In this document: in pieces, positions 1 to 56,746 of the stretch | Layout of the letters: every line of letters begins with the position of its first letter | Numbering within the stretch: the first letter of the stretch is position 1 | Assembly (NCBI RefSeq): GCF_000327285.1 | Contig: NZ_HE998567.1 | Coordinates: 504,077-560,822 of the forward strand | Source of the DNA: Holdemania massiliensis AP2 | GTDB taxonomy: Bacteria; Bacillota_I; Bacilli_A; Erysipelotrichales; Erysipelotrichaceae | Reading direction: 5' to 3' | Length of the DNA stretch: 56,746 bases | Notes under the pieces: generated by a model | The model's input: the letters and a program-made list of their open reading frames with translations, nothing else | Told to the model about the DNA's origin: nothing | The model's database searches: none | Translations under genes and position numbers: made by a program

Positions 1-691
<691 letters not shown>

Positions 692-772
692 AAAAGCAAG
701 CTTTCTGCTCTAAGCCGGCAGCCAGATGAAACCCAGGACAAGGTAATCAATTTAATTTCAGGTGTATTTTAA

Positions 773-809
773 CGGCCGGTTTGTTCAGCTTGAACATCCG
801 GCTGTTTTT
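773..809 (+). terminator. rho-independent terminator after first collagen-like gene
   Basis: Stem GCCGG/CCGGC with an inner GTTCA/TGAAC pairing, followed by GTTTTTG. It lies 80 bases after the stop codon and separates the two collagen-like genes. Confidence 0.6.
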
Positions 810-849
810 GCGTGCTGAAGCGATTAATTGAAGTCTTCTGGGCCTGTAT

Positions 850-878
850 CTGTCAATGATCGCTTATCGCGGCATAAT
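850..878 (+). promoter_or_regulatory. candidate promoter of second collagen-like gene
   Basis: CTGTCA, 17 bases, CATAAT, 27 bases before the start codon at 906. Both hexamers are imperfect sigma-A matches; a sporulation sigma factor cannot be excluded. Confidence 0.3.
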
Positions 879-1135
879 CTGGGATGATCGAAAGCGGGTG
901 ACTCGATGAAGAATCAGGATTATGCTTTATCCTTGGATTGGTCTGAATCGGAAGCTGAGAATGAAAAGACTTGCTGCAGATGTCCGGGCCCTACAGGCCC
1001 ACGGGGGCCTCGAGGATGTCCCGGACCTGCCGGTCCGCGGGGACCACGCGGCTGCAAAGGGCCTCAGGGGATACAAGGTCAAACTGGAGCTACCGGTCCA
1101 GCAGGCCCAGCGGGCATTCCGGGTGCAATGGGTGT

Positions 1136-1232
1136 CACAGGTCCAACAGGTGCAACCGGAGAAATGGGGCCTCGCGGCATGCAGGGCTTAACCGGTGCAA
1201 TGGGGCCGACCGGACAGCAAGGTCCAACAGGA
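1136..1232 (+). repeat. 97-bp internal direct repeat, copy 1
   Basis: Matches 1398-1494 with a single mismatch (G1202 versus A1464). It encodes Gly-X-Y repeats including [17 protein letters not shown]. Confidence 0.85.
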
Positions 1233-1397
1233 TCGCAAGGACCTCAAGGTATCCCAGGGCCAACGGGACCGACTGGCCCAACGGGTGCTGCGGGGGAACC
1301 AGGCCCCCAAGGATTACAGGGACTGCAGGGGAATTCCTGGTCCCACTGGAGCAATCGGCCCAATCGGTCCGACTGGCATTCAGGGAATTCCTGGTCC

Positions 1398-1494
1398 CAC
1401 AGGTCCAACAGGTGCAACCGGAGAAATGGGGCCTCGCGGCATGCAGGGCTTAACCGGTGCAATAGGGCCGACCGGACAGCAAGGTCCAACAGGA
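1398..1494 (+). repeat. 97-bp internal direct repeat, copy 2
   Basis: Second copy of the collagen-coding repeat at 1136-1232. The offset of 262 bases is out of frame by one, consistent with an inserted base between the copies. Confidence 0.85.
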
Positions 1495-1973
1495 GCACAG
1501 GGAATTGCCGGAGTGACTGGACCCACCGGCCCAAGAGGACCGGAAGGGATCGTACCTGAAGATATTTTTGCTTCTTTTATTAACTTTGCTGCAGTATTTC
1601 AAGATGCGCAATTAATTCCTATGGGAATTCAGACAGCGGATTCTACTGGAAATATCGTACTGAATAATTCGACAAGGATTGAACTGAAGCCGGGTTTTTA
1701 CTGGATTGACTATGAGGTATCCTGTTTAGTCAAAGGCGCTAATTTTATTCAGGTTACGCCCTTTTACAACGGGGCTGCTCATCTTGAATACGGAATTTAT
1801 TATATGACGTCTTCTGAATCCCGATCCAGTGCTTTTGGCGCGGTGTCGATGATTCTTGAAGTTCCTTCCGATACGATGTTTTCTCTTACGTTTAATTCAA
1901 GCGGTGAAGTCACAGAATGTACGCTGACTTTGACGATCCTGAAACTGCGCAGAACTTTAACCGGAGAGCAGCG

Positions 1974-3053
1974 ATGATCACGATCAGTTTGTGCATGATT
2001 GTTAAAAATGAAGAGGATGTTTTGGATCGCTGCTTAAGCAGCGTTGAAAAAGCCGTTGAGGAAATCGTGATTGTGGATACAGGATCTGTTGACAGGACTC
2101 GGGTGATTGCTGCTCGACATCATGCCAGGCTTGTCGATTTTCCATGGACGGACGATTTTGCGGCAGCCCGGAATTTCTCATTTGATCAAGCAACTCAGGA
2201 TTTTATTCTCTGGTTAGATGCCGATGATGTTGTGCCCCCGGATCAGCTGGAAAAACTGCTTGCTTTAAAGCATACGCTGAACGACCAGTGTGATATGGTG
2301 ATTATGCAGTATCGCACGGGCTTTGACAGGGCGGGGCGTCCGACATTCTGCTTTCCGCGGGAACGACTGATTCGCCGGGCTGCGCATCTGCGCTGGCAGG
2401 GGGCTGTGCATGAAACAATTCCGTTTTCCTCACGACGAATAATCAGTGATATCGCAATTGAGCACCATAAGCTTCACTGTGCAGATCCGCAGCGAAATCT
2501 GCGGATTCTGGAGAAATTGAAAAGCAAGGGTTCCCTAGATTGTCGGCAGCGGTATTATTACGCCCGGGAATTGGCCGATCACCAATCCTATGAAGCTGCA
2601 TTGAAGGAATATGAAATCTTTCTAAATGATCCGGCAGGATGGAAAGAAAACAAAATTGACGCCTGTCTGGGCATGGCGCGATGCTGGCAGGCGTTGAAGG
2701 ACAGGGAAAAAGTATTTTCCAGTTTGATTCATGCTTTTCGTTATGCTCCTGCGCGAGGAGAAATCTGCTGTGAACTGGGGTATTATTTCTATGTCGAAAA
2801 GAATTGGGAGTGCGCAGTTTTCTGGTATCGTTTAGCTACAACATTACCAATTCCATTGAACCAGGGGGGATTTGTCAACCTGGATTGTTATGGGTATATC
2901 CCCTGGATCGGGCTGTGCTGCTGCTATGATCAGATGCAGCAGTGGGATCAGGCTTGGCAGGCCAACGAGAAGGCCGGAAGTTTAAAGCCGCAGGATCCTT
3001 CTTATCTGCATAATCGGGCTTATCTGAAAAGTAAACTGGATTTGAAAAACTGA
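1974..3053 (+). CDS. family 2 glycosyltransferase with TPR-like C-terminus
   Basis: A 359-residue protein starting [20 protein letters not shown], the standard N-terminus of GT-A fold family 2 enzymes that use UDP- or other NDP-sugars. VDTGSVDRT and the LWLDADDVV motif (DxD metal/nucleotide site) follow in the first 90 residues. The C-terminal 170 residues look like helical TPR-type repeats. The ATG at 1974 overlaps the stop of the collagen-like gene (ATGA) and has GGAGA upstream, so it was preferred to an in-frame ATG at 1917 inside that gene. The coupling strongly suggests that it glycosylates the Thr-rich collagen stalks, as known for BclA-type proteins. The substrate assignment is inference. 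Confidence 0.85.
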
Positions 3054-3199
3054 ATACGGAGTGTTTGACAAGGAACGAGAACTGACTAAGAAAGCAAAAT
3101 ATCAAAAAAAACGGAAAGGATGGATTGCCGAAGATGCTTCCTCTTTTCCAAGAATTTTCAGATCTCAGTATGAACAATGTCCCAGCGGCATTGTTTTCT

Positions 3200-3227
3200 T
3201 TGCTCAAACAGGAAGTTCTGGTATAAT
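3200..3227 (+). promoter_or_regulatory. promoter of WYL regulator gene
   Basis: TTGCTC, 16 bases, TATAAT with an extended -10 (TGG before TATAAT). It lies about 40 bases before the start codon at 3267. The rest of the 213-base gap from 3054 shows no convincing gene. Confidence 0.55.
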
Positions 3228-3266
3228 CAGAAAGAAGAAAGAGCTTAGAAACGTGAGGATTGCACG

Positions 3267-4193
3267 ATGCAGATGAATCGATGCTTTGAAATTGTTTATT
3301 TGCTTTTGGAGCGGAAAAAACTGACAGCGCAGGAACTGGCAGACCGTTTTGAAGTTTCGGTGCGGACAATTTATCGCGATATTGATTTTCTGTCGCAAGC
3401 AGGCATTCCCATTTATGCCCGCCGGGGAAAAGACGGGGGAATCGAACTGTGGGATACCTTCGTCTTGAATAAGACCGTTTTTTCAAAAGCGGAGAAACAG
3501 GAACTGACAGCGTTATTGGAAGGCCTGCGTTCTACCGGCGTCCCGGAAGAAACCCAGGTGCTGCAGAAAGTATCGGCTTTGTTGGGTGAATCGCAGCAGT
3601 CTTGGATAGAAGCGGATTTTTCGCTGTGGTCCAAGACAGCGGATCAGCCGGATTTGTTCAGTCTTCTCCGTCATGCGATCTTAAACCATAAGAAAATTCA
3701 GTTTCATTATTACGGACTCAATCGGGAAGCGACACACCGTGTTGTTGAGCCGCTGCGCCTGGTGTTTAAAGCTCAGGCCTGGTATGTCTACGGCTGGTGC
3801 ACATGGCGGAAGGAAGAACGGTTTTTTAAGATTGTGCGGATGCGTGTGGTCGAAGAGCTGGATGAGAGCTTTGAGCCGCGAAGTCTGCCGGAAACGATTA
3901 TCACGCCGCTGGCGGAAAGGGATGAGCGTGTGACCCTTACTTTGAAAGTTCAGCCTCAGGGGATAGCCCGGCTTATGGACGATTTTCAGCAAATTGAACT
4001 GAACTCCGGACCCGAGATGACGACGGTGCAGTTTTCCTGTCCTGCGGGTGACTGGCTGTTAAGCTATTTGTTGTCGATGGCGGATTGTACGGAGGTTTTA
4101 GCACCGGAAAAACTGCGTGAAGAAATGCGCAGATGCATCAATGCGCTGGCGCGGCAGTACAACGAGGAAGTCTATGATCATAAAAAGCCTTAA
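3267..4193 (+). CDS. HTH/WYL-domain transcriptional regulator
   Basis: A 308-residue protein with an N-terminal winged HTH of the DeoR/HTH_11 type (LTAQELADRFEVSVRTIYRDIDFL, about residues 18-45). A central WYL domain carries the signature region around FHYYGLNREATHRVVEPLRLV and AWYVYGWC, and a WCX-type C-terminal part follows. WYL domains bind nucleic acid or small ligands and often regulate stress or DNA-damage genes. The start has GAGG eight bases upstream; an alternative ATG lies two codons downstream. It has its own promoter and stands alone between unrelated genes, so the target is unknown. Confidence 0.85.
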   Translation: MQMNRCFEIVYLLLERKKLTAQELADRFEVSVRTIYRDIDFLSQAGIPIYARRGKDGGIELWDTFVLNKTVFSKAEKQELTALLEGLRSTGVPEETQVLQKVSALLGESQQSWIEADFSLWSKTADQPDLFSLLRHAILNHKKIQFHYYGLNREATHRVVEPLRLVFKAQAWYVYGWCTWRKEERFFKIVRMRVVEELDESFEPRSLPETIITPLAERDERVTLTLKVQPQGIARLMDDFQQIELNSGPEMTTVQFSCPAGDWLLSYLLSMADCTEVLAPEKLREEMRRCINALARQYNEEVYDHKKP

Positions 4194-4259
4194 ACTTGAC
4201 ATCCCGTTGTCAGGTAAGAAATGATATATTTTAATCAGATCCCAAAATAATAGAGTTCT

Positions 4260-4304
4260 GAGGATTTTATCTAGGTTTGGGTGTCCTCATGTTTGGGACT
4301 CCTC
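4260..4304 (+). other. short direct repeat with two competing pairing arms in a leader
   Basis: GTTTGGG-NN-TCCTC occurs at 4275-4288 and again at 4291-4304. An upstream GAGGA (4260-4264) can pair with either TCCTC. It lies in the 143-base gap before the radical SAM gene. No function is known to me. Confidence 0.35.
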
Positions 4305-4336
4305 TAAGAATGCAAGTGAGAGCAGGGGTGAAGTGA

Positions 4337-5230
4337 ATGAAGAGTGTGCCTGAGATCAGCGCCAAGACGCTGTTAGCCCCGATGAAAAACGGCCAGTGGT
4401 GGTTCGGCGGCGATTACAATATGAATTTATACCGCGGCTGCTGTCACGGCTGTATCTATTGTGATTCCCGCAGCGAATGTTACGGTAATGACCAATTTGA
4501 TACGGTTATGGTAAAAAAAGACGCGCTGATCCTGCTGGAAAAAGAACTGAGAGGCAAGCGCCGTACGGGTGTAGTGATGAATGGGGCGATGACCGATCCC
4601 TATAATCCTTTTGAGAAACAACTGGAGGTGACGCGCGGAGCTCTGGCATTATTGGACCGTTATGGCTTCGGCGTTGGGTTTGCGACCAAAGGCGTTTTAG
4701 CGGTCCGGGATCTTGATTTATTAACGCAAATTCATCAGCATTCACCGGTGCTGTGTAAGTTTACGATCACTGCTGCCGAGGATGAATTGGCAAAGCAAAT
4801 CGAACCCCACGCCCCATCCAGTTCACAGCGCTTTGAAGCGATGGCCAAACTGTCCCAGGCCGGTTTGTTTACCGGGGTTCTGCTGATGCCGGTGCTGCCG
4901 TTCATCACGGATAATCGAAAAAATATTCATCAGATTTTGCTTCAGGCCAAGGCGGCCGGCGCGCAGTTTGTTTACTGCAGCTATGGAATGACGCTGCGTG
5001 ATCGCCAGCGGGATTATTATTACCAATGCTTGGACGTGCAGTATCCGGGGCTAAAAGAAAAGTATATGCGCCGTTATGGCAGCCGTTACAGTTGCGCTTG
5101 CCGCAATCCATATGAGCTGAAAGCCATGATTGAAACCGAATGCCGTCAGTTGGGGATGCTGACCCAGATGAAAGCAATTATCGAAGCCTATCGTTTCAGC
5201 CGGGCTCCGCAGCAGATTTCCCTTTTTTAA
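4337..5230 (+). CDS. SPL-family radical SAM protein
   Basis: A 297-residue protein with a CX3CX2C iron-sulphur motif in LYRGCCHGCIYCDSR (about residues 33-46), which binds the [4Fe-4S] cluster that cleaves S-adenosylmethionine. The wording around it, and MNGAMTDPYNPFEKQLEVTR after it, match the spore photoproduct lyase-like (SPL) family of radical SAM proteins widespread in Firmicutes. True SplB has an extra Cys and is longer, so DNA photoproduct repair is only one possibility. Start ATG 4337 follows AGGGGTGAAGTGA. It is monocistronic, with a hairpin and T-rich stretch after it. Confidence 0.8.
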   Translation: MKSVPEISAKTLLAPMKNGQWWFGGDYNMNLYRGCCHGCIYCDSRSECYGNDQFDTVMVKKDALILLEKELRGKRRTGVVMNGAMTDPYNPFEKQLEVTRGALALLDRYGFGVGFATKGVLAVRDLDLLTQIHQHSPVLCKFTITAAEDELAKQIEPHAPSSSQRFEAMAKLSQAGLFTGVLLMPVLPFITDNRKNIHQILLQAKAAGAQFVYCSYGMTLRDRQRDYYYQCLDVQYPGLKEKYMRRYGSRYSCACRNPYELKAMIETECRQLGMLTQMKAIIEAYRFSRAPQQISLF

Positions 5231-5273
5231 AACAGGATACTTCAAGCATCATTCTTACAAAAAGAAAACATCG

Positions 5274-5309
5274 ACGAAGCAGGATTAGTATTTTTGCTTC
5301 GTTTCTTTT
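5274..5309 (+). terminator. candidate terminator after radical SAM gene
   Basis: ACGAAGCA (5274-5281) pairs with TGCTTCGT (5295-5302), followed by TTCTTTTAT. The same stretch runs into a TATAAT (5309-5314) that may serve the next gene. Confidence 0.5.
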
Positions 5310-5347
5310 ATAATAGAATTAGAAGATCAACAAAGGAGGGGAGGAAG

Positions 5348-6037
5348 ATGAAACGCAGCGCTGTTCTGCTAGCCGGATTGGGAATGGTCCTGACCTTCAG
5401 TCTGCTTCATCCGCAGCCATTGACGACTGAGAATCCGATCAACCTGACGCCACAGCAGAAGCAGTATATTGAAGATCATCAGCTTGTTTATTTAACCAGT
5501 GATTCAAATCGCACAGCGGATCATTTTGTGCTGGCCCGGCTGTATAAGGATGCGGAGAATCAATATGTGATCTTTCTGAATTATGTTCAGAATGATGCTG
5601 AGTCTGCAGTCAGCCGGCGCCTGTATCTTGCGGAAGGCCGCACAACCAAGGATCTGGACTATCCGCTTTCAATGATAAACGCTGAGCTGGTTGCGCAGCA
5701 TCATTATTATCAAAGCGGAAATGGTGTTGGGGAATATCCTTTGACGGAAACTTCACAGGCTTATATGAATAACAGTCTTGTGGATGAAACCAGTCTTTGG
5801 CGAGATTGTCAGTGGGTGAGAATTCCGTTAAGCCAAAGGTTAGGCAAAACGACGGTATTTGGCAGCTATATTCTCAAAACCAATTATCCGCTCAGCGAGG
5901 CTTTCCATCTTAATTTATCTTTCATTATGGAAAAACCGCAGACGAAGCTGAAACTGGGAATTGTGACGCTGATGCCGCGAAATTGGGAAAATTATAACTA
6001 TCGGCTTTGGCTGGATATTTGGAAGGAAAGGGAGTGA
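5348..6037 (+). CDS. unknown exported or membrane-anchored protein
   Basis: A 229-residue protein beginning MKRSAVLLAGLGMVLTFSLL, a signal or anchor segment, then a soluble extracytoplasmic part without a family I recognise. The start is fixed by a strong AAAGGAGGGG site; a longer in-frame reading from 5294 lacks one. A membrane protein gene follows after 7 bases, so the two are probably one operon, and an AraC-type gene comes next. The sequence ends with a WLDIWKERE tail and has no Cys pairs or metal motifs. The function is unknown. Confidence 0.7.
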   Translation: MKRSAVLLAGLGMVLTFSLLHPQPLTTENPINLTPQQKQYIEDHQLVYLTSDSNRTADHFVLARLYKDAENQYVIFLNYVQNDAESAVSRRLYLAEGRTTKDLDYPLSMINAELVAQHHYYQSGNGVGEYPLTETSQAYMNNSLVDETSLWRDCQWVRIPLSQRLGKTTVFGSYILKTNYPLSEAFHLNLSFIMEKPQTKLKLGIVTLMPRNWENYNYRLWLDIWKERE

Positions 6038-6044
6038 TGCAAGG

Positions 6045-6695
6045 ATGCAGACAGCCATTCAACTGTTTCAGAGTGCCTGGGGAATACAGCTGATCTTGCT
6101 AATCGTATGGATTGGCGTGATCGCAGTCTATCGGCAAAAGACTTTGCCGCAGAGGTTTAAAATGTTGTCTCAGCTGTTAGTCGCAGTCACCGTTGCGATG
6201 ATTCTCATCCAGCTCATCGCGATTTGCGGCATTGGATGGACCATGGTTCAGTATGATTTGAGCCAATCCAATTTGTTTGTCGTGAATGCGGCGGCAGTCT
6301 TGATCTGGGGTTTAACGGAGCTGGCTTTTGTCATCGGATTTGTGCTCTGTTACCGCAAAGTTATAAAGCGTTTGATGGAGTCGCAATCCAATGTTCAGGT
6401 TGTTCGTGACTGCCATCGGGGAAATTGTTTTCTCATCAGCTGTTCTCTGCTGGAAATCAGCATGCCGCTGATCCTGGCGGTGATTCAAAACTGGATTCCA
6501 AGAAAGGAATATGAAACGCTGATGTACGCTTCAATCAATTTCAGTTTCGAATTCCCGTCGCTGACGCTACTGGGGTGGGGATTTTTACTGATCGCAGGTC
6601 TGGTGCTGGAAAACTATCTTGAACTTCAGTTAAAAAAGGAAACCCAGAAGGAAGCGGAAATGTCAAAGCATCAAAGTAAGGAACGGACTATATAA
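6045..6695 (+). CDS. unknown four-helix membrane protein
   Basis: A 216-residue protein with hydrophobic segments at about residues 11-28, 42-64, 78-102 and 128-146, plus a further one at about 174-192, and a Lys/Glu-rich cytoplasmic tail. GGAAAGGGAG lies nine bases before the ATG. It is probably co-transcribed with the exported protein at 5348-6037. I do not recognise a family; a loose resemblance to DUF2975-type proteins was considered but not supported by a motif. Confidence 0.65.
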   Translation: MQTAIQLFQSAWGIQLILLIVWIGVIAVYRQKTLPQRFKMLSQLLVAVTVAMILIQLIAICGIGWTMVQYDLSQSNLFVVNAAAVLIWGLTELAFVIGFVLCYRKVIKRLMESQSNVQVVRDCHRGNCFLISCSLLEISMPLILAVIQNWIPRKEYETLMYASINFSFEFPSLTLLGWGFLLIAGLVLENYLELQLKKETQKEAEMSKHQSKERTI

Positions 6696-6764
6696 AAAAG
6701 CGCAAGAATGGTGCCGTAAATGACAGCGGGATTAGATAAAATGATGTCAGGAGGGATTAAGAAA

Positions 6765-7631
6765 ATGAATAAAAACCTGACACAAATCCGCTTAGCTGTA
6801 GATAAAATTGAAGCTCATCTGTTTGATGAGAATTTAGATTTGGATGCGATCACGGCCGCTCTTGGCTATTCAAAATATCATTGGCATCGGATGTTTACAG
6901 CGATGACCGGAATTTCAGTTCATCGTTATATTCAGCGTAGGCGAATCAGCGAAGCGGCGCGCCGGTTGATTGGAACGACGGATCCAATCCTGACGATTGC
7001 TTTAGACTGTGGCTATCAGACACAACGATCGTTTGCCCGGCAGTTTAAAGCTTTTTATCATTGCAGTCCACGGACTTATCGGCAGCGAAAAGTGTTTTTG
7101 CCATTGCAGGAAATCGTAGAGCTGAACGAGCAACAGCCGGAAGCGCTGCGGAATTTTGAAATCAATCTTATAGAGCGGCCGACGCTGCAGCTGATCGGGT
7201 ATCGGACTCAGATTCGCCGCGATTTCAGCAAAATCGGCCAATGCTGGCAGCGGCTGCACCGTAACAAGCTGCGGATTGCAAATCGTAAGGATCCCGACTT
7301 TCTCGTCGGTGTCAACGATTATTCAGATTTTCAGCTCCGCTCTCATCGGCCTTCCTTCACGTATTGGGCTGCCGCGGAAGTAAGCGCTGAAACCGCCATC
7401 GTGATAGGCATGGAAAAGTTAGTGCTGCCGGCCAGCCGTTATGTTGTCTTTGAATACCGCGGACGATGTGAAGCGAGCATGCAACCGGTCATGGAATTAA
7501 TTTATGGAAGCTGGCTTGCTTCGTCTGATTGTCAGCTGAATGATCAGGCTCGATATGACTTTGTTCAATATGGGGAGCAGGTCGACAGCCAGGGGCTGAG
7601 TACAATTCGGGTGTGGGTGCCAATACTTTAA
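6765..7631 (+). CDS. AraC-family regulator with GyrI-like effector domain
   Basis: A 288-residue protein. The N-terminal 100 residues are an AraC/XylS double HTH: LDAITAALGYSKYHWHRMF is the first helix-turn-helix, and LTIALDCGYQTQRSFARQFKAFY with SPRTYRQ is the second. The C-terminal half (from about NFEINLIERPTLQLIGYRT) is a GyrI-like/Rob-type small-molecule-binding domain, common in multidrug-responsive regulators. The start at ATG 6765 has AGGAGG ten bases upstream; an upstream in-frame ATG at 6720 lacks such a site. It may control the two membrane genes before it, which is inference from position only. Confidence 0.85.
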   Translation: MNKNLTQIRLAVDKIEAHLFDENLDLDAITAALGYSKYHWHRMFTAMTGISVHRYIQRRRISEAARRLIGTTDPILTIALDCGYQTQRSFARQFKAFYHCSPRTYRQRKVFLPLQEIVELNEQQPEALRNFEINLIERPTLQLIGYRTQIRRDFSKIGQCWQRLHRNKLRIANRKDPDFLVGVNDYSDFQLRSHRPSFTYWAAAEVSAETAIVIGMEKLVLPASRYVVFEYRGRCEASMQPVMELIYGSWLASSDCQLNDQARYDFVQYGEQVDSQGLSTIRVWVPIL

Positions 7632-7653
7632 GAAAATGAAAAAATGGAAAAAC

Positions 7654-7689
7654 AAAAAAAAGCCCGATTTTTGACAATCGAGCTTTTTG
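7654..7689. terminator. bidirectional terminator between araC-type gene and purA
   Basis: AAAAAGC-CGATT...AATCG-GCTTTTT forms a stem with A-runs on one side and T-runs on the other, between two converging genes. Confidence 0.7.
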
Positions 7690-7694
7690 CTTGC

Positions 7695-10507
<2,813 letters not shown>

Positions 10508-10537
10508 TTTCACGCTTCCTTTTCTAAAACCTTTCTT

Positions 10538-10566
10538 ATTGTACCTTAACTTAACCTTAAGTGCAA
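10538..10566 (-). promoter_or_regulatory. promoter of gltX-purA
   Basis: Read on the minus strand: TTGCAC, 17 bases, TACAAT, ending about 30 bases before the gltX start. Confidence 0.65.
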
Positions 10567-10648
10567 TTTGATCTTTCCAGAAAACGGCGCTTTTTCACCT
10601 GGTTTTTTAGAGAAAGTTCAGCGCCTGGAAAAAGTAGCCTGAATTCAG

Positions 10649-10675
10649 CTTAATCTGAGCTGTATTCAGATTAAG
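10649..10675. other. perfect 10-bp hairpin in the gltX-tRNA gap
   Basis: CTTAATCTGA and TCAGATTAAG are separated by seven bases. No T-run follows on either strand, so it is not a standard terminator. The remaining sequence from 10567 to 10850 shows no gene I can support. Confidence 0.5.
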
Positions 10676-10850
10676 CAAAGGCAAATTAACATCCTTTTTT
10701 AATGACCCCTAATGAAGAAGAAGGGAAGCTTCAAAGAGCCTTTATCTGTTTCTGGTGCGCAGTTTGTTTCATTCATGACGGCAGACAAAACTCTGAACCA
10801 GGAAGTTCGGTTTTTACGGCCCGGCGCAGCAGAATTTTTAAAATTTCTGA

Positions 10851-10878
10851 TTGACATTTTAATAAAAAAGCGTAAAAT
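10851..10878 (+). promoter_or_regulatory. promoter of tRNA-Gln copy 1
   Basis: TTGACA (consensus), 16 bases, TAAAAT, 17 bases before the tRNA. Confidence 0.75.
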
Positions 10879-10895
10879 ATAAGAGCAAGCCAAAT

Positions 10896-10970
10896 TGGGA
10901 TGTAGCCAAGCGGTAAGGCTGTGGACTCTGAATCCACCATGCAAAGGTTCGAATCCTTTCATCCCAGCCA
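10896..10970 (+). tRNA. tRNA-Gln, anticodon CUG, copy 1
   Basis: A 75-base gene with a 7-bp acceptor stem (TGGGATG/CATCCCA), the weak U1-A72 pair typical of tRNA-Gln, discriminator G and encoded CCA. The anticodon stem GTGGA/TCCAC encloses CTCTGAA, so the anticodon is CTG (reads CAG). The T-loop GGTTCGAATCC is standard. It is identical to the copy at 11791-11865 on the other strand. CAG dominates Gln codons in the window, which fits carrying a dedicated CUG isoacceptor twice. Confidence 0.95.
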
Positions 10971-10982
10971 TAAAATAAAACC

Positions 10983-11005
10983 CTCATCTGCGGATGAGTT
11001 TTTTT
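10983..11005 (+). terminator. terminator of tRNA-Gln copy 1
   Basis: CTCATC-TGCG-GATGAG followed by seven T, 12 bases after the tRNA. Confidence 0.85.
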
Positions 11006-11029
11006 ATGCTTTTATAATCAATATTGGCA

Positions 11030-11042
11030 GCTGGGATGAAAG
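11030..11042 (+). repeat. 13-base copy of the tRNA-Gln 3' end
   Basis: GCTGGGATGAAAG is identical and in the same orientation to 11793-11805, the 3' end of the minus-strand tRNA-Gln. The two copies frame about 750 bases that include the YkvA-like gene. This resembles a tRNA-derived attachment-site duplication, but no integrase is present. Confidence 0.4.
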
Positions 11043-11264
11043 CCATCCGGATTTAAGCGGGGATAAAATCAAGCAAATACACGACATCGCTTGGCGTAAA
11101 AGAACATAGTGAAATAATCAAGCTGTTTTTAACATACTTCGCATTTTGAAAAGCTGCGTGCAGTCATTCAAAGGAAATACTGATGAATCAGGAAGTGTTC
11201 TATATCATACTTTTTCCGGAAGTGATTCAATGCTCGACAGTGAGAATTGTGCCGGTTGGAGTCG

Positions 11265-11684
11265 TTAATGGAAAAACACTTTCAAAAGCAAAAGCAGAAC
11301 GATTAGCCAAAACAGAGCGATTGGAACTGCATAACGCCGCTGCTTCGGAGGCAGTGCCTGCGCTTGTGCCTGACATTCCTGCCAAACTTCTGCGGGAATT
11401 AATTTGATCGCGGCTGTGATCATCAGCGGAAGCAGAAGCAGATCATCCAAAGCACCCAGAATCGGGATGAAATCAGGAATCAGATCAATCGGGGACAGGG
11501 CGTAGCCGACTGTCAGGAAGCATAAAAAACGAGCCAGATTCGGCGTCCGCGGATCTTTGAAAGCGCTGTATAATGCGGGCAGGGCTGCCTTGCAGGTTTT
11601 GATTTTTGCCCTGAATTGGTTTTTGATATCATTTTTTGGCATCGGGAAGTCCTTATTTGCTTTCTGCATACGAATATGGGTCAT
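11265..11684 (-). CDS. YkvA-like (DUF1232) membrane protein
   Basis: A 139-residue protein. The core YALSPIDLIPDFIPILGALDDLLLLPL is the DUF1232 signature, a short membrane-embedded motif of unknown role; it is followed by a C-terminal hydrophobic segment (ALFWLIVLLLLLKVFF). The start at 11684 has AAAGGA seven bases upstream; longer in-frame readings run into the tRNA gene and are not plausible. It sits between two inverted tRNA-Gln copies, which is an unusual position. Confidence 0.8.
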   Translation of the reverse strand: MTHIRMQKANKDFPMPKNDIKNQFRAKIKTCKAALPALYSAFKDPRTPNLARFLCFLTVGYALSPIDLIPDFIPILGALDDLLLLPLMITAAIKLIPAEVWQECQAQAQALPPKQRRYAVPIALFWLIVLLLLLKVFFH

Positions 11685-11754
11685 CAAGCATTCCTTTGTT
11701 TTTTCATTATAAGGAAAAGCGGGGCTGTGGGTCAATCCTTTCATCCGCAAAGAC

Positions 11755-11780
11755 AAAAAAACCATCCGGCTGGATGGTTT
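11755..11780 (-). terminator. terminator of tRNA-Gln copy 2
   Basis: ACCATCC-GGCT-GGATGGT, with a run of A on the left that reads as T on the minus strand. It lies 11 bases after the tRNA 3' end. Confidence 0.8.
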
Positions 11781-11790
11781 CACTTTTCTA

Positions 11791-11865
11791 TGGCTGGGAT
11801 GAAAGGATTCGAACCTTTGCATGGTGGATTCAGAGTCCACAGCCTTACCGCTTGGCTACATCCCA
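11791..11865 (-). tRNA. tRNA-Gln, anticodon CUG, copy 2
   Basis: This is an exact reverse complement of 10896-10970 over all 75 bases, including CCA. It has its own promoter and terminator, which differ from those of copy 1, so only the tRNA itself is duplicated. Confidence 0.95.
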
Positions 11866-11883
11866 ATGACTTGGTGCTTTTAT

Positions 11884-11911
11884 ATTCTACCCTTTTTTCA
11901 TAGAATGTCAA
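11884..11911 (-). promoter_or_regulatory. promoter of tRNA-Gln copy 2
   Basis: Minus strand: TTGACA, 16 bases, TAGAAT, 18 bases before the tRNA. Same spacing as copy 1 but a different -10 and spacer. Confidence 0.75.
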
Positions 11912-11953
11912 CCCTGTAATTTTTTCTTTTGTCGGTAAAAGTTGGAATTGACG

Positions 11954-11983
11954 TTGACAAAAAATTCGCTTCCTGATTACAAT
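11954..11983 (+). promoter_or_regulatory. promoter of M42 peptidase gene
   Basis: TTGACA, 18 bases, TACAAT, 23 bases before the start at 12007. Confidence 0.7.
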
Positions 11984-12006
11984 GAAAGATGAAGTGAGGG
12001 GATTTT

Positions 12007-13083
12007 ATGAATTCAGAACAACGGCTGACGATGATTCAAAGGCTCAGTGACGCCTATGGTGTATCTGGTTTTGAGGATCAGGCCATTGCGGAAGCCCGGC
12101 GATGGATTGACTCAGAGCGCTATGTTATCGCTGAGGATCACATGCGAAATTTAATCATCAAGCCGAAAGCTTTCGGCGGGGAAGTGAAAGTATTGCTGGA
12201 CGCTCACAGCGATGAGCTGGGATTTATGGTTCAGGCGATTAAACCAAACGGTACGCTGACATTTCTGCCGTTAGGCGGCTGGGCTGCAAACAACGTTTCT
12301 GCACATAAAGTAAAAGTCAGAAACCGTCAGGGTGAGTATATCAGCGGCATTGTCGCCGCCAAACCTGTACATTTTATGACGGAAAGGGAACGTCATGCGG
12401 CTTCGGACATCAGCACGATGGTGATTGATGTCGGCTCGCGTTCCTTCGAAGAGACCCGCGATATTTTTCAAATTGATATCGGCGCTCCGGTGGTGCCGGA
12501 TGTGGCCTGCGAAATTCAGCATGAGCGGGGACTTGTGGTCGGCAAAGCGCTGGATTGTCGGATCGGCGTTGCGGCGATGTTAGAAACGCTGGACCAGATT
12601 GATCCGGCCGGACACCGCAATGCGGTCTGCGCCTGTCTGTCCAGTCAGGAGGAAGTCGGCGACCGCGGAATACAAACGGCACTCCATCAGCTGGAAGCTG
12701 ATGTTGCGATTGTTTTTGAGGGCTGTCCGGCTGACGATACCTTTACCGAGGATTGGCTGTGTCAGACTGCGATGGGAAAAGGACCGATGCTGCGGCATAT
12801 GGATCGGTCGATCATTGCCAATCCGCGGTGGATGCGGCAGGTGCTGGACCTGGCACATCAACGTCAGATTCCAGTTCAGGAATCGGTGCGCAGCGGCGGC
12901 GGAAATAACGGTGCAATGATTCAGCTGAGCCAGCGTGGAATTCCAACGGTTGTCCTGGGCATTCCAGTTCGTTATATTCATTCCCATCACGGCATCGCTT
13001 CGCTGGCGGATGTAGAAGCGGCAGTGGCCTTGGCCAAAGCGGTGATCGATACCGTTACGGCTGCCGATGTGGCTGGGCTGTAA
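12007..13083 (+). CDS. M42-family metallo-aminopeptidase
   Basis: A 358-residue cytoplasmic enzyme of the M42 (glutamyl aminopeptidase/TET/FrvX) family, which removes N-terminal residues from peptides with two metal ions. DAHSDELGFMV gives the first metal His and Asp, KALDCRIGVAAM the bridging Asp, SSQEEVGDRG the catalytic Glu pair, and IHSHHGIASLADVE the last metal His. Length is normal. GTGAGGGG precedes the start. The next gene begins on its stop codon (TAATG), so the pair is translationally coupled. Confidence 0.92.
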   Translation: MNSEQRLTMIQRLSDAYGVSGFEDQAIAEARRWIDSERYVIAEDHMRNLIIKPKAFGGEVKVLLDAHSDELGFMVQAIKPNGTLTFLPLGGWAANNVSAHKVKVRNRQGEYISGIVAAKPVHFMTERERHAASDISTMVIDVGSRSFEETRDIFQIDIGAPVVPDVACEIQHERGLVVGKALDCRIGVAAMLETLDQIDPAGHRNAVCACLSSQEEVGDRGIQTALHQLEADVAIVFEGCPADDTFTEDWLCQTAMGKGPMLRHMDRSIIANPRWMRQVLDLAHQRQIPVQESVRSGGGNNGAMIQLSQRGIPTVVLGIPVRYIHSHHGIASLADVEAAVALAKAVIDTVTAADVAGL

Positions 13084-14063
13084 TGGAATCCCCATGGAGA
13101 ACGCTGGGACCGATTGACGCGGTCTTTAAGCGAAACCGCTGGCGGATGATCTTGGGCATTATCCTATTGGCAGGGTCGTTGTCCTCGCCATGGTTGCTTA
13201 ACCGCATGTTCAAGCCGGCAGCGCCGATGCCTTTAACTGAGGTAAGGCTGCTCAACGAACGGGCAAAATATGAAATTCAGCTGTGTACTGAAGAATTTGC
13301 CAGCGGCAGCGACGGCTACAAAACCAATCATTATTATTTAGCTTCCGACGGACTGTCATGGCGAATTGTCATGCTGAGTGAGGAAACAGCGAAGCGTTGT
13401 CAGCCGATCATTGATTACAGCTATGGCGAAACACAGATCGCACCGCTGCCGATTGTGGTTGAAGGTCTGAGCGCGGCCATTCCTGAACAGCTGCAGGAAT
13501 ATGCGCTGGAAGTCGTGCAGCTGCTGATCGATGAAAATGTTGACATGACCTCGCTGCCGCAGGAAATCGGCGCGATGATGCTGGTGGAAGGGGCACGACA
13601 TGCCTTTCCGCTGGCCAATGTCATGGTTCTGGTCGGGATTGGCATTGCCGGTCTGATTTTGATCCTCAGTGCCCGCGCAAACATAAAAAACGCCCGCATG
13701 CAGTTAATCGATGCCGAGGAAGGCGGGCTGTACGGACAGCTGGCTGAGGATTTTACGCAGGCGGCTTACTATCCTTCTTTTAAGCTGATTGTTCATCACG
13801 GTATCCTGCTGGAAACGGGAAAAACGCTGCGGATCGTGCCGTTGTCGTCGATTCTGCGGCTGCGCTGCCGCCGGCGCTTTGAGAGCTTCCAGATGCCGAT
13901 GATGCTGCTGCAGGTTCAGCGAACGGAGGAACCCCAGACCTGGACGACGCTGCTCTCCGCCAGAAACAACAGCCGCAGCGTGGATGAAATGAACCGTCTG
14001 ATCGATCAGCTTCTCAACGAAGTGCCTACAGCCGTGTGGATTGATGAAGAAACTGACGCTTAA
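13083..14063 (+). CDS. unknown protein with two membrane segments
   Basis: A 326-residue protein with hydrophobic segments at about residues 22-41 and 178-198. The region between should be extracytoplasmic and the C-terminal 125 residues cytoplasmic; that part (GILLETGKTLRIVPLSSILRLRCRR) has a PH-like strand pattern but I cannot assign a family. It is coupled to the M42 peptidase gene by TAATG and followed by a terminator, so the two form one operon. Function unknown. Confidence 0.75.
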   Translation: MESPWRTLGPIDAVFKRNRWRMILGIILLAGSLSSPWLLNRMFKPAAPMPLTEVRLLNERAKYEIQLCTEEFASGSDGYKTNHYYLASDGLSWRIVMLSEETAKRCQPIIDYSYGETQIAPLPIVVEGLSAAIPEQLQEYALEVVQLLIDENVDMTSLPQEIGAMMLVEGARHAFPLANVMVLVGIGIAGLILILSARANIKNARMQLIDAEEGGLYGQLAEDFTQAAYYPSFKLIVHHGILLETGKTLRIVPLSSILRLRCRRRFESFQMPMMLLQVQRTEEPQTWTTLLSARNNSRSVDEMNRLIDQLLNEVPTAVWIDEETDA

Positions 14064-14067
14064 ATCC

Positions 14068-14115
14068 GATCTTTTCCCTTCAGTTCTGCAATGGACCGGG
14101 AGAAGATCTTTTATT
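14068..14115 (+). terminator. terminator of M42 peptidase operon
   Basis: GATCTTTTCCC pairs with GGGAGAAGATC (one mismatch), followed by TTTTATT. Confidence 0.7.
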
Positions 14116-14197
14116 ATGCCTAAGGGAAGCCTTGTCTCTAAGCCGGCGGGATGGTCAAGCTGAAAGATTTCTGCTAGAATAGCAAAGGTGATAAAAT

Positions 14198-15838
14198 ATG
14201 AAAGTTGTGCTTACCACGCTCAACGCCAAATATATTCATAAAAATCTGGCGCTGCGCTGGCTGTATGTCAGCCGAATTCCCGAAGCGGACGTTGAACTGA
14301 TGGAATTTGTGATTAAAGATGATCTGGAACAGATCAGTGATCAAATTGCGCTGCGGAAGCCGGAGGTGATCGGGATATCGGTGTATATCTGGAATGCCCG
14401 TCAGACCCGCGCGTGGATCGCCATCCTGAAGCGCAAGCTGCCGCAGGTTCGGATTTTGATCGGCGGGCCGGAAGTTTCCTATGAGTGCGCCGCCTGGCTG
14501 GATACGGGAATTGAAGCTGTGCTGCGGGGAGAAGGGGAAAAGACATTCTGGCAGGCTGTACGCGGGGATCAGGATATCGACGGCTATGTCAGCCATGATT
14601 ACATCAGTCCGATGGCGTATGCCCGGGTTGACCTGAACTGGCTGGAAACGCTGGAGAGTCCGTATTGGCTGGCAATGGACGCCGATTCCATGGCGCATCG
14701 CTATCTGTATCTGGAAACATCCCGCGGCTGTCCGTATCATTGTGCTTATTGTCTGTCCTCAGCCGACAATCAAGTGCGGATGTTTTCCGAAGATTACGTA
14801 TTGCGGCAGTTGGCGCCGTTAGCCAAGCATGCCGTCAAACAGGTTAAATTTCTCGATCGAACCTACAACGTCATGCCCCAGCGGGCACTGCGGATTGCGC
14901 GCTTTATCGAAACCCTGCCGCCGACAATTAATTTTCAGTTTGAAGTCGTCGCCGATACGATCAGTGAAGCGATGCTGGATTTCTTTGAGCGGGAAGCTCT
15001 GCCGTCCCGATATCGCTTTGAAATCGGCGTTCAGTCACTGAATGTCAAAACCCTGGAAGCCGTTTGTCGCAGACAGAATAACCCGCGGCTGATCGAAGTT
15101 ACCCGCCGATTATTGAACCACGGCTACCTCTGTCATCTGGATCTGATCGCCGGGCTGCCCTATGAAGATTTGGCCAGCTTTGAGCGTTCTTACAACGGAT
15201 TGTTTGCGATTGCCCCCAGTGAACTGCAGGTGGGCATTCTGAAACTGCTGAAAGGGACGTCGATGATGAATCTTGCGGAAGGATGGCAGATGAAATTTGA
15301 ATTCCAGCCGCCTTATTCGGTGTGTGAAACCGCCTGGCTGAGTCCGGCTGATCTTGAGGTTGTAAAATGCGTGGATCTGGCAACTGAAAAGCTGCTCAAC
15401 AGCGGACGCTGCCGAAAGTGTTTGCAGGAGGTGTTTCAAGATCATCCGGATTTAAGTCCTTTTGCGTTGATGGCGCGGGCCGGCGCTTTTCTGCAGCGGC
15501 TGCCGCATCCCTATCAGCTGAAAGATCTGTATGAACAGCTGATTGCGGCCTTGCTTGGGGATTTAGAGGCGCAGGAAGCCCAGGCTCGGGTGAATACCGA
15601 TTATCTGATGCAGTCCGCACAGCGTCAAAAACCGCTGGCGATCACGCATGTGAATGCTCAGCAGCGGAAAGAAATCCGCAGAATTTTAGTTCAGCAGATG
15701 GATTTTGATGAACAGCAGGTTTATAATTATACCCAAATTGACTTTGGCTGGCATGCCGGTCAAAGACAGATCCAGATTGTTCTGGCCGACGGGGAGCTGC
15801 GGCGGATCTGGATGAATGAGGAGGTTTTAGAGAAATGA
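14198..15838 (+). CDS. B12-binding-type radical SAM protein (DUF4080)
   Basis: A 546-residue protein. The N-terminal 130 residues (KPEVIGISVYIWNARQT... ILIGGPEVSYE) form a cobalamin-binding-like Rossmann domain. The radical SAM motif CX3CX2C lies in SRGCPYHCAYCLSS (about residues 176-189), then a TIM-barrel core, then a C-terminal DUF4080-type region. Such proteins often do methylations or other radical chemistry on unknown substrates. The start has GGTGATAAAAT upstream. It overlaps rdgB by four bases (ATGA). Confidence 0.85.
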   Translation: MKVVLTTLNAKYIHKNLALRWLYVSRIPEADVELMEFVIKDDLEQISDQIALRKPEVIGISVYIWNARQTRAWIAILKRKLPQVRILIGGPEVSYECAAWLDTGIEAVLRGEGEKTFWQAVRGDQDIDGYVSHDYISPMAYARVDLNWLETLESPYWLAMDADSMAHRYLYLETSRGCPYHCAYCLSSADNQVRMFSEDYVLRQLAPLAKHAVKQVKFLDRTYNVMPQRALRIARFIETLPPTINFQFEVVADTISEAMLDFFEREALPSRYRFEIGVQSLNVKTLEAVCRRQNNPRLIEVTRRLLNHGYLCHLDLIAGLPYEDLASFERSYNGLFAIAPSELQVGILKLLKGTSMMNLAEGWQMKFEFQPPYSVCETAWLSPADLEVVKCVDLATEKLLNSGRCRKCLQEVFQDHPDLSPFALMARAGAFLQRLPHPYQLKDLYEQLIAALLGDLEAQEAQARVNTDYLMQSAQRQKPLAITHVNAQQRKEIRRILVQQMDFDEQQVYNYTQIDFGWHAGQRQIQIVLADGELRRIWMNEEVLEK

Positions 15839-16425
15839 ACAGAATTATTATCGCGTCGGGGAATCAGCATAAAATCGAGGAATTTCGGACTTTATTTACC
15901 CCGCTTGGGATTCAGGTGATCTCCATGCAGGAATGCGGCCAGTTTGAGGAGCCGCAGGAAACGGGGACGACCTTTGCGGCGAATGCCGTGATCAAGGCGG
16001 AAGCGTTATGCGCTCAGTTGGGCTGTGCGGTCATTTCCGATGATTCGGGATTGGAAATCGATGCGCTGAACAAAGAACCGGGTGTGTATTCCGCGCGGTA
16101 TTTAGGCCATGATACTAGCTATGAGATTAAAAATCAAAATCTCATTGAGCGCGTTGCCGATCAGGCCGACCGGACCTGCCGCTTTGTCTGCGCGATTGCC
16201 TTAGCCCGTCCAGACAAGCCGACAGAGGTGTTTGAAGGGACCGTTGAGGGCACTGTTGCGTTTGCGCCTAGTGGGGATAAGGGGTTTGGCTACGATCCGA
16301 TCTTTTTCTATCCGCCGCTGGGCAAAACGTTGGCTGAGGCCAGTGAAGAGGAAAAAAACGAAGTCAGCCACCGCGGCAAGGCGATGCGGCTGTTAATGGA
16401 GTATTTACATCATGAAGAAAACTAA
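15835..16425 (+). CDS. rdgB: XTP/dITP diphosphatase (RdgB/HAM1)
   Basis: A 196-residue house-cleaning enzyme that hydrolyses dITP, XTP and related deaminated purine triphosphates to monophosphates. IIIASGNQHKIEEF is the N-terminal signature (SGNxxK), ISDDSGLEIDAL holds the metal-binding Asp residues, and GFGYDPIFFYP with EKNEVSHRGKAM is the C-terminal substrate-binding signature. Normal length. It is coupled to the B12-type radical SAM gene and overlaps the Lit-like gene by 14 bases. Confidence 0.95.
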   Translation: MNRIIIASGNQHKIEEFRTLFTPLGIQVISMQECGQFEEPQETGTTFAANAVIKAEALCAQLGCAVISDDSGLEIDALNKEPGVYSARYLGHDTSYEIKNQNLIERVADQADRTCRFVCAIALARPDKPTEVFEGTVEGTVAFAPSGDKGFGYDPIFFYPPLGKTLAEASEEEKNEVSHRGKAMRLLMEYLHHEEN

Positions 16426-17109
16426 TTCCAGGCTGATCCAGATCGGGCAGGTTGTCTGGTCGGTTGCCCTGATCGCGTTGCTGATTCTGACTTCTGTTGA
16501 TCTCAACTGTTTCAGCCGGCCGTTTTATGCGCAGCAGTACCGTGAGCTGAATACCGCCGAAACGATCGGCATGAGCCAGGAAGATCTGGATCTGACAACC
16601 AACGTGCTGCTGGATTATATCCAGGGCAAGCGTGATCATCTCGAAGTGCAGGCCGTGGTTGGCGGCGAAGTACAGGAAGTCTTCAATCAGCGGGAAAAGG
16701 ATCACATGGTCGATGTCCAGGCGCTGTATCTCAATGCGATGACGGTGCGCAATCTGGCCTTGGTTATCGTCATTGCGGGCGTGGTTGTGCTGGCGGTCAA
16801 AAAAATAAAGCGCTGCGCAAGCCGACTGCGAAGATGTTTTTGAAAACTTCCGCGGTGCTGATGGGGCTGGCCGGCGCGCTGGCGTTCTATGCCTTTTTGG
16901 ATTTTAATGAATTTTGGACGATGTTCCATCATATTTTTTTCCGCAATAATTTATGGCTGCTGGATCCCAATACGGATATTTTAATTATGATGGTTCCGGA
17001 AACCTTCTTCTTTCATCTGGTATTTCGGATTCTGGGCGGTTTTGCCTTAGGCTATCTGCTTTGTTTGGGATTAGCTTGGTATCAAAGCAAAGGAGGGGTT
17101 AAAGCATGA
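16412..17109 (+). pseudogene. lit: Lit-type lipoprotein intramolecular transacylase (DUF1461), split by a frame change
   Basis: Two overlapping readings (16412-16843 and 16834-17109) together match the TIGR01906/DUF1461 membrane family, which includes Lit, the enzyme that moves an acyl chain within the lipoprotein N-terminus to make lyso-form lipoproteins. The first part has a signal/TM segment, SQEDL, DYIQG and the conserved KDHMVDV His region. The second has MFHHIFF, NNLWLLDPNTD and VPETFF plus two TM segments. The junction is an A7 run (16799-16805): eight A, or a -1 slip, would give one continuous protein of about 232 residues. The second part has no clear ribosome site of its own. It may be a real break, a slippage event or a sequence error. 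Confidence 0.7.
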
Positions 17110-17615
17110 TTCATGTTGTTTTATACGAACCGGAAATTCCGCAGAATACCGGCAATATCATGCGGACCTGCGTTGCAGCGGGCTGTCGGCTGCATTTGAT
17201 TGAACCGCTGGGATTTTCACTGGACGAACAGAAAATCCGCCGGTCCGGCATGGATTATCGGGATAAGCTGGAGATGAGCGTATATCCAAACTGGGATGCT
17301 TTCTGCGAAGCGAATCCGCAAGGGGAGTTTTACTTTTTAACCCGGTATGGAAAACAGCCGCCGGCCGATTTTGACTATACTCAGGCGCAGACAGATATTT
17401 ATCTGGTGTTTGGCAGGGAGAGCACGGGAATTCCCAAAGCGATTCTGCGTCCTCATCTCGACCGCTGTGCGCGGCTGCCGATGGTTGCCGATGCGCGCAG
17501 TCTGAACTTAAGCAACTGCGTCGCGATCTGCGTTTATGAGGTGCTGCGGCAGCTGGATTATCCCGGCTTAAGCAAGACTGAACAAATTAAGGGAGAGGAT
17601 TGGCTGTTGGTATGA
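17106..17615 (+). CDS. trmL: tRNA (cytidine/uridine-34 2'-O)-methyltransferase
   Basis: A 169-residue SpoU/TrmH-fold (knotted) methyltransferase, methylating the wobble ribose of tRNA-Leu isoacceptors with S-adenosylmethionine. The protein begins VVLYEPEIPQNTGNIMRTC, a strong TrmL signature; VFGRESTGIP and LPMVADARSLNLSNCVAI are the cofactor-binding knot motifs. Length is typical. It overlaps the genes before and after by four bases, so it is in one operon with rdgB and the Lit-like gene. Confidence 0.94.
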   Translation: MIHVVLYEPEIPQNTGNIMRTCVAAGCRLHLIEPLGFSLDEQKIRRSGMDYRDKLEMSVYPNWDAFCEANPQGEFYFLTRYGKQPPADFDYTQAQTDIYLVFGRESTGIPKAILRPHLDRCARLPMVADARSLNLSNCVAICVYEVLRQLDYPGLSKTEQIKGEDWLLV

Positions 17616-18199
17616 TCACGCTGTTCAACCGTCTGCTGCAAACCGAAAAACGGCGGATCTGTGTCCTGTTCTGTATCGGCTGCGGGTGTGCCGCGGTGTT
17701 CAGCTTTGCCAATGCGCGCTTGGGATATTTATTAGTGCAGCTGCGCAGCGTTGAAGACATCATGGCGCTGACCACGCACGTCTGGGTCGAGCAGACCTGG
17801 CTGGGACGAATGATCTTAAATCTTTTGGCAACGCCGCTGAACGCTTCCGACTGGCTGAGCAGCGCCTTGCGGGCGCTGGCGGGGCCGCAGATTGGCTTTC
17901 TCATCGTTACGCTGATGTTTTCAGCGCAGCGCGGTAAGGATAAAAATATTCGGCGGAAACGCCGGGGTCTGCTGCTGTTGGTTTTCTGCGAGCTTTTGAC
18001 GCTGGGCTTAGGCGGAATCTTTGTGGCGCAGAGCTATGCTTCGCTGACGACGCTGAAAGCGATTCAGAAATTTGCCTATGCCGGAATTGCGGTCGGCACA
18101 TTGTCGACGCTGCAGCTGATGCTGGCGTTGATTCAGATTCCGCTGGCCTTGTACAATGATTTTCTAGCGCCGGAAAACAAGATGAAGCAGCTGGACTGA
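17612..18199 (+). CDS. unknown four-helix membrane protein
   Basis: A 195-residue protein with hydrophobic segments at about residues 17-40, 88-106, 119-145 and 153-178, the third followed by a polar loop. The ATG at 17612 overlaps the trmL stop (ATGA); a TTG four codons earlier is in frame but too close to the GGGAGAGG site. It is the last gene of the rdgB-lit-trmL operon. No family recognised. Confidence 0.65.
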   Translation: MITLFNRLLQTEKRRICVLFCIGCGCAAVFSFANARLGYLLVQLRSVEDIMALTTHVWVEQTWLGRMILNLLATPLNASDWLSSALRALAGPQIGFLIVTLMFSAQRGKDKNIRRKRRGLLLLVFCELLTLGLGGIFVAQSYASLTTLKAIQKFAYAGIAVGTLSTLQLMLALIQIPLALYNDFLAPENKMKQLD

Positions 18200-18220
18200 A
18201 AAGGTATAAAATGGATGAAA

Positions 18221-18262
18221 GAAACCGGTATTCTCTGACTGCCAAAAAAGAGAACCGGTTTC
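18221..18262. terminator. long hairpin after the trmL operon
   Basis: GAAACCGGT-TTCTCT pairs with AGAGAACCGGTTTC (one bulged base), a 14-bp stem with a 12-base loop, between converging genes. There is no T-run directly after it. Confidence 0.5.
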
Positions 18263-18280
18263 GGACATGTCAGAAAAACG

Positions 18281-18309
18281 AAAAAAGCAGGGATTTTGCC
18301 CTGCTTTTT
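18281..18309. terminator. bidirectional terminator
   Basis: AAAAAGCAGGG-ATTTTG-CCCTGCTTTTT: a symmetrical terminator serving the trmL operon and the converging DUF3892 gene. Confidence 0.85.
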
Positions 18310-18360
18310 CGGTACCGGAAGTGGTTGTCCGGCAACCCTGATTGAGTTAAGGAGGAAAAC

Positions 18361-18615
18361 TTAGAACTCTTTCAGGTTAGAGAATTTCGTGTTCGGATCG
18401 CCATCGTTCTTAGAACGGATGTGCTGCTTTCCGTCACGGCCTGTAAACAGCATAGCGCCTTCGATCTTGCCCTGTTCGATAGCTTCGATAGCCATCTCAT
18501 AGTCATAGACCTTGCCTGTGTTGGATTTGAATTCACACAGGTTTCCTTCGTTGTTCTTACGAACAGCGACGAAACGTTCTTTGCCGGATTCAGTTTTCTC
18601 GTTTTTTCTTGCCAT
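18361..18615 (-). CDS. DUF3892 small protein
   Basis: An 84-residue protein, MARKNEKTESGKERFVAVRKN..., matching the DUF3892 style (VTAVRKNxxGxIxxFKxxxG, then a YDYEMAIEAIEQGKI segment and a C-terminal DGDPxTNLxxLPEF-like end). Its role is unknown. AGGAGGCGATAAAT precedes the start. It is divergent from the DapF-like gene 61 bases away. Confidence 0.75.
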   Translation of the reverse strand: MARKNEKTESGKERFVAVRKNNEGNLCEFKSNTGKVYDYEMAIEAIEQGKIEGAMLFTGRDGKQHIRSKNDGDPNTKFSNLKEF

Positions 18616-18676
18616 ATTTATCGCCTCCTGACATTATTCTGAACCCGGTCGTCATAAATATACTTGAGGTGATATT

Positions 18677-19342
18677 GTGAAATTTTGGAAATTCCAAGCT
18701 GCCGATCTTTCGACTGTTCTGATTGACGGTAAACCGCAGGCGCAAAGCGGAGCCCGGATCTTAAGCCCCAGACAGGGCATCGCCGGAGATCAGCTTGCCG
18801 GCATCCATGAGGGCGAGGGCGTTTTCGAGTATCCGATGGATGCAGAGGGCAATGACGGACCTTCGCTGCTGGCGGCGGTTCTGGCTCAGGCTGCCTGGCA
18901 GAAACGAACGTATGCTGAAACGCGGGGGACAATCCGAATACAGGATCGCTGGATCACGTGGTTTATAGAGAAAAACGGAATCGCCCTGTGCCTGCCCCGG
19001 CCGCAGGCTGTCTCTGATCTGATCGGCTATTACGGCGATCATGAATGCCGGGGAAAGGGGATTCTGCCCTGGGATCCGCCGGCCCATGCGGTGCATCGCT
19101 GGCGCGTTCTCGACGAACACACTTTTTATCTGGATTCCGCCGTACCCATTCAGGGACGGATCTGCAGCAGTCCTGAAGGTGTGGTATGCGTGTACGCCTG
19201 CCTGCAGAAAGAAGGACTAGTTCAGGGAACCGCTTTGGCAATCTGTGAAGGCGGACGGTTCTGGATCCGCCCGCAAGGAAAGGCTTTGATCTTAACTACA
19301 CCGGTTTTTTTCATCGCTGAGGGCGCTCTATTTGAAAATTAG
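18677..19342 (+). CDS. degenerate diaminopimelate epimerase-like protein, catalytic Cys missing
   Basis: A 221-residue protein from GTG 18677 (GAGGTGATATT upstream). The spacing of VLIDG, RQGIAGDQLAGI (residues 32-43) and YPMDAEGNDG follows DapF's VIDN, RxxGIGADGLL and FNADGSEA. Near the end, GGRFWIRPQG...LILTTPV...EGALF follows DapF's second half (GG...I...LTGPAxxVFEGEL). The CGNG and CGTG loops that carry the two catalytic Cys are absent: the first is SLLAAVL here. The protein is about 50 residues shorter than DapF. I infer a non-catalytic member of the DapF/PhzF fold, perhaps a binding protein. Family placement is by eye. Confidence 0.55.
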   Translation: MKFWKFQAADLSTVLIDGKPQAQSGARILSPRQGIAGDQLAGIHEGEGVFEYPMDAEGNDGPSLLAAVLAQAAWQKRTYAETRGTIRIQDRWITWFIEKNGIALCLPRPQAVSDLIGYYGDHECRGKGILPWDPPAHAVHRWRVLDEHTFYLDSAVPIQGRICSSPEGVVCVYACLQKEGLVQGTALAICEGGRFWIRPQGKALILTTPVFFIAEGALFEN

Positions 19343-19360
19343 CTGAAAGTCCAGTATAAT
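19332..19360 (+). promoter_or_regulatory. promoter of the small membrane protein-ridA pair
   Basis: TTGAAA, 17 bases, TATAAT, overlapping the end of the DapF-like gene. Its start point should fall about 15 bases before the ATG at 19382. Confidence 0.75.
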
Positions 19361-19381
19361 AGGCAGCAGAGGTGATAGAAA

Positions 19382-19543
19382 ATGATCGAAAACATCAATG
19401 ACTTTTTATCTGTTGCCTTTCTCGCCCTTCTTTTGATCATAGCAGTGTTCCAGATCGTCAAGCATTTCAGTTCGCGGCATGCGCGGCATATTATGGATTT
19501 GGAACGGGACTACTATATCCAGGATTTTGAAGAAGACGAATAG
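19382..19543 (+). CDS. 53-residue single-span membrane protein
   Basis: ATG 19382 with GAGGTGATAGAAA upstream and a strong promoter before that. The N-terminal half is one hydrophobic span (FLSVAFLALLLIIAVFQIV, residues 8-26), followed by a His/Arg patch (SSRHARH) and an acidic C-terminus (DFEEDE). ridA starts 51 bases after. It is too short for standard gene calling but has all the signs of a real gene. Function unknown. Confidence 0.7.
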   Translation: MIENINDFLSVAFLALLLIIAVFQIVKHFSSRHARHIMDLERDYYIQDFEEDE

Positions 19544-19594
19544 GAATCCGATCATAAAATCAGACTCAAAACGGCAAACGTACAGGAGGTAAAC

Positions 19595-20077
19595 ATGCTG
19601 ATTCAGGAAATTACATCTGCCAATGCCCCGAAAGCCATTGGCCCTTACACACCCGCAGTCAAGCTGGGGGACTTTGTTTATATGTCCGGTCAGATTCCGG
19701 TAGATCCCGCAACCGGTGAAATTGTCGAGGGCGGAATTCAGGAACAGACCCATCAGGTTTTAAAGAACATTGAAGCGCTGTTAGCGGAAATGGATCTGGA
19801 AATGCGCCATATCGTCAAGACAACCGTTTTCATGACAGATTTAGGTGAATTCAATGCCATGAACGAAATTTATGCAACGTATTTCGATCGCCCGTATCCG
19901 GCACGTTCCACGGTTCAGGTCGGGGCTCTGCCAAAAGGGGCTAAAGTTGAAATCGAATGTTTGATCATCGATACGCTGGTTTATGAGCGGCAGATGCAGG
20001 GCGGCTGCGGCGGTTGCGGCGGCGGATGTTCTTCTGAAGAAGGCGGCTGCTGCGGCGGAGATTGCTGCGGCGAATAG
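19595..20077 (+). CDS. ridA: RidA-family deaminase with Cys-rich C-terminal tail
   Basis: A 160-residue protein. Residues 1-130 are a normal RidA/YjgF domain, which hydrolyses reactive enamine/imine intermediates from PLP enzymes: the N-terminal APKAIGPYTPA, YMSGQIPVDP, and the catalytic Arg104 (PARSTV) and Glu pair (VEIECL) are present. Residues 135-160 are an added tail with seven Cys (138, 141, 145, 152, 153, 157, 158) among Gly, Ser and acidic residues, like a metal-binding or zinc-ribbon-type tail. Start has AGGAGGTAAAC. Activity is likely; the tail's role is unknown. A serine dehydratase lies elsewhere in the window, a known source of RidA substrates. Confidence 0.92.
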   Translation: MLIQEITSANAPKAIGPYTPAVKLGDFVYMSGQIPVDPATGEIVEGGIQEQTHQVLKNIEALLAEMDLEMRHIVKTTVFMTDLGEFNAMNEIYATYFDRPYPARSTVQVGALPKGAKVEIECLIIDTLVYERQMQGGCGGCGGGCSSEEGGCCGGDCCGE

Positions 20078-20149
20078 TTCGGATTTTTCGATTCAGTGTA
20101 ACGGTTTAAACTTGGAAACGGTTATTTTCGGTGTAAAATTACTGTTTTT

Positions 20150-20174
20150 ACTCTCGCTCAGCGAGAGTTTTTTT
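20150..20174 (+). terminator. terminator of ridA
   Basis: CTCTCGC-TCA-GCGAGAG followed by seven T. Confidence 0.85.
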
Positions 20175-20402
20175 ATGCTTTTTTAACAGGTAAGAATAAC
20201 AGAAAAGAATTGATATTGAAATTCAAGTTCTGAAATTGCTTGGTTCTGTTCGTTGTAAACATTTAATAAACAATAATATCGAGATCCGATTCTAAGATTT
20301 TTAAAAATATTTGCGAAGATCGAGAAAAAAACAGGTTTTTTAAAATTTTCTGCAATATTTATAGTGACGAATCATTCACCAATTGCGCTAAAAGGGGAAC
20401 TT
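20175..20402 (+). other. AT-rich region before the ComK-like gene
   Basis: About 230 bases much richer in A and T than the flanking genes, with no open gene. It includes poly-A/poly-T tracts (20300-20350) and a near-perfect dyad AAAAAAC-AG-GTTTTTT at 20325-20340. Such composition is common in regulated, DNA-bending promoter regions. Confidence 0.5.
20327..20339 (+). promoter_or_regulatory. AAAA-N5-TTTT box, possible ComK-type site
   Basis: AAAA-ACAGG-TTTT matches the half-site known for Bacillus ComK (AAAA-N5-TTTT) and lies 64 bases before a ComK-like gene. ComK sites usually come in pairs; no second perfect box is present, so this is tentative. Confidence 0.3.
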
Positions 20403-20831
20403 ATGAAAGATTTATTACTACTTTATTATGATTCAAAAAAGCACTGTACGATTGCGATTGACAGCGACGGAACCATTTACACACTGCCCGACAAACCAAT
20501 TAAGTGGCTGCGCCGCTGGTGCGTTGAAGCCGGCAGCAGTCTGGAAGGACGGCTAGAAGGTTATCGTAAAAAAATGGGGATCATTCAGAAGCCCGCTCTG
20601 TATGTTGGCGGATATCCGCCTTGGATTTTCATTCCGACGGTTTCCATGGATCGGGATGACTGTGTTTATGTGCGGGCGGACCGAATCCGCAAGATCGGCA
20701 ATGATCATGGATTGGCTGTCGTTTATTTTGATACGGGTGTTGTGTATCGGCTGTTAGTCTGTGCCCGGAGTCTGCGTCAGCAGCGCAGCCGCAGTCTGCA
20801 GTATTTAAAAACATTGATTTGTCTGCGATGA
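20403..20831 (+). CDS. ComK-like competence regulator
   Basis: A 142-residue protein. The central region WCVEAGSSLEGRLEGYRKKMGI (residues 39-60) and KPALYVGG...WIFIPTVSMDRDDCVYVRADRI (63-95) follow Bacillus ComK: CRFFGSSYAGRKAGTYEVTKI, then KPPIMV...FLFPTLSSTRPQCGWISHVHV. ComK is the DNA-binding activator of late competence genes. The protein is shorter than B. subtilis ComK (192 residues) and lacks its C-terminal regulatory end. GGGGAACTT precedes the ATG at 20403. comEA and comEC are in the same window. The assignment is by motif comparison from memory. Confidence 0.65.
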   Translation: MKDLLLLYYDSKKHCTIAIDSDGTIYTLPDKPIKWLRRWCVEAGSSLEGRLEGYRKKMGIIQKPALYVGGYPPWIFIPTVSMDRDDCVYVRADRIRKIGNDHGLAVVYFDTGVVYRLLVCARSLRQQRSRSLQYLKTLICLR

Positions 20832-20878
20832 ATCAGATGTTTGCTTTCGTCATAGAATGAAACGATGAGGAGGAAATT

Positions 20879-22648
20879 ATGACGAAGATCAATCTGATAT
20901 TCAATGAAAATCGAAATATTCAAAAAGAACAGTCCCGCTTAGAACGAATGGGACTGAAAGACGAGCTGACAATCGTCAGTGACGAACATCTTCTGGCATC
21001 CGCCAGACCGGAACAGATGTATTATGACAGTCAGCGCAAATGCGGCTGTTTCTGGTCAGGAGTTCTGGACAATGAAGAAGAGCTGCGCCGAATATGGGAA
21101 CAATACCGGCCGCAGAGTACAGGAAGCAGCGCGAAGATGCTGGCGCAGCTGTATGAAATTCTGAATGAAAAGCTGTTTGAAAAACTGGATGGAGGATTTG
21201 TCATCATCTTCATTCAGGGACATCAGCTGCATATCGTACGGGATCCGATGGGAGTTAAAACGTTGTATTATACCCGAAAACCGGATGGAGAGTGGCTGTT
21301 TTCGGATCAGATTAAAGGCTTGTTTGCGGAGGGCAGCCGGACGCCGGTGATCAATCGCAGCTCCTTGCTGGAATTGTTTGCATTAGGCCCATCGCATACG
21401 GAAGGACAGACTTTCTATAAAAATGTCGCGGAGCTGCCGATCGGACATGCGCTGTTAATCCGCGACCGCAAGGAAAGTCTGCATGAATACTTTGAGCTGA
21501 ACGTTCATCGGCACAATGAGGATCTGGCAACCACAGCGGCGCATATCCGCCAGATGGTCCAGGATTCTCTGAACCGCCAGTGTGAAGCTTCGCAGGTGCA
21601 CGCGGCCTTTCTTTCCGGCGGATTGGACAGCAGTATTCTATGTGCCCTGGCTGCTCAACGGGGACCGCTGAACACCTTTTCCCTCGATTATGAAGGCAAC
21701 GAGCAGTATTTTAAAGGCTACGCGTATCAGACGACCCGCGATAACGACTATATTGACGCCATGGTTCAGCGGTATCAGTTTCATCACCAACCGCTGCTGA
21801 TCACTCAGCGGGAGTGTGAAGAACTGCTGGAAACTGCGATGGTCGGCCGGGATGGACCGGGGATGGCGGATGTGGATTCGAGTCTGCTTTGGATGTACCG
21901 CAAGGTCAAAGAACAGACGGATTCGGTTCTGACAGGCGAATGTTCGGATGAACTGTTCGGCGGCTATCCTTGGTTTTACCGCAGTGATCTTGTCGATCTG
22001 AAATCATTCCCATGGCTGCAGTCACTGCCCCAGCGCGTGAAGCTGCTGCGGGCGCCGATCAACGAGCTGGATTATGAAGGCGCGATGCGGGCGGCCTATT
22101 GGGCGACGGTGCAGCGCGCACCAAAGGATCCGTTTGACAGCGAGCAGGATCAGCGGGCGAAGACGATGACGTATCTCACCGTTCATTGGTTTATGCAGAC
22201 TTTGATTCAGCGCCAGGAAGCGATGGCCGAGCTGACCGGACTGACGGTGCGGGCGCCGTTCTGCGATGCGAAATTGTATCAGTATTTGTATAACGTACCG
22301 TGGTCAATGAAATTCTTAAAAGGGGAGGAAAAGGGTCTGCTGCGCATGGCGTTTGAGGATAAGCTGCCGGCTCAGGTTGCACACCGCAAGAAAAATCCAT
22401 ATCCGAAGACGTATCATCCGGAGTATACCCGGCGGGTAAAACAACGCCTTCAGAGCCTGCTCAATGATCCGGAATGCCGGATGTGCGAGCTGCTTGATCC
22501 CGCTGCTCTGCAGCAGTTAATTGATACCGACGGCGGCAGTTTTGCCAAGCCTTGGTTTGGACAGCTGATGATGGGACCGCAGCTTCTGGCCTATTTCATT
22601 CAGCTGGAACTGTGGTTAAGACGGTATCAGATCCGCATCGAATTCTAG
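20879..22648 (+). CDS. asparagine synthetase-like protein without the glutaminase Cys
   Basis: A 589-residue protein. The C-terminal synthetase domain has FLSGGLDSS (residues 245-252, pyrophosphate loop) and LTGECSDELFGGYPWFYR, as in AsnB, which adenylates aspartate for amidation. The N-terminal domain keeps the fold trace (SGVLDNEEELR for NGEIYNxxELR; VRDPMGVKTLYY for RDRxGxKPLYY). However, it begins MTKINLIF and not MCGI, so the catalytic Cys2 is absent, and there is no HRGPD block. It could use free ammonia or amidate another substrate. AGGAGGAAATT precedes the start, so a missed upstream Cys start is unlikely. It stands alone behind the ComK-like gene. Confidence 0.8.
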   Translation: MTKINLIFNENRNIQKEQSRLERMGLKDELTIVSDEHLLASARPEQMYYDSQRKCGCFWSGVLDNEEELRRIWEQYRPQSTGSSAKMLAQLYEILNEKLFEKLDGGFVIIFIQGHQLHIVRDPMGVKTLYYTRKPDGEWLFSDQIKGLFAEGSRTPVINRSSLLELFALGPSHTEGQTFYKNVAELPIGHALLIRDRKESLHEYFELNVHRHNEDLATTAAHIRQMVQDSLNRQCEASQVHAAFLSGGLDSSILCALAAQRGPLNTFSLDYEGNEQYFKGYAYQTTRDNDYIDAMVQRYQFHHQPLLITQRECEELLETAMVGRDGPGMADVDSSLLWMYRKVKEQTDSVLTGECSDELFGGYPWFYRSDLVDLKSFPWLQSLPQRVKLLRAPINELDYEGAMRAAYWATVQRAPKDPFDSEQDQRAKTMTYLTVHWFMQTLIQRQEAMAELTGLTVRAPFCDAKLYQYLYNVPWSMKFLKGEEKGLLRMAFEDKLPAQVAHRKKNPYPKTYHPEYTRRVKQRLQSLLNDPECRMCELLDPAALQQLIDTDGGSFAKPWFGQLMMGPQLLAYFIQLELWLRRYQIRIEF

Positions 22649-22684
22649 AATTTCAATTCTCTGTCTGTTTGATTGTTTTTTGGC

Positions 22685-22712
22685 TTGAAAGACAAAATAA
22701 AGATGATAAAAT
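22685..22712 (+). promoter_or_regulatory. promoter of yitT-type gene
   Basis: TTGAAA, 16 bases, TAAAAT, 26 bases before the ATG at 22739. Confidence 0.6.
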
Positions 22713-22738
22713 GAGGAATGGAAAAAAGAGGAGAAGTT

Positions 22739-23599
22739 ATGTCAAACCAAGCCAAAAAAGACTGCAGGACATTGATTGCGGTCATTATTTCCGCTTTTGT
22801 TTATGCGATCGCGATGAAAGCCTTTGTCGAAACCGGCAATCTGTTTCCGGGCGGCTTCGCCGGCCTGTCCCGGCTGTTCAGCATGTCGCTGAGCAAATTC
22901 GGCAACATTGAAATTCCGTTCAGCGTCTTCTATTTCCTGCTGAACATTCCGCCGACGCTGTTAGTTTACAAATACGTCGGTCATCGTTTTACGATCTTTT
23001 CTGTATTGCAGTATTCGCTGACCAGCTTGTTCACCGAACTGCTTCCGACCTTTCCGATCACCAGCGACATGCTTTTAATCGCGGTTTTCGGCGGAATCGT
23101 CGGCGGCCTGGCGATTTCGATCGCGCTGCGCTCCGATGCCAGCTCCGGGGGGACGGATTTTATCGCCATCTATGCCTCGACCAAGTACAACGCTCCAACC
23201 TGGTCCTATGTCATGTATTTCAATGCAGCGATGTTAATCGTGGCCGGGGTTTTGTTCGGTTGGGAACAGGCTTTGTATTCGATTATCTATCAGTTCTGCA
23301 GCACTCAGGTGGTGCAGGGAATGCATTTGCGCTACAAGCTGAATTCGCTGTTTATCATCACGGAGAAGCCGGAGGAGGTCTGCGACGCGGTGTTCCATTA
23401 TTGCCGCCATGGGATTACAAAGCTGTGGGGAGAAGGCGGGTTCTCGCATACCCCGCGGTGCCTGTTGTTTATGACGGTCAACGCCTATCAGGTTCATGGT
23501 CTGATCGAAGCGATTCGCAAGGTGGATCCGAAGGTGTTTATCAATGTTTCCAAAACCGATAAGATCATCGGAAATTATTATCAGAAGCCGCTGGATTAG
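22739..23599 (+). CDS. YitT-family membrane protein
   Basis: A 286-residue protein with about five N-terminal membrane helices (DUF161 blocks, for example GNLFPGGFAGLSRLF and SSGGTDFIAIY). A cytoplasmic C-terminal DUF2179 domain follows (LFIITEKPEEVCDAVFHYCRHGITKLWGEG... KTDKIIGNYY). The family is common in Firmicutes, and its transport or signalling function is not settled. The start ATG 22739 has AGAGGAGAAGTT; an in-frame ATG at 22718 overlaps that site and is less likely. Monocistronic with its own terminator. Confidence 0.9.
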   Translation: MSNQAKKDCRTLIAVIISAFVYAIAMKAFVETGNLFPGGFAGLSRLFSMSLSKFGNIEIPFSVFYFLLNIPPTLLVYKYVGHRFTIFSVLQYSLTSLFTELLPTFPITSDMLLIAVFGGIVGGLAISIALRSDASSGGTDFIAIYASTKYNAPTWSYVMYFNAAMLIVAGVLFGWEQALYSIIYQFCSTQVVQGMHLRYKLNSLFIITEKPEEVCDAVFHYCRHGITKLWGEGGFSHTPRCLLFMTVNAYQVHGLIEAIRKVDPKVFINVSKTDKIIGNYYQKPLD

Positions 23600-23608
23600 C
23601 CAGGGGTG

Positions 23609-23638
23609 AGACGTCCTCCAGTCGGGACGTCTTTTTTT
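23609..23638 (+). terminator. terminator of yitT-type gene
   Basis: AGACGTCC, eight-base loop, GGACGTCT followed by six T. Confidence 0.88.
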
Positions 23639-23712
23639 GCGGATCAGACGGAAAACGACAGATTTTTTGCTTTTCAGCAGGTATGCTGGGGGCAAAGAAA
23701 GAGGCGAAGTTT

Positions 23713-23889
23713 GTGGAATATCGAGTGAACGATGCGAAGCTGCAGAAGATGCTGGACCTGGCGGACAATCTGATTCAGCCCAAGACCCGGCAGGAAAGCC
23801 GGCTGCAGCGCTACTGGCAAAGTGTGGCATGGAAACACGCCGATAAAAAAATCCTGGAATCCAAATCATCCCAGGATTCGGACAGCTGA
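23713..23889 (+). CDS. small hypothetical protein, 58 residues
   Basis: GTG 23713 follows AAAGAGGCGAAGTTT. The product (MEYRVNDAKLQKMLDLADNL...) is charged and helical, with no signal or membrane segment. Its 3' end overlaps the trpS terminator on the other strand and carries its own small hairpin (GGACAGC-TGAG-GCTGTCC). An in-frame ATG at 23683 is a weaker start. It may be real but no homologue is known to me. Confidence 0.4.
   Translation: MEYRVNDAKLQKMLDLADNLIQPKTRQESRLQRYWQSVAWKHADKKILESKSSQDSDS
23844..23878 (-). terminator. terminator of trpS, inside the small convergent gene
   Basis: Minus strand: AATCCTGG, 13-base loop, CCAGGATT followed by a T-run. It lies 22 bases after the trpS stop codon. 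Confidence 0.75.
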
Positions 23890-23899
23890 GGCTGTCCGT

Positions 23900-24910
23900 T
23901 TATCGTTTGCGGAACTCGATGCCGATCTTCCGCTGCACTTTTTCCAGCTTGCGGCTGGCCAGCCGCTGGGCTTTAACCGCTCCTTCCGCTAAGGTTTTTT
24001 CAATCAGGTCCGATTGGATAATCGCTTGATAGCGCGCCTGAATCGTTTCCAGTTCACCGCAGACGACATCGGCCACAGCCCCTTTGAACTCACCATAACC
24101 CTTGCCGGCAAAGCGGTCAACAATCGCATCGATCGGCTCGCCCGACAAAGAGGACATGATCGTTAACAGGTTGGCAATGCCCGGCTGGTTCTGAGGGTCA
24201 AAGCGAACGCAGGCTTCGTTGTCCGTCACGGCAGACATAATCTTTTTGCGGGCTGATTTCAGATCTTCCAGCAAGTAGATGCAGCCCTTGTCGCCTTTGT
24301 CCGACTTGGACATTTTCTTCGTCGGATCGCTTAATGACATAATCCGCGCGCCGACCTTTGGCACCACTGGCTCCGGAATCCGGAAGGTCTGTCCATAACG
24401 GTTGTTGAAACGATTGGCAATATCGCGGGTCAGCTCGACGTGCTGCTTCTGATCCTCACCGACCGGAACGTAATCCGCATCATAAATCAGAATATCCGCC
24501 GCCATCAGGCAGGGATAAGTATACAGGCCGACAGTCAGATTCGTTTCGCCCTTCGCCACCTTGTCCTTATACTGCGTCATCCGGTTCAGCTCACCCTGGT
24601 AGCTGTTGCAGTTCATGATGAAGCCCAGCTGAGCATGTTCCTTTACATCCGACTGCAAGAAAATCGTTGCCTGATGGGGGTCCAGTCCGCAGGCCAGATA
24701 CAGCGCCACTGCGTCTTTGAGATTCTTTTTCAGTTCCTGAGGATCCTGATAGACAGTAATGCAGTGCAGGTTGGCGATGAATACGAGCATTTCATATTCA
24801 TCCTGATACTTGACGAAGTTGCGCAGGGCGCCGATATAGTTGCCCAGGGTCAGCTGTCCGCTCGGCTTGATGCCGCTGAGCATGACTTTTCTTTTTTCTG
24901 TGTTTTCCAT
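23900..24910 (-). CDS. trpS: tryptophanyl-tRNA synthetase
   Basis: A 336-residue class I synthetase charging tRNA-Trp. GIKPSGQLTLGNYIG contains the HIGH-type motif (TLGN), KKMSKSDKGDKG the KMSKS loop, and YVPVGEDQKQHVELTRDIANRFN a conserved Trp/ATP-site block. Normal length. The ATG at 24910 follows AAAGGAGAAAAAC; the reading frame extends upstream into the T-box leader and must not be used as a start. Expression is under a Trp T-box. Confidence 0.96.
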   Translation of the reverse strand: MENTEKRKVMLSGIKPSGQLTLGNYIGALRNFVKYQDEYEMLVFIANLHCITVYQDPQELKKNLKDAVALYLACGLDPHQATIFLQSDVKEHAQLGFIMNCNSYQGELNRMTQYKDKVAKGETNLTVGLYTYPCLMAADILIYDADYVPVGEDQKQHVELTRDIANRFNNRYGQTFRIPEPVVPKVGARIMSLSDPTKKMSKSDKGDKGCIYLLEDLKSARKKIMSAVTDNEACVRFDPQNQPGIANLLTIMSSLSGEPIDAIVDRFAGKGYGEFKGAVADVVCGELETIQARYQAIIQSDLIEKTLAEGAVKAQRLASRKLEKVQRKIGIEFRKR

Positions 24911-24930
24911 GTTTTTCTCCTTTTCTGATA

Positions 24931-25165
24931 AAAAAAGCGCCCCGACAACCGGGACGCCTGACACGTGGTACCACCCAGCTTGTTTTTCCGTTGTTCTGAA
25001 AAACCGCTCATGCAGGATAACGGCCTGTTCCGTTGGAAAACTGATGCTTTCCAAAGCTCGGAAAACCCATTTCACTTAATTTCTGCGGATGAGTTGCACC
25101 AACCCTCATCTCTCTGGATGTCAACGAAATTACGCTACTGCTTTTTCTTCACTGCTTTCCTTCAT
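24931..25165 (-). promoter_or_regulatory. T-box riboswitch (Trp) of trpS
   Basis: On the minus strand the leader has Stem I elements AGTA, AGAGAG and GGTTGGTGCAACTC, and a TGG specifier codon at 25067-25069 in a GAAATGGG context. The T-box GGGTGGTACCACG is at 24964-24976, and a terminator GGCGTCCCGG...CGGGGCGC with T-run at 24931-24957. Uncharged tRNA-Trp would stabilise the antiterminator. No clear promoter was found upstream; the closest -10 (TACAAT) lies near 25315. Confidence 0.92.
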
Positions 25166-25400
25166 TTAAGCACAAACGGAAGCAACATGCAAGTCTGCTT
25201 TTGGATAACCTGGATGAAAGTCGCAGAAGCGGAAAGCGGCGGGAAGATTGAAAAAAAACGACGATTTGCAAGAGAATCCGCGGACGCCGGATTGAATTTC
25301 CGGCAGTTTCATTGTATGATAAAAGCTCAAAAGGAACCATGATCGGATTGCGTTTAGGTTTTAGTCTGGTTGTGTTCAAATAGAAATGGCGGTGCAATTT

Positions 25401-25832
25401 ATGATCGTAGTGTATACTTCACCTGGCTGTGCTTCCTGCCGTAAGGTCAAACAATGGCTGAAAGAGCGGAATCTGCCGTATCTTGAAAAAAATATTTTTA
25501 CAACCCTGCTCAATGAAACGGAGATCCGGCATTTGTTGATGCGCAGTGAAAATGGATCGGAGGATATTATTTCCAAACGGTCCAAGATCATCCAGCAGAA
25601 TGCGATTGATTTGGATGAGATGACCCTCAGCGAGCTGGTTCATTTTATTCAGGAAAATCCATCGGTTCTGAAACGGCCGATCATTCTGAATGAGCGCAAC
25701 TTCCAGGTCGGCTATGATGAGGAAGAGATCGACGCCTTCGTTCCCCAGCAGCTGCGGTCGCTGGCACAGCTGTCCTGCAACGCCAGCTGTCCGAATTACG
25801 CCGGCTGCGGCAAGATCCGGGAAGAAGCCTGA
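25401..25832 (+). CDS. spx: Spx-family regulator with extra C-terminal Cys cluster
   Basis: A 143-residue ArsC-fold protein. VYTSPGCASCRKVKQWL holds the redox CxxC (C10, C13), followed by EKNIFTTLLNETEI, SEDIISKRSK and RPIILNERNFQVGYDEEEI, all Spx hallmarks. Spx binds the RNA polymerase alpha C-terminal domain and switches transcription under disulphide stress. Bacillus Spx ends at about 131 residues; this one ends in C-x3-C-x5-C (126, 130, 136). The start ATG 25401 has GGCGGTG upstream; an ATG at 25386 lacks a site. Followed by a terminator. Confidence 0.88.
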   Translation: MIVVYTSPGCASCRKVKQWLKERNLPYLEKNIFTTLLNETEIRHLLMRSENGSEDIISKRSKIIQQNAIDLDEMTLSELVHFIQENPSVLKRPIILNERNFQVGYDEEEIDAFVPQQLRSLAQLSCNASCPNYAGCGKIREEA

Positions 25833-25859
25833 CAAGCATCTGCGGATGCTTGTTTTTTT
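25832..25859 (+). terminator. terminator of spx
   Basis: ACAAGCATC-TGCG-GATGCTTGT followed by seven T. Confidence 0.88.
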
Positions 25860-25895
25860 CCTCAATCCAAAAGAAAGCATAAGGGAGGATCCACA

Positions 25896-27038
25896 ATGAA
25901 AATATTGGTCGGTTTATCAGGCGGCGTCGATTCCGCCGTTGCAGCCTATCTTTTAAAACAACAGGGTTTGGACGTATCCTGTGCGTTTATGCGCAATTGG
26001 GATTCCATGGCCAACAACGACTTTTTAGGCAATCCCAATGCCGACGCCGATGTCTGCCCCCAGGAAAAGGACTGGATGGATGCCAAAAGTGTCGCTGACA
26101 GTCTGGGGTTAGAGCTTTTGCGCGTCGATTTTGTCAAGGAGTATTGGGATCATGTGTTTTCCAACTTCCTGCAGGAATATCAGAAGGGAAGAACGCCGAA
26201 TCCGGATATTCTGTGCAACAAATACATTAAATTCTCCAGCTTTCTGGATTTTGCCAAAAGCCGGGGCTTTGATACGCTGGCAACGGGGCACTACGCGCGG
26301 GTTCAGCATGAAGAAGATTTCAGCGGGCTGTACAAAGCCAAGGATCTGAATAAGGATCAAAGCTATTTCTTATGTCAGGTGGCTTCGGAAGCTTTGGCGC
26401 ATACGTGTTTTCCGTTGGGTGAGATCGAAAAGCCGGAGGTGCGGCGGATTGCGAAGGACTTGAAGCTGTCGATTGCTGAGAAAAAGGATTCGACCGGGAT
26501 TTGTTTTATCGGCGAGCGCAACTTCCGGGAATTTCTGAAGAATTATCTGCCGGCCAAGTCCGGAACGATTGTCGATGTCAAGAGCCGGCGCGTTTTAGGC
26601 GAGCATGAGGGCGTGCTGTACTACACGATCGGCCAGCGCAAAGGTTTGGGCATCGGCGGCGAGGGCGGTCCATGGTTTGTCGTCGGCAAGGATGTCGTCC
26701 GCAATGAACTGTTGGTGGCCAGCGGCGAAAGCAACGATTGGCTGCTCAGCGATACATGTCTGGTCAGCGGCGTCAACTGGCTGGGCAAAGCCAAGCCGCA
26801 GGGAACATTGACCTGCTGCGCGAAATTCCGCTATCGCCAGAAAGACAATCCGGTAACGCTGGAGTTTTTGGATGAAACAACGGTGAAGCTGACCTATCCC
26901 CAGCAGGTGGCTTCGGTGACGCCGGGGCAGCAGGCGGTTTTCTATCTTGAAGATCAATGTCTGGGCGGCGGCGTGATCGAGGAAGTCTGGCACAAGGGCC
27001 AATCGCTGACGGATCGAGTCCGCAGCTTTGAGCAATGA
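25896..27038 (+). CDS. mnmA: tRNA-specific 2-thiouridylase MnmA
   Basis: A 380-residue enzyme that puts sulphur on U34 of tRNA-Lys, -Glu and -Gln using ATP and a persulphide relay. ILVGLSGGVDSAVAAY is the PP-loop; NPDILCNKYIKF and STGICFIGERNF hold the two catalytic Cys; GHYARV and DQSYFL follow in order. Length normal. AGGGAGGATCCACA precedes the start. The next gene overlaps by four bases (ATGA). A sulphur donor (IscS/NifS type) gene is not in the window. Confidence 0.97.
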   Translation: MKILVGLSGGVDSAVAAYLLKQQGLDVSCAFMRNWDSMANNDFLGNPNADADVCPQEKDWMDAKSVADSLGLELLRVDFVKEYWDHVFSNFLQEYQKGRTPNPDILCNKYIKFSSFLDFAKSRGFDTLATGHYARVQHEEDFSGLYKAKDLNKDQSYFLCQVASEALAHTCFPLGEIEKPEVRRIAKDLKLSIAEKKDSTGICFIGERNFREFLKNYLPAKSGTIVDVKSRRVLGEHEGVLYYTIGQRKGLGIGGEGGPWFVVGKDVVRNELLVASGESNDWLLSDTCLVSGVNWLGKAKPQGTLTCCAKFRYRQKDNPVTLEFLDETTVKLTYPQQVASVTPGQQAVFYLEDQCLGGGVIEEVWHKGQSLTDRVRSFEQ

Positions 27039-27733
27039 AGCCTTTTACTCTCTCTCGTCGGCGCGTGCTGCTGATTCTGGCAAACTATTTTGCGGGTTAT
27101 CTGTTTGTTTATCCGATGCTGATCGGCCTGCTTTATTCCCTGCTTGAGCCGCTGGGGGTTAAAAATCTGCAGGCGATTTTGGAAAACGCGGTATATCTGT
27201 GGGTGTTCGCCATCACGGTGACGGCAGCCTGGCCGTTGTTAAAAGAGCATCTCCAGCGGTTTCGGCGCAACCGCCGAACGATCATCAAATCTTCCCTGAC
27301 GCGCTATGTCCAGATGTGGCTTGTCATGTACGGGCTGAATCTGGCGATCATTCTGATCACCGGCTTATCAAGCAGTCAGAATCAGGATACCGTGGTTCAG
27401 CAGCTGACCCAATCCCCGCTGCAGATTATGTTGGTGACTTGTGTGTTTGCGCCGATTGTGGAGGAAACGGTGTTTCGCGGAGCGGTTTTTACGACGCTGC
27501 GCAGCCGTACCTGCTTTCGCAATGCGGCGCTGATCAGCGGATTTCTGTTTGGGCTGTTACACGTTTTCACTTCGCTTTTAAGCGGAAATTTCAGCGACTG
27601 CATCTTTATCCTTGTCTATGGAACGATGGGTTATCTGTTGTGTGCGGCAGAAGAAGAAAATCAGACGCTGCTCAGTCCGCTGTTCATGCATGGACTGAAC
27701 AATTTGATCAGCGTTGTGCTGATTCTGCTGTAG
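27035..27733 (+). CDS. CPBP-family intramembrane metalloprotease
   Basis: A 232-residue protein with about six membrane helices. The three CPBP/Abi motifs are present: VEETVFRGAVF (Glu-Glu-x3-Arg), FGLLHVF (His) and HGLNN near the C-terminus (His/Asn). Relatives cleave prenylated or other membrane peptides and some protect against bacteriocins; the substrate here is unknown. It is translationally coupled to mnmA and followed by recD2. Confidence 0.85.
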   Translation: MKPFTLSRRRVLLILANYFAGYLFVYPMLIGLLYSLLEPLGVKNLQAILENAVYLWVFAITVTAAWPLLKEHLQRFRRNRRTIIKSSLTRYVQMWLVMYGLNLAIILITGLSSSQNQDTVVQQLTQSPLQIMLVTCVFAPIVEETVFRGAVFTTLRSRTCFRNAALISGFLFGLLHVFTSLLSGNFSDCIFILVYGTMGYLLCAAEEENQTLLSPLFMHGLNNLISVVLILL

Positions 27734-27749
27734 GAAAGGAATGAGGGAA

Positions 27750-29939
27750 ATGAGTGAAGAACGCGACGTCATCCGCGGCAAGCTGAAACAGGTTGTTTTC
27801 CGCAACGATGACAATGGCTACACGGTCGCCCGGTTTATCGTCGATGATCTGCAGCAGCGGCAGGTGACGATTACCGGATATCTGCCGGTGTTCAACGACG
27901 ATGTGCTGATGGAGCTCAGCGGGCTGTATATCGATCATCCCCGCTACGGCATGCAATTTCAGGTTGAAATGTTTCACCGCGTTATGCCGGATGATGAAGA
28001 TTCCCTGATTCGGTTTTTATCGGGACCGCTGTTTGAGGGAATCGGCCGGAAATATGCTGAAACCTTGGTTGAAGCTCTGGGCAAGGACGCCATCCGTTTA
28101 ATCAAGAACGATCCGGCTGTTTTAGACCGGGTGCCGAAGATGACGGCCAAGCGCCGGACGGCAATTCTGGAAGGCTTAAAGGAAAACGACGACGATCTGG
28201 AAAATCTGATCCAGTTTTTTGTCGCGCATGGTTTGGGAATGCGCCATGTCATGAAGCTGGAACGGATCTACGGTAAAGACGCCGTCGAAAAAATCCAGCA
28301 GAATCCATATCGGATGGTGGATGAGGTGGATGGAATTGGTTTTGCGACGGCCGATAAGGTGGCGATGTCGCTGGGGTTTGAGCTGGAAGATCCGCGGCGG
28401 TTGGAAGCGGCGATGGTTGCTTTAATCGATCAGATGAATATGCAGAGCGGCGATACGTATGTCAGCCGCGAGAGTCTGGCCCGGCAGATGCAGCGGCAAT
28501 GCGCCGGATTAGTCTATCATTTTGACGATCTGCTGGAATCACTGCTGCTGCAGCGGCGCTTAGTTGAAGAAGAAGGGCGCATCTATCATGTCGATCAATA
28601 TGATGCAGAGGTCCAGATCGCACAGTTTCTGACCGTGTTCCCCTTTGAGGAGCTGGAGCCGGTCAATCCCATAGAGCTGCAGCAGGAGCTGGATGCGCTG
28701 CAGGAAAAGCTGGCGATCACGTATGATCAGGCCCAGCTGGAAGCCATTCATACGTTCTTTGAGCAGGATGCCATGATTTTAACCGGCGGCCCGGGAACGG
28801 GAAAAACGACGGTCGTCCGCGCTTTGACCGCCTTGTTTAAAAAGCTGTATCCATATCAGCGGATTGCCTGCTGCGCTCCGACCGGACGGGCGGCCAAGCG
28901 GCTGGCGGAACTGACGGAAACCGATACGTTTACGATCCACAGCCTGCTGGGCTGGGATCTGGAATCCAACACCTTTACCAAAACTGAACAAGATCCGCTC
29001 ATCGTCGACCTGCTGATCATCGACGAGTTTTCGATGGTGGACAGCTGGCTGTTTGCAGCCTTATGCAAAGCCTCGGTGCATGTCAAAAAGCTGTGCATCA
29101 TCGGCGATGAGGATCAGCTGCCCTCGGTCCGCTGCGGCTGCGTGCTGAAGGATCTGATCACTTCCGAGCTGTTTCCGCTAGTGCGTCTGGAGCGGATTTT
29201 CCGCCAGAGCGAGGGCAGCGATGTCATCACGTTGGCGCATCAGATCCGGCAGGGACAAACCGAAGCGCTGGATTGTCAGGGCGATGTGGCGTTTTTCCCA
29301 GTAGGACTGTATGAAATTAAAGATCAGGTTATCCGGGTTGTTCAATCAGCGCTGGATAAAGGTTATGAGCTGCAGGATATTCAGGTGCTGGCCAGCAAGT
29401 ACAACGGCCCTGCCGGCATCGACCGCCTCAACGCCGCTTTGCAGCAATGCCTCAATCCGCCGGAAAAAGGCAAACGCGAATGGAAAGCCGGCTACCGCAC
29501 CTTCCGTGAAGGCGATAAGATCCTGCAGCTGAAAAATCAGCCGGACGACGATGTGTACAACGGCGATATCGGCATGCTTGTTGAGATCATTTACGCCAAT
29601 GAGGATGAAGCCGGCAAGAATCGGTTAATCGTCGACTTTGAGGGGATCCTTGTGGAATATACCTCAGATAATCTGCTGAATATTTCCCATGCCTACTGCA
29701 TCTCCGTCCATAAGTCCCAGGGCAGCGAATATCCGATCGTCATCATGCCGATTGTCCGCGACTATGGAATCATGCTGCAGCGGCGCTTGATTTATACCGG
29801 CGTGACGCGGGCTAAAAAGTCACTGGTGCTTTTGGGTGAAAAAGAAGCGTTCATCCGCGGCATTGCCAGTCAGGAACACCATTTACGTTCGACGACACTG
29901 ACCCAGCGGATCGCAGCGATGCTCAATCCGCAATTTTAG
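27750..29939 (+). CDS. recD2: RecD2-type ATP-dependent DNA helicase
   Basis: A 729-residue SF1B 5'-3' helicase. The N-terminal part has an OB-like segment and helix-hairpin-helix-type repeats; GGPGTGKTT (about residue 346) is Walker A, VDLLIIDEFSMVD Walker B, CIIGDEDQLPSV motif III, and ISVHKSQGSEYP with LIYTGVTRAKKSLVL motifs V and VI. This RecD2/TraA type works without RecBC in Firmicutes and helps repair and fork maintenance. The ATG at 27750 with AAGGA upstream was chosen; an ATG at 27741 is also in frame. Confidence 0.95.
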   Translation: MSEERDVIRGKLKQVVFRNDDNGYTVARFIVDDLQQRQVTITGYLPVFNDDVLMELSGLYIDHPRYGMQFQVEMFHRVMPDDEDSLIRFLSGPLFEGIGRKYAETLVEALGKDAIRLIKNDPAVLDRVPKMTAKRRTAILEGLKENDDDLENLIQFFVAHGLGMRHVMKLERIYGKDAVEKIQQNPYRMVDEVDGIGFATADKVAMSLGFELEDPRRLEAAMVALIDQMNMQSGDTYVSRESLARQMQRQCAGLVYHFDDLLESLLLQRRLVEEEGRIYHVDQYDAEVQIAQFLTVFPFEELEPVNPIELQQELDALQEKLAITYDQAQLEAIHTFFEQDAMILTGGPGTGKTTVVRALTALFKKLYPYQRIACCAPTGRAAKRLAELTETDTFTIHSLLGWDLESNTFTKTEQDPLIVDLLIIDEFSMVDSWLFAALCKASVHVKKLCIIGDEDQLPSVRCGCVLKDLITSELFPLVRLERIFRQSEGSDVITLAHQIRQGQTEALDCQGDVAFFPVGLYEIKDQVIRVVQSALDKGYELQDIQVLASKYNGPAGIDRLNAALQQCLNPPEKGKREWKAGYRTFREGDKILQLKNQPDDDVYNGDIGMLVEIIYANEDEAGKNRLIVDFEGILVEYTSDNLLNISHAYCISVHKSQGSEYPIVIMPIVRDYGIMLQRRLIYTGVTRAKKSLVLLGEKEAFIRGIASQEHHLRSTTLTQRIAAMLNPQF

Positions 29940-29990
29940 GAATAGACAGGCAAGCAGGCGGGCATACTATCGCTAGAAGGAGTGGATAGT

Positions 29991-30146
29991 ATGAAAAAAT
30001 GGTTATGCGGTTTCGTATTGGGCATGGCAGCCGGCGCCGTAGTGGCATTTACCAATGAAGATGAACTCGACGACGCGTATTACAAGGCATGCAAATGCAA
30101 AAAGAAGCTGATCCGCAAGATGCATCAGATGGATCTTGAACACTAA
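29991..30146 (+). CDS. 51-residue small membrane protein
   Basis: ATG 29991 with AAGGAGTGGATAGT upstream, stop 30144-30146. The N-terminus MKKWLCGFVLGMAAGAVVAF is one membrane or signal-anchor segment, followed by an acidic stretch and a basic, Cys-containing stretch (ACKCKKKLIRK). A hairpin begins at its stop codon. Function unknown. Confidence 0.7.
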   Translation: MKKWLCGFVLGMAAGAVVAFTNEDELDDAYYKACKCKKKLIRKMHQMDLEH

Positions 30147-30170
30147 CCCCGCAGCGACGGGGTTTCTTGT
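30145..30170 (+). terminator. hairpin overlapping the next gene's ribosome site
   Basis: AACCCCG-CAGCGA-CGGGGTT followed by TCTTGTT. It may end the small gene's transcript, but its right arm also contains the only GGGG that could serve as Shine-Dalgarno for the permease gene at 30173. Confidence 0.5.
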
Positions 30171-30172
30171 TG

Positions 30173-31240
30173 ATGAAAGACTTGTTTCAGCGTGTGAACT
30201 GGAAACGCTGGCTGCAGTGTCTGGGCTGTCTTTTGATCACGATGATCCTGCTTCGGATGCTGGGCTGGGACAGCGTGCTGATGGCGGTTCTGCACGCGCT
30301 GTCGCCGCTGGTGTTTTCGTGTCTGATCGTCTTTTTGTTTGAGCCGTTTGTCGAGAAGCTGCCGTTTCCCCGGGGGATCAGCTGTTCGCTGGTCTATTTT
30401 GGATTTGTCGGTTTGTTAGTGCTGGGCATCGGCATGATGGTGCCGTTAGTGATGGAGCAGGGTTCGCAGCTGTTGAATGAAGCCGGACGGCTGCGCTCGC
30501 AGCTGGCGGCCGCGGAATTCTTCAACTGGGCCGGGCAGTTGGACTGGCATGGGGTATTCGCAGCCGGTTATGAAGCGGCGATGAGTGCAACCCGCAGCGC
30601 CGTCGATCGGCTGTCGTTTTTCGGCGTCGGCTTTTTAGGCGCCTATTTCATCGCTTTGGACATGGAGGCCTTTGCCCGGATCCTGAAAAAACGGCTGCCG
30701 TCTTATCAGCACTGGCTGCTTTTTTACAAGACCAGCTCCCGCGTTGTCTATCACTATCTGCGCGGCTTGGCGCTGGATCTGTTGTTTCTGATGATCAGCG
30801 TTGCGGTGCTGCTGTTGATCTTTAAGGTTCCCAACGCCGTATTCTACGCGCTCATGCTGGCGCTGCTGAATCTGATTCCCTATCTGGGCGCAACGGTCGG
30901 CCAGATCATCATTCTGCTCTCGCAGTATTTTGCGACGGGTCAGATACCGTGGATTCTGGGGATTTTGTTATGGTTGATCCAGCAGATCGAAGCGAACTGG
31001 GTTCAGCCGCTGATCTTTAAAAAAGTCATGAATCTGAGGCCGATCTATACGCTGATCGCGCTGTTGGCAGGGGGCTGTTTTTTCGGCATGATCGGGATTA
31101 TTCTGGCGCCGATCCTAGCGGCGATCGTGCAGCTGGCTTACCGCAGTTATCTTTTCGCAAAATGTACGGAAACAGTTGGCACTTGGGAAAGTGTGTGGTA
31201 TAATTTCGATAGTTTTGAAAACGATGACGAAGAAGAGTAA
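30173..31240 (+). CDS. AI-2E/YtvI-type membrane permease
   Basis: A 356-residue protein of the AI-2E transporter (PerM/YtvI) family with about seven membrane segments. The conserved C-terminal core runs from LNLIPYLGATVGQIIILL through the IEANWVQPLIF region to a FGMIGIILAPILAAIVQL end. Members export small molecules or sodium; the AI-2 name does not prove the substrate. The ATG at 30173 was preferred to two TTG codons just before. The alaS promoter lies inside its last 65 bases. Confidence 0.85.
   Translation: MKDLFQRVNWKRWLQCLGCLLITMILLRMLGWDSVLMAVLHALSPLVFSCLIVFLFEPFVEKLPFPRGISCSLVYFGFVGLLVLGIGMMVPLVMEQGSQLLNEAGRLRSQLAAAEFFNWAGQLDWHGVFAAGYEAAMSATRSAVDRLSFFGVGFLGAYFIALDMEAFARILKKRLPSYQHWLLFYKTSSRVVYHYLRGLALDLLFLMISVAVLLLIFKVPNAVFYALMLALLNLIPYLGATVGQIIILLSQYFATGQIPWILGILLWLIQQIEANWVQPLIFKKVMNLRPIYTLIALLAGGCFFGMIGIILAPILAAIVQLAYRSYLFAKCTETVGTWESVWYNFDSFENDDEEE
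31176..31204 (+). promoter_or_regulatory. promoter of alaS T-box leader
   Basis: TTGGCA, 17 bases, TATAAT, inside the 3' end of the permease gene. Transcription would start near 31211, just before the T-box Stem I. Confidence 0.8.
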
Positions 31241-31440
31241 ATCAGAGCGCTCCATTGCAGAGAGAAAACGGCGGTGCAAGTTTTCATGGAAACTGATTGA
31301 AGCCGCTTCTGAGTTTGCCCAAAGCAACGTGTGCTCTGCGTTAAAGAGAAATGAGGGCATTTCTTTGAACAAAGAAATGAATCAGGATGGTACCGCGTGA
31401 GTTAAGCGTTCCTGGAGTTTCAGGGCGCTTTTTATTTTGG
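31211..31440 (+). promoter_or_regulatory. T-box riboswitch (Ala) of alaS
   Basis: Stem I elements (GCAGAGAGAAAACGGCGGTGCAAG) are followed by a GAAGCCGCTTC segment. Either GCC (31302-31304) or GCT (31305-31307) in it can be the Ala specifier. The T-box AGGATGGTACCGCG is at 31384-31397, and the terminator AGCGTTCCTG...CAGGGCGCT with T-rich end at 31405-31435. Uncharged tRNA-Ala should allow read-through into alaS. Confidence 0.92.
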
Positions 31441-31476
31441 CAAACGTGTCAAACAAGCAGAAAGGAAGAAACAAAC

Positions 31477-34098
31477 ATGAAAGAGTTAACAGGCAATCAG
31501 GTACGCCAGATGTTTCTGGACTACTTCCAATCCAAAGGCCATATGATCGAACCGGGAGCTTCACTAATCCCGCATAATGATCCGACGTTGTTGTGGATCA
31601 ATGCCGGCGTCGCCGCGCTGAAGAAATATTTTGACGGCAGCGAGAAGCCGGCCTGCAACCGGATCGCCAACGCCCAGAAGTCAATTCGCACCAACGATAT
31701 TGAAAACGTCGGCAAAACTGCCCGGCATCATACTTTTTTTGAGATGCTCGGCAACTTTTCCATCGGCGATTACTTTAAGGAAGAGGCCATTCCGTTTGCG
31801 TGGGAATTTTTAACTTCCCCGGACTGGATCGGTTTTGACAAAGAGAAACTGTACGTGACTGTCTATCCGGATGATGAGGACGCTTACCGGATCTGGACCC
31901 AGATCTGCGGGGTAAAGCCGAGTCATATCTTAAAAACCGAGGATAACTTCTGGGAGATCGGTGAAGGGCCGGGCGGACCGGACAGCGAAATCTTCTATGA
32001 CCGGGGTGAAAAATATGATCCGGAAGGCTTAGGCGAAAAGCTGTTCTTTGAAGAAATGGAAAATGACCGCTACATCGAAGTCTGGAACGTCGTGTTCAGT
32101 CAGTTTGACTGCCGCCCAGGCACTGACCGCAAGCAGTACAAAGAACTGCCGCATAAAAATATTGATACCGGAATGGGGTTGGAACGCTTGGTTTCCATCA
32201 TTCAGGAAGGGGAAACCAACTTTGATACCGATCTGTTTCTGCCGATCATCCGCGCGGCGGAAAAGCTTGCCCAACATCCGTATGAAGGCGAATATAAAAT
32301 GGCTTACCGCGTCATCGCCGACCATATCCGCACGGTAACTTTCGCATTGAGCGATGGGGCGATGTTCTCCAACGAAGGCCGCGGGTATGTCCTGCGCCGG
32401 GTTCTGCGCCGGGCGGTGCGCTATGGCATCAAGCTGGGCATCAGCGGAGCCTTTATGTATAAGCTGGTCGATGTCGTGGCTGCCAACATGCAGGATTTCT
32501 ATCCGTACCTGTTGGAAAAAACCGAATTTGTCGCCAAGCTGGTCAAGAATGAAGAAGAAGCGTTCCATTCGACGCTGGCCAACGGCGAGAAGCTTCTCAA
32601 CGAGGAATTAGCCAAAGCCGAGGTTAGCAAAACCCTGAGCGGCGAAGTCGTCTTCAAGCTGTATGATACCTATGGCTTCCCGTTAGAGCTGACGAAGGAA
32701 ATTGCCGGCGAGCGCGGTTATACAATTGATGAGGAAGGCTTTGAGGCACAGATGGCAAAGCAGCGGGAACGGGCCAGAGCCGCTCGTGAGGATGCACAGT
32801 CGATGGCCAGCCAGTCGGCGGATCTGATGGATTTCACAGCACCGTTTGAATTTACCGGTTACACAACGATGCGCGATACCGGAACCATCACCGGATTGTT
32901 TAAAAACGGGGTGCGCGTTTCAACGCTGGAAGAGGAAGGGGAAGTGATCCTGGATCGTTCCTGCTTCTATGCTGAAAGCGGCGGACAGGTTGCCGACGGC
33001 GGTGTGATGCGCTGTGCGGAAGCGGAGTGTGTCGTCTTAGACGTCAAGAAAGCGCCGCATAAACAGTTCATGCATCATGTTCAGGTGAAAGACGGCGTGC
33101 TGAAAGAAGGCATGACGCTGCAGCTGCAGGTGGATGCAGAACGCCGGCTGCGCACGATGGCCAATCATTCCTGCGTCCATCTGATGCAGAGCGCTTTGAA
33201 GAAAGTCGTCGGCGAACACATCGCTCAGGCGGGCTCTTACGTCTGTGAAGATTATGCCCGGTTTGACTTCACGCATTTTGAAAAAGTCAGCGACAAGCAG
33301 CTGAAAGAAGTCGAAGCATTGGTCAATGAATTCGTGATGGCGAAATATCCGGTTTGCACTGAGGTGATGGCGGTTGAGGAAGCTAAGCATTCCGGTGCGA
33401 TCGCTCTGTTTGATGAGAAATACGGCGATGAGGTCCGCGTCGTTTCGATGGGCAGCGTGTCCAAGGAGCTGTGCGCCGGCACGCATGTCCATAACACTCA
33501 GGACATCGGCGTGTTTAAGATTATCAGTGAGGAAAGCATCGGCTCCGGAATCCGCCGGATCACGGCCAAAACCGGTTACGCAGCTTATCAGGAATTCGTC
33601 AGCGAGCAGGACGTGTTAAAAACCATCGCTGCGCAGCTGAAGATGAACAGCTTAAACGGCGTCAGTGAGAAGGTCGCTGGCGTATTGGAAGAAAATAGCG
33701 CGCTGAAAAAAGAAATCGGACAGCTGAATCAGAAAATGATGGTGCTGAAGGCTGACGATCTGGTCAGTCATGCCGAAGAAGTCAACGGTCTGAAACTCAT
33801 TCTGGAAAAGGTTTCCGGACTCGATGGCCAGGCCATGAAGAACCTAGCGGAGACGCTTCGCAATAAGTGTGAAAAATCTTTCATCTTCTTGGCGAACCCG
33901 GGTGAGGGCAAGGTAACCTATGTCTGCGCCTGCAGCAAGGAAGCGATCGCTAAGGGCATAAAAGCCGGTGATTTCGTTAAATTGGCGGCCCAGATGAGTC
34001 AGGGCAACGGCGGCGGCCGACCGGATATGGCACAGTCGGGCGGCAAAGATGCTTCAAAAGTGGATGAAGTCTTCGCGCTGATTCGCTCAAAACTTTGA
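31477..34098 (+). CDS. alaS: alanyl-tRNA synthetase
   Basis: An 873-residue class II synthetase. The catalytic domain has NDPTLLWINAGVAALKKYFDG and HHTFFEMLGNFSIGDYFKEEA; the editing domain, which removes mischarged Ser and Gly, has the zinc motif HxxxH (NHSCVH) and CAGTH (about residue 666); the C-terminal C-Ala region ends GNGGGRPDMAQSGG. Length normal. The ATG at 31477 follows AAAGGAAGAAACAAAC; readings starting further upstream lie in the T-box. Confidence 0.98.
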   Translation: MKELTGNQVRQMFLDYFQSKGHMIEPGASLIPHNDPTLLWINAGVAALKKYFDGSEKPACNRIANAQKSIRTNDIENVGKTARHHTFFEMLGNFSIGDYFKEEAIPFAWEFLTSPDWIGFDKEKLYVTVYPDDEDAYRIWTQICGVKPSHILKTEDNFWEIGEGPGGPDSEIFYDRGEKYDPEGLGEKLFFEEMENDRYIEVWNVVFSQFDCRPGTDRKQYKELPHKNIDTGMGLERLVSIIQEGETNFDTDLFLPIIRAAEKLAQHPYEGEYKMAYRVIADHIRTVTFALSDGAMFSNEGRGYVLRRVLRRAVRYGIKLGISGAFMYKLVDVVAANMQDFYPYLLEKTEFVAKLVKNEEEAFHSTLANGEKLLNEELAKAEVSKTLSGEVVFKLYDTYGFPLELTKEIAGERGYTIDEEGFEAQMAKQRERARAAREDAQSMASQSADLMDFTAPFEFTGYTTMRDTGTITGLFKNGVRVSTLEEEGEVILDRSCFYAESGGQVADGGVMRCAEAECVVLDVKKAPHKQFMHHVQVKDGVLKEGMTLQLQVDAERRLRTMANHSCVHLMQSALKKVVGEHIAQAGSYVCEDYARFDFTHFEKVSDKQLKEVEALVNEFVMAKYPVCTEVMAVEEAKHSGAIALFDEKYGDEVRVVSMGSVSKELCAGTHVHNTQDIGVFKIISEESIGSGIRRITAKTGYAAYQEFVSEQDVLKTIAAQLKMNSLNGVSEKVAGVLEENSALKKEIGQLNQKMMVLKADDLVSHAEEVNGLKLILEKVSGLDGQAMKNLAETLRNKCEKSFIFLANPGEGKVTYVCACSKEAIAKGIKAGDFVKLAAQMSQGNGGGRPDMAQSGGKDASKVDEVFALIRSKL

Positions 34099-34105
34099 AA
34101 ATCCC

Positions 34106-34134
34106 TTTCCAATTTCCGCAGTTTACGCTAAAAT
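34106..34134 (+). promoter_or_regulatory. candidate promoter of ireB
   Basis: TTTCCA, 17 bases, TAAAAT in the 56-base gap after alaS. It would let ireB-ruvX be expressed independently of the T-box. Confidence 0.4.
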
Positions 34135-34154
34135 AAATTCAAGGAGGGATATCC

Positions 34155-34412
34155 ATGTCAAAACAAATTACCGAAACGATGTCTTTTAAATCAGAGGAGA
34201 TCCGCAGAGACAACATCAAGCAGGTGCTCCGGCTGACCAAAGAAGCGCTCGAAGAACGAGGCTACAATGCCGTTAACCAGCTGGCAGGGTATCTGATTTC
34301 CAACGATCCCGCCTATATTTCCTCACATCACAACGCCCGCAGCATTATTCAGTCAGTGGAGCGCTATGAGATTATTGAGGAACTGGTTCGTTCCTATCTG
34401 GAAGAAAAGTAA
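34155..34412 (+). CDS. ireB: IreB-family regulatory phosphoprotein
   Basis: An 85-residue protein, MSKQITETMSFKSEEIRRDNIKQVL..., a close match to UPF0297/IreB (YrzL). In Enterococcus it is phosphorylated by the PASTA kinase IreK on N-terminal Thr residues and affects cephalosporin tolerance; the matching Thr residues (QITETM) are present. AAGGAGGGATATCC precedes the start. ruvX starts on its stop codon (TAATG). Standard position after alaS. Confidence 0.94.
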   Translation: MSKQITETMSFKSEEIRRDNIKQVLRLTKEALEERGYNAVNQLAGYLISNDPAYISSHHNARSIIQSVERYEIIEELVRSYLEEK

Positions 34413-34831
34413 TGGAACGGATTATGGGCTTGGATCTGGGCAGCCGGACCCTGGGGATCGCCGTTTCCGATCCTTTGGGCATGATTGCCCGAACCGTGGA
34501 AACGTTCCGGTTTGACCCGGATGATTATGACGCCGCCTGCAGCCGGGCTGTGCAGCTCGCGAAGGAATTGGGCGCCGTAAAATTTGTACTGGGCTTACCG
34601 AAGCATATGAACGGCGACGTCGGCATTCGGGGACAGATTTCGCTGGATTTTAAGGCGAAATTGGAAGCCGGGAGCGGACTGCCGGTGATTCTGCAGGATG
34701 AACGGCTGACGACCGCGGCAGCGGAGCGGATTTTAATTTCGGCGGATGTTTCCCGCAAAAAGCGCAAAGCGGTGATCGATCAGATGGCGGCAGTACAGAT
34801 TCTGCAAAGTTATTTAGATCAGAAACGCTAA
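34412..34831 (+). CDS. ruvX: YqgF/RuvX-type Holliday junction resolvase-like nuclease
   Basis: A 139-residue RNase H-fold protein. IMGLDLGSRTLGIAVSDPLG holds the first catalytic Asp; VLGLPKHMNGDVG, LQDERLTTAAAE and a C-terminal IDQMAAVQILQSYLD follow with the remaining acidic residues. The family acts in pre-16S rRNA 5' processing and possibly junction resolution. Coupled to ireB. Confidence 0.93.
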   Translation: MERIMGLDLGSRTLGIAVSDPLGMIARTVETFRFDPDDYDAACSRAVQLAKELGAVKFVLGLPKHMNGDVGIRGQISLDFKAKLEAGSGLPVILQDERLTTAAAERILISADVSRKKRKAVIDQMAAVQILQSYLDQKR

Positions 34832-34858
34832 GAGTGCAGCAATGCACTCTTTCATTTG
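34831..34858 (+). terminator. hairpin after ruvX
   Basis: AGAGTGCA-GCAA-TGCACTCT followed by TTCATTT. The T-run is weak, so partial read-through to the next gene is likely. Confidence 0.5.
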
Positions 34859-34882
34859 AATCGCAAAAAGGAGGAAAAAGCG

Positions 34883-35149
34883 ATGTTGGAGTCAAATAAA
34901 ATTTTAATTACGGAAGAAGACGGTACGGAAACCGAAATGGAGATTCTGTTCACCTTTGACGATGACGCACGCGGCAAGAGCTACGTGCTGTTTACCGATC
35001 CGAAGGATGAAGAGGGCGAAGTTTTTGCCTGCAGCTATAATGAAGAAGGCGAAATGGAGCCGGTTGAGGATCCGGATGAGTGGAGCATGATTGAAGAAGT
35101 CTTCGGGGCTTTTGTCGAGGAATTAGACGATGCCGAAGTCGAAGAATAA
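34883..35149 (+). CDS. DUF1292 (YrzB-like) acidic protein
   Basis: An 88-residue, strongly acidic protein matching DUF1292: KILITEEDGTETEMEILFTFD then YVLFTDPKDEEGEVFACSY. It is found next to ruvX and mltG in most Firmicutes; its role is unknown. AGGAGGAAAAAGCG precedes the ATG at 34883. It overlaps the mltG start by 20 bases. Confidence 0.9.
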   Translation: MLESNKILITEEDGTETEMEILFTFDDDARGKSYVLFTDPKDEEGEVFACSYNEEGEMEPVEDPDEWSMIEEVFGAFVEELDDAEVEE

Positions 35150-36212
35150 GCGCCGCAGAAAAAATACCGGCCTGATCACGGCCGTGATCATTTTAGTTTT
35201 GGGTGCTGCTTTGGTTTTGGGCGGAATTCTTTTTTACAACGGCCAGCTCAAGCCGGCGTCATCCCAAAGTGAACAGATCACCTTTACGGTCAATCAGGGA
35301 GAATCGCTGAACCGGGTGATGGACAAGCTGGAAGCACAGGGGATTATCCGCAGCGGATGGGCAGCGAAAATCAGTGTTAAGATGGCGAAGCTGACCAACA
35401 TTAAAGCGGGTACCTACATCCTGGATTCCAGTTGGGAGGTCAGGGAAATCTTTGAAGTGCTCAATGATTCCCATGGAGCCGTGGTCAACGATACGCGTTT
35501 AACGTTTATCGAAGGCGACTGGGCGAAGCATATTGCCGAAAAAATCGGAGAAACGACGCAGTGCAGCAAGGATGAAATGTTAGCATTGTGGAATGATGAA
35601 GCTTATGTCCGCTCGCTGATGAGTGATTATCCGTTTTTAACGGAAGAAATTTTCAACAGCAGCAGCCGGATCCTTTTGGAAGGCTATTTGTTCCCGGAAA
35701 CCTACAACTTCTTTGTCGATGCCGATGCCGATCAGATCACGCGGAAGATTTTGGATCAGACGCTGAAGGTTTACAATGACTTCGCGGATCAGTTCGCGCA
35801 GTCAGAGCTGAGTATTCATCAGCTGTTTACGCTGGCTTCGATCGTGCAGTATGAAGCGGCCAAGCCAAGTGATATGCAGCTTGTCGCCGGCGTATTCTAC
35901 AATCGTCTGCATGCCGGCATGAAGCTGCAGTCCAGCGTCACGGTGTGCTATGCGATTGACAAGGAAAAAGACGACGACTGGATGGCGTGCGAGGTGAATC
36001 CAGACTTTGATTCGCCTTACAATACCTATCGGGTTGAGGGTCTGCCGCCGGGGCCGATTCTGAATCCGGGACGGGATGCGATTGCGGCGGTGCTGCAGCC
36101 GCAGGCAAGCGATTATCTGTATTTTATGGCGGATGTCAAGGGGGATGGAACGGTCTATTATGCCAAAACCTATGCCGAGCATCAGGCCAATGTCCGCAAG
36201 TATCTGAAATAA
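35130..36212 (+). CDS. mltG: endolytic transglycosylase MltG
   Basis: A 360-residue protein with a basic N-terminal tail (SKNKRRRKN), one membrane span (about residues 14-34), a LysM-like segment (FTVNQGESLNRVMDKL) and a YceG catalytic domain. LEGYLFPETYNF and LASIVQYEAAKPSDM carry the catalytic Glu; YNTYRVEGLPPGPILNPG is the C-terminal signature. It cuts nascent peptidoglycan strands and ends their growth. Overlaps the DUF1292 gene, with udk 30 bases on. Confidence 0.95.
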   Translation: MPKSKNKRRRKNTGLITAVIILVLGAALVLGGILFYNGQLKPASSQSEQITFTVNQGESLNRVMDKLEAQGIIRSGWAAKISVKMAKLTNIKAGTYILDSSWEVREIFEVLNDSHGAVVNDTRLTFIEGDWAKHIAEKIGETTQCSKDEMLALWNDEAYVRSLMSDYPFLTEEIFNSSSRILLEGYLFPETYNFFVDADADQITRKILDQTLKVYNDFADQFAQSELSIHQLFTLASIVQYEAAKPSDMQLVAGVFYNRLHAGMKLQSSVTVCYAIDKEKDDDWMACEVNPDFDSPYNTYRVEGLPPGPILNPGRDAIAAVLQPQASDYLYFMADVKGDGTVYYAKTYAEHQANVRKYLK

Positions 36213-36242
36213 GCAAGTAGTTTTCATGAGAGGTGAGTTGAA

Positions 36243-36872
36243 ATGAAGCCGTTATTAATCGGGATCGCCGGCGGCAGCGCATCGGGAAAAACAACGATTG
36301 CCCAGTGCTTAAAGGAAGAATTTGAGCAGACGCGTTCGGTCGTGATCATCCGGGAGGATGATTATTACAAAGACCAGTCGGAGAAGACGATGGCGGAGCG
36401 GGTGAAGACCAATTACGATCATCCGTTTGCCTTTGATCATGCGCTGATGATTGAACAGATCGATGCGTTGTTAGCGGGACAGGCGATTGAAAAACCGGTT
36501 TATGACTTCGTTCAGCATACCCGCAGTACGCTTACGGAAGTCGTTGAGCCGTGTGACGTTGTAGTACTGGAAGGCCTGTTTGTTCTGGAGGAGCCGGAGC
36601 TGCGCAAACGACTGAACATTAAGGTTTATGTCGATACCGACGCCGATATTCGTTTTATCCGCCGGCTGATGCGCGATGTTGAAGAGCGCGGCCGGACGTT
36701 GCAGTCGGTGGTCAATCAGTATACGGAAACGGTGCGGGTGATGCATGAGCAGTTCATTGAACCCTCTAAACGGTATGCCGATGTGATCATCCCTGAGGGC
36801 GGAAGCAACGTCGTTGCGATTGATCTGCTGAAGACAAAAATCAGTAGCATCATCAGTCCAAATATGCTATAA
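36243..36872 (+). CDS. udk: uridine kinase
   Basis: A 209-residue P-loop kinase that phosphorylates uridine and cytidine. GIAGGSASGKTTIAQ is Walker A; REDDYYKD, YDHPFAFDHALM and KPVYDFVQHTR are nucleoside-binding segments; LEGLFVLE is Walker B-like; RRLMRDVEERGRT is the lid. Length and order typical. Belongs to the alaS-greA cluster. Confidence 0.96.
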   Translation: MKPLLIGIAGGSASGKTTIAQCLKEEFEQTRSVVIIREDDYYKDQSEKTMAERVKTNYDHPFAFDHALMIEQIDALLAGQAIEKPVYDFVQHTRSTLTEVVEPCDVVVLEGLFVLEEPELRKRLNIKVYVDTDADIRFIRRLMRDVEERGRTLQSVVNQYTETVRVMHEQFIEPSKRYADVIIPEGGSNVVAIDLLKTKISSIISPNML

Positions 36873-36873
36873 T
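36865..36873 (+). promoter_or_regulatory. extended -10 promoter of greA
   Basis: TGC-TATAAT overlapping the udk stop region, 26 bases before the greA start. No good -35 is seen; the TG extension may compensate. Confidence 0.55.
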
Positions 36874-36899
36874 AGTCAAGCTAAGGAGTGAGAGTACCA

Positions 36900-37370
36900 A
36901 TGGCAGATGAGAAAATTTATGTAACTCAAGAAGGTCTTGAAGAATTAAAAAAGGAACAGGAAAACCTGATCCATGTTGTTCGTCAGGAAGTCATTGAAGA
37001 TCTGAAAGCTGCCCGTGCGCAGGGTGACTTGTCAGAAAATGCTGATTATGATGCAGCGCGGGATCGCCAGGCCCAGGTCGAAGCGCGGATCCGCGAGCTT
37101 GAAATCATGCTCAACAACATCGAGATTATCGATGATAAGCAGGGTTCTGTCCGGGTGGCCAAGATTGGTTCAACCGTCAAGATTGAAGAGCTGGATACGC
37201 ATCAGATCGACGAATTTACGATCGTAGGATCGGTTGAAGCGGATCCGCTCAATGGAAAGCTTTCCAATGTGACGCCGTTAGCGGAAGCCATTCTGGAACA
37301 CAAGGTGGGTCAGACGGTGGAAGTTCTGGTCGATGAACCTTATCAGGTAAAGATTTTAGAAATTCGGTAA
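36900..37370 (+). CDS. greA: transcription elongation factor GreA
   Basis: A 156-residue protein that rescues arrested RNA polymerase by stimulating transcript cleavage. The N-terminal coiled coil runs from about residue 8 to 75 with the conserved acidic tip ARAQGDLSENADYDAARDRQ. The C-terminal FKBP-like domain ends in a GQTVEVLVDEPYQVKILEI-like strand. The ATG at 36900 follows AAGGAGTGAGAG; a GTG at 36888 is in frame but overlaps that site. Confidence 0.96.
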   Translation: MADEKIYVTQEGLEELKKEQENLIHVVRQEVIEDLKAARAQGDLSENADYDAARDRQAQVEARIRELEIMLNNIEIIDDKQGSVRVAKIGSTVKIEELDTHQIDEFTIVGSVEADPLNGKLSNVTPLAEAILEHKVGQTVEVLVDEPYQVKILEIR

Positions 37371-37420
37371 AAAAAGCAGGAATTTTGACAATTTGCGCAA
37401 TAGAATAAGCGGGTGATCTT

Positions 37421-37894
37421 ATGAAAAAAGGGTTCCTGCTTATTTTTTGTTTTGTTTTTCTGCTTCTGCCGGTGATTCCGCAGCGGGTTGTCGATCTAAA
37501 GACGATGCGCGGACAGCCGATTACCGTGACGATTGAAGGCGCTGTGCTTCAGCCGCAGACGCTGACTTGTGCTCCCTACACACAGCTGGACGAGGTGCTT
37601 GCCCAGGTGGAGCTGGCTGAGGATGCGGATCTCACGCCGTTTTCCATGACGATGACGCTCAAGGACAACGATGTGATTCGGATTCCGCAGCTTCAGTCCA
37701 CACCGCGGATATCCATTAACACCGCCACGCTGGAGCAGCTCATGCAGCTGCCGGGAATTGGTCAGGCAACGGCTCAGAAAATTATTGACTATCGGGCGGA
37801 GCACGGTCTGTTTCAGCAGCTGGAAGATCTGATGCAGGTTCCGGGCATCAAGCAGAAGAAATGGGATGCGCTGAAGGATTTCATCTGCCTATGA
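37421..37894 (+). CDS. comEA: ComEA-type DNA receptor
   Basis: A 157-residue protein with an N-terminal signal/anchor (GFLLIFCFVFLLLPVIP), a short SLBB-like domain (about residues 33-90) and a C-terminal double helix-hairpin-helix: ISINTATLEQLMQLPGIGQATAQKIIDYR and FQQLEDLMQVPGIKQKKWDAL. ComEA binds incoming double-stranded DNA at the outer face of the membrane. The stop overlaps the comEC start (ATGA). Confidence 0.93.
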   Translation: MKKGFLLIFCFVFLLLPVIPQRVVDLKTMRGQPITVTIEGAVLQPQTLTCAPYTQLDEVLAQVELAEDADLTPFSMTMTLKDNDVIRIPQLQSTPRISINTATLEQLMQLPGIGQATAQKIIDYRAEHGLFQQLEDLMQVPGIKQKKWDALKDFICL

Positions 37895-39834
37895 ACCATC
37901 CGGAAGCGTTGCGCTGGCTTTTGTGCGCGGTGATCAGTCTGTGTCTGCCGGAAGCTTTTTGGGGTGTTGGATTGCTTTTCAGTGCGGTATTTGTCTTAAT
38001 TGGAACACCGCGATCCCGGCGTTTATTCATGACGCTTCGGATTTTGGCCATCCTTGCAATTTTAAGTATTCAGCTGCAGCCCGCACCGTTCGTTTCCGGT
38101 TCTCGCTTTTCAGGAACAGTTGTCTCCGTTTCCGCCGGCAGCTTTGTGCTGCAGAGTGAACAGGGACGCTTTCAGGTGATCAGCAAAGCCTTGCCCGATT
38201 TGGATGATCAGGTCCAGGTCGAGGGAATCAGTCAGGCATTTGATGAAAACGATTCCTTTTATGGCTTTGATGCAAAGGCCTGGTCACTTCGGGAAAGGTT
38301 AAACGGCCGGATTTATGCGGATACACTTGAAATTGGACGTCAAGGGAAAACGCCGCGGGCTTTTCTGCAGCGGCGGATCGCAGCGATTTCAGATCCGCTT
38401 CAGCGGGCGCTGGCCAATAAATTTATTCTGGGCGTTAACGAACGGGAAACCGGCCTGGCGATTCTGCTTCGCTGCGGATTCCAATACAGCGTGATCCTGA
38501 GCGGCTTCGCCATGATCTGCGGATGGTTTTGGAAACCGCGCACCGTTCGCTGGATGCGCTTAGGTACGGCGCTGGGCATTGCGGTCATCCTGCACTTTCC
38601 GTATCCCTTGATCCGCTTATCCCTGAATGAAGGCTTTCGGTTTCTTTCTAGCGTTGATCGAATTGAAAAGTTTGAAATGAAATGGACGCTGTTGTTGCTT
38701 CTGGCGCCGCGCCGCGTAGCCACGGCAGCCTTTCTGCTTCCGTTTGCCTTTGCACTGTGTGCGTTGTTTCCCTTTCGCCAATCCCCGCGAATATCGCGGT
38801 TCAATCTCAGCTGGTGTCTGCAGAGCGGACTGTTTCACTCCGTCAGTCCTGTGATGGTATTGGGAATGCAGCCGCTGCGTTGGGGATTGGGGTTGTGTAC
38901 ACTGGGTTGTTTGGGCGGGCTGATCTGGCCGCCAGGATTCACCTTCAGTACAGTGCTGGCGGGTTTTCTGGATCGTCTGGTTCAGCTTGGCGGCGTGCTT
39001 CCGGGAAAGCTTTCATGGATCGTTGTTGTATTGGCGAGCCTAACCGGCTTGTTGATCAAACGCCATCGCGCAATTGTTTTCAGTGTTCTGTTAATCCTGT
39101 GGACGGTTTTCGGCTGGTGGCATCCCTGGGCCAGTCTGACGCTGATCGACGTCGGCCAGGGCGACAGTCTTCTGCTGCGGCTGCCGTATAATCAAGGCAA
39201 CATACTGATTGATACCGGCAAACCTGCGGCTTGGGATCAGGTCGAGGCAATGCTGGAAGGAGAGGGCATCCGCAGGCTGGATGCTTTGATTCTGACGCAT
39301 CAGGATGAAGATCACAGTGGAAACAAGGAAGTTTTGATCGAACGCTATCATCCTTCGAGCGTTGTTGAAGAGCTGAATGAACCGCTGACAATAGGTGGCC
39401 TGACGCTATTCAATCTAAATGCCGATCCTGATTCTGACGAAAGCAACGAAAACAGTCTTGTGCTGCTTTTGCGAATGAATGATCTGACGATGCTTTTATC
39501 CGGTGATGCGCCGGTAGAGGTTGAACAGAAGATCCTGAATCAAATCCCCGGCCTGCGCGCGGATGTGATCAAGCTGGGACATCATGGAAGCCAAACTTCC
39601 AGCTGTCTGCGCTGGCTGAAAACACTTCAGCCCAAGCTTGCGTTAAATTCGAGCGGCCGCGGAAATAGCTACGGACATCCGCATCCCGATGTTGTCCGAA
39701 GGCTGCAAGATTGCCGGATCCCACTTCTGGATACACAGCAGGAAGGCGATATTCGCATTGTCATGACACCGATTTGTAATTTCCTTTTTACCGCGCGCCG
39801 GGGATTTGCTATAATAGGGGAGGTGATTCGATGA
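37891..39834 (+). CDS. comEC: ComEC/Rec2-type DNA uptake channel
   Basis: A 647-residue protein. It has N-terminal membrane segments with an OB-like loop (SRFSGTVVSVSAGSFVLQSEQG), a central Competence domain of several helices, and a C-terminal metallo-beta-lactamase-type domain starting LTLIDVGQGDSLLLRLP with LTHQDEDHSGN (about residues 467-477), LSGDAP and KLGHHGSQTS. ComEC takes single-stranded DNA across the membrane. Slightly shorter than Bacillus ComEC (776). Start set by the ATGA overlap; holA overlaps its stop. Confidence 0.93.
   Translation: MNHPEALRWLLCAVISLCLPEAFWGVGLLFSAVFVLIGTPRSRRLFMTLRILAILAILSIQLQPAPFVSGSRFSGTVVSVSAGSFVLQSEQGRFQVISKALPDLDDQVQVEGISQAFDENDSFYGFDAKAWSLRERLNGRIYADTLEIGRQGKTPRAFLQRRIAAISDPLQRALANKFILGVNERETGLAILLRCGFQYSVILSGFAMICGWFWKPRTVRWMRLGTALGIAVILHFPYPLIRLSLNEGFRFLSSVDRIEKFEMKWTLLLLLAPRRVATAAFLLPFAFALCALFPFRQSPRISRFNLSWCLQSGLFHSVSPVMVLGMQPLRWGLGLCTLGCLGGLIWPPGFTFSTVLAGFLDRLVQLGGVLPGKLSWIVVVLASLTGLLIKRHRAIVFSVLLILWTVFGWWHPWASLTLIDVGQGDSLLLRLPYNQGNILIDTGKPAAWDQVEAMLEGEGIRRLDALILTHQDEDHSGNKEVLIERYHPSSVVEELNEPLTIGGLTLFNLNADPDSDESNENSLVLLLRMNDLTMLLSGDAPVEVEQKILNQIPGLRADVIKLGHHGSQTSSCLRWLKTLQPKLALNSSGRGNSYGHPHPDVVRRLQDCRIPLLDTQQEGDIRIVMTPICNFLFTARRGFAIIGEVIR
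39787..39815 (+). promoter_or_regulatory. promoter of holA inside the comEC end
   Basis: TTTACC, 17 bases, TATAAT with TGC extension, 16 bases before the ATG at 39831. It allows the essential holA to be expressed without the com genes. Confidence 0.6.
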
Positions 39835-40790
39835 ACTATTTATTGTACGGGTCGGAAACGTATCGGCTGAAGAAAAAACTGGAAGAACTGCTGAAAGCAA
39901 ACGATCCGGAAAACACAGGCATGAACACGGTGGTCTACGATGCAGGCAGCGCCGATTTTCAGCTTCGTGCGGTTCTGGAGGACGCCTGGACCATTCCGTT
40001 TTTTGCGGAAAAGAAAACGGTGGTGGTCCGCAATCCGGTATTTTTAACGCCGTCAGGATCCTTGAATGATAAGGACGGCAAAGCTCTGGAGGAATATCTC
40101 AATCAGGCTTGCCCGAGCACGGATCTGATCTTCTGCGGTGAATTTGACAGCCTGGATCAGCGCAAGAAGCTCGTTAAGCTGGTTTTGAAGACCTGCCGGG
40201 TATTCACGATGAAGCGGATGGATGAACGGGAGTTTCGTTCTTATGTCAACCAGCAGCTGTCCGCCCATCAGCTGATTCTGTCGCGGGATGCGATGGAGGA
40301 ATTGATGCAGCGGCTGCCGTTGGATATGGAAAGTTTTCATCAGGAGCTGATCAAGCTGACGCTGTATGGAACCAAGATCAGCCGCGATGATATCGTGCAT
40401 CTGGTCAGCCGGCCGCTGGATGAGGATGTGTTCCATCTGGTCAACGCGGTCATCACCCATAACCTGAAACAAGCCATGCATTTGTGGAAGGATCTGGATT
40501 CCTTAAATAAAGATCCGATCTATCTGGTCGCCTTGCTGGCCTCACAGTTTCGTTTAATGGCGCAGGTGCGGATGCTCAGCGATCGAAGGATGAGTGAATC
40601 GATGATCGCTCAGCAGCTGAAGGTTCATCCATTTCGGGTTAAGAAAGCCCATGAAGCGGTGGCCCGACTGAATTCTGAGCGGCTTTTGGAAATTTTAAAT
40701 GATCTGGCAGAGCTGGATCAACGCTTTAAAAGCGGTACGCTGGATCGGAAGCTGGGCTTTGAGATGTTTTTAATCAAAGCTGCACGGTAG
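39831..40790 (+). CDS. holA: DNA polymerase III delta subunit
   Basis: A 319-residue clamp-loader subunit that opens the sliding clamp. The start MNYLLYGSETYRLKKKLEELL, the middle PFFAEKKTVVVRNPVFL and the C-terminal LVNAVITHNLKQAMHLWKDL plus LDRKLGFEMFLIKA match bacterial HolA (YqeN). The AAA+ fold has no Walker motif, as usual for delta. GGGGAGGTGATTCG precedes the start. comEA-comEC-holA is the conserved Firmicutes order. Confidence 0.95.
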   Translation: MNYLLYGSETYRLKKKLEELLKANDPENTGMNTVVYDAGSADFQLRAVLEDAWTIPFFAEKKTVVVRNPVFLTPSGSLNDKDGKALEEYLNQACPSTDLIFCGEFDSLDQRKKLVKLVLKTCRVFTMKRMDEREFRSYVNQQLSAHQLILSRDAMEELMQRLPLDMESFHQELIKLTLYGTKISRDDIVHLVSRPLDEDVFHLVNAVITHNLKQAMHLWKDLDSLNKDPIYLVALLASQFRLMAQVRMLSDRRMSESMIAQQLKVHPFRVKKAHEAVARLNSERLLEILNDLAELDQRFKSGTLDRKLGFEMFLIKAAR

Positions 40791-40850
40791 AGAAGCAGCC
40801 GCAGAAAATAGAAATCCAATGGGAATGGACAGCGAAACAAAGAAGAACGC

Positions 40851-40859
40851 TGATAGAAT
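40851..40859 (+). promoter_or_regulatory. candidate extended -10 of serine dehydratase gene
   Basis: TGA-TAGAAT 12 bases before the start; no -35 identified. Confidence 0.3.
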
Positions 40860-40871
40860 AAAGGGAGTGTT

Positions 40872-42179
40872 ATGATGGATTCATTAAAGGAACTGTATAA
40901 AATCGGTCCGGGTCCCAGCAGTTCGCATACGCTGGGACCGCAGCGGGCCTGCCAGCTGTATAAAGCGGAATACGGCGAAAAACTGCATCATGTGGAAGTT
41001 GAACTGTATGGCTCGTTATCTTTGACCGGCAAGGGTCATCTGACCGACTACATTATCCGCAAAACTTTTGAACCGGCAAAAACGACGATTTTCTTTTTAA
41101 AGGACTGGAAGGAAAGCTTTCCCAACGGTTTTTATATCCGCGGCTATAACGAAGCCCATCAGCTGCTGGCAAAATGGACCGTTTTCTCCGTCGGCGGCGG
41201 ATCCATAAAAATTCTGGAAAAGCATCTGGAAACCGGCGAGAATGTCTATCCTGAAAATTCCATGCAGAGCATCCGTGAGATTTGTGAACGGGAAAAGATC
41301 GGCTTTGCCGAATATGCTCTGCGGGCCGAGGAAGGCTTGGAAAGCTATCTCGATACGATTTTGACGGCCATGCTTGCTTCGGTGAAGCAGGGTCTGCAGG
41401 CCAGCGGAATTTTGCCGGGACGGTTAAAAATGGAACGGGCAGCGAAAGCGATGCTGCTGCAGGCCGGAACGATTGAAGAGGAAGCAGAGCGGTCAAAGAT
41501 GCGCTTAGCGGCCTATGCCTATGCGGCCAGCGAACAGAATGCTTCAGCCGGAACAGTGGTCACGGCTCCGACGCTGGGTTCCTGCGGCGTCATGGCGGCG
41601 CTGATGTACTATTATTATAACGATCGGCAGTTCACCCGCGGCAAGCTGGTCAAAGCTCTGGCGGTGGCGGGATTGTTCGGTGATCTGATTAAAACCAACG
41701 CAACGATCTCCGGTGCGGTCGGCGGCTGTCAGGCAGAAATCGGTGCGGCCTGTGCGATGGCGGCTGCCGCGGCCGCCTATTTAAACGGCATGAACTGCGC
41801 TCAGATTGAATATGCCGCGGAGATCGGTATGGAACACCATCTGGGACTGACGTGTGATCCGGTTGGCGGCTATGTCATCATTCCTTGTATTGAACGCAAT
41901 GCGGTAGCGGTGCTGCGTGCGCTGGACGCGATGTCCTTAGCGCGGACGATGAGCCGGGTGAAAAAGAACCGCGTCAGCTTCGATGTTGTCGTGAAGACGA
42001 TGAATTATACCGGCAAGCATCTGCCGATTGAGTTGAAGGAAACTTCCCTAGGCGGTCTGGCCAAAGAGGTTCAGATTGTCCCGGAGGAGCATCCTTCATG
42101 TCTGGACGGTCATTTGATCGTCGAAGAAGCCGTCATGGAAAACGATGTGCTGGCTTCCCCGATCCGCTTTGATCTATGA
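40872..42179 (+). CDS. sdaA: L-serine ammonia-lyase (iron-sulphur, single chain)
   Basis: A 435-residue enzyme turning L-serine into pyruvate and ammonia with a [4Fe-4S] cluster. The N-terminal beta-type domain starts ELYKIGPGPSSSHTLGP; the alpha-type domain has APTLGSCGVMAAL, GAVGGCQAEIGAACAM and LGLTCDPVGGYVIIPCIERNA, whose Cys bind the cluster. The two halves are separate chains in Bacillus (SdaAA/SdaAB) and fused here. The ATG at 40875 may be the true start, as it is better placed behind GGGAG. The 2-aminoacrylate it releases is the classic RidA substrate. Confidence 0.93.
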   Translation: MMDSLKELYKIGPGPSSSHTLGPQRACQLYKAEYGEKLHHVEVELYGSLSLTGKGHLTDYIIRKTFEPAKTTIFFLKDWKESFPNGFYIRGYNEAHQLLAKWTVFSVGGGSIKILEKHLETGENVYPENSMQSIREICEREKIGFAEYALRAEEGLESYLDTILTAMLASVKQGLQASGILPGRLKMERAAKAMLLQAGTIEEEAERSKMRLAAYAYAASEQNASAGTVVTAPTLGSCGVMAALMYYYYNDRQFTRGKLVKALAVAGLFGDLIKTNATISGAVGGCQAEIGAACAMAAAAAAYLNGMNCAQIEYAAEIGMEHHLGLTCDPVGGYVIIPCIERNAVAVLRALDAMSLARTMSRVKKNRVSFDVVVKTMNYTGKHLPIELKETSLGGLAKEVQIVPEEHPSCLDGHLIVEEAVMENDVLASPIRFDL

Positions 42180-42679
42180 GTAAACCGACGGCAAAAACAG
42201 AGAAGATTGTTCATCCTTTCACGCCGATCTATGATGCGCACAGCCGAGTGCTGATTCTTGGCTCCATGCCTTCGGTGTCCTCACGGCAGCAGGCGTTTTA
42301 TTACGCTCACCCGCGCAACCGGTTCTGGCCGACCATGGCCGCGCTGGACGGCGCTTTGCTGGAAACCGTTGAGCAGCGTACAGCGTTTTTGCATCGGCGC
42401 CATTTTGCGCTGTGGGATGTGATTGCCAGCTGTACGATTGCCGGCAGCAGCGATGCCAGTATCCGCGACGTCCAAGTCAATGATTTTCAGCCGCTGTTAG
42501 CCGCGACGGAAATTAAAACGATTGTCACGACCGGCAAGACAGCCGGCCGGCTGTATCAGAAATATGCTCAGGCTGAAACGGGAATGGAGGCGCTGATCCT
42601 GCCTTCGACTTCACCCGCCAACGCCGCGATGTCGCTGGATCAGCTGATCACAGCCTATCAGGTTTTGTTTGAACTTTAA
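42176..42679 (+). CDS. DNA-deoxyinosine glycosylase (UDG superfamily)
   Basis: A 167-residue protein of the HDG/TIGR04274 type. VLILGSMPSVSS, YYAHPRNRFWPTM (active-site region) and ILPSTSPANAAM (the minor-groove loop) follow the uracil-DNA glycosylase superfamily order. These enzymes remove deaminated bases such as hypoxanthine. It is coupled to the serine dehydratase gene by ATGA. With rdgB (dITP removal) the window holds both pool and DNA defences against deaminated purines. Confidence 0.88.
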   Translation: MSKPTAKTEKIVHPFTPIYDAHSRVLILGSMPSVSSRQQAFYYAHPRNRFWPTMAALDGALLETVEQRTAFLHRRHFALWDVIASCTIAGSSDASIRDVQVNDFQPLLAATEIKTIVTTGKTAGRLYQKYAQAETGMEALILPSTSPANAAMSLDQLITAYQVLFEL

Positions 42680-42716
42680 AACAGGCTTTCCGCAGGGAGG
42701 CCAGGGAGGTGTTTGT

Positions 42717-42923
42717 ATGGGAATTTTACTATGGCCGTTTAAACTGGTGTTCTGGCTGACAGGATTGGTGCTGTCCTTATGCGGCAAGCTGATCACAATC
42801 ATCCTGGGATTGGTTGTCTGTGCCCTTGGCTTGATTTTGTGCATGACGCTGATCGGTCTGTGGGTAGGAATTCCACTGGCTATTTTAGGCCTGTCGTTGA
42901 TCATAAAAGGAGTTCTGGGATGA
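42717..42923 (+). CDS. 68-residue hydrophobic membrane protein
   Basis: Two hydrophobic segments of about 20 residues (WPFKLVFWLTGLVLSLCG; LGLVVCALGLILCMTLIGLWVGIPLAILGL) and almost no soluble part. AGGGAGGTGTTTGT precedes the ATG at 42717. Its stop overlaps the U32 gene start (ATGA). Function unknown. Confidence 0.7.
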   Translation: MGILLWPFKLVFWLTGLVLSLCGKLITIILGLVVCALGLILCMTLIGLWVGIPLAILGLSLIIKGVLG

Positions 42924-45223
42924 AACGCCCGGAACTTTTAGCTCCAGCCGGCAGCATGGAGGCGCTGCTCGCCGCGGTCAACAACGGTGCGGACGCGGTT
43001 TATCTGGGATCGACGCGCTTTGGCGCCCGGGCGTATGCCGGCAATTTTGATGCCCAGCAGCTGCAGCAGGCCTTGCGTTATTGTCACCAGCATGAGGTCA
43101 AGGTCTATGTTACGGTCAATACGCTGATCATGGAAAACGAACTGGATGAGGCGAAAGCGCTGATTGATTTCCTTTATCACAGTGATGTTGATGCCCTGAT
43201 CCTGCAGGATCTCGGACTGGTTTCCTGGATTCGCCGTGCTTATCCGGATTTTGAGCTGCATGCCTCAACTCAGATGCATATTCATAACCGCGAGGGTGTG
43301 CGTTGGGTTAAGGAATTAGGGATGCAGCGAGCTGTTTTGGCGCGGGAAACCCCGCTTGAGCTGGTGCAGGAATGCGCTGAAGAAGGACTGGATCTGGAGA
43401 TTTTCGTCTATGGGGCGCTGTGCGTCTGTTACAGCGGCGAATGTCTGATGTCCAGCATTCAGGGCGGCCGCAGCGGCAACCGCGGACAATGCGCGCAGCC
43501 CTGCCGGATGCCGTATCAGTTAGTTGAATTGGAAAGTGGACGGGAAATCAAAGCTCCGGGTGAATACTTATTAAGTCCGATGGATCTCAATACGCTGCAG
43601 CATGTGGAACAGCTGATGCAAAGCGGCGCGACCAGCTTCAAAATTGAGGGACGGATGAAACGTCCGGAATATGTCGGCGCTGTTGTTCGGGCGTATCGGG
43701 AAAAGATTGACGCTATTCTAAACGGACAGCCTAAAAGAAGCGATGAAGCTGAACAGATCCGGCTGAAAAAACTATTCAACCGCGGTTTTACAGAGGGATA
43801 TCTCTTTCACCAACAGGGCAGTGCCGTAATGAATCCGCTGCGTCCCAATCACGTCGGCGTTCAAATCGGAACTGTGCTGAGTCAGCGCGGCGGCCGGGTT
43901 CAGGTGCGGCTGAGCGCACCGCTGCATCAGGGCGATGGTCTGCGCATCCTGCGGGAAAATGGCGAAGATATCGGATTTACGGCCAATTATATTTATAAAA
44001 ATGATTTGTTGTGCGCACAGGGGCAGAGCGGCGATATCCTGGAACTGCCGGTTGCAGAGAAAGTAAAGCCTGGCGCGGCTTTGCTTCAGACCACAGACAG
44101 CGAACTGATGAAGGTCATTCAGGCTCAGTCTGCCCAGCCGGCTTATCGCATTCCGGTATGCTTTACCGTTTGCGGCAAGGCGGGGGAACCGATGGTTTTG
44201 ACGGTCAGCGACGCGCAGGGCTATCGTGCCGAAGCCTTAACACAACAAAGGCTTCAGCCGGCGCAGAAGGCGCCGTTAGACAAACAGCGGTTAGTGAATC
44301 AGCTGGGAAAGCTCAACGATACGCCGTTTGTCCTGAAGGAAGTCACCAATCTTCTGGAAGGCGCATTGTTTCTGCCTGTCCAGCAAATTAATGAAGCCCG
44401 CCGGCAGGCTTTAGCCGCGTTAATTCAGCTGCGCGAAGTCCGCTATCCACATCGTGGGCCGAATCAGCGTCAGCCAATTCAATCCATGGTCATCGAGGCG
44501 AAATCGGTCTTGCCTAAGCTGATTGTCCAGATCGAAACACGGGAACAGGCCGAAGCGCTGCTTGATCTGCCCGTTCAGCTTGTCAGCAGCTGGCCGGCGC
44601 TGATTCAGGCGTATCCGCAGATCATGCCGTCCTCATTGCGGGTTCAGGAAAAACCAACCGTGTTGGAGGGTGAGTGGCTGCAGGCTGAGGAGATCGGTAC
44701 ACTGAGCCGGGCAACATCGAAACTGATCTGTACGAGTGGATTCAATGTAACCAACAGCGAAGCGCTGGCGCTGCTTTTAAGCCAACAAGCGGTTCAAGGT
44801 GTTGAATTTTCATTGGAACTGACTGCGGCTCAGCAGACAGAAATTCGCGCAGCGTTTGAAAAGCAGTTCCACAGATCCGCACCCACCGTCCAGTTTGTCT
44901 ACGGATATCGGGATTTAATGGTATCCAAAGCCTGTCCGGTCAATCGCATTCTCAGCGATGGAAATCAACGGAACTGCCAGCTTTGTCATCAAAAAGCTTA
45001 CGCGCTGAAAAATAAAAAAGGCGAACGGCTTCCGGTTTTCGGGGATGCCGCCTGTTTCAGCCACACGCTTGAAAAGACACCGTTTCAGCTGAGAGCGGAT
45101 GAGCTGGACGCTCATTCTTCATGGAAGATCCGTCTGACGTTGGAAGATGCCCGAACCAGCCGGGAAATCGTGACACGTTATCTGGCTTTCCGCGCCGAGC
45201 GTCAACCGACGGAAATCGGGTAA
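42920..45223 (+). CDS. U32-family protein (RlhA-like, prephenate-dependent tRNA/rRNA hydroxylation type)
   Basis: A 767-residue protein starting MKRPELLAPAGSMEALLAAVNNGADAVYLG, the U32 signature. YGALCVCYSGECLMSS and GRSGNRGQCAQPCRMPY hold the Cys that bind an iron-sulphur cluster, and FKIEGRMKRPEYVGAVVRAYR is the PROSITE U32 block. A DUF3656-like C-terminal half makes it RlhA-sized and above. Although U32 was first described as collagenase, relatives with this layout hydroxylate rRNA or tRNA, so I do not link it to the collagen-like genes. Start by ATGA overlap. Confidence 0.88.
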   Translation: MKRPELLAPAGSMEALLAAVNNGADAVYLGSTRFGARAYAGNFDAQQLQQALRYCHQHEVKVYVTVNTLIMENELDEAKALIDFLYHSDVDALILQDLGLVSWIRRAYPDFELHASTQMHIHNREGVRWVKELGMQRAVLARETPLELVQECAEEGLDLEIFVYGALCVCYSGECLMSSIQGGRSGNRGQCAQPCRMPYQLVELESGREIKAPGEYLLSPMDLNTLQHVEQLMQSGATSFKIEGRMKRPEYVGAVVRAYREKIDAILNGQPKRSDEAEQIRLKKLFNRGFTEGYLFHQQGSAVMNPLRPNHVGVQIGTVLSQRGGRVQVRLSAPLHQGDGLRILRENGEDIGFTANYIYKNDLLCAQGQSGDILELPVAEKVKPGAALLQTTDSELMKVIQAQSAQPAYRIPVCFTVCGKAGEPMVLTVSDAQGYRAEALTQQRLQPAQKAPLDKQRLVNQLGKLNDTPFVLKEVTNLLEGALFLPVQQINEARRQALAALIQLREVRYPHRGPNQRQPIQSMVIEAKSVLPKLIVQIETREQAEALLDLPVQLVSSWPALIQAYPQIMPSSLRVQEKPTVLEGEWLQAEEIGTLSRATSKLICTSGFNVTNSEALALLLSQQAVQGVEFSLELTAAQQTEIRAAFEKQFHRSAPTVQFVYGYRDLMVSKACPVNRILSDGNQRNCQLCHQKAYALKNKKGERLPVFGDAACFSHTLEKTPFQLRADELDAHSSWKIRLTLEDARTSREIVTRYLAFRAERQPTEIG

Positions 45224-45265
45224 CAAGCGTGAATAAAAAAATAAAGTACCTAAATTAATCGCCGC

Positions 45266-45293
45266 GAAACAACCGCTGCGGTTTTTTTGTTTC
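45266..45293 (+). terminator. terminator after the U32 gene
   Basis: AACCG-CTG-CGGTT followed by a T-run, with flanking GAAAC/GTTTC also complementary. The 164-base gap to the amidase shows nothing else clear. Confidence 0.5.
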
Positions 45294-45387
45294 CTCTGGC
45301 TGAACAACCTTTTTTGAGGATCAGCTGAATGCAGCTGTATTCCTGGAAACAAGTATGCTAAACTAAAAAAAGAACAGGGGGAATTTT

Positions 45388-46804
45388 ATGTTTGAATATT
45401 CGATTCAGGAATTGGCAGACGGCATGCGTTTGGGACGCTGGACCAGTCGGAGTCTGATCGAAGAAGCGCTGCGGCGGGTTGCCCAGCGCGATCAGTCAGG
45501 CCCATGCTTAAATTCGATCGCCGAGATCAATCCGGAAGCACTGTGGATCGCTGATGGACTGGATCGGGAGCTGAAGGAAAAAGGTCCGCGCAGCCTGCTG
45601 CATGGCTTGCCGGTAGTGGTCAAAGATAATATCTGTACCGCCGGCATGATGCATACAACCGCCGGTTCCGCGGCACTGGCGGATTTCTATGCTCCGCAGG
45701 ACGCAGAAGTCGTTCAACGCTTAAAAGCGGCTGGTGCTGTGATCCTCGGCAAGGCGTGTTTATCCGAATTTGCCTATTGGGTGGCCCGCTCCCGCAAAAT
45801 GCCTTCGGGGTTCAGTTCCCGCAGCGGTCAGGTGGTCAATCCCTATGATCCTGAACTGGATCCTTCCGGAAGCAGTTCCGGTTCTGCCGTTGCCGTGGCG
45901 GCTGAACTCGTTCCGTTTTCAATCGGAACAGAAACCAACGGCTCGCTGGTTTCACCGGCCCGCAATAACGCGGTGGCTACGATCAAGCCGACGGTCGGCT
46001 TAATTTCCCGCAGCGGGATCATTCCGATTTCCGTCATGCAGGATACCGCCGGGCCGATGGGCAAGTCGATCGCCGATTGTGCCGTGGTGCTGGATGCCTT
46101 ATGGGGCAGAGATCCGCAGGATCCGGCAACGCAGGGCCTGTCCGGAGCATTTTCACTTTGCCCAGGCGTTAAACCGTGGTGTTCAGGGATTGAGAATCGG
46201 CGTTTTAACCTTTGAAGATGCTGAGCAGGATGACAGTGAAAACGCGGTGTTAAGTCAGGCGGAGACATTCTTAAAACAACAGGGAGCCGTATTGGTGCCG
46301 GTTTCCTTGCCAAGCGGCCGGTTAAACAATCTGCCGGTATTAGAACATGAGTTTAAAAGCGGAATCAATGCCTGGTTAGGCTCGGTAAGGGGACATACCA
46401 CAATTCAAAGCCTGGATGATATTTTGGCGTATAATCATCAGCATGCCCGCACCTGCCTGCGTTATGGTCAGGATCTGTTGGAAAGCAGCAATCGTCATTC
46501 CGGCACCTTGCGGGAAGCGGATTATCTGAACCAGCGCCTGGCATTGATCCGTCAGACACGAACCGAGGGGATTGACAGGCTGTTAGAGGAGCATCAGCTG
46601 GATTGTTTAATGACGGTGAAAATCACCGGCTATGCTCCAATTGCCGGTTATCCCTGCGCAGCGATCTGTGCCCAAAGTCCAAGTCTGGGAACACCGTTAT
46701 CCTTGTTGTTTTTGGGGACAGCCTGGAGTGAAGAAACGCTGATCGCCGTGGCGCAGACGGTCGAAAGCCGCATGGCGGCCCGTATCGCTCCGCGCTTCAA
46801 ATAG
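45388..46804 (+). pseudogene. amidase-signature protein, frame broken by one base
   Basis: The first part (45388 to about 46150) has the catalytic Lys in LPVVVKDNICTAG, the Gly/Ser loop DPSGSSSGSAVA and the nucleophile Ser in GTETNGSLVSPA, all amidase-signature hallmarks. At a four-T run (46150-46153) the frame shifts; with one T less, GLSGAFHFAQALNRG continues into QGLRIGVLTFEDAEQDD and on to 46804, for about 471 residues. It resembles GatA-like and peptide amidases; no gatB or gatC is near, so it is unlikely to be GatA. Substrate unknown. AGGGGGAATTTT precedes the start. The break may be a sequence error. Confidence 0.8.
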
Positions 46805-46807
46805 AAA

Positions 46808-46866
46808 AAAAGCATACTGGGAAAGGGGCTTTCAGGCCTTACTTACAAAATTCCCGTATGCTTTTA
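46808..46866. terminator. bidirectional terminator between amidase and lrgB
   Basis: AAAGCATAC-GGGAA pairs with TTCCC-GTATGCTTT (one bulge), with A and T runs outside, between converging genes. Confidence 0.75.
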
Positions 46867-46880
46867 TATTTTAGAAAGTA

Positions 46881-47558
46881 TCACAGAAACAGCGACAGAA
46901 TGACAGTAAATATTCCCGTAATCCCAATCGCCAGGCCTGCCAGGCCGCCTTCCTGCTCGCCGATCTCAATCGCCTTGGACGTTCCCATTGCATGTGAAGC
47001 CGTGCCCATTGTAATGCCTAGGGCAACGCTGTTTTTGATCTTCAGCTTGTGAAACAGCAGGGGGATGACGATCGAGCCGAGTATACCGGTGATGATGACC
47101 GCAGTGACGGTCACCGCCGGCAAGCCGCCGTTCACCTCACACACGCTGACTGCGATTGGCGTAGTGACCGACTTGGGCAGCAAGGAGCGGGTGATCAGAT
47201 CGTTTAACCCGAGAATCCGGCATAAAAAGGTAACCGAGAGAATCGAGGTCAGCGCTCCCAGAAAAGTTCCGATCAGAATCGCCGTCAAATTCTGCTTTAG
47301 AATTTTGCGCTGGTTCACCATCGGAATGGCCAGCACGCACGTCGCCGGCGTCAGCATCATCGCAATCGCGCTGGTGCTTTCTTTAAACTGGGCATAGGGA
47401 ATCTTCAGCAGCGATAAAATCCCAATCAGGCTGACAATCGAAACCAAAAGCGGATTCAGCCAGGCCTGGCGGGTTCTGCGCTGCAGCCGGCAGGCCAGAA
47501 GATAGACGATCAAGCACAATCCGATAAAGAAAAACGGTCCCTGAAATAAATCCTTCAT
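46881..47558 (-). CDS. lrgB: LrgB/CidB-family membrane protein
   Basis: A 225-residue protein with about six to seven membrane helices. LTPATCVLAIPMVNQR, SLLPKSVTTPIAVSVCEVNGG and the C-terminal GTASHAMGTSKAIEIGEQEGGLAGLAIGI block are LrgB signatures. The LrgAB/CidAB system controls murein hydrolase activity and takes part in pyruvate uptake. It overlaps lrgA by four bases. No lytSR-type regulator lies nearby. Confidence 0.92.
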   Translation of the reverse strand: MKDLFQGPFFFIGLCLIVYLLACRLQRRTRQAWLNPLLVSIVSLIGILSLLKIPYAQFKESTSAIAMMLTPATCVLAIPMVNQRKILKQNLTAILIGTFLGALTSILSVTFLCRILGLNDLITRSLLPKSVTTPIAVSVCEVNGGLPAVTVTAVIITGILGSIVIPLLFHKLKIKNSVALGITMGTASHAMGTSKAIEIGEQEGGLAGLAIGITGIFTVILSLFL

Positions 47559-47917
47559 CGCGGAATCCTCCGTTTCTGAAAACGGGTGATCAGACAGATG
47601 CTGCCGCCAGTGACCAACGCTGTGATTAATGTGCTGAGGACAATGACCAGAAGGATCGGAAGCAGATCGTTTTGAATGGCCGCAAAGCTGTCAAGAATCG
47701 ACACCCCCGCCGGAATGAAGAAAAAAGCCATATTCGCTAACAGAAATCCGGCCACGCCGCGGATATCCTCAACCCGCAAAATCGAGAAGGACAGGCAGGA
47801 GACTAACAGCAGCATCGCTACAATGCTGCCGGGAAAAGCAAACGGAAGCAGGGCGCTGATCACTTCGCCCAACCAGCACAGCAGAAAGACAATCGCGATT
47901 TGTTTTAAAATTTTCAT
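47555..47917 (-). CDS. lrgA: LrgA/CidA-family holin-like protein
   Basis: A 120-residue protein with four membrane segments. FLLCWLGEVISALLPFAFPGSIVAMLLL is the family signature, and FLLANMAFFFIPAGVSILD follows. It works with LrgB at the membrane. The RBS is a GAGGTTCTTT-like stretch behind a good promoter. Confidence 0.9.
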   Translation of the reverse strand: MKILKQIAIVFLLCWLGEVISALLPFAFPGSIVAMLLLVSCLSFSILRVEDIRGVAGFLLANMAFFFIPAGVSILDSFAAIQNDLLPILLVIVLSTLITALVTGGSICLITRFQKRRIPR

Positions 47918-47952
47918 AAGAGAAAGAACCTCGCTTTAAAAATATCTTTACC

Positions 47953-47981
47953 AGTATACCGAAAATAAAACCGTGTTGCAA
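47953..47981 (-). promoter_or_regulatory. promoter of lrgAB
   Basis: Minus strand: TTGCAA, 17 bases, TATACT, 35 bases before the lrgA start. Confidence 0.6.
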
Positions 47982-48093
47982 CCGCAGATTCAGCATGGAA
48001 GCGCATTCTTTGAGCATTTTTTATCAAACTGAACACAGGGATGGGTAAATGCTTAAAAAACCGGCGAAACCGTTTCTTTTCGGCCGCGTTTCC

Positions 48094-48122
48094 TTTAAAT
48101 TTAAACGCTGGTTTGTTATAAT
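48094..48122 (+). promoter_or_regulatory. promoter of smc-ftsY-ylxM
   Basis: TTTAAA, 17 bases, TATAAT with TGT extension, 28 bases before the smc start at 48151. Confidence 0.6.
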
Positions 48123-48150
48123 ACATAGATGGAGTGAGAAGGAGGATGCC

Positions 48151-51090
48151 ATGTTTCTAAAACGAATAGAAATGCAGGGCTTTAAATCGTTCGCGGATAA
48201 AGTTGTGATCCAATTTGATCATGACGTAACCGGGATCGTAGGTCCAAACGGATGCGGCAAAAGCAATATCACCGACGCTATCCGCTGGGTCTTAGGCGAA
48301 CAGTCGGTAAAGTCTTTGCGCGGCAATGCGATGACCGATGTCATCTTTGCCGGCAGCGCTGACCGCCGCATGGTCAACATGGCTGAGGTTACCCTTGTCT
48401 TTGACAACAGCCGCCGGGATCTCAACAGCGAGCTGGATGAAATAGAAGTCACACGCCGGCTTTACCGCAACAACGGTGAAGCCCAGTATTTGATCAACCG
48501 CAACCCCGTCCGGCTAAAGGACGTTGTGGATCTGATTCTGGACAGCGGCTTGGGAAAAGATTCTCTGTCGATGATTTCTCAGGGCAACATCAGTTCATTC
48601 GCCGAAGCCAAGCCGATCGAACGGCGGGCAATTTTCGAGGATGCCGCCGGCGTCAGCAAATACAAGAAACGCAAGCTGGAATCCCTGTCCAAGCTGGAGC
48701 GGACCAAGGAAAATCTGGACCGCACGCAGGACATCTTAAGCGAACTGGAGCGGCAGGTATCGCCGTTAAAACGGCAGGCCCGCAAAGCCGAAATCTATCG
48801 TGAAAAGAAAGCCCGGCTGCAGGAAATCGAGATCGCCGTTCTGGTTGAGGAAATCACCCATCTTAACCAGCAGATTGATGAAGCGGTGAAAACGCTGTTC
48901 GATATTGAAAACGCGACGACGATGCAGCAGACGACAATTCAGGTGCATGAAACGGCCAATCTGGAAGCGAAGAAAGATTCCAATGCGCTGGAGATGGAAA
49001 TCAATAAGCTGCAGGAAGAACTGATGCGGGTGATCAATGAAATTCAGACCTTGGAAACCCGCAAGATTGAGCTGGATGAAAAGCGCAAATATGCGATTGA
49101 AGTCGGCACGCGTGAGGAAAAAGCGAAGCAGATGCAGTCGTTGTTGGAAGAAGCGCGCTTTGAGTACGAGGATCGTCAGCAGCGTTTGGATCAGCTGCAG
49201 CGCGATGTTGCGCTGCTTTCCCAGCAGCTTTCTCAAACAGCGATGGAACTGGCGGAAAATTCACAGAAAAACGATGAGGCGGCCGGGATTCTTCGACGCT
49301 TACAGAACCGCAAAGAGGTATTGGAAAACCTAGCTCGTCAGCCGTTCAATTCCCAAGCCGGCGTGAAGGCAGTTATGGATTCCCAAGCGTTTCTGCCGGG
49401 GGTCTTAGGCGTTGTCGCTAAGGTGCTGGAGCCGGAAAAGGGTTATGAGGAAGCCATCTCCGTCGCTTTGGGCGGCGCCATGTACAACATTGTAACAACC
49501 GATGAAGCCAGTGCCCGCCAGGCGATCAGCTTCTTAAAAAAGAATCAGAGCGGCCGGGCGACATTCCTGCCGATCCGCGTGCTGAAGCCGCGCTGGATCG
49601 CCCAGGATCACCGCATTATCGCGCAGAACACTGAGGGCTTTCTCGGTGTGGCCAGTGACTTTATTCATTGCGCTCCGCAGTTTGAGCTGGTCAGTCAGTC
49701 GCTGCTGCAGAATGTCTTAGTCTGTGACACGCTGGAACATGGCAACATCTTGGCTGATCTGCTGAAGTTCAGTTATAAAATCGTAACTTTGGAGGGGGAT
49801 GTGATTCACCGCGGCGGATCCATGACCGGCGGCAAAGCCCGCAACGGCTCATCCTTAATGACCGTCCAGCGGGAACTGGAAGAAATCACCGGTACGATTC
49901 AATCCCAGCAGGCGAAGTGTCAGCTGGCGCAGAAGGCCTTGGAGCAATCCAGCCGCAAGCGCTCGGAGCTGGAACGTTCGCTGACGGAAAAACGCATTGC
50001 CAGCGCGCAGCTGGAACCGGTCGTCGATGCCAAGCGTGCCAAATATGAACGCTTGAAAAACGATTATGAGCTCTTGGCGCCGGAAGCGGTTGAAGGCGAT
50101 CAGGAAACGTTTGCGGATTCGCTGATCACCTCATTGAATCAAGCTTATTCACGCCGTGATGAGATCACAACGTCATTGTCCCAGAAGCGGCAGCAGCGGA
50201 TGAAGCTGACTGCGGATATCGAAAGGCGTGAGCAGCAGATCCGCCAGATCCGCCGCGAATTGGAAACCGCAACGGCCAGTTCTCACGCGATACAGCTGGA
50301 CAAGGCTAAAATTGAAACCCGTCTGGAAAACAATCTGGCGCGTTTGACGAGCGAATATCAGCTGACTTACGAATACGCGCGGACCAAGGTTGAGGAAAGC
50401 CATATTGAAAACGCCCGTGAGGAAGTGCTGCAGCTGCGCTCGGAAATCGAAGCGCTCGGCAACATCAACATGAATGCGCCGGAGGAATACACCGAGGTCA
50501 ACGAGCGCTATGAATTCATGCGCAAGCAGGTGGACGATCTGATGGCCAGCCGGGATAAAATTCTTTCCGCGATTGATGAGATGGACGAGGTCATGGTCAG
50601 GCAGTTTAAGGGAATGTTCGATAAGATTAATGAGGAGCTCGGCGATACCTTCCGCGCCCTGTTTGGCGGCGGCAAGGCCAGGCTGATCCTGGAAGATCCG
50701 ACCGATCTGTTGAATACCGGCATTGACATCGACGTTCAGCCGCCGGGCAAGTCGGTACAGAATATCCGCCTGTTCTCCGGTGGTGAGAAGAGCTTGATCG
50801 CGATCAGCGTACTGTTTGCGATTCTGAAGGCCCGGCCGGTTCCGTTATGTATCTTTGACGAAGTTGAGGCCGCGCTGGATCAGGGCAACGTGGAGCGCTT
50901 TGCCCGCTACATCAAAAATTTCAGCGAACGGACGCAGTTTATCGTCGTTACTCACCGGCCGGGAACGATGGGCCAGTGCGACGTGCTGTATGGCGTTACG
51001 ATGCAGAAGCAGGGTGTTTCCCAGATGCTGAAAGTGGAACTGACCGATGCAATTGAAATGGCCGATACCAAGGAGGTGCAGCCGGCATGA
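48151..51090 (+). CDS. smc: chromosome segregation ATPase Smc, short-armed
   Basis: A 979-residue protein. The N-terminal head has GPNGCGKSN (residues 31-39) and LDSGLGKDSLSMISQG; then coiled coil 1 (about 165-395), a hinge (about 400-560, VLGVVAKVLEPEKGYEEAISVALGG to GGSMTGGK), coiled coil 2 (about 565-800) and the C-terminal head with LFSGGEKSL (about 872) and CIFDEVEAALD. Bacillus Smc has about 1186 residues, so each arm is some 80-100 residues shorter. Motifs are complete and no frame break is seen. AAGGAGGATGCC precedes the ATG at 48151. ftsY overlaps the stop (ATGA). Confidence 0.95.
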   Translation: MFLKRIEMQGFKSFADKVVIQFDHDVTGIVGPNGCGKSNITDAIRWVLGEQSVKSLRGNAMTDVIFAGSADRRMVNMAEVTLVFDNSRRDLNSELDEIEVTRRLYRNNGEAQYLINRNPVRLKDVVDLILDSGLGKDSLSMISQGNISSFAEAKPIERRAIFEDAAGVSKYKKRKLESLSKLERTKENLDRTQDILSELERQVSPLKRQARKAEIYREKKARLQEIEIAVLVEEITHLNQQIDEAVKTLFDIENATTMQQTTIQVHETANLEAKKDSNALEMEINKLQEELMRVINEIQTLETRKIELDEKRKYAIEVGTREEKAKQMQSLLEEARFEYEDRQQRLDQLQRDVALLSQQLSQTAMELAENSQKNDEAAGILRRLQNRKEVLENLARQPFNSQAGVKAVMDSQAFLPGVLGVVAKVLEPEKGYEEAISVALGGAMYNIVTTDEASARQAISFLKKNQSGRATFLPIRVLKPRWIAQDHRIIAQNTEGFLGVASDFIHCAPQFELVSQSLLQNVLVCDTLEHGNILADLLKFSYKIVTLEGDVIHRGGSMTGGKARNGSSLMTVQRELEEITGTIQSQQAKCQLAQKALEQSSRKRSELERSLTEKRIASAQLEPVVDAKRAKYERLKNDYELLAPEAVEGDQETFADSLITSLNQAYSRRDEITTSLSQKRQQRMKLTADIERREQQIRQIRRELETATASSHAIQLDKAKIETRLENNLARLTSEYQLTYEYARTKVEESHIENAREEVLQLRSEIEALGNINMNAPEEYTEVNERYEFMRKQVDDLMASRDKILSAIDEMDEVMVRQFKGMFDKINEELGDTFRALFGGGKARLILEDPTDLLNTGIDIDVQPPGKSVQNIRLFSGGEKSLIAISVLFAILKARPVPLCIFDEVEAALDQGNVERFARYIKNFSERTQFIVVTHRPGTMGQCDVLYGVTMQKQGVSQMLKVELTDAIEMADTKEVQPA

Positions 51091-52058
51091 GTTTCTTTGA
51101 TACATTAAAAGAGAAGTTCTCTAAGAAAAAAGATGGCGACCGCTATCTGAGCGGCTTTAATAAGACCAGCGATACGATGGGGAAAAAGCTCAATAAGATG
51201 GCGTTTGGCTTCAACGGCGTGACCGAAGACTTTCTGGAAGAATTAATGATCGTGCTCTTGGAAAGCGACGTTGGAATTCAGACCGCAGAGAAAATCTGCG
51301 ATCAGCTGAAAACAACGGTCGATCAATACCGCTATGTTACGTTCAAAGACGTGATGGCCTTTCTGATGGAGATTATGCAGAACATCTATCTGGAAAGCCC
51401 GGACGCTTCTATCATCATGAATGAAAACGGGCCGACCGTCATCTTGATGGTCGGTGTCAACGGCAGCGGCAAGACCACAACCTGTGCCAAGCTGACCAAG
51501 CTTTATCAAAGCCAGGGCAAAAAAGTCGGCGTCGTCGCTGCGGATACGTTCCGCGCCGGTGCGATTGAACAGCTGGCGCGCTGGGCGGACAAACTGGGTG
51601 TTCCGTGCATCAAAGGCCGTGAAAACGGCGATCCCAGCAGTGTGCTGGTCGATGGCTGCCGCTATGCCAAAGAACACGGTTTGGACATCCTGCTGTGCGA
51701 TACTGCCGGACGGCTGCAGAACAAGGTCAACCTGATGAACGAACTGGCAAAGATGCGCAAGGTCATCGGCCGGGAAATTGAAGGAGCACCGCATGATGTC
51801 TGGCTGGTTCTCGATTCCACAACCGGACAAAACGGTCTGTCTCAGGCCAAGATTTTTCAGGAAGTCACCGATGTCACCGGCATCATCCTGACCAAAATGG
51901 ATGGCACGGCCAAAGGCGGAATCGTCCTGGCGATCAAGGATGTGCTGCATATTCCAGTTTATTATCTGGGCTTAGGTGAAAAAGAAGATGACCTTAAGCC
52001 GTTTGATTTGGATCTGTATCTCTACAGCATCTCGGAAGGAATCCGGGATGTCGGATAA
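51087..52058 (+). CDS. ftsY: signal recognition particle receptor FtsY
   Basis: A 323-residue GTPase that receives SRP-ribosome complexes at the membrane. It has an N domain, then G1 GVNGSGKTTTCAKL (about residue 123), DTFRAGAIEQLARWA, DTAGRLQNKVNLMNEL (G3), TKMDGTAKGG (G4) and GLGEKEDDLKPFD at the end. The acidic A domain is nearly absent, as in other Firmicutes. Coupled to smc, and overlapping ylxM by 11 bases. Confidence 0.96.
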   Translation: MSFFDTLKEKFSKKKDGDRYLSGFNKTSDTMGKKLNKMAFGFNGVTEDFLEELMIVLLESDVGIQTAEKICDQLKTTVDQYRYVTFKDVMAFLMEIMQNIYLESPDASIIMNENGPTVILMVGVNGSGKTTTCAKLTKLYQSQGKKVGVVAADTFRAGAIEQLARWADKLGVPCIKGRENGDPSSVLVDGCRYAKEHGLDILLCDTAGRLQNKVNLMNELAKMRKVIGREIEGAPHDVWLVLDSTTGQNGLSQAKIFQEVTDVTGIILTKMDGTAKGGIVLAIKDVLHIPVYYLGLGEKEDDLKPFDLDLYLYSISEGIRDVG

Positions 52059-52374
52059 AGAATTAGCTCAAACCGAGCGCATGAATCTTCTGATTGATTT
52101 CTATGGAACGCTGCTGACCGAAAAACAGCGCCAGATTCTGGGATACTATTTTGAAGAAGATTATTCGCTCTCGGAAATCGCCGAGCTGCAGCAAACCAGC
52201 CGCAGCGCCGTGTACGATCTTCTGAAACGCTGTGAAAAGATTTTGGAAGATTATGAATCGAAACTTCACCTGCTGCGTCACTATCAGGTTCGCATTGCGC
52301 AATATGAAAAGTTAAAAGCGCTGCACATTGCCGAAGTTGACGCACTGGTTGAGGTCTGTATGCAGACAGAATAA
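52048..52374 (+). CDS. ylxM: YlxM-type DNA-binding protein (UPF0122)
   Basis: A 108-residue helix-turn-helix protein (LTEKQRQILGYYFEEDYSLSEIAELQQTSRSAVYDLLKRCEKIL, sigma-70 region 4-like). It is known as the partner gene of ffh in the SRP operon. The ATG at 52048 follows GGAAGGAATCCGGG. Here the next gene is ackA and not ffh, a break in the usual order. Confidence 0.92.
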   Translation: MSDKELAQTERMNLLIDFYGTLLTEKQRQILGYYFEEDYSLSEIAELQQTSRSAVYDLLKRCEKILEDYESKLHLLRHYQVRIAQYEKLKALHIAEVDALVEVCMQTE

Positions 52375-52386
52375 ATGGAGGTACAT

Positions 52387-53583
52387 ATGAGTAAAGTTAT
52401 TTCAGTCAACGCAGGCAGTTCATCCCTTAAGTTCCAGCTGTTCAACATGCCCGAAGAAGAGGTTCTGACTTCCGGCGTCGCGGAACGAATTGGTTTGGAC
52501 GAAGGCATTTTCACGATCAAGGTCAACGGGGAAAAACACACGCAGAACCTGCCGATCAAGGATCACAAGGTTGCGGTTGAGCTGCTTTTGGAAGCCCTGG
52601 TCAAATATCACATCGTTGAAAGTCTGGATGAAATTTCCGCAGCCGGCCACCGGATCGTTCAGGGCGGCGCCTACTTCGATCAGTCCGTTAAAGTAGACGG
52701 AGATGTTGTGGCGAAGGTCGAAGAACTCGCACCGTTGGCTCCGCTGCACAATCCGGCTCATCTGATTTGTTACCGCGCTTTCTGTGAGGCGCTGCCGAAG
52801 ATCGGTCATGTCTTTGTCTTTGATACGGCCTTCCATCAGACGATGACACCGGAATCCTATATTTTCCCGGTTCCTTATGAATGGTATACGGAAGACAAGG
52901 TTCGCCGCTACGGCGCCCATGGCACCAGCCACCAGTATGTATCCCAGCGCACAGCTGAACTGATGGGCAAGGATATTGCGGATACCCGCATCATCACCTG
53001 CCATCTGGGCAACGGTGCTTCGATCACGGCGGTCAAGGGCGGCAAATGCGTCAATACGTCGATGGGCTTCACACCGTTAGGCGGGATTATGATGGGCGGC
53101 CGCTGCGGTGATATTGATCCGTCCATTATCTGTCATATCATGGATAAGAAGGGCATCTCGCCGAAAGAAATGGATACGATTTTAAACAAGAAATCCGGCA
53201 TGCTGGGCGTCAGCGGCATTTCCAGTGATGCCCGTGACATTGAAGATGCTGTGAATCAGGGCAATGAACGCGCAATCCTGACTCAGGCGGTTTATGTCAA
53301 CCGCGTCATCAATGTTGTCGGCGGCTACGTCATGCAGATGGGCGGTGTGGATGCGATTGCTTTCACAGCAGGCTTAGGTGAAAACGACACGCACCTGCGT
53401 CATCAGATCCTGAAAAAAATGGAGGAATGCTTAGGTCTGTCGATCAATTATGAACTCAATGACAAGACCCGCGGCAAGGAAGTCTGCATCTCCAATCCAG
53501 AAAGCAAGGTTCAGGTCTATGTTGTTCCGACCAACGAAGAACTCGTGATCGCCCGCGATACCGTTCGTCTGTTGGGGTTATAA
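52387..53583 (+). CDS. ackA: acetate kinase
   Basis: A 398-residue enzyme interconverting acetyl phosphate + ADP and acetate + ATP. VISVNAGSSSLKFQLF is the first signature; AHGTSHQYVSQR, HLGNGASITAVKGGKCVNTSMGFTPLGG and MMGGRCGDIDPS the second; FTAGLGEND near the end. Length normal. GGAGGTACAT precedes the ATG at 52387. pta is not adjacent. Confidence 0.97.
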   Translation: MSKVISVNAGSSSLKFQLFNMPEEEVLTSGVAERIGLDEGIFTIKVNGEKHTQNLPIKDHKVAVELLLEALVKYHIVESLDEISAAGHRIVQGGAYFDQSVKVDGDVVAKVEELAPLAPLHNPAHLICYRAFCEALPKIGHVFVFDTAFHQTMTPESYIFPVPYEWYTEDKVRRYGAHGTSHQYVSQRTAELMGKDIADTRIITCHLGNGASITAVKGGKCVNTSMGFTPLGGIMMGGRCGDIDPSIICHIMDKKGISPKEMDTILNKKSGMLGVSGISSDARDIEDAVNQGNERAILTQAVYVNRVINVVGGYVMQMGGVDAIAFTAGLGENDTHLRHQILKKMEECLGLSINYELNDKTRGKEVCISNPESKVQVYVVPTNEELVIARDTVRLLGL

Positions 53584-53585
53584 GC

Positions 53586-54539
53586 ATGTTTGAAGGACTG
53601 TTATCTTTGATTGAACAGTCTGAGGTCATTACTCTTTACCGTCATATCAATCCGGACTGCGATGCTTTAGGAAGCCAATGGGGGCTTGCCACTTGGTTAA
53701 AGCATCGCTTTCCTTTAAAACGGGTTTATGTGCTGGGACAGCAGAAAATGACCAACGGCTTGTTTGAGGTCAGCGATGTCGTGGATGATGAAACGGTGCG
53801 GAATTCGTTGGCGATTGTACTGGATACGGCTAACGTTCGCCGGATTGACGATGAACGCTGGCAAAGTGCCGGACAGATTGTGCATCTCGACCATCATCCG
53901 CAGATCGAGCATTTTGCGCAGCACGAATATGTGATTGACAGCTATGCGGCAACCTGTGAGATTCTTGCGGAATTCTTCTTCAGTGTCGATCAGGAACCGC
54001 TGGAAGTGGATGTCGCGGAATATTTGTACCGCGGCTTATTGACCGATACATTAAGTTTTAAGACCAGCAATACCACAGAGCATACGCTGGCAATGGCCTC
54101 TTATTTAGCTCAAAGCGGCCTGGATATCCCCAAGATCAACCGCGATCTGTTCGATGTCAGCCTGCATGAATATGAATTCGCCAGTGCGATCCGCGCCAAA
54201 GCAGAGATTCTCGATGAACATCTGATGATCTCGATTGTGGATCAGGCTTTTCTGGAACAATGGGGCATGAATGCTTCCCAAGCGAAAGATCAGGTCTATC
54301 AGTTTGGGGGGATCAAAGAAATCGAGATCTGGGCAATTTTTGCGGCGGATCATGATGATCAGGGAAATACCTGGTGGGCAGGTTCGCTGCGTTCCAAGAC
54401 GCTTCAAATCAATGATATTGCGATGCAGTACCGCGGCGGCGGTCATAAAAATGCAGCCGGCTGCAAGTGCCTGGACAAAGCCAGTCTGAATGCCCTGATT
54501 GATCAGCTGCGCCAGCGGATTAAGGAGATGGCAGAATGA
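53586..54539 (+). CDS. nrnA: NrnA-type DHH phosphoesterase (oligoribonuclease/pAp phosphatase)
   Basis: A 317-residue DHH/DHHA1 protein. LYRHINPDCDALGSQ gives the metal-binding DxD, IVLDTANVRRID the next Asp, VHLDHHPQIEHF the DHH motif, and YRGGGHKNAAGCK the DHHA1 glycine motif. NrnA degrades very short RNAs and dephosphorylates pAp. It starts two bases after ackA. Confidence 0.93.
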   Translation: MFEGLLSLIEQSEVITLYRHINPDCDALGSQWGLATWLKHRFPLKRVYVLGQQKMTNGLFEVSDVVDDETVRNSLAIVLDTANVRRIDDERWQSAGQIVHLDHHPQIEHFAQHEYVIDSYAATCEILAEFFFSVDQEPLEVDVAEYLYRGLLTDTLSFKTSNTTEHTLAMASYLAQSGLDIPKINRDLFDVSLHEYEFASAIRAKAEILDEHLMISIVDQAFLEQWGMNASQAKDQVYQFGGIKEIEIWAIFAADHDDQGNTWWAGSLRSKTLQINDIAMQYRGGGHKNAAGCKCLDKASLNALIDQLRQRIKEMAE

Positions 54540-56212
54540 CTCAATTTCATTTTAATTTTGATCCCAATTCGTTCCAGCAATTCAAGACTTCCCGCAAACC
54601 CAAGATGAAGCCGGGAAAAGCGCATGTGACGGCTTTGATCATCACGTTGGTGCTGGCGCTGGTCATTGATTATGTAACGCTTCCAGCCTGGAACCTGCAC
54701 AGTCCGTCGACGGTCATGCTTGTGATTTTCCTGCTTGTCATCTATGGCATCAGTGATTTCATCCTGGCCGGCAAGTGGGGACTGCTGCAAAAACTCTGTG
54801 CTTTCGCCGCGGGATTTTTATTTGTAGCGATGTTGATTTTAATGTTTTTGGGCAGCGAACTGCTGAACGCAGAAAAATATCGCGATCAGATTGCAATTAA
54901 AGACGTTTCTGACTTCAGCTCGCAGTTTCAGGCGATCTCGATGGAACGGATCCCGGTCGTTGATCAGCAGACAGCCGCGCTGTTAGGCGATAAGCAGATC
55001 GGCAAGCAGGCAGGACTCGGTTCGCAGTATCAGATTGATCAGACCTACACGCTGATCAGCTCTGATCAGCATCTGTACCGTGTTTCACCGTTGGAGTACC
55101 GCGACTTCATCAAGTGGTTTCAAAATAACGGCACCGGTATTCCGGGGTTCATTCAGGTCAACGTTACCGATCCCAACGATGTGGATATGGTGATGCTGGA
55201 AAAAGGCATTAAGTATTCTCCATCGGCCTGGTTTAATCAGAATCTGTTCCGGCACATTCGGTTCCGTTACCGCACCGAGCTGTTGTCCGATTATTCCTTT
55301 GAATTAGATGATGACGGGTATCCGTACTGGGTGGTTTCCGTTGTCGCTCCGGAAATTGGTTATTATGGCGGACTGAGCGCTCAGGGTGTGATTATCGTTG
55401 ATCCGATAACCGGAGAGATGAATAAATACAATATGGATGAAATTCCAGCTTGGGTCGACCGCGTTCAGCCGGCAGAACTGGCTTGGAATCAGATCGATAA
55501 CTGGGGCTATTACGTCCATGGTTTCTTCAACACCCTGTTTGGACAAAAAGACATGATTCAGACGACAGACGGCTACAATTTTGTCAATATTGAGGGGCAG
55601 ACCTATGTCTTTTCAGGGCTGACATCCGTGGCTGCCGATCATTCAATTAATGGTTTCGCCTTGATTAATCTGCGTACCAAAGAAGCCAGCTACATTAAAG
55701 TCGGCGGTGCAGATGAAGTGTCCGCTATGGCTTCGGCTGAGGGTCAGGTCCAGCATCTCAATTATCGGGCAACCTTTCCGATTTTATTGAATGTTGCCAA
55801 TGAACCGACTTATTTCATTTCATTAAAAGATTCCGAAGGCCTGGTTAAGATGTATTCCTTTGTGGATGTCAATGATTATTCGATTGTTGGAATCGGGGAA
55901 ACGATGCAGACTGCCCATGATGATTATCTGCGAAAGCTGAAAAATGCGAACAAGCAGATCAGCGCTGACGTGGCTGAAAATAAAACTGTGACAGGCATCG
56001 TGATGACGATGGCTTCAGCGGTGCAGGAAGGGACTACCCATTATTACATCACGCTGGAAAATGATCCTCATCTGTATGTTCTTTCCCTGGACATCAGTGC
56101 AGAACTGCCGCTGACCCAGCCGGGGCAAAGGGTGTCCATTGAATATCTTGATACCGTAGGCAGCACTGTAGCCGGAAGTCATTTCGACAATTTGGAAATG
56201 AATTATGAATGA
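54536..56212 (+). CDS. unknown protein with N-terminal membrane helices
   Basis: A 558-residue protein with three membrane segments at about residues 32-50, 58-77 and 84-106, then an extracytoplasmic region of about 450 residues. Recognisable strands (YPYWVVSVVAPEIGYYGG, VIIVDPITGEMNKYNMDEIP) resemble PepSY-like or related secreted folds. The end (ENKTVTGIVMTMASAVQEG... PGQRVSIEYLDT) looks OB-fold-like. I do not recognise the family. It is coupled to nrnA (ATGA), which suggests common expression. Confidence 0.65.
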   Translation: MTQFHFNFDPNSFQQFKTSRKPKMKPGKAHVTALIITLVLALVIDYVTLPAWNLHSPSTVMLVIFLLVIYGISDFILAGKWGLLQKLCAFAAGFLFVAMLILMFLGSELLNAEKYRDQIAIKDVSDFSSQFQAISMERIPVVDQQTAALLGDKQIGKQAGLGSQYQIDQTYTLISSDQHLYRVSPLEYRDFIKWFQNNGTGIPGFIQVNVTDPNDVDMVMLEKGIKYSPSAWFNQNLFRHIRFRYRTELLSDYSFELDDDGYPYWVVSVVAPEIGYYGGLSAQGVIIVDPITGEMNKYNMDEIPAWVDRVQPAELAWNQIDNWGYYVHGFFNTLFGQKDMIQTTDGYNFVNIEGQTYVFSGLTSVAADHSINGFALINLRTKEASYIKVGGADEVSAMASAEGQVQHLNYRATFPILLNVANEPTYFISLKDSEGLVKMYSFVDVNDYSIVGIGETMQTAHDDYLRKLKNANKQISADVAENKTVTGIVMTMASAVQEGTTHYYITLENDPHLYVLSLDISAELPLTQPGQRVSIEYLDTVGSTVAGSHFDNLEMNYE

Positions 56213-56255
56213 AAAAAAGCGCCTGAAATAAAGCAAAATTTAAGATTAGTTTCTG

Positions 56256-56284
56256 TTGATTACTGAAACGAAAGATGGTATCAT
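56256..56284 (+). promoter_or_regulatory. promoter of HU gene
   Basis: TTGATT, 17 bases, TATCAT with TGG extension, 23 bases before the ATG at 56308. Confidence 0.6.
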
Positions 56285-56307
56285 ATACGAGTACCGGAGG
56301 TAATAGT

Positions 56308-56592
56308 ATGAGTGAATTGTTAAACAAGAAAGCATTAGTTGATATTGTTGCGAATCAGATGGGAATGACAAAGAAAGCGGCAGGCGAAACTGTCGATCTG
56401 ATCTTTGATGAAATTACTTCGACTCTGAAAGACGACGGAAAAGTAGATATCAGCGGCTTCGGCAAGTTCGAGGTTAAGACAAGAGCTGAGAGAACAGGCA
56501 TCAATCCTGCAACAAAGGAAAAGATCACAGTGCCTGCAACAAAGGTTCCTGGATTCAAAGCTGCTAAAGCTTTAAAAGACGCTGTAAAATAA
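56308..56592 (+). CDS. hup: DNA-binding protein HU
   Basis: A 94-residue HU/IHF-family protein. LNKKALVDIVANQMGMTKKAAGETVDLIF is the dimerising helical half; DGKVDISGFGKFEVKTRAERTGINPAT contains the beta-arm signature with GINPATKE at its tip. HU compacts and bends DNA. GGAGGTAATAGT precedes the ATG at 56308. Monocistronic, between its own promoter and terminator. Confidence 0.96.
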   Translation: MSELLNKKALVDIVANQMGMTKKAAGETVDLIFDEITSTLKDDGKVDISGFGKFEVKTRAERTGINPATKEKITVPATKVPGFKAAKALKDAVK

Positions 56593-56615
56593 GAAGCCCA
56601 AGGCTTCTTTTTTTT
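56592..56615 (+). terminator. terminator of HU gene
   Basis: AGAAGCC-CAA-GGCTTCT followed by seven T. From 56616 to the window end there is AT-rich non-coding sequence with a GAGTTA-A-TAACTC palindrome (56657-56669). A GGGGTGGAAGG near the very end could be the ribosome site of a gene beyond the window. Confidence 0.85.
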
Positions 56616-56746
56616 CTATTAGGAAATTGCATCAAAACGGGCAGTGAATTCAAATGAGTTAATAACTCAAACGAATCTTATAGAAAAGAAAAATGACCTA
56701 AAAGGCCGCATTGAAAAGAGAAATGAGAGAGGGGTGGAAGGATAGA

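Follow-up and report, generated by a model that had tools for sequence, protein, structure and literature searches.

The window analysed here (the whole stretch of 56,746 nucleotides of Holdemania DNA) carries on its forward strand, at positions 19595..20077, a ridA gene whose 160-aa product matches the RidA profile and ends in a Cys-rich tail. A small single-TM protein of 53 aa (MIENxNDFLS...EYY; 19382..19543, +) is encoded 51 nt upstream of it. An rdgB-like gene, by resemblance coding for an XTP/dITP pyrophosphatase (15835..16425, +; consistent with family synteny), is located further upstream, and a ComK-like gene (20403..20831, +; Pfam ComK, E=4.8e-12) lies downstream. This order follows a synteny of the window's family, which reads rdgB - membrane genes - small TM gene - tailed ridA - comK - yitT: among 97 loci with a tailed ridA, the small TM family is directly upstream of ridA in 69, usually about 0-50 nt away, and comK is a neighbour in 63. 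Members of the small TM family are 45-63 aa long, with an N-terminal MIENxNDFLS and a conserved YY near the C-terminus. Searched for in the order at E up to 0.01, they turn up in 200 of 309 genomes, usually beside ridA or comK; the window copy has no Pfam or NCBIfam match. As this small gene persists where the tailed ridA has been lost, an obligate pairing with RidA was rejected, and it is best regarded, from its genomic distribution, as a neighbour by synteny and not as an obligate partner. Among the genes that recur beside ridA in the 97 tailed loci there is no metal transporter, sensor or metallochaperone, no redox gene, and no RiPP maturase or peptidase-exporter; a B12-type radical SAM gene lies near ridA in some of them, with housekeeping synteny. 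In Holdemania, comK is followed by a gene for an asparagine-synthase-like protein (20879-22648, +; asn_synth_AEB just under cut-off), a neighbourhood that most of the window's family does not share. A ComK-like gene directly follows ridA in Holdemania and most relatives, and competence regulation in this family may be worth attention.

RidA is among the most widely conserved metabolite-repair enzymes and has been studied as a single-domain protein. The earlier note had described the ORF at 19595-20077 as a RidA with a seven-Cys C-terminal extension, and both the identification and the coordinates hold: the product matches NCBIfam TIGR00004 (E=2.5e-50, 169.8 bits, above the curated subfamily cut-off of 106.25) and Pfam PF01042 (E=4.5e-43), with a RidA match spanning residues 4-125 of the 160-aa protein. 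The catalytic core (residues 1-121; 19595..19957, +) contains Y18, S31, N90, R104 and E121, that is, all residues aligned with the active site, which in enterobacterial RidA we take to be Tyr17, Ser30, Asn88, Arg105 and Glu120; R104 is kept in 97 of 97 tailed orthologs. An eighth Cys, C122, comes immediately after E121 (the residue aligned with the catalytic Glu), and Thr106 stands at the position of E. coli C107. In an AlphaFold monomer prediction, the core has pLDDT > 90 and adopts the Rid (chorismate-mutase-like) fold. The nearest PDB entry, Clostridium thermocellum RidA (1xrg), is also the best Foldseek match (0.8 A over 123 columns, with only the core aligned), and the TM score (target) against 1xrg and other entries reaches 0.97. 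Matches to solved RidA structures stop at about residue 125. Core fold and active-site residues are the same as in known RidA (YjgF/YER057c/UK114; TIGR00004 / PF01042); where the known structures end, the proteins of the window's family continue with a helical linker, which is conserved, and a disordered Cys-rich tail. A whole-genome PF01042 search detects this ridA as the only Rid-family gene (n=1) of the Holdemania genome, so any RidA activity in the cell would come from the 19595-20077 product. We infer a 2-aminoacrylate / imine deaminase activity for this protein from its residues and from its status as the sole Rid protein.

Past the core, the C-terminus of the protein reads ...IECLIIDTLVYERQMQGGCGGCGGGCSSEEGGCCGGDCCGE and includes seven tail Cys. 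It starts with a linker, DTLVYERQMQG (residues 126-136; 19970..20002, +), with a predicted helix at residues 128-136 of the structure model; its DTLxYE motif (126-131) is common to tailed RidAs, and ordinary RidAs are without linker. The Cys/Gly/acidic tail that follows (residues 137-160; 20003..20074, +), whose sequence is GCGGCGGGCSSEEGGCCGGDCCGE, is predicted to be disordered, with a pLDDT of about 50 and below. Tail Cys are located at residues 138, 141, 145, 152, 153, 157 and 158, which agrees with the C-x2-C-x3-C, CC and CC spacing given earlier and extends it to the full form C-x2-C-x3-C-x6-CC-x3-CC. With eight Cys, the C-terminal 40-mer of RidA ranks first among 1199 largely non-overlapping ORFs from 1.2 Mb of the Holdemania genome (the next ones having 6, 5, 5 and 5), in which the background Cys frequency is 1.6%. 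On the strength of this first rank, a genome-wide habit of Cys tails was rejected. The same genome encodes a Nitro_FeMo-Co family protein (G000:C1:730050-730481; L167:10050-10481, -) ending in a His/Cys tail, CSHHHDHQAGHSCSCGKHS, which is another putative metal-ligand tail. A frameshift or sequencing artefact was likewise rejected, tails of identical type being present in four Holdemania genomes and in many other species. The nearest named genomes are H. filiformis DSM 12042 and Holdemania sp. Marseille-P2844, with RidA proteins 97% identical to that of the window.

RidA orthologs were detected in 274 of 315 genomes of the order. We compared 132 RidA cores, 97 of which carry a tail of at least two Cys and 35 of which do not. 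One of these 35 (L071) runs off a contig end with the DTL linker still visible, and was therefore not accepted as a tail-less member of the tailed clade. Untailed RidAs stop at about residue 126. The earlier note had counted absence of the tail from all close relatives as evidence against it; the alignment of relatives' RidA instead places it in all close relatives, including every Holdemania, and in 97 orthologs of the family. All 97 tailed RidAs fall within the window's family, and in the sister family as well as in the class and phylum samples the RidA match stops at about residue 124-128; six loci with long open frames proved untailed upon inspection. A tail-only search beyond the family gave no match in 395 genomes of the class, with a query that is weak. 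A single clade of all tailed sequences is not rejected (p-AU 0.557): the tree constrained in this way has a slightly better fit than the unconstrained one, on 121 columns and with poor branch support, and synteny also supports one clade, including a divergent genus with short CEGCCCD and DDCGGSGC tails. As clade test and shared synteny agree, a single origin of the tail at the ridA locus is the simplest reading. The tail is a long-established feature of this locus in the window's family. Untailed RidA paralogs also occur in the family; they have the same core, with a PARSC-type motif, but end at about residue 125, and the loci where they are found lack the small TM / comK synteny. In a distant genome of the class, three Rid-domain matches lie inside one 435-aa open frame (G751:C4:38517-39695), a possible fused triple Rid protein.

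When measured past the 12-residue stretch that follows E121, the 97 tails range in length from 12 to 132 residues (median 23) and contain 2 to 22 Cys (median 5), Cys count rising with tail length (rho 0.86). Their pooled composition is 22.8% Cys, 22.7% Gly, 12.1% Glu, 9.5% Asp (Asp+Glu, 21.6%), 7.9% Ser and 5.4% His, with about 4% of hydrophobic and aromatic residues together and less than 1% of F+W+Y. Gaps between successive Cys are mostly of 0-4 residues (CC, CxC, CxxC, CxxxC), and no Cys position is conserved across tails. Several lineages show His-rich stretches, such as HDHEHTHGEE or HHHHHDHEGCGCGG, and one tail holds 22 Cys and 11 His. Tandem repeats are present in longer tails, for example an exact one of 45 nt in L021 and one of 22 nt in L025; tail growth by duplication is thus real. 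In one tailed RidA (L254; G112:C1:30300-33100), a TAG stands right after DTRALEVLCS and is followed in frame by NCECTGNTCCTGE, which represents either a recent tail truncation or an assembly error.

Close pairs of tails tell how these sequences change. In 26 protein-aligned pairs, Cys was retained 175 times (54 of them through a TGC/TGT switch) and replaced 4 times, while 110 of 618 non-Cys tail positions were replaced; some sequences occur in more than one of these pairs, and aligning by protein gives Cys an advantage. A set of 11 independent ungapped pairs yields 13 synonymous against 2 replacement changes at Cys codons, although roughly 3 replacements would be expected for each synonymous change (P about 4e-7 at kappa 4); the difference between Cys and the other tail residues is not significant in these 11 pairs (p=0.18). 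A looser codon count on 35 equal-length pairs at larger distance gave no excess of Cys conservation, probably due to indels misaligning the tails, and lends no support. In addition, tail GC3 follows core GC3 (rho 0.66) in genes spanning 10% to 73% GC3, as expected if the tail is selected as protein rather than maintained as a GC-rich repeat. The tail evolves fast in length and sequence, under selection for Cys.

One genus of the window's family (g7) provides further information: in many of its genomes, the syntenic interval from the small TM gene to comK could be examined. Three states were observed at this site: a tailed RidA with Arg, a RidA descendant without Arg104, and no ridA, in which case the small TM gene abuts comK. 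Arg104 and its surroundings are gone in seven genomes (L220, L244, L245, L246, L247, L253 and L252, the last being too diverged for the profile and recognised by position and by eye), which represent about two lineages and thus few independent events. All seven copies nevertheless end in a Cys cluster of the CxxC kind: GCEGCKKKCDGRC, GCGGCKGCGGVC, GGCEGCPKKN, GGCEGCTKKR, GCEGCERRG, MGCAGCQGCAART and CASCKGCSQKG. Between L245 and L246, dS is 0.56 and dN 0.08, indicating purifying selection as protein, at least in that lineage. Each of the seven Arg-less genomes carries an untailed RidA with the PARSC motif elsewhere. Similarly, all sampled genomes of the genus without ridA at the site have another Rid protein, nearly always a canonical untailed RidA (in G116, the remaining Rid protein is a distant one only), and the eight sampled genomes without an untailed paralog all keep the tailed enzyme with its Arg. 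At the genus level, the association between untailed paralog and state of the tailed enzyme is significant by a Fisher test which ignores phylogeny (p about 0.0009). These states are most naturally read as an untailed RidA taking deamination over from the tailed copy, which may then be lost or kept for its tail. As Cys clusters persist on copies devoid of the active site, the tail outlives the enzyme and probably has a role separable from deamination. The earlier note had suggested that, through the tail, metal or redox state would be linked with imine detoxification; no result shows such a coupling, and the active-site-less tailed copies argue for a separable role instead.

We consider that the tail most likely binds metal, with a probability of about 50%. 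The make-up of the tails fits metal binding, and on this reading the Holdemania RidA would be a family-specific form of the housekeeping imine deaminase, equipped with a flexible C-terminal ligand tail. The core, presumably assembled as the usual homotrimer with active sites at the subunit interfaces, would display three tails, i.e. 21 Cys, whose clustered thiolates, aided by His and Asp/Glu, would bind soft metals, for instance Zn(II), Cu(I) or Ni(II). The tail would then serve as a metal buffer or reservoir, in the way of the SlyD tail or of metallothionein, and a single scaffold would serve both deamination and metal binding; where deamination passes to a second, untailed RidA, the tailed copy would disappear or be reduced to scaffold plus tail. 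SlyD is a housekeeping PPIase whose C-terminal tail is unstructured, varies between species and is rich in His, Cys, Asp and Glu; the E. coli tail binds up to 7 Ni(II), that of H. pylori 2.4 Ni(II) or 3.3 Zn(II) (PMC7055735). The likeness (a folded housekeeping enzyme followed by a disordered, species-variable tail of Cys, His, Asp and Glu) is one of working principle, with no homology claimed: PPIases are unrelated to Rid, and metal binding was measured for SlyD, whereas for the RidA tail it is proposed. With bacterial metallothioneins, the tails share a high Cys density, CxC/CxxC/CC motifs and few hydrophobic or aromatic residues, but they are Gly- and acid-rich, lack a conserved Cys array and are fused to an enzyme. 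A Pfam search of the window tail and three long tails (E up to 1) retrieved no metallothionein match. For this reason, and since no metal gene recurs nearby, we do not class the RidA tail as a metallothionein; the likeness would lie in how it works.

Several observations weigh against a metal-binding tail. The locus consists of rdgB, membrane proteins, comK and yitT, with no metal-related neighbour, even the longest tails have no Pfam metallothionein match, and some tails hold only two to four Cys, which would not make an independent site unless ligands are shared within the trimer. Finally, CxxC also suits redox chemistry, which leads to the main rival explanation: the tail could be a disulfide or persulfide store, or an oxidation sensor protecting or regulating RidA, or could provide a link to thioredoxin or sulfide in anaerobes. 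The CC, CxC and CxxC motifs are in line with such a thiol role, Cys are strongly retained amid freely changing sequence, and the reduced two-Cys tails of some lineages (CGGSGC or CxxC) suit redox chemistry better than metal binding. A purely redox role is nevertheless less favoured, because the His-rich stretches give it little advantage, several lineages adding His and acidic runs to their Cys. Moreover, there is no fixed Cys pair among the tails and, with no conserved Cys position, no single redox pair is preserved; redox genes are also absent from the neighbourhood. The earlier note had drawn an analogy with the chaperone function gained by E. coli RidA on chlorination. This analogy fails: activation of E. 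coli RidA by HOCl is an N-chlorination which works in the cysteine-free C107S mutant (PMC4284807), and therefore lends no support to a Cys tail; this cysteine-independent oxidant response also counts against the redox explanation itself. We also rejected the idea that the tail compensates for the lost equivalent of E. coli C107, as 47 of the 97 tailed RidAs and 13 of the 35 untailed ones have a Cys at that position. Overall, a thiol/redox role is a serious but clearly less probable explanation.

The other explanations appear unlikely. One is that the tail is a functionless, low-complexity extension derived from triplet or tandem repeats. Internal repeats do lengthen several tails (L021, L025), the window has a local GGC-like period-3 signal, and L254 has its TAG just before a tail remnant; this much stands of the repeat-expansion origin considered in the earlier note. 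Repeats were rejected as the sole cause, however, given the selection on Cys codons and the tracking of core GC3 by tail GC3 over 97 orthologs of widely differing GC, and the retention of the tail after active-site loss is also difficult to reconcile with neutrality, which we consider improbable. Docking or localisation is no better placed: a Cys/Gly/acidic tail could bind a partner, perhaps the upstream small membrane protein, which adjoins ridA in 69 of the 97 loci, but that gene is kept where the tailed ridA is lost, is widespread without it and does not adjoin ridA at several tailed loci, while the divergence of tail sequences is too rapid to fit a specific interface. Somewhat less likely still, the tail thiols might be sacrificial nucleophiles trapping electrophilic enamine by-products freed at the active site (2-aminoacrylate, dehydroalanine-like). 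This would be chemically plausible with a reactive enamine substrate and many interchangeable thiols, but tails stay on copies without an active site, RidAs in the rest of the class and phylum samples are untailed, and His-rich tails are left unexplained. Finally, a RidA-like leader of a Cys-rich modified peptide (cf. Nif11 and nitrile-hydratase leader peptides, NHLP), with the tail as core peptide, would account for the succession of an enzyme-like, conserved body and a C-terminus that is Cys-rich and hypervariable, but we rejected it as very improbable, since no adjacent maturase or peptidase/exporter recurs at the 97 loci and nearly all members keep the active-site residues in their core.

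The core is an ordinary RidA and the Cys tail is a new feature; we found no report of a Cys-rich tail on RidA/YjgF/Rid proteins in the open full-text literature, subscription papers lying outside this search. A family-wide Cys/His tail that is kept after active-site loss means that RidA can carry a second function, and one genus offers a natural experiment, with tailed enzymes that are intact, tailed copies that lack the active site, and untailed paralogs. More tentatively, RidA may in this family have become a display scaffold for a metallothionein-like tail; in that genus the enzyme would have been given up with scaffold and tail retained, turning a detoxification enzyme into a pseudoenzyme-based metal/thiol carrier. 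If the tail binds metal, these gut bacteria would own an unrecognised metal/thiol buffer on a housekeeping enzyme, and RidA phenotypes in such bacteria would not be attributable to enamine stress alone.
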